A program made the translations under genes and the position numbers. From Sulfurovum sp. (lineage in GTDB: Bacteria; Campylobacterota; Campylobacteria; Campylobacterales; Sulfurovaceae), in NCBI GenBank assembly GCA_003978375.1, contig QNZW01000164.1:1-18795 (forward strand): a stretch of DNA of 18,795 nucleotides, read 5' to 3'. The notes under the pieces are model-generated. The model saw only the letters and a list, made by a program, of their open reading frames with translations, did no database searches and was not told the DNA's origin. Of this stretch, positions 1 to 18,795 are shown piece by piece; position 1 is the first letter of the stretch, and every line of letters begins with the position of its first letter.

Positions 1-150
1 ATAATACCCTTTTATTTCAGAAAAATGAGGTGCAGATGGCTTACGAATCTCTCCATGGCATGATATACAATTACCATAAAAAAGCATTCTATTCTCATTA
101 GCCGATAGACTACTTAAAAGTAGCATAATTAGCAATATGACTTTTTTCAT
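1..150 (-). CDS. c-type cytochrome, N-terminal part (cut by window edge)
   Basis: Reading leftwards from the ATG at 150 gives 50 codons with no stop before the window ends. The protein begins with a Sec signal peptide (MKKVILLIMLLLSSLSA, likely cleaved after residue 17), followed by NCISCHGE, a CxxCH haem-attachment motif with C28, C31 and H32. This is the pattern of a small periplasmic monohaem cytochrome c carrying electrons in respiration. A good ribosome binding site (GGAAGGG) lies just upstream of the ATG. The start lies 41 bases inside the 3' end of the preceding lipoprotein gene, so the two are probably co-transcribed. The distal methionine ligand and the rest of the fold are outside the window, so the class of cytochrome cannot be told. 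Confidence 0.8.
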   Translation of the reverse strand, partial: MKKVILLIMLLLSSLSANENRMLFYGNCISCHGEIRKPSAPHFSEIKGYY

Positions 151-571
151 TTTTCCCTTCCGATGCATTTAAAATATCTTTTTTCAACGTAGCAAATCCC
201 TCTTCTACATCGTCACTATCTACATTATTTAAAAGGTCAATGTAGTAGCTGTACTCCATAGTAAACCCTTTTCTAACTTCCAATTTCAAAAAACTTTTAG
301 GAAATTTTCCCAAGCTCTGTCCTGAAGCATTGTATCCACTATTGCAGACAATGTCTTTTTTGTAAGAGAGTGTAAGCTGATGAGGGCAATTGCCTTTAAA
401 GGTATAAAGTTTCTTTAGGGTAGCATCAAATTTTTTCTCATTCTCTAACGGATTTAGTTTCAAACAACTCATGGGAAGTTGCACATTAGTATCCATAAAG
501 ATAACAGGTTTTCGTTTCTCTTCACAAGCTGTGAGAAGCAGTAAAGTCATAAAAAACACGGTACTTTTCAT
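110..571 (-). CDS. small lipoprotein of unknown function
   Basis: The 153-residue product starts with a classic lipoprotein signal: a short basic start, a hydrophobic run and the lipobox LTAC, with C16 as the lipidated residue. It should be anchored in a membrane facing the periplasm, and would be a substrate of the Lgt encoded in this same window. The mature part has three further cysteines (C36, C62, C76), which could form disulfides, and no CxxCH motif. I do not recognise a family. Its ATG overlaps the stop codon of the upstream flavin-reductase gene (TAATG), which suggests translational coupling, and its 3' end runs 41 bases into a cytochrome c gene. Membership in a redox operon is inferred from position only. 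Confidence 0.75.
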   Translation of the reverse strand: MKSTVFFMTLLLLTACEEKRKPVIFMDTNVQLPMSCLKLNPLENEKKFDATLKKLYTFKGNCPHQLTLSYKKDIVCNSGYNASGQSLGKFPKSFLKLEVRKGFTMEYSYYIDLLNNVDSDDVEEGFATLKKDILNASEGKNEKSHIANYATFK

Positions 572-1167
572 TAGGGTATCATAGGAGCCTCAATCTCATC
601 TCCTAAAAAAGCATAGCTTTTTCCTATGCGCGCTACAGGATTAAAAGCAATCGTCAGTCGTTCTTGATCTGTGATGACCTCATCATTCACAAACATCTTA
701 TGGACATTTAAAATCAAGGGTATTGTACTGCCACCACCCAAATCTATCTCTTGATTAAGTTCACAATAATATGCCACAGGTGCTGTTGCTATACGGGGAG
801 GAAAATCTGTATTCTCCTGTATCGTCTCGATATTAAATACCTTCGCTTCACTCTCTTCATGCACCAAGCCTTTAGAGGAGAGATGCATTTTTTCCAAATC
901 TTTTTCTTCCACCATACAAATCGTACATTTTTGATGTTTTCGAATATTAGCTAGTGTGTCTTTTGGTGTACCATCAGGTTTATGCCCTACCGAGATAAGT
1001 ACAGAAGCAGGTTCAGAAGACAAGCCGATAAAATAGGAAAAAGGGGCGATATTTACCACACCCTCATCTTCTGTCACCACCCATGCAATGGGTCTTGGGA
1101 TGATAGTTTGAGCCATAAGTTTATAGATTTCATTTACTTTTGTATCTTCGTTTAAGTCAAATAACAT
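571..1167 (-). CDS. flavin reductase-like, FMN-binding split-barrel protein
   Basis: This 198-residue cytoplasmic protein resembles the flavin reductase/flavoredoxin (DIM6/NTAB) family, which binds FMN in a split beta-barrel and passes electrons from NAD(P)H or protein donors. The telling stretch is near the N-terminus: IPRPIAWV (about residues 23-30), then VNIAPFSYF and LSSEP, the usual flavin-contact segment of this group. The length is normal for the family. A ribosome binding site AAGGAT precedes the ATG. It is the first gene of a minus-strand group continuing with a lipoprotein and a cytochrome c, and it starts from the divergent region shared with the metallopeptidase-like gene. The true substrate is unknown; members act as flavin reductases, flavoredoxins or oxidases. 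Confidence 0.8.
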   Translation of the reverse strand: MLFDLNEDTKVNEIYKLMAQTIIPRPIAWVVTEDEGVVNIAPFSYFIGLSSEPASVLISVGHKPDGTPKDTLANIRKHQKCTICMVEEKDLEKMHLSSKGLVHEESEAKVFNIETIQENTDFPPRIATAPVAYYCELNQEIDLGGGSTIPLILNVHKMFVNDEVITDQERLTIAFNPVARIGKSYAFLGDEIEAPMIP

Positions 1168-1446
1168 GTTTAATCCTTGATTATCCTATCCATAAAACAA
1201 CACACAAACAACGGAGCAGTAGTCTTAAATAGATTGTATTCTTATAAACCTTATACATACCAAAAAATGGTTTCCATCTATGAAAATACCAAACTGTACA
1301 AAATAATGGGGATAGTTTTCATCTTTACTTTAGCATCACCTCTTTAGACTAAAAATTTACTAAATCTAAAACATTCTCATTATTCTCTCATTTTTTTGTG
1401 TTACACTTTAAGATAAGATATAATTAAATAATAAGGGAATTATACT
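1168..1446. promoter_or_regulatory. divergent intergenic region, 279 bp
   Basis: This is the longest non-coding stretch in the window and separates the leftward flavin-reductase group from the rightward metallopeptidase-like gene. It is very AT-rich and I see no open frame with a credible ribosome binding site. It must hold promoters for both directions. A possible leftward -10 (TACAAT on the minus strand) lies at 1233-1238. A pair of related sequences, GGTTTCCATCTAT near 1269 and AGTTTTCATCTTT near 1314, and an ATGAAAA/TTTTCAT inverted pair (1280-1286 and 1316-1322) could be regulator sites. No rho-independent terminator was recognised. Confidence 0.5.
1397..1424 (+). promoter_or_regulatory. 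putative promoter of the metallopeptidase-like gene
   Basis: A perfect TATAAT -10 box lies at 1419-1424, about 22 bases before the ATG at 1447. A weak -35 (TTGTGT, 1397-1402) is 16 bases upstream, preceded by a T-run; weak -35 elements with upstream T-rich DNA are usual in Campylobacterota. Transcription would begin around 1431, giving a very short leader with an AAGGGAA-type ribosome binding site near 1433-1439. Confidence 0.5.
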
Positions 1447-4095
1447 ATGAAACAAATAATCATTATCTTCTTTTTCTTCATGTCTATGCTTATGGGGTCT
1501 GTCGTTGTACCTGACAATTACAAAATACATAAAGATACACAATTAAGCTATGTCTATTCAGATGAATATACACATATTGTACCTGCGTTAAAAACATACC
1601 AAAGTATGATTATGAAACAGTATGAAAAAGAGTTTGGTTATAGCTTTGATACCACCATGTATGTGGGATTGGCTTCTCTTAACAATCAAATAGCCAATGG
1701 TATGTCCACACCTTTGCCTTTTAATTCTCAGCTCTATTTTGGTGCAGGAGCATCAGCTATAGATTATTTTGCAAGTCCTTCTTGGTTAAAAACACTGGCT
1801 CTACACGAAAGTGCTCATAATTTTCAGCTTAATGCCAAAGAAGCAAAACATAGAAAATTTTTATACAAATGGTTTGGCAATAGCTTTTTTAATGTTATGG
1901 GTATTGCTTTTCTCACTTTACCTAATCTAGCAGAGAGTTCTTTGATGTTTGAAGGCAATGCAGTCATGAATGAATCTCGTTTTGGTAATGGAGGACGACT
2001 TTATAGTGGTTATGCACTTGCTACTGTTGTCTCTTTGGCAAAAGCCAATCAAATCACACCAGCCCTTGTCTATAACCCTGTACAAATCTTTCCCTATAGA
2101 GAAAGATTTTATTTAGTAGGTGGATTTTTCCAAAAATATTTAGTTAAAAAATATGGTATACAAAAGGTCAATGGCTATTTTAAGGCTCTCTCATCACATT
2201 TTTTTACCATTTTTACCAATAAGATACATCAAGCATATTTCGGTAAAGATTTTGAAACTTTACTCTCCGAGTTTGCCCAGGATATGAAGCAAACACATCA
2301 AGACTTTCACAAAACCAAAGGAACGCTTATCTCTAAAAGTCAACTTCTCAATCCAATGAATAGTGATAGCCATGAGATTGTGGCATTACACTCTGATTTA
2401 CGCAGTGCTCCCAAAATTATGCGTTACAACAAAAGCACAGGAAAACTCTCTTATAAAAAAGGAAATTGGCGTAGTGGAAAGGTGTTCAAAATTGATAATC
2501 GCTACTATACCCAAACCACAGCACATACGACACCAGGTAAAATAGAGATGGGACTCTATGACAATACACTTAGACAAAAAGTAAAAAGTGGTTCCAAAAT
2601 ATTCCAAGGAGCACTCCCCGATGGCAGGGCTGTTTATTTTGATATCAGCACTTCTATAGAATCACCTAAAATATTTATAGAGGGTACATTTTATGACACC
2701 AGTCACTCTTCTGTCTATGTAAGTACTAAAGGAGATTTGTATTATTTTAAACAAAAAGGAAAGACAAGAACGTTATATAAAAACAAAAAACCTCTCTACG
2801 CTTATAAAGGAAATTATGGCTTTGTTTGTGATGTAGATTCTAAAGGAGATATCTATTTTATCGCCAAAAGTGAGCATGGATCTACAGCATATATGTATGA
2901 TGGCAGTCATACCAAACGTGTAGCCAAAGGAGATGATGTTTTTGATTTAAAACTTATTACCTCAAGCAAAGCTTTGGTTGCAACAGTAGGTGCAAAAGGG
3001 TATGAATATAGACGTATTTCTTTAGAAAATACCTTAGCAGATGTTGTAAAAACAGACTACGCTTTAGAAGAAAAAAATACACCCATAACTTCTTATACTC
3101 ACCTCTTACAAAGCAACTCCACCTTAAAAACATCACCCTATAGTACACTAGGAGAACTGCACTATGCTTATACCTCTCAAAATGCTTTTTACACAAAAAA
3201 GGATGGCTTTTTGTATCAAGGCTCTGCATATTTTGCAGATCCTCTTATGCGAAACCAACTCTCTTTGTCTCTTAGCTATGAAGAGCATAGACAAATCTTA
3301 GGATTGACCTACAGCAATAGCACGTCTCTTTTAGAGTATGGTGTTACAGCTTACGGCGTACATCATAGTGATGATTTTGCAACCAAAGAAAGAGATTATG
3401 GCTATGGATTGTATGCACAATATCCTTTTTTGCAAACAGGATATTGGCAGGGGAATGTCAAACTTGAATATATCAAAAAGTATGATTCATTTTACAGAAT
3501 CCCTACCACATTAAGTATAAATCTTTCCAATAAAAAACAGTTTGGTTACAGTAAGCTTCCAAATAGCCTAAATCAAGTTGATGCATTTATCTCTGAAGAT
3601 AGAAAAGCATATAATTATGGTATTTCCTATACGTTTTTACAAGATATAGGATGGCAAAGTCGCATTGGACTCAATGCAGCTTATCTAAAAAGTTCTACCT
3701 CCAATCAAGCATTAGAAAAAGGCATACGCATCAGCGATGGATATGCTGATATTCAAGATGAATCTGCACAATTATATATGCCATCACTCAACACAACACT
3801 TTATGCAAAAGAAGCCAAAAAACTAGCACTAAGTCTTTACAAAACATTTGATACCCCTTTGTACTTTTTTACTTTTCCACTCTCATTGCATAGAGAAACA
3901 CTTTATGCAAAACAAACCTATTATGATTTTGATTTAGAAAAGGAAAACAGACAATACAATGAAACCACCATAGGCATAAACAGTGATCTTCTTTTACTCA
4001 ATAAATTAGATTTCAGTTTTACAATTGAAGGTATTTTCAATAAAGATGTAGAAGATACCAAACAAATAAAAATAGGATTCTCAAAAGATTTTTAA
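1447..4095 (+). CDS. exported HExxH metallopeptidase-like protein with propeller and outer-membrane barrel
   Basis: The 882-residue product begins with a signal peptide (about residues 1-18, ending near MLMGS). Residues 120-124 read HESAH, an HExxH zinc-binding motif followed by NFQ, and 45 residues later comes MFEGNAVMNES with E169, the usual place and setting for the third zinc ligand of gluzincin peptidases. Residues about 300-540 contain short repeated strands such as KIMRYN, GDLYYF and GDIYFI, suggesting a TolB/PD40-type beta-propeller. From about 590 to the end, alternating aromatic strands and a final phenylalanine (GFSKDF) look like an outer-membrane beta-barrel. I infer a surface-anchored or periplasm-facing peptidase; the substrate is unknown. 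It is a single-gene unit with its own promoter, and its stop codon overlaps that of the convergent gene at 4092. Confidence 0.7.
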   Translation: MKQIIIIFFFFMSMLMGSVVVPDNYKIHKDTQLSYVYSDEYTHIVPALKTYQSMIMKQYEKEFGYSFDTTMYVGLASLNNQIANGMSTPLPFNSQLYFGAGASAIDYFASPSWLKTLALHESAHNFQLNAKEAKHRKFLYKWFGNSFFNVMGIAFLTLPNLAESSLMFEGNAVMNESRFGNGGRLYSGYALATVVSLAKANQITPALVYNPVQIFPYRERFYLVGGFFQKYLVKKYGIQKVNGYFKALSSHFFTIFTNKIHQAYFGKDFETLLSEFAQDMKQTHQDFHKTKGTLISKSQLLNPMNSDSHEIVALHSDLRSAPKIMRYNKSTGKLSYKKGNWRSGKVFKIDNRYYTQTTAHTTPGKIEMGLYDNTLRQKVKSGSKIFQGALPDGRAVYFDISTSIESPKIFIEGTFYDTSHSSVYVSTKGDLYYFKQKGKTRTLYKNKKPLYAYKGNYGFVCDVDSKGDIYFIAKSEHGSTAYMYDGSHTKRVAKGDDVFDLKLITSSKALVATVGAKGYEYRRISLENTLADVVKTDYALEEKNTPITSYTHLLQSNSTLKTSPYSTLGELHYAYTSQNAFYTKKDGFLYQGSAYFADPLMRNQLSLSLSYEEHRQILGLTYSNSTSLLEYGVTAYGVHHSDDFATKERDYGYGLYAQYPFLQTGYWQGNVKLEYIKKYDSFYRIPTTLSINLSNKKQFGYSKLPNSLNQVDAFISEDRKAYNYGISYTFLQDIGWQSRIGLNAAYLKSSTSNQALEKGIRISDGYADIQDESAQLYMPSLNTTLYAKEAKKLALSLYKTFDTPLYFFTFPLSLHRETLYAKQTYYDFDLEKENRQYNETTIGINSDLLLLNKLDFSFTIEGIFNKDVEDTKQIKIGFSKDF

Positions 4096-5600
4096 ACTAA
4101 ACTCTCCAACACTCTAGCAGCAGTTCCTGTTTTTTTGTTGTGTGGTTGGTATAAATAGTTGTGGGCTTTTTCAGGTATATGCGTGGGTATATCTAAGGCT
4201 TCAAATTCTTCTTTTGCAGACTGTTTTGCTTTAAATAGAGCCATTTGCACACGACTATAAAAATTTGCAGCACCTTCGCCTGAGGTTTCTATACTCAAAA
4301 AATTGGCCGAGGGGAAACGGTTGGTTACGAGTGACTGCACACCATCACTCACAGCAGAGCTTGGCATACATCCAAAAGGTTTGACAGAAATTGTTAAATG
4401 AGAGAGATTTTCTTTGACTGATTCGATGAGATGCGCCACTTCTAAGTGTCCTTCTCCTCCTTCACAATCTAGCGTATAGTATGTTTTTGCCAATGTTGCT
4501 AACTTCTGCATATTTGGAATTTCATACGCATGTAATCCAATCGCTTTGGCATAGAGAGTAAAATAGGTTTTTACTGCTGTTTTTGCCAATACAAGCAATA
4601 GACGACTTTTCGTATTTGTAAAATCTATTTTTTTATCAGTCTCTTTGGTCAAATTTTCTTGTTTTTGCAATTTACGTTCTGCTTCCCAAATACTTAACAT
4701 AAGACGATTCATAATAGGCTGAGGAATACATTCTGCCCCTTCGGCTTCTAAAAATTTATGAAGATTATAGTTCCCGTCCCCCTCTGTCATCGCTGCCCAA
4801 AACTCACCCATAACAAGTACTTTGGCTTTAGGCTGAAGACGATTGAGCTTTACTGCTGAGAGTATATCACGACAAGACCACAATGTTTTTGTAAGATTTT
4901 TTTTATCTTCAAAAGCCTGAGAGATACGTAAACGACATACTTCTATCGCTTTATCTACTGCACCTGCCTCTATTTCATAAGGACGCATTCTATAGCCTAA
5001 GATATTGATAATATCTCCAATAATAACAGCTTTAATCAGTGTAATAAAAAATTTTGGGCTAAAATTAAGCAGTTGTTTTGCTTCATCCTCTCCTTGGAAA
5101 ATACCTTTATCATGCTCAAAAGAGGTAATACGAAATCCATCAAACCCTGCATCATGCAGTGCTTTTTTGTACTCAGTTATATACATTCCAAAACGACAAG
5201 GTCCACAACCACCTGCGGTTACATAAACATATTTTGCAACAATCTCTTTGTTGCTTAATCCTGTTGTATCTCGTAAATTTTGTAAATATTTAACAAGGTT
5301 TCCAACAGTAAAATAGGTAGGATTACACTGTCCACGGTTTCCAAAAGCTTTACCTGTTTGAAAAGATTTAAAATCAGGATTAGGCAGTGCTATAAAGTTT
5401 TCACCCAAAGAGCGTAATGCACTTTGTATAAGCTTGTCTTGTAAAATAGTAAGTCCCCCAAAAAGAAAAACTGTCTCTTCATTGGAGACATAGGTGATAG
5501 GATCTTTTGGTACATCTCTCCATTGCCTAGCCTCTTGCCCTAAAAAATTTAAATCTCCATTTTTATCTGTCATTTTAATGCTATTACATGTAATACTCAT
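4092..5600 (-). CDS. 2-hydroxyacyl-CoA dehydratase/HgdB-like iron-sulfur protein (separate C-terminal module)
   Basis: This 502-residue cytoplasmic protein matches the C-terminal module of the giant 'acyl-CoA dehydratase activase-related' proteins, in which two activator ATPase domains, DUF2229 and an HgdB-like part are usually one chain. Visible landmarks are FLFGGLTILQDKLI (about 46-58), FGNRGQCNPTYFTVGN with C92, AGGCGPCRFGMY with C132 and C135, and KPFGCMPSS with C411; C379 is another candidate. Such cysteines hold 4Fe-4S or double-cubane clusters in HgdB, BcrB/C and DCCP proteins. It begins one base after the stop of the upstream ATPase gene, with a strong AGGAGAT ribosome binding site, so equal co-expression is expected. 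The substrate is unknown. No companion CoA-transferase or beta-oxidation genes are nearby, which argues against a plain amino-acid fermentation role. Confidence 0.8.
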   Translation of the reverse strand: MSITCNSIKMTDKNGDLNFLGQEARQWRDVPKDPITYVSNEETVFLFGGLTILQDKLIQSALRSLGENFIALPNPDFKSFQTGKAFGNRGQCNPTYFTVGNLVKYLQNLRDTTGLSNKEIVAKYVYVTAGGCGPCRFGMYITEYKKALHDAGFDGFRITSFEHDKGIFQGEDEAKQLLNFSPKFFITLIKAVIIGDIINILGYRMRPYEIEAGAVDKAIEVCRLRISQAFEDKKNLTKTLWSCRDILSAVKLNRLQPKAKVLVMGEFWAAMTEGDGNYNLHKFLEAEGAECIPQPIMNRLMLSIWEAERKLQKQENLTKETDKKIDFTNTKSRLLLVLAKTAVKTYFTLYAKAIGLHAYEIPNMQKLATLAKTYYTLDCEGGEGHLEVAHLIESVKENLSHLTISVKPFGCMPSSAVSDGVQSLVTNRFPSANFLSIETSGEGAANFYSRVQMALFKAKQSAKEEFEALDIPTHIPEKAHNYLYQPHNKKTGTAARVLESLV

Positions 5601-5601
5601 C

Positions 5602-8600
5602 TTATATCTCCTCTAAAGGCTGGGCATTTTGTTTTACTGCTGTGTTTGTAGCCTCTTTTTGTCTTTGAAATGCTACCCCATTTAAGGTTTTTTTATATTG
5701 TTCTAGCGTATAAGCAAAGGTTTTTACCCGTATTTTAATAGACCCACCTGGTTTATTTGCATCGATATCATGCAGAGTCAAATGTGGTGTACGCGAAGCT
5801 CCCAATATTTTATCAATAATAGCATAGGTTGGAGCATCATGTCCACACTTAAAAGAGCTTAAATCAAGTACAGCAACATTAGGGTGACGTGCAGAAAATT
5901 TAGCCGCCCATACCTTTTGTGCAGAGTTGGTTGAATAATTTTCTGCCCATACATCACGAATATCATAGGCTGAACTGATATACCCCTCTGTAATTTCTTT
6001 ATCAAAATATTGTGATAAATAGGCTTCATCTTTGGGGATAGCACGCATAGAAAGTGTTTTAAAGCCTAAAGATTGGAACTCATCTAATACTTCATGGTTC
6101 ATCCCTGGATCTGAGTGATATGGACGACCAAGAAGTAAAATGACTACTTCATTATTGGCTACAGCTTCATCTAGTATAGCACGTCCTTCAGCCATGATAT
6201 CTGCATCATTTTTATCAAGTGCTTTCCATGCCTGTTCTACTGCCCAATTACTCTCATCTTCAGTGATTTTGAGTAATGTTTTCCACGTAGCAAAGAGTTG
6301 CTTTTTAAGTAACGCTTTATTGTCAAAATTGAGTGCATCTTCCACATACTTTATATTTTTTTCTTCAAAAAGATTTTTTTCTTTTGTAAACGCAGAATAG
6401 ACTACTTTGGGTGTACCAGCAATAATAGGACAAGAGGTTTGTCCCATGGTATGCTTCACATATCCTGGCAATTCTGTCACTGCAGGAAACCATAGATATT
6501 CAAAGGCTTTACGCGCAAATTTTTTCTCATAAAGTAAGGCATAGACATGAGATTGTGCCACTTTTGCAGGATAACATGAATCTACAGAACCATATTTCGC
6601 ACCTTCTAAATACATATCTTCATTGGAAAAATCAGAAAAAATAATATGGTTAGGACTGATCTCTAATGCTTCTAAATAGGTACGTAAAAATGGAGCAAGT
6701 GAATAGATATTGAGCACTTTAGGAATAGCAATTTTAAGTTTACGCCTATAGGCTTTATCTTCAGCTGAACTTACATTAAAATTTCTTGTAAGCATTTTAC
6801 GCAATGTTGGTCCCCATCCTCCAAGTGTCACTTTTACTTCTTGTTCAGTAATGGTTGTTTGTGCTGTAGGTGATTTTTCTAAAGTGTATGTAGACCTAAA
6901 GAGTTCAGTTGCCTCTTTTTTCACAAGATTTGGTATCTGTGTTTGTAACGCTTTTCGAGAATCTTTGAGGCTTTTAAGTGCTTCATGTGACTCTACAGTC
7001 CCCTCTTCACAAGCAAATCCCGCGATATAACGTACAGATTTAGAACTTGGTGTTTGTGTATCTATAAATGTACGTGAACATTGAATACTACAAAAGTGAC
7101 AACGAGTAGACTCATCTGTTTTTGATGTATAGGTCATCTGCAATGCTTCTTGCATACCACAAAAAGTCGCATACCCACGCTGTGCCACCACCTCTTTTGC
7201 TTCAATAGCAGCACCATATGCACCTGCTTCTCCTGGATGAGGATGCACATCTACTTTGGCATGGGGTACATTGGCTAGAATATAATCTACTTGTGCTTTA
7301 AGGGCTGCTTGATTGTATTGTGTACCTCCTTGAAGCACAAAGTGATCACCAAATGCGGCAAGGTTTGGAGCTTGTACAACATATTGCCATACATTTTTAG
7401 GTAAGACTTTAGAGATACCTGCAAAAAGCTCCTCTTTGCTGTAGCCCTCTTTTTGGAAATTTACCCTGTCTGTATCTAAAAAGACTGCACACCCATAGTT
7501 AAATTTAGGGGCTTGTTTGGCTGCAAATGCAACATCTGCAAATGATTCAACAGGTACCCCAAACTGTTTTGCCATCGATTGAAGTAGTGTGCCATTTCCT
7601 GCAGAACACTGGTTAGAAAGACGAAAGTTTTTCATCATGCCATTTTCCATAAAGAGTACTTTAATATCTTGTCCTCCAATGTCGCAAATGACATTAATAC
7701 TCTCTCCAAATACTTTTTGTGCAGATTTCATGTGTGCAATGGTCTCTATGATATTCGCATCAGCATGTAAAGCACCATGAAGCACATCTGCTGCATAACC
7801 CGTCACGCCTAATCCTTTAATATCATAATAGTCATGTGGATCTTCTGCTTTAATTTTTTCTAAAAGTTCTAACGTATCTTCTATGGGGTTCCCTCGTGAT
7901 AGTTGATAGACTTTTAGAAGAAGATCGCCATTTTCATCACATATTACAGCTTTAGAAGAGGTTGAGCCACCATCAATACCTAAAAAACACGTGGTCTTTT
8001 TTGTAAGTATAGGTGGCACAAAGGGTTTAATGGCATATTTCTCTTTAAAGGCTTGTAGCTCTTCTTGATTTGCTACAAGGGGAGTGTCGCTATTATCATT
8101 TTGTGTTGCGCCCCCTGTATCTACCAATGTCTTAAGCTGTATCAATCCTGTAAACGGTTTGTCATTGTTGGCTTCACCTTCACCAAAAATGACTGCACCT
8201 AACGCTGCATAGTATTGTGCATTTTCTGGTACATTGACCAATGCGTTGATATTGTTTTTATCATATTCAATCCCTCGTTCATCCCATATCTCAGAAATAC
8301 GCATACGCCAACACTCTTGCAAAAAAGGCAAATAGGTATTTGGTCCTCCAAGCAACAACACGTTTGGCATCAGTGTATTACCACGTGTAAGGACTGTAAG
8401 GTTTTGCATCACAATCGCATCTGCCAATGAATTCATAATCTCATCACTTGGGACAGATGTTTTGACCAAGTTTACAATATCTGTTTCAGCAAACACTCCA
8501 CATTTGGCTGCGACATGATGAAGTTTGTCTGTTTGAAATTTAAGCTTTTGGACATCTTTTGCTTCCATTCCTACTTTCATCGTACATTTTTCTATCGTGG

Positions 8601-9030
8601 CACCTGTACCAGAAGCACACTTGTCATTCATAGAAGTAAGCACAGATTTTTTACCATCTTCGCTCTGTTTAAAGTGGATAATCTTTGCATCTTGTCCACC
8701 CAATTCTATCACTGCTCTTACATCAGGATGGTGATGCTCTACAGCCAAGACCACAGCATTGACCTCTTGTACAAACCGTGCATTAAGTGTAGGTGCAATA
8801 CGCGATGCTCCAGAACCTGTAATATAAACCTTATCTATGCCATTATATATCTCAGCATGTGTATATGCCAGTTCTTCAAGGAGTCTTAAGAGTGTAGGTG
8901 CTTGTTTTGTATCATGCACGGTATAGGCTTTTGCTACAATGTGAAATGCTTCATCACACACCACATATTTGACGGTAGTGGATCCTATATCTATACCCAG
9001 TGCATATTTTTTTGACATGACTTTAGTCAT
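5602..9030 (-). CDS. BadF/BadG/BcrA/BcrD-type tandem ATPase with DUF2229 (acyl-CoA dehydratase activase-related)
   Basis: The 1142-residue protein contains two ASKHA ATPase domains in tandem. The first shows LGIDIGSTTVK (11-21), ELGGQDAKI (109-117), NDKCASGTGA (C138) and AAKCGVFAETD (C177). The second shows GIDGGSTSSK (351-360), DIGGQDIKV (450-458), NQCSAGNG (C475) and GCAVFLDTD (C514). In HgdC-type activators two such cysteines per subunit hold a 4Fe-4S cluster across a dimer, so this chain could build one alone. A CxxCxxxC motif follows (C644, C647, C651), then DUF2229 with DSCYPAK (C819), TSCPII (C867) and FKCGHDAP (C1062). By family analogy it uses ATP hydrolysis to push an electron to very low potential for the adjacent HgdB-like partner. 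M5 is an alternative start; neither ATG has a strong ribosome binding site. It follows lgt by nine bases. Confidence 0.85.
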   Translation of the reverse strand: MTKVMSKKYALGIDIGSTTVKYVVCDEAFHIVAKAYTVHDTKQAPTLLRLLEELAYTHAEIYNGIDKVYITGSGASRIAPTLNARFVQEVNAVVLAVEHHHPDVRAVIELGGQDAKIIHFKQSEDGKKSVLTSMNDKCASGTGATIEKCTMKVGMEAKDVQKLKFQTDKLHHVAAKCGVFAETDIVNLVKTSVPSDEIMNSLADAIVMQNLTVLTRGNTLMPNVLLLGGPNTYLPFLQECWRMRISEIWDERGIEYDKNNINALVNVPENAQYYAALGAVIFGEGEANNDKPFTGLIQLKTLVDTGGATQNDNSDTPLVANQEELQAFKEKYAIKPFVPPILTKKTTCFLGIDGGSTSSKAVICDENGDLLLKVYQLSRGNPIEDTLELLEKIKAEDPHDYYDIKGLGVTGYAADVLHGALHADANIIETIAHMKSAQKVFGESINVICDIGGQDIKVLFMENGMMKNFRLSNQCSAGNGTLLQSMAKQFGVPVESFADVAFAAKQAPKFNYGCAVFLDTDRVNFQKEGYSKEELFAGISKVLPKNVWQYVVQAPNLAAFGDHFVLQGGTQYNQAALKAQVDYILANVPHAKVDVHPHPGEAGAYGAAIEAKEVVAQRGYATFCGMQEALQMTYTSKTDESTRCHFCSIQCSRTFIDTQTPSSKSVRYIAGFACEEGTVESHEALKSLKDSRKALQTQIPNLVKKEATELFRSTYTLEKSPTAQTTITEQEVKVTLGGWGPTLRKMLTRNFNVSSAEDKAYRRKLKIAIPKVLNIYSLAPFLRTYLEALEISPNHIIFSDFSNEDMYLEGAKYGSVDSCYPAKVAQSHVYALLYEKKFARKAFEYLWFPAVTELPGYVKHTMGQTSCPIIAGTPKVVYSAFTKEKNLFEEKNIKYVEDALNFDNKALLKKQLFATWKTLLKITEDESNWAVEQAWKALDKNDADIMAEGRAILDEAVANNEVVILLLGRPYHSDPGMNHEVLDEFQSLGFKTLSMRAIPKDEAYLSQYFDKEITEGYISSAYDIRDVWAENYSTNSAQKVWAAKFSARHPNVAVLDLSSFKCGHDAPTYAIIDKILGASRTPHLTLHDIDANKPGGSIKIRVKTFAYTLEQYKKTLNGVAFQRQKEATNTAVKQNAQPLEEI
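9017..9030. repeat. inverted repeat covering the start codon
   Basis: ATGACT-TT-AGTCAT is a perfect 6-bp dyad with a 2-base centre. It spans the first ATG of the tandem ATPase gene, and the second in-frame ATG (M5) overlaps its other arm, sharing two bases. It is too short for a stable hairpin with a 2-base loop, so it may simply be chance, or a weak operator-like site. Confidence 0.3.
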
Positions 9031-9039
9031 AGATACATC

Positions 9040-9858
9040 TTAAGAATGAGGGTGTGTCATAGCAATATTTTGATTCTTTTTTTTATAACTTATAAAAGCC
9101 CAAATCATCCATCCTATGCCTAAAAAAATTAAAGGCAAACTCAACATTTGACCTGTACTAAAAGGCAAATTAGTCGTATAGTCTGCTTGTCGTGTTTTGG
9201 TATATTCTAATAAAAATCTCACTGTGAACATATAGGTTAAAAAAATAGCAGGAAGTATTTTTGTAGCAAATGTTGGTGAGACTCTACGATAAACAAATAC
9301 AAGTATCACAAATAAAAACAGATATGCAAATGCTTCATAAAGTTGCACAGGGTGTCTAGGTATCATATCGATACGTTCAAAAACAATAGCCCATGGTTTA
9401 TCTGTAGGTAAGCCAAGTATTTCTGAGTTAAAAAGATTACCAAAACGCACAAAAGCTGCCGTAAGAGCCCCTGGCATAGTCATACGAGAGAGAAGCCACC
9501 AAAAGGATTGATGGTAACGTTTGGCAAAAATATACAACGCTGCAATCACACCAATGAGCCCACCATGACTAGCCAAGCCCCCTTTCCATACTTTTAATAT
9601 CTCTAAAGGATGAGAAAGATAATACTCTGGTTCATAAGCAAAACAATGCATCAATCTTGCACCAATCACTGTACCCACAAGTACATACATAAGTAAATTA
9701 TCAAGTTCTGCTGGGTCTTTTCCTTCGCGTTTATAAATCCATTGAAGTAACCAAAGCCCCAAAAAGAAGGAGCCTACAAACAAAAGTCCATACCAACGTA
9801 ATTGGAATGGGCCTAATTCTAAAATCGTAGGATTAATATTCCAAACAAAATATTCCAT
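9040..9858 (-). CDS. lgt: prolipoprotein diacylglyceryl transferase
   Basis: Lgt is an inner-membrane enzyme that moves diacylglycerol from phosphatidylglycerol to the lipobox cysteine of prolipoproteins, the first step of lipoprotein maturation. The 272-residue length and multiple hydrophobic segments fit the family. Signature pieces are RWYGLLF near the N-terminus, GGLASHGGLIG (about 93-103) and RFGNLFNSEILG, the conserved arginine-GN-N-E block, followed by PRHPVQLYEA. The ATG has a good upstream AGGGGAT ribosome binding site. The gene lies 45 bases after trpA and nine bases before the tandem ATPase gene on the same strand, and a convincing promoter begins within the end of trpA. The lipoprotein at 110-571 is one probable substrate. 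Confidence 0.96.
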   Translation of the reverse strand: MEYFVWNINPTILELGPFQLRWYGLLFVGSFFLGLWLLQWIYKREGKDPAELDNLLMYVLVGTVIGARLMHCFAYEPEYYLSHPLEILKVWKGGLASHGGLIGVIAALYIFAKRYHQSFWWLLSRMTMPGALTAAFVRFGNLFNSEILGLPTDKPWAIVFERIDMIPRHPVQLYEAFAYLFLFVILVFVYRRVSPTFATKILPAIFLTYMFTVRFLLEYTKTRQADYTTNLPFSTGQMLSLPLIFLGIGWMIWAFISYKKKNQNIAMTHPHS

Positions 9859-9886
9859 TTTTATCCCCTAAAGGTTATATAGTAGC

Positions 9887-9914
9887 ATTATACTCTAATT
9901 TATTTAAGTGTTAA
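9887..9914 (-). promoter_or_regulatory. putative lgt promoter, starting inside trpA
   Basis: On the minus strand, TTAACA (9914-9909, five of six matches to TTGACA) is followed after 16 bases by a perfect TATAAT (9892-9887), 28 bases before the lgt ATG at 9858. The -35 box lies in the last codons of trpA. This would let lgt and the activase pair be expressed independently of trpA. Confidence 0.55.
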
Positions 9915-10644
9915 TCTTCTCTTTTATCTCTTTGGCGATGTTTGCGATGTTTGTTATTTGTTGTGTTTGGGTTAATTGTGTATCAAGAAGTACTTTTACA
10001 AAGGCTGAACCCACAATGACACCATCTACCCCTTCTGCTTTTTCTTTGGCAGTATTTTGGTCTACACCAAACCCTACATATACGGGTGTTTGTGTATGTT
10101 TTTTGATCTCTGTAATAATGGGTTGTAGCACTTCACTTTTTCCACTACCTGTAATCCCTGCATACGCAACAAGATAGATAAACTTTTTAGCCTCTGTGAC
10201 TATCTGCTTAATGCGCGCATGAGAATCTGTAGGTGCAATAAAATCAATCAAATTAAGCCCTGCATTTTCAATCATACTTTTATACGGTTTTGCTTCTTCA
10301 TACGGCAAATCAGGAATAATAAAACCTTCTACACCACTCTCTTTTGCTTTTTGAATAAATGTTTCCATACCTCTATGGTAAAAAGGGTTAAAATAGCCCA
10401 TCCAGAGTGTATCGATATGAGGAGCAATTTGTGCAGAAGCCTCAAAAAGATGCTCTAGTTTAAACCCATTTTGTAAGGCTTTAAGATTGGCAGCTTCAAT
10501 CACAGGACCATCTGCTACAGGATCTGAAAAAGGCATACCAAGTTCTAGTGTATCTACACCAGCTTCTTTTAATGCCAAAGCAGCATCAACAGTAAATTCT
10601 AAAGAGGGAAACCCTGTGGTAATATAGGCGACTAATTTTTTCAA
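9904..10644 (-). CDS. trpA: tryptophan synthase alpha subunit
   Basis: TrpA splits indole-3-glycerol phosphate into glyceraldehyde 3-phosphate and indole, which is channelled to TrpB for the last step of tryptophan synthesis. The family signature ELGMPFSDPVADGP lies at residues 34-47 with both catalytic acids present (E34 and D45, equivalent to E. coli E49 and D60). The phosphate-binding GFGVDQ and GVIVGSAFVK segments are near the C-terminus. At 246 residues it is shorter than the E. coli protein, mainly because its N-terminus begins directly at MKKLVAYITTGFP. The start codon is TTG at 10644: the first in-frame ATG is at residue 37, too late, and an in-frame TAA lies 15 bases upstream. No other trp gene is in the window, so trpA stands apart from a trp operon here. 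Confidence 0.96.
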   Translation of the reverse strand: MKKLVAYITTGFPSLEFTVDAALALKEAGVDTLELGMPFSDPVADGPVIEAANLKALQNGFKLEHLFEASAQIAPHIDTLWMGYFNPFYHRGMETFIQKAKESGVEGFIIPDLPYEEAKPYKSMIENAGLNLIDFIAPTDSHARIKQIVTEAKKFIYLVAYAGITGSGKSEVLQPIITEIKKHTQTPVYVGFGVDQNTAKEKAEGVDGVIVGSAFVKVLLDTQLTQTQQITNIANIAKEIKEKINT

Positions 10645-10737
10645 TAAAGACTCTTTTTATCTGATATAGATTTAGTTTCAACATTATATGATAAAATGAG
10701 TAAAAATATAGATTTGTATGAGGATTAGAGAAATATT
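10645..10737. promoter_or_regulatory. divergent trpA/panB promoter region
   Basis: This 93-bp AT-rich gap drives trpA leftwards and panB rightwards. On the minus strand a perfect TATAAT lies at 10688-10683, about 39 bases before the trpA start, with no clear -35. On the plus strand TAAAAT (10692-10697) or TATAGA (10707-10712) could serve as panB -10 boxes; the two directions overlap, so mutual interference is possible. The panB ribosome binding site is GAGGA near 10720. Confidence 0.4.
10651..10658 (-). promoter_or_regulatory. ribosome binding site for the TTG start of trpA
   Basis: AAAAAGAG on the minus strand lies six bases before the TTG start at 10644-10642. Together with the in-frame upstream TAA it fixes the unusual start codon. 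Confidence 0.55.
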
Positions 10738-11550
10738 ATGAGTATTCATACCCCAAAAATAGATAAAAAAGTAACTTTAACCACCATTGCCAAGATGAAA
10801 GGTGTTGAACCTATTACCATGGTTACAGCCTATGATGCACTTTTTGCACAGCTTTTTGATGGTGAAGTAGAAATGATACTTGTAGGGGACAGCCTTAATA
10901 TGAGTTTTTTGGGCAAAGAAGATACACTCTCAGCCACGATGGATCAAATGATATATCATACCCAAGCCGTATGCAATGGTGCAAAACTACCACTGGTTGT
11001 ACTTGATATGCCCTTTGGTTCTTACTCTACCATAGAAGATGCCTTACACAATGCCACAAGAGCCTACCAAGAGACCAATGCCCAAGCAGTAAAAATAGAG
11101 GGAGGGAAAGCAAGAGCACCTATTGTAAAAGCTTTAACACAAAACTCCATTGCTGTTTTGGGACACATTGGCTTGATGCCACAATTTTTACGCAGTGATG
11201 GTGGGTACAAAATACGAGGAAAAGACAAGGCAGATATCCAAATCCTTATTGAAGATGCAAAGGCATTGGAAGAAGCAGGGGCATTTGCCATTGTCATAGA
11301 GGGAGTCAAAGAAGAAGCAGCCAAAGCCATCACCAAAGCTGTTTCTATACCAACCATTGGCATAGGCGCAGGAAATGTAACCGACGGACAAGTACTTGTA
11401 TGGAGTGATATGTTTGGATTTTTTGAAGCATTTAAACCAAAATTTGTTAAGCAGTATTTTGACGGAGCAAAAGAGATTCGCCAAGGATTAGAAGCCTACC
11501 GAAATGAAGTCAAAGCACGTGAATTTCCTAGTGAGGCATATACCTATTAA
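10738..11550 (+). CDS. panB: 3-methyl-2-oxobutanoate hydroxymethyltransferase (ketopantoate hydroxymethyltransferase)
   Basis: PanB adds a hydroxymethyl group from 5,10-methylenetetrahydrofolate to 2-oxoisovalerate, making ketopantoate for pantothenate and coenzyme A. The 270-residue length is typical. Metal-binding acids are visible as D51 in LVGDSLNM, D90 in LDMPFGSY and E121 in KIEGG; the catalytic glutamate is E188 in VIEGV, followed by the IPTIGIGAG block. HIGLMPQ (143-149) is another family landmark. It is the first gene of a rightward group, and its TAA overlaps the ATG of ruvB (TAATG), so the two are likely translationally coupled despite unrelated roles. The other pantothenate genes are not in the window. 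Confidence 0.97.
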
Positions 11551-12560
11551 TGGAACGCATAGTTGAAATAGAGCGTTTTGATGAAGAGATCTCTTATGAA
11601 GTGACATTACGTCCTAATTCATGGGATGAGTACATTGGTCAAGAGAAGATAAAGAAAAACCTCAAAGTCTTTATAGAGGCCAGTAAAAAAAGAGAGGAAG
11701 CCTTAGACCATATTTTGTTTTTTGGACCTCCTGGACTTGGCAAAACAACTATTGCAAATATTATCTCTTCTGAAATGCAAGCCAATATTAAAACCACTGC
11801 AGCACCTATGATAGAAAAAGCAGGTGATTTAGCAGCTTTGCTTACCAACATTGAAGAGGGTGATATTTTGTTTATTGATGAAATTCATCGTATGAGTCCT
11901 GCTATTGAAGAGATACTTTATCCTGCTATGGAAGATTTTAGGTTAGATATTATTATCGGTTCTGGTCCAGCAGCACAAACAGTCAAAATAGACTTACCAC
12001 GTTTTACACTCATAGGAGCCACTACCCGTGCAGGGATGTTATCTAACCCTTTGCGTGAACGCTTTGGTATGCATTTTAGAATGCAGTTTTATACCCCCCA
12101 AGAGTTAGCAAAAATTGTAGAACAAGCTTCACACAAACTAGAAAAAGTTGCCCTCAAAGATGCCAGTTTTGAAGTCGCAAAACGGAGTCGTGGTACACCC
12201 AGAATCGCACTGCGTTTGCTCAAACGTGTACGAGATTTTGCTGAGGTACTTGATGAAAAAGAGATTAGTCTAGAAAGAGCACGGTATGCACTCGACCAAT
12301 TAGGTGTAAACAACCTCGGTTTTGATGAGCAAGATATTCAGTTGCTTAAACTTCTGGTATCTGCCAAAAACAAACCTATGGGGCTTAGCACTATAGGTGC
12401 AGCACTCAGTGAAGATGAAGGAACCATAGAAGATGTTTTAGAGCCTTATCTTATTGCCAATGGATACATAGAAAGAACTGCGCGTGGACGGATTGCTACA
12501 CAAAAATCATATGAACACTTTAAATTAACAACTTTAGAACAAGGGCTTTTTGATGACTAA
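11550..12560 (+). CDS. ruvB: Holliday junction branch migration helicase subunit RuvB
   Basis: RuvB is the hexameric AAA+ motor that, with RuvA, drives branch migration of Holliday junctions during recombination and repair. The 336-residue protein shows the Walker A GPPGLGKT (59-66), Walker B LFIDEIH (107-113), the sensor stretch IGATTRAG (155-162) and the arginine-finger segment NPLRERFG (166-173). The C-terminal winged-helix domain includes LGLDEQD-like wording (NNLGFDEQD) and ends with [11 protein letters not shown]. All key residues are present. It overlaps panB by one base at its start and the permease gene by eight bases at its end. RuvA and RuvC are not encoded nearby, as is common in this phylum. 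Confidence 0.97.
12541..12545 (+). promoter_or_regulatory. ribosome binding site selecting the permease start
   Basis: AAGGG inside the end of ruvB lies seven bases before the ATG at 12553. The preceding in-frame TTG (12550) is less well spaced, so the ATG is preferred. Confidence 0.45.
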
Positions 12561-13572
12561 ATCCAATTTAATGATTACTGTTTTATTTATCTTGGGTATT
12601 ATTGGGGCATATAGTGTGTATAAGCCTTTTATGCTTTCTATTACTGTAGCTATTTTATTGGCTATGGCAACCTTTAATTTTAGTAAAAAATTATTTTCAC
12701 TTACACACTCATCTAGGCTCTCTGCAACCGTAGCTACCTCCTTGCTTACTCTACTTTTATTTGCACCCATTATTTACTTAAGTACCATAGGTGTGGGGTA
12801 TCTTTCCAAACTGGATAACGCAGGAATTACAGAGACTATTCATACAGTTAAAACATATATCGATGGCGTACCTTTCTTAAAAAACCTTAGTGAACAATAC
12901 TTAAACGATACACAAATTTCAAACTATATACGACAATCTACCCACTATGTAACTGCCGCAGGGGGAGCAGGACTTGGCTTTGTTAAAAATATGCTTTTTA
13001 TGGTGATATTTTACTTTTTTATCAATTTTTACAGAAATCAATTTTTTGATATGATTGTCAAACTTTTACCTGTTTCCAAAGAAAAAGGCATCAAAATGAT
13101 AAGTGAAGTGGCTGGTACTATGGAAGTGGTTTTTTATTCTATTATTGTCACAGCCATTTTTGAAGGGTTTTTGTTTGGTCTAATCATGGGATATTTTGGC
13201 TTTAATGGTTTGTTCTTTGGTCTTATTTATGGCTTTGCCTCTTTGATACCAGTGATTGGTGGTTTGATAGTATGGGTGCCTGTCTCTTTGTATGTATGGA
13301 CACAGATAGATCATCATACTGCCATTGTCATTGCGACCTATTCTGTGGTGGTTATCTCTATTATTGCAGATACTTTTATCAAACCAGTGATTATAGATAT
13401 TATGAAAAAAGAGTTATTTAAAAGTACTTTACAGATTAACTCTATTGTCATTTTCTTTTCTATCTTTGCAGGAATGAGTAGTTATGGTTTTTGGGGTATG
13501 ATTTTAGGACCAGCAATTACCTCTTTTCTCATAGCTATCACCAAAGTATATTTAGACTATAGTGAAAAATAA
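12553..13572 (+). CDS. AI-2E family transporter (PerM/UPF0118 permease)
   Basis: This 339-residue inner-membrane protein has the plan of the AI-2E/PerM family: two or three N-terminal membrane helices (about residues 8-48 and 58-82), a polar central segment (about 85-145), then several closely packed C-terminal helices. The C-terminal part carries the family pattern [15 protein letters not shown] and [11 protein letters not shown]. Members have been linked to export of autoinducer-2 or to sodium/proton exchange, so the substrate cannot be assigned. The ATG at 12553 is preferred over an in-frame TTG one codon earlier. It overlaps ruvB by eight bases, making a panB-ruvB-permease chain. Confidence 0.88.
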
Positions 13573-13606
13573 GCCCATGATTAATGTGTGGTTAAACATA
13601 TTTATC

Positions 13607-13612
13607 TACAAT
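13607..13612 (+). promoter_or_regulatory. possible -10 box for the two-component genes
   Basis: TACAAT in the 70-bp gap after the permease gene is 30 bases before the regulator ATG (13643); no good -35 is visible. The ribosome binding site AGGGAG follows at 13630-13635. This gap is the only clear break in the rightward gene string, so separate transcription is plausible. Confidence 0.35.
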
Positions 13613-13642
13613 AAATACACTTCATAAAAAGGGAGATGAAAC

Positions 13643-14323
13643 ATGATTAAGATACTGATTATAGAAGATGACTCAGAACTTGCACTTATTTTAACCAATT
13701 ATCTTACAAAACATAATATGGAAATAATTGGAGCAGAAGATCCTTATCTGGGACTTTCTCTTTTAACACAACATGATTTTGATTTGATTATTTTAGATTT
13801 AACCTTGCCAGGCATGGATGGACTAGAAGTCATTCCTAAAATAAGAGAAATTTCTAATATTCCTATTATTATCTCCTCTGCACGTGATGATATTACAGAT
13901 AAGGTCATAGGATTAGAGCGAGGAGCAGATGATTATATGCCAAAGCCTTATGATCCACGTGAGTTGGTTACACGCATCAAAACCATTTTGAGACGTACCC
14001 ATAGCACAGAAACAAAAATAGACAAAAATGAAGCACTGTTTGTGGTAGATGCCAATGCAAGAGAGATACGTTTTAAAGGCAAATCATTAGAGCTAACTGC
14101 AGCTGAGTATGATATACTTTTTATGCTCTTTCAGCACAAAAATGGTTCTGTATCAAGAGAACAATTACTGTATGAAAGTGAACACATTGATGATGATTCT
14201 TCTATCAAAAACATAGATGTAATTATCTCACGTATACGCCAAAAAATTGCAAAAATTGATGCAGAAAATATCTATATAAAACCCATTCGTGGGGTAGGCT
14301 ATCTTTTAACAGACCGTCAATGA
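13643..14323 (+). CDS. OmpR/PhoB-family response regulator
   Basis: The 226-residue protein has an N-terminal receiver domain (1-120) and a C-terminal winged-helix DNA-binding domain (about 128-225). Receiver residues are intact: acidic pair D9/D10 in IIEDDSE, phosphorylated D52 in IILDLTLPGMDG, S79 at the switch position in IISSARDD, and K101 in MPKPYDP. The effector ends with the RIRQKI and IRGVGYLL patterns of OmpR-type wings. When phosphorylated by the kinase encoded next it should bind DNA and change transcription. Its TGA overlaps the kinase ATG (ATGA), so the pair is translationally coupled. Targets are unknown; it resembles the ArsR-like acid-response regulators of Campylobacterota, but no stimulus can be read from sequence. 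Confidence 0.95.
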   Translation: MIKILIIEDDSELALILTNYLTKHNMEIIGAEDPYLGLSLLTQHDFDLIILDLTLPGMDGLEVIPKIREISNIPIIISSARDDITDKVIGLERGADDYMPKPYDPRELVTRIKTILRRTHSTETKIDKNEALFVVDANAREIRFKGKSLELTAAEYDILFMLFQHKNGSVSREQLLYESEHIDDDSSIKNIDVIISRIRQKIAKIDAENIYIKPIRGVGYLLTDRQ

Positions 14324-15558
14324 AAAATTTATCCGTAACTGCATTTATTCATACACTTTTTTCCGTAGCTATTATTATTTTAATTGCTACATTTTTACTT
14401 TTTCTTTCTTGGAATAAAGACCGTCAAAAAATAGAAGAGTTTAAACGCTATAAGTTAATCTCTATTACTTTTTTATCAAATATTGATCGACATTTCACCA
14501 AAGAAAAACTTGAAAATATTTATGAAGACCTAAAGGTACTTCCCTTAAACCCCCTAGATAAAAAAAAGATAAAAAAAGAGATTGCAATACATGGTAAAAC
14601 CATCTTTTCGGGTGGCTCATCTTTGGGAAAAGTACGGGTTTTCTTTTTAGATGACAATCACTATATTTATGTACAACGTATGGGGTATAACCTCATGCTT
14701 AAAGACAATAAAGCAAAGAATTATAACTTCCAATATGCTATTGCTATTGGACTTTTTCTTATTGCACTTTTGCTTCTTATTTATCTTGCTGTACTTAAAA
14801 AACTCTACCCTTTAAAACAATTACACAAACAGATACAAGGTTTTGCAAAAGGAGATATGCAAACAAGAATTACCTATAAATATGATGATGAGATAGGTAA
14901 AATTGCACAAAGTTTTGATGATGCCATTCTTTCTATTAACGAATTAAGTAATTCAAAAAATCTTTTTATGCGTAATATGATGCATGAACTCAAGACACCT
15001 ATCACAAAGGGGCGAATTGCAGTAGAGATGCTAGAAGATGAAAGTACCAAAAAAGTACTTGTCAGAGCCTTTGAACGTATGAATGAACTCATTTCCGAAC
15101 TGGTTGAGCTAGAGCGTATTACCACAAAAAGTTTTGAACCACAGTTTGAATATGTGATGCTAAGTGATCTTGTAAAAGAGAGTCAAGAATTACTGCTCAA
15201 TCAAGGATCAAATATCCAAACAAATTTAGAAGATATACATCTTATTACAGATAAAAAACTAATGATTTTAGTCATTAAAAATCTTCTTGATAATGGTTTG
15301 AAATATGGAAAAAACAAATCAGTTCTCATACAAACAAACCATAAAAACATAGAAATTATCTCTGATGGGCACAAGCTAGAACAACCACTCTCTTACTTTA
15401 CTGAACCTTTTACCCAACAAGAAAAAAGAAGTTCTGGATTTGGATTGGGGCTTTATATTGTCTCTAGTATCTTAAAAAAACTCGGATATAGATTGTCATA
15501 TCAACACAAAGAAGGAAAAAATATTTTTTCTCTTATCCCTTTAGAAAAAAATTTATGA
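14320..15558 (+). CDS. ArsS-like sensor histidine kinase
   Basis: The 412-residue membrane kinase has two transmembrane helices (about 10-29 and 139-158) enclosing a periplasmic sensor of roughly 110 residues, then a HAMP linker (about 160-212). The H-box is MRNMMHELKTPITKG with phospho-acceptor H222, wording typical of the ArsS kinases of Campylobacterota. The ATPase domain keeps an N-box, VIKNLLDNGLKYG, a short G1-like DG in IISDGHKL and a clear G2 box, GFGLGLYIVSSI. It should autophosphorylate and pass phosphate to D52 of the regulator encoded just upstream, with which it overlaps by four bases. The periplasmic sensor has no histidine-rich stretch, so an acid-sensing role like that of Helicobacter ArsS cannot be assumed. 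Its stop codon overlaps the end of the convergent Fe-S gene. Confidence 0.92.
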   Translation: MKNLSVTAFIHTLFSVAIIILIATFLLFLSWNKDRQKIEEFKRYKLISITFLSNIDRHFTKEKLENIYEDLKVLPLNPLDKKKIKKEIAIHGKTIFSGGSSLGKVRVFFLDDNHYIYVQRMGYNLMLKDNKAKNYNFQYAIAIGLFLIALLLLIYLAVLKKLYPLKQLHKQIQGFAKGDMQTRITYKYDDEIGKIAQSFDDAILSINELSNSKNLFMRNMMHELKTPITKGRIAVEMLEDESTKKVLVRAFERMNELISELVELERITTKSFEPQFEYVMLSDLVKESQELLLNQGSNIQTNLEDIHLITDKKLMILVIKNLLDNGLKYGKNKSVLIQTNHKNIEIISDGHKLEQPLSYFTEPFTQQEKRSSGFGLGLYIVSSILKKLGYRLSYQHKEGKNIFSLIPLEKNL

Positions 15559-16857
15559 CTTCAGGGCTTTGGCAATAAGCTCTAAAGGATTTTTAAAGAC
15601 TGTTTTAACCGCAGCATGATTTAGTGCTTGGCTAAGTTGCACACGACAAGCAGAACATTCAGCACTCACATACGTTGCCTTAGTCTCTTCTATCATAGCC
15701 GCTTTTGGTTTTCCTGCAGCTTCAGCAAAATGAAACTTTTCTGTCTGCATCGTTACCCCACCAAATCCACAACATCTATTAGGGTCACTCATCTCAACCA
15801 TGGTATAGCTTGTTGCAAGTAAATTACGAGGTTCTTGATAAATTCCTTGTACTTTTCTAGCATGACATGGATCATGATATGTCACTACCTCATCAAATTT
15901 TTGACCCTTATCTTTAAGGATTTGTTGTAGTTTGGTATGGTTATCTAACCATTCTGTTGCCATATGTATTTTTTTAGCTACTGCTTTGGCTCTGGCTTCC
16001 CACTGAGGCATATCATGATTTTTGAAAAAAACTTGCCAATCATGTTTGACCATCGCTGAACAAGTAGCCTCTGGTATCAACATCGCATCGCATTCATCCA
16101 TAAAACGCTCAAAGTACTCAATATTAGCCTTGGTCATGCGCTCTACAGAATCTTCTGCCCCTGTAAAATATGCAGGTGCACCACAACAAAGTTGCTCTTT
16201 GGGAATAAAAATATCTATATTTAACTCTTTGAGTATCTCTACCAACGCATCACCAATACCACCATAATTATAATTTGCCAAACAGCCAATAAAGATGGCA
16301 ACACGCAAAGGTTTCTCTTCTTGTTTTGCTGCAGGAATATTTTCTGGATATGTATTTAAAAAAGAGGTTTTCATCATAGAGGGTATGAGTCTGCTTTTTT
16401 TGACCATAGGCATCCTAAAACGAGCAAGAAGTCCCCCTTGTTCTTCATCTGCTTTAAAGGCACAGGTTTTAAACATAAAACCAAATTTCATCACTACATC
16501 CATAACTTTGCGATGTTCAAGCAAATAAAAAGCAATCCGTTTGAACCATGCAATACCGAACTTCTTGGCAATATCTGCACGTACTTCTTCTATCACCATA
16601 TCTGTAGGCAATGAATTGGGACAAACATCTACACAATTGGTACATAAAAAACAAGATTCAAAAATATTTTTGGTGTTTTTGTTAAGTTCTAAATCACCTT
16701 TTTCATAGGCACCCAATAAGTCTATAAAACCACGAGGAGAGGTAGTTTCATCTGGATTTATCTGATGAATAGTACACACAGGAATACATTTTCCACATTT
16801 GATACATGCATCACTGGTTTCTGAAAAATTGAAAATATCTTCTGTTTTTTTAGGCAT
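15553..16857 (-). CDS. GlpC/GlcF/LutA-like (Fe-S) oxidoreductase subunit with CCG domains
   Basis: The 434-residue protein has two N-terminal 4Fe-4S motifs, CIKCGKCIPVC (C18, C21, C24, C28) and CFLCTNCVDVCP (C69, C72, C75, C79), then two cysteine-rich CCG domains. CCG1 uses C192, C224-C225 and C266; CCG2 uses C331, C362-C363, C401 and C404. This is the plan of electron-transfer subunits such as GlpC, GlcF and HdrB-related proteins, which link a flavin dehydrogenase to the quinone pool or another cluster. No flavoprotein dehydrogenase gene is adjacent, so the partner is unknown. It follows hemN by 49 bases with a good GAGGAAG ribosome binding site. I recall hemN next to a gene annotated glpC in Helicobacter pylori, so the pairing may be old. 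The C-terminus overlaps the kinase gene by six bases. Confidence 0.88.
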   Translation of the reverse strand: MPKKTEDIFNFSETSDACIKCGKCIPVCTIHQINPDETTSPRGFIDLLGAYEKGDLELNKNTKNIFESCFLCTNCVDVCPNSLPTDMVIEEVRADIAKKFGIAWFKRIAFYLLEHRKVMDVVMKFGFMFKTCAFKADEEQGGLLARFRMPMVKKSRLIPSMMKTSFLNTYPENIPAAKQEEKPLRVAIFIGCLANYNYGGIGDALVEILKELNIDIFIPKEQLCCGAPAYFTGAEDSVERMTKANIEYFERFMDECDAMLIPEATCSAMVKHDWQVFFKNHDMPQWEARAKAVAKKIHMATEWLDNHTKLQQILKDKGQKFDEVVTYHDPCHARKVQGIYQEPRNLLATSYTMVEMSDPNRCCGFGGVTMQTEKFHFAEAAGKPKAAMIEETKATYVSAECSACRVQLSQALNHAAVKTVFKNPLELIAKALKS

Positions 16858-16906
16858 ACTTCCTCTTCTGTTTTCTTTTTACTCTTGCGAGATAGGGCAT
16901 TATCCC

Positions 16907-18274
16907 TTACACTGTTTTAGAAAAACTTTTTTTATTGCCACCATATTGGTGCATATAGGCATCAAAAGGCATAGCAATATTTCGAATAAGTAATGTACCT
17001 GTGGTACTTACTGTTATTTTATCTTCAGTGATAGTCACTAAGTCCGCCTCTACAAATTCTTCTAATTGACGTAAAGCCTCTGCAAAATAATCACGAAAAA
17101 CAATCTTATGCTCACGTTCAATACGTTTTATATCTATAGAAAAGTTTGCCATCAGTTCCATAATGACTGCTTTTCGTAAAAAGTCATCATCACTAAGCAT
17201 GACACCTCGTTCAAAAGGGAGCTTTCCTGCATTAAGGGTTGCTTCATACACCTTCATATCTTTTGTATTTTGAGCATAATATCTGCTACCCTCACCTATA
17301 CTTGTAAGCCCAATACCTATAAGATTTGCACCACCTTTTGTGGTATAGCCTTGGAAATTTCTATGTAATTCACCTTTGGCTATAGCACCAAAGAGTTCAT
17401 CTTCGTCTTTGGCAAAATGATCCATCCCTACCATTTTATAGCCATTACGCTCAAAAAAGTCAATAGTATATTGAAATATTTTTAGTTTTTCATCAGGGCT
17501 AGGTAAGGTTGTCTCATCAAATTTGCGTTGCGTTTTCATAAGCCATGGGACATGCGCATAGTTAAAGACTGCCACACGATCTGGATTTAGTATTGTAGAG
17601 AGAGAAAGCGTCTTTTTAAATGTTTCTAAATTTTGATAAGGCAATCCATAAATAAAATCTGTATTAATAGAGTTAATACCATATTTTCTGGCTAAATTTA
17701 CAGCATTTTGTGTAAGCTCTAAAGGCTGGATACGATGTATCTCTTTTTGTACTTTATCATCGAGGTCTTGTACACCAAAACTGATACGGTTAAATCCATG
17801 TTTGGCAAATACTTTCATCTGTTCTTCATTAAAAAAACGTGGATCAATCTCACAGCTTATCTCTGCATCATCACTCCAACGTGGAAACGTAGATTTAATA
17901 TAAGACACAATTTCATCAAGTTCAAAAGCTTTATAATACGTAGGTGTACCCCCACCAAAGTGAAACTGCACCACTTCTCGGTTGGTGTCTATATGTTTCG
18001 CAAGAAGATCTATCTCTTTTTTTAAATACGTTATATACTGGCTAAGTTTTTCTTCTTTAGAGGTAAATACGACATTACATCCACAAAAATAACAAGCACT
18101 TCTACAAAAGGGCAAATGCACATACAATGAGAGTTTTTCTGTAGATGTCTCTAAGTATTGTATATAGTCATCATATTTAAAATCATCACTAAACTCTAAC
18201 GCAGTGGGATATGAAGTATATCTTGGTCCTGGTTTGGAGTATTGACTAAATTTTTCAAAATCTATTTGACTCAT
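16907..18274 (-). CDS. hemN: oxygen-independent coproporphyrinogen III oxidase
   Basis: HemN is a radical-SAM enzyme that decarboxylates coproporphyrinogen III to protoporphyrinogen IX without oxygen, a late step of haem synthesis. The cluster motif is in [17 protein letters not shown], with C57, C61 and C64 as iron ligands and the extra C66 that marks true HemN rather than HemW/HutW relatives. HFGGGTPTY (104-112) is the SAM-binding GGGTP block, and the N-terminal PRYTSYPTA matches the HemN substrate trip-wire region. Length (455) is normal. Its ATG overlaps the argF stop (ATGA), so it is coupled to argF. Haem from this pathway would feed cytochromes such as the one at the left end of the window. 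Confidence 0.97.
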
Positions 18275-18795
18275 TTTGCCTCTCTTTGTCCATCAAGCCA
18301 TACCATAATCCCCTTTTGGGCATGGAGCCTATTTTCTGCTTCACTAAAAATAACATCTGCGTGTTTTTCAAACGTCTCTTCACTGACTTCATACCCTCTA
18401 TAAGCAGGTAAACAATGTAAAAAGATAGCATCTTTTTGTGCATGGTGCATCAAAGATTCATCTACCATATACCCTTCAAAGGCTTTCATTTTTGTCTCTT
18501 TTTTATCTTCTTGTCCCATCGATATCCATGTATCAGTCGTGACCACATCACACCCTTTCACTGCCTCTATAGGGTCATGACCAAAAGTAATTTTAGCCCC
18601 ACTCTCTTTGGCAAAGGCTAGTGCTTTAGTCACAATATTTTTTTCACATTCATACCCTTTTGGTGTAGCTACTCTAAGCTCAAACCCAAGCTTGGCTGCA
18701 AGCATAAGCCATGAATGTGCCATATTATTACCATCTCCTACATAGGCAACCAAAGGGTTATCTCCTTTGCCACACTCTACCATAGTAAGGTAATC
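18271..18795 (-). CDS. argF: ornithine carbamoyltransferase, C-terminal part (cut by window edge)
   Basis: This enzyme makes citrulline from ornithine and carbamoyl phosphate in arginine synthesis. The frame runs open to the window's right end ([11 protein letters not shown] before the first internal Met), so the N-terminal carbamoyl-phosphate domain with its STRT motif lies outside. The visible 174 or so residues are the ornithine-binding domain: [23 protein letters not shown] and the catalytic [10 protein letters not shown], followed by [15 protein letters not shown]. All are intact. The internal ATG at 18783 is not the real start. It is translationally coupled to hemN by a four-base ATGA overlap; I recall the same argF-hemN order with a gene between them in Campylobacter jejuni. 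Confidence 0.95.

Follow-up and report, generated by a model that had tools for sequence, protein, structure and literature searches.

Two adjacent genes of Sulfurovum encode an apparently complete iron-sulfur enzyme, powered by ATP and akin to benzoyl-CoA reductases and hydroxyacyl-CoA dehydratases

Two adjacent genes on the minus strand of an 18,795-nt stretch of Sulfurovum sp. DNA (contig QNZW01000164.1, hereafter the window) appear, from their sequence, to encode all parts of an iron-sulfur enzyme that is powered by ATP and is related to the benzoyl-CoA reductases (BCR) and hydroxyacyl-CoA dehydratases (HAD). The first gene (positions 5602-9030) encodes P1, a 1142-aa protein with two BadF/HgdC-type ATPase domains, a four-cysteine element, and a DUF2229-type catalytic module, and the second (4092-5600) encodes P2, a 502-aa HgdB-like protein that would provide the second catalytic module. 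The domain order, the homologies, the conservation of the cysteines, and the separateness of the two genes are read directly from the sequences, and from them we infer the clusters, the complex, the electron path, and the net reduction that make up our preferred reading, i.e., that P1 and P2 together probably make up a whole enzyme of the BCR/HAD superfamily, one that injects electrons at the expense of ATP and works as a tethered one-electron reductase.

An earlier note on this DNA had described a two-gene version of a protein known elsewhere as a single chain, and both reading frames were confirmed at the coordinates above, as was every cysteine number that it gave. At the junction (minus strand, ...AGAGGAGATATAAGATGAGT), the P1 stop codon TAA (5604-5602) is followed by a single base (G, 5601) and the P2 start codon ATG (5600-5598), with a ribosome-binding-site-like AGAGGAG (5608-5614, its GGAG at 5611-5608) inside the end of P1. 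With the two frames just one base apart, one could suspect that an error of sequencing or assembly had broken a single fused gene; however, the P1 and P2 genes are separate in all 47 named relatives that have both, with a 4-base ATGA overlap in 26 of them, and of 30 matches from the genus, 27 have open frames of 1090-1187 aa (the other three are shorter). The separate genes and the open frames refute a frameshift artefact as the origin of the split, and we regard such an error as next to impossible.

The two-gene layout is real, yet it is one among several. Single-chain relatives of ~1400 aa, the fused DUF2229 proteins, do exist alongside the split form, a second two-gene clade occurs in other Campylobacterota and Fusobacterium, a three-gene form was seen at one Monoglobus locus, and stand-alone DUF2229 proteins are common. 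Both fused and split forms occur, and the split is neither unique nor limited to one group. Because the three-gene form exists, tethering of the activator to a catalytic module is not essential. P1 is only 28-31% identical to 40 aligned fused sequences, and the P1 group forms its own deep branch in the tree. Among the matches listed, at least 8000 predicted proteins match P2 (8000/8000 scored candidates) and at least 7996 match a fused form (7996/7996).

The ATPase domains (domain 1, 8176-9006, residues ~9-285; domain 2, 7177-7995, residues ~346-618; both minus strand, as are all features below) were recognised by family models. In Pfam, BcrAD_BadFG (PF01869) matches P1 in two stretches (E 4.8e-69, 233.3 bits vs. 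a cut-off of 31.5), and TIGR00241, also in two stretches, passes its curated cut-off (214.3 vs. 125.4). The class I benzoyl-CoA reductase equivalogs fall below their cut-offs for P1 (TIGR02259, 121.4 vs. 578; TIGR03192, 98.6 vs. 380.2; TIGR02261, 86.8 vs. 312.85), and no benzoyl-CoA reductase model matches P2. The AlphaFold2 model of P1 has a mean pLDDT of 86.7 and a pTM of 0.80. By sequence and by fold, the ATPase region of P1 matches structures of HgdC, HadI, MbdP/MbdQ, and DCCP-R, with domain 1 aligning to MbdP and MbdQ (9gai) and domain 2 homologous to HgdC and HadI (1hux, 4eht).

The two domains are also homologous to each other (hhalign E 3.5e-37), with C138 (8617-8619) laid on C475 (7606-7608) and C177 (8500-8502) on C514 (7489-7491), and alignment to 1hux, 4eht, and 9gai places two cluster-type cysteines in each lobe, as had been claimed. 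C475 and C514 are cysteines in 179/179 aligned P1 relatives (window included), C138 and C177 in 178/179 (one gap), and 19 hand-picked nucleotide-site positions across both domains are kept in 172-179 of the 179 rows. Since the domains are homologous with their cysteines aligned, one chain could supply the 2+2 cysteines that the HgdC homodimer uses, in line with the suggestion that a single polypeptide may provide the whole activator.

P1 additionally carries four cysteines in the arrangement C644-x2-C647-x3-C651-x22-C674 (7009-7101). The CxxCxxxC at residues 644-651 had been described as an extra motif; completed by C674, which had not been listed, it is instead a family-wide element, with C644 and C651 being cysteines in all 179 aligned P1 relatives and C647 and C674 in 177. 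A similar cysteine tail is present, from its translation, on the stand-alone activase of another locus, L139. The element is a candidate Fe-S relay or zinc site.

The DUF2229-type module of P1 (5683-6855, residues ~726-1116) includes a PF09989 match at 6043-6735 (residues 766-996, E 4e-45). Judged by profile comparison, this module and P2 descend from one another's kind as distant copies (hhalign pairwise E 6.9e-14, DUF2229 vs. P2-type). More remotely, the module is also related to HGD-D (PF06050), the catalytic subunit of BCR and HAD enzymes (E 1.5e-9), and P2 may be as well (E 6.9e-5 for P2-type, with 16 HGD-D proteins and Monoglobus proteins as masters). A first comparison of P2 and DUF2229 with 8 HGD-D proteins had given no match (E 0.4-0.7), the signal appearing with the set of 16 and the Monoglobus masters. 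All four unrelated controls scored E 0.03-0.45. With the cysteines masked, the signals were weaker yet held, at 7.9e-9 for DUF2229 vs. HGD-D, 4.2e-11 for DUF2229 vs. P2-type, and 5.6e-4 for P2-type vs. HGD-D.

The homology of the DUF2229 module to HGD-D is remote and comes mainly through stand-alone relatives. The stand-alone DUF2229 protein of locus L139 matches PF06050 (E 2.7e-9), and a profile of stand-alone DUF2229 proteins retrieved, among solved structures, chains of DCCP (7yyl_C, E 6.3e-6; 6eno_A, 2.2e-5) and of HadC; P1 itself has no PF06050 match in Pfam at E<=1. The two fold searches with P1 were filled with ATPase-type folds, and the lack of an HGD-D chain among the best 50 in either excludes nothing. 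For P2 itself, neither Pfam (E<=1) nor NCBIfam (E<=0.001) gave a match, while 7 of 12 P2-type proteins match DUF2229 and one matches PF06050, and the P2-like neighbour in locus L139 matches both (4.9e-14 and 1.6e-6, respectively). A PDB search with a profile of 12 P2-type proteins retrieved no relative of solved structure, its best match being a periplasmic protein at E 0.049, and one with alignment A2, which included full-length fused rows, accordingly returned ATPase matches and nothing else (up to E 0.0011).

Each catalytic module has three near-invariant cysteines, predicted to lie at or near a three-Cys [4Fe-4S] site. In P1, C819 (6574-6576), C867 (6430-6432), and C1062 (5845-5847) are cysteines in 179/179 aligned relatives, and only three columns among 120 stand-alone DUF2229 proteins reach 80% cysteine, each at 120/120. 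In P2, C92 (5325-5327) and C135 (5196-5198) are cysteines in 188/188 aligned P2-type sequences and C411 (4368-4370) in 187 (one gap). C132 (5205-5207), which the earlier note had counted among the ligands, is a cysteine in only 61/188 and is lineage-specific rather than a family-wide cluster ligand; all its other cysteines are conserved among the 179 P1-type and 188 P2-type sequences, far above chance. C222 of P2, absent from that list, is a cysteine in 176/188 sequences, although none of the five two-gene rows from other Campylobacterota has it. In the masked alignments, the first and third cysteine columns lay no more than one residue away from their counterparts in 3/3 comparisons, and the second cysteines of the triads, off by 14, 1, and 4 residues, are placed less surely. 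Cysteine pairing by itself proves little, because cysteine was laid on cysteine in two of the four unrelated control alignments too.

According to parts of PMC11971306, the catalytic cluster of BCR/HAD enzymes takes three cysteines, and parts of PMC8473912 give 2+2 cysteines for the HAD activator and 3+3 for the dehydratase. The predicted anatomy of P1/P2, with a 2+2 activator in one chain and a 3+3 catalytic pair, is HAD-like and not DCCP-like. The modules had been likened to two half-sites for [4Fe-4S] or double-cubane clusters, and of this the homologous catalytic half-sites stand, whereas a double cubane split between the modules is not supported. A DCCP-type enzyme whose [8Fe-9S] cluster is shared by DUF2229 and P2 could draw on the remote homology of stand-alone DUF2229 to the DCCP chains above; however, BzdN takes the six cysteines of its double cubane from one subunit (Cys36/73/100/263/293/327, in parts of PMC11971306), only three are kept per module here, predicted to sit at or near the proximal/catalytic site, and the DUF2229 master has Q, L, and R opposite the remaining three cysteines of the double-cubane relative at locus L140. 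Where a double-cubane cluster protein (DCCP, NF040772) has six cluster cysteines per subunit, we counted three in the DUF2229 module and three plus the frequent C222 in P2. On these counts we reject the shared double cubane, and a DCCP-type enzyme strikes us as very improbable.

Directly upstream of P1 lies lgt (9040-9858, TIGR00544). In 41 named loci the sequence reaches far enough upstream, and 39 of them likewise have lgt upstream of P1, with trpA found in 29 of these 39; the loci of other Campylobacterota seem, by eye from ORF starts >=300 aa, to have other neighbours. As the earlier note had observed for the window, no acyl-CoA fermentation gene was recognised there, nor in the conserved lgt neighbourhood, and the gene context points to no small-molecule pathway or substrate. 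The former observation counts against P1/P2 being a true (R)-2-hydroxyacyl-CoA dehydratase, in which the same clusters would recycle the electron for a net loss of water from an acyl-CoA. Such an enzyme would share the 2+2 and 3+3 anatomy (parts of PMC8473912), and many fused relatives are named "2-hydroxyacyl-CoA dehydratase" in their sources (others "acyl-CoA dehydratase activase-related protein"), yet a tethered activator would fit a per-electron reductase better, and we hold a dehydratase to be quite unlikely. The lack of a small-molecule pathway would also suit action on a macromolecule or cofactor, either as a reductive activator of a metalloenzyme, ATP-driven corrinoid activation being known (parts of PMC6739815), or in TudS-like sulfur transfer with the open [4Fe-4S] iron carrying sulfide, TudS being, according to parts of PMC11971306, a single-domain relative of BCR/HAD enzymes that carries a [4Fe-5S] cluster. 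A purely non-redox role, however, would leave two intact ATPase sites and a 2+2 cluster site without a task, and we rate a macromolecular or cofactor target as rather unlikely. Other activase/HGD proteins have been linked to selenium genes (parts of PMC5322559).

In the tethered one-electron reductase that we favour, the ATPase domains of P1 would fold back as a pseudo-dimer around one [4Fe-4S] cluster (C138, C177, C475, and C514), and ATP binding and hydrolysis would drive one low-potential electron from it into the catalytic pair of DUF2229 module and separate P2. Each module would hold a three-Cys [4Fe-4S] cluster with one open iron (C819/C867/C1062; C92/C135/C411), and reduction of the substrate would take place at one of these two irons. 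The four-Cys element would belong to the activator, perhaps as a relay from ferredoxin or as a zinc site. Because the activator and one catalytic module form a single polypeptide, P1 and P2 probably stay together permanently, with ATP spent per electron, as in benzoyl-CoA reductase, and not once per many turnovers, as in the dehydratases; parts of PMC11971306 describe BCR and MBR enzymes as permanent tetramers and HAD enzymes as recycling the electron.

Among known systems, HgdABC and HadBCI resemble P1/P2 in having two cysteines per ATPase lobe of the activator and three per catalytic subunit. Unlike them, P1 unites the two ATPase lobes with a catalytic module in a single chain and has an added four-Cys element, and the catalytic modules are only remotely related to theirs. 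BcrABCD, BzdNOPQ, and MbdONPQ likewise combine two unlike ATPase lobes with a catalytic heterodimer, which the DUF2229 module and P2 would form here, whereas BzdN differs in its six-Cys double cubane. DCCP and DCCP-R share the ATP-driven activase and a remotely homologous catalytic fold; unlike the DCCP homodimer, P1/P2 lacks three of the six cluster cysteines and has two different modules. The YjiM-type gene in locus L140 bears the NCBI name DCCP. The fused proteins and the Monoglobus three-gene form have the domains and cysteines of P1/P2, including the four-Cys element, and differ in gene layout. No paper on the DUF2229/P2-type family was found by title or abstract start among the open-licence papers searched, and the parts consulted of the papers cited here on BCR/HAD enzymes name neither DUF2229 nor its P2-type partner.

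More tentatively, it is possible that DUF2229 and P2-type proteins are a further widespread branch of ATP-driven BCR/HAD radical enzymes, with a tethered activator, a 3+3-Cys pair, and perhaps a third, built-in relay cluster, acting as per-electron reductases on a non-acyl-CoA substrate in microaerobic sulfur oxidisers and even aerobes. The three-Cys assignment predicts no double cubane and ~12 Fe per P1/P2, or 16 should a cluster sit on the four-Cys element as well, and the separate P2 would be a convenient handle for reconstitution. If these proteins are such enzymes, many that are now "uncharacterised" would make up a class of reductases of very low potential that can be put to the test.

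The two genes lie on the minus strand of the window: P1, a 1142-aa protein in which Pfam recognized two BadF/BadG/BcrA/BcrD ATPase stretches and a DUF2229 module, at 5602-9030, and P2, its 502-aa HgdB-like partner, one base further on at 4092-5600. P2 had no match in the Pfam scan. P1 ends in AGAGGAGATATAAG on the minus strand with the ATG of P2 next, which places a ribosome-binding-site-like GGAG inside P1. The earlier note had described two genes separated by TAA, one base and ATG, and this TAA-G-ATG junction is present with its GGAG upstream; every cysteine number it gave also proved correct against the sequence. Tail to tail with P2, overlapping its end by four bases, is an 882-aa ORF (1447-4095, plus strand) with no hit in either Pfam or NCBIfam at E<=0.001, in which a signal-like start and a HESAHN zinc-peptidase-like motif were judged by eye.

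The split between P1 and P2 is real and old. The closest named relative of P2 (84% identical) is from a Sulfurovum assembly, the window's own genome being a Sulfurovum-like assembly of 228 contigs and 79% complete. DUF2229 was present in 30 of 41 genomes searched in the genus, in open frames of 1090-1187 aa in 27 cases and of 713, 834 and 947 aa in the others, and none of the 30 reached fused-chain length. Both genes were found in 47 of 58 named loci, joined by a 4-base ATGA overlap (26), another overlap (5) or a gap of 1-193 bases (16), junction types that rest on mechanical start calls and may be wrong individually; the TAA-G-ATG junction in the window is a minor variation on translational coupling. 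Among the 49 named loci that include P1, 39 have lgt upstream of it on the same strand, and trpA was also found in 29 of these 39; lgt was not found there in two loci with room for it (L043 and L054), and the other 8 begin at a contig end and are not judgeable.

Across Campylobacterota, 14 of 200 genomes (own genome counted) had a match above the cut-off, two of them in fused chains, with frames of 1446 and 1486 aa, and the other 12 in frames of 980-1145 aa, and a P2-type gene adjoins P1 in all five loci fetched and checked (L100-L104). The family sample gave matches in 44 of 100 genomes: 41 frames of 975-1218 aa, one of 207 aa, and two distant fused chains of 1572 and 1579 aa. DUF2229 also matched in two control genomes, Thermus composti and Deinobacterium chartae, both aerobes, an odd finding given that proteins of this family would be expected to be sensitive to oxygen. 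Fusobacterium animalis has the two-gene form (975 and 404 aa, one base between), Haliovirga and Collinsella have fused genes, and Monoglobus, the sole three-gene locus whose neighbours were examined, encodes DUF2229 (329 aa), a P2-like protein of 407 aa and one activase of 330 aa. DUF2229 is also common as a stand-alone protein, a form seen in 969 of 4047 candidates at E<=1e-3. The 120 of these that were listed are 315-365 aa long, and by our count 109 carry precomputed annotations for both PF09989 (DUF2229) and PF06050 (HGD-D, the BCR/HAD catalytic subunit). The earlier note had proposed mapping fused and split forms on a tree, and this was run on 34 chosen rows with three-gene forms excluded and two-gene proteins joined. 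Two split/fused changes were needed, a number as low in 0 of 500 shuffles, and two split clades appeared, one formed by the Sulfurovum group, which sits on a long branch, and the other by Fusobacterium with two other Campylobacterota families. Within this 34-row sample, then, the two-gene layout arose or was retained at least twice and is not special to the window. Two same-family genomes (L107:1629-6356 and L108:2103-6812) encode a fused relative that is about 1570 aa long and very distant, with a branch length of 7.3 in this tree; it retains the ATPase and triad cysteines and has a rearranged four-Cys element. On an Azoarcus plasmid, a 685-aa gene (L134:4891-6948) joins a single activase domain to a single HGD-D domain, another activator/catalytic-subunit fusion, and it adjoins a separate activase and HGD-D gene.

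The CxxCxxxC of P1 (644-651), which had been taken for an extra, is family-wide: with C674 it is found in 177 of 179 aligned relatives, namely 59 closed frames longer than 900 aa (64 before exact copies were removed; window P1 included) and the best 120 of 7996 scored fused matches to one query, which therefore do not represent the family fairly. Both exceptions are of the distant 1575-aa type, with cysteines placed differently. The translated stand-alone activase of Monoglobus ends in a similar CNGCSNMC and a later C, so in this one case the element goes with the activator, after the ATPase lobe. This putative site could hold either Fe-S or zinc.

Profile comparisons related DUF2229 to P2-type proteins (pairwise E 6.9e-14) and to HGD-D (1.5e-9), and P2-type proteins to HGD-D (6.9e-5); four unrelated control pairs gave 0.03-0.45, with Cys on Cys in two. 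With all cysteines masked the scores were weaker but held (4.2e-11, 7.9e-9 and 5.6e-4, respectively), the first and third Cys columns coincided with their counterparts or missed them by one residue in all three comparisons, and the second was offset by 1, 14 and 4 residues. A profile built from 35 stand-alone DUF2229 proteins retrieved the solved DCCP structures 7yyl_C (6.3e-6) and 6eno_A (2.2e-5) and the HadC structure 3o3m_B (0.0047), the third DUF2229 Cys lying on a Cys in all three alignments shown; the P2-type profile found no relative among solved structures. Among P2-type proteins, 7 of 12 matched DUF2229 and 1 of 12 HGD-D. In Monoglobus, HGD-D is matched by the stand-alone DUF2229 protein too, and the P2-like neighbour has matches to DUF2229 as well as HGD-D. 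P2 is thus linked to HGD-D mainly by way of DUF2229.

The earlier note had seen in these modules a resemblance to two half-sites for 4Fe-4S or double-cubane clusters. According to PMC11971306, six Cys of one BzdNO subunit hold the double cubane and three hold a catalytic [4Fe-4S]-OH2 cluster. Only three are kept per module here. In a double-cubane relative, the YjiM-type L140 (DCCP at NCBI), C78, C108 and C335 are Cys in 16/16 aligned HGD-D proteins and C40, C273 and C302 in 11, 11 and 13 of the 16. DUF2229 retains counterparts of the first three in each of the 120 listed stand-alone proteins, which have no further Cys column at >=80%. In P2-type rows, C92 and C135 are Cys in 188/188 and C411 in 187/188 (one of the 120 fused proteins having been removed by a length filter). 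These counts point to a 3+3 pair without a double cubane, a predicted arrangement shared with the catalytic pair of dehydratases as described in PMC8473912. A double cubane on the pair was rejected, since each module has only three conserved cluster-type Cys and DUF2229 has Q, L and R opposite C40, C273 and C302. P2 C222 is Cys in 176/188 rows but in none of the five two-gene rows from other Campylobacterota. The P2 set first proposed, C92/C132/C135/C411, holds for its three near-invariant members; C132 is Cys in 60/60 Sulfurovum-group rows and 1/128 others. ("Sulfurovaceae" as a group label is our own and covers assemblies titled Campylobacteraceae or Campylobacterota at NCBI.) Because one alignment places C132, not C135, opposite the second HGD-D Cys, C132 could be an alternative ligand in the Sulfurovum clade.

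Other window genes are lgt, trpA, panB, ruvB, an AI-2E-type transporter and a response regulator, with further matches to a flavin-reductase-like protein, a HemN-like radical-SAM protein, a CCG iron-sulfur protein and a carbamoyltransferase domain; two scanned ORFs had no match. None of these annotated neighbours, from a scan of ORFs other than 14320-15558, names a substrate, and the own genome, at 79% completeness, yielded no PF01869 (activase ATPase) domain besides those of P1 and no HGD-D match. A separate HGD-D/activase pair exists within the same bacterial group on a Sulfurovum mangrovi plasmid (L132:1574-9927), where two "4Fe-4S binding protein" genes precede the HGD-D protein, activase and an RND-type permease, all flanked by TonB-dependent receptors. 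On an Ilyobacter polytropus plasmid (L137:2987-7141), an HGD-D protein (330 aa) and activase directly before queD-queE-folE-queC suggest a candidate ATP-driven reductase in deazaguanine/queuosine metabolism.

Most likely, P1 would act as an ATP-driven activator that passes low-potential electrons singly into the DUF2229/P2 pair, whose open iron would bind the substrate. PMC11971306 describes BCR and MBR types as permanent complexes and dehydratases as recycling one electron over many turnovers. By analogy with the former, the covalent tethering of the activator points to a net reductase.
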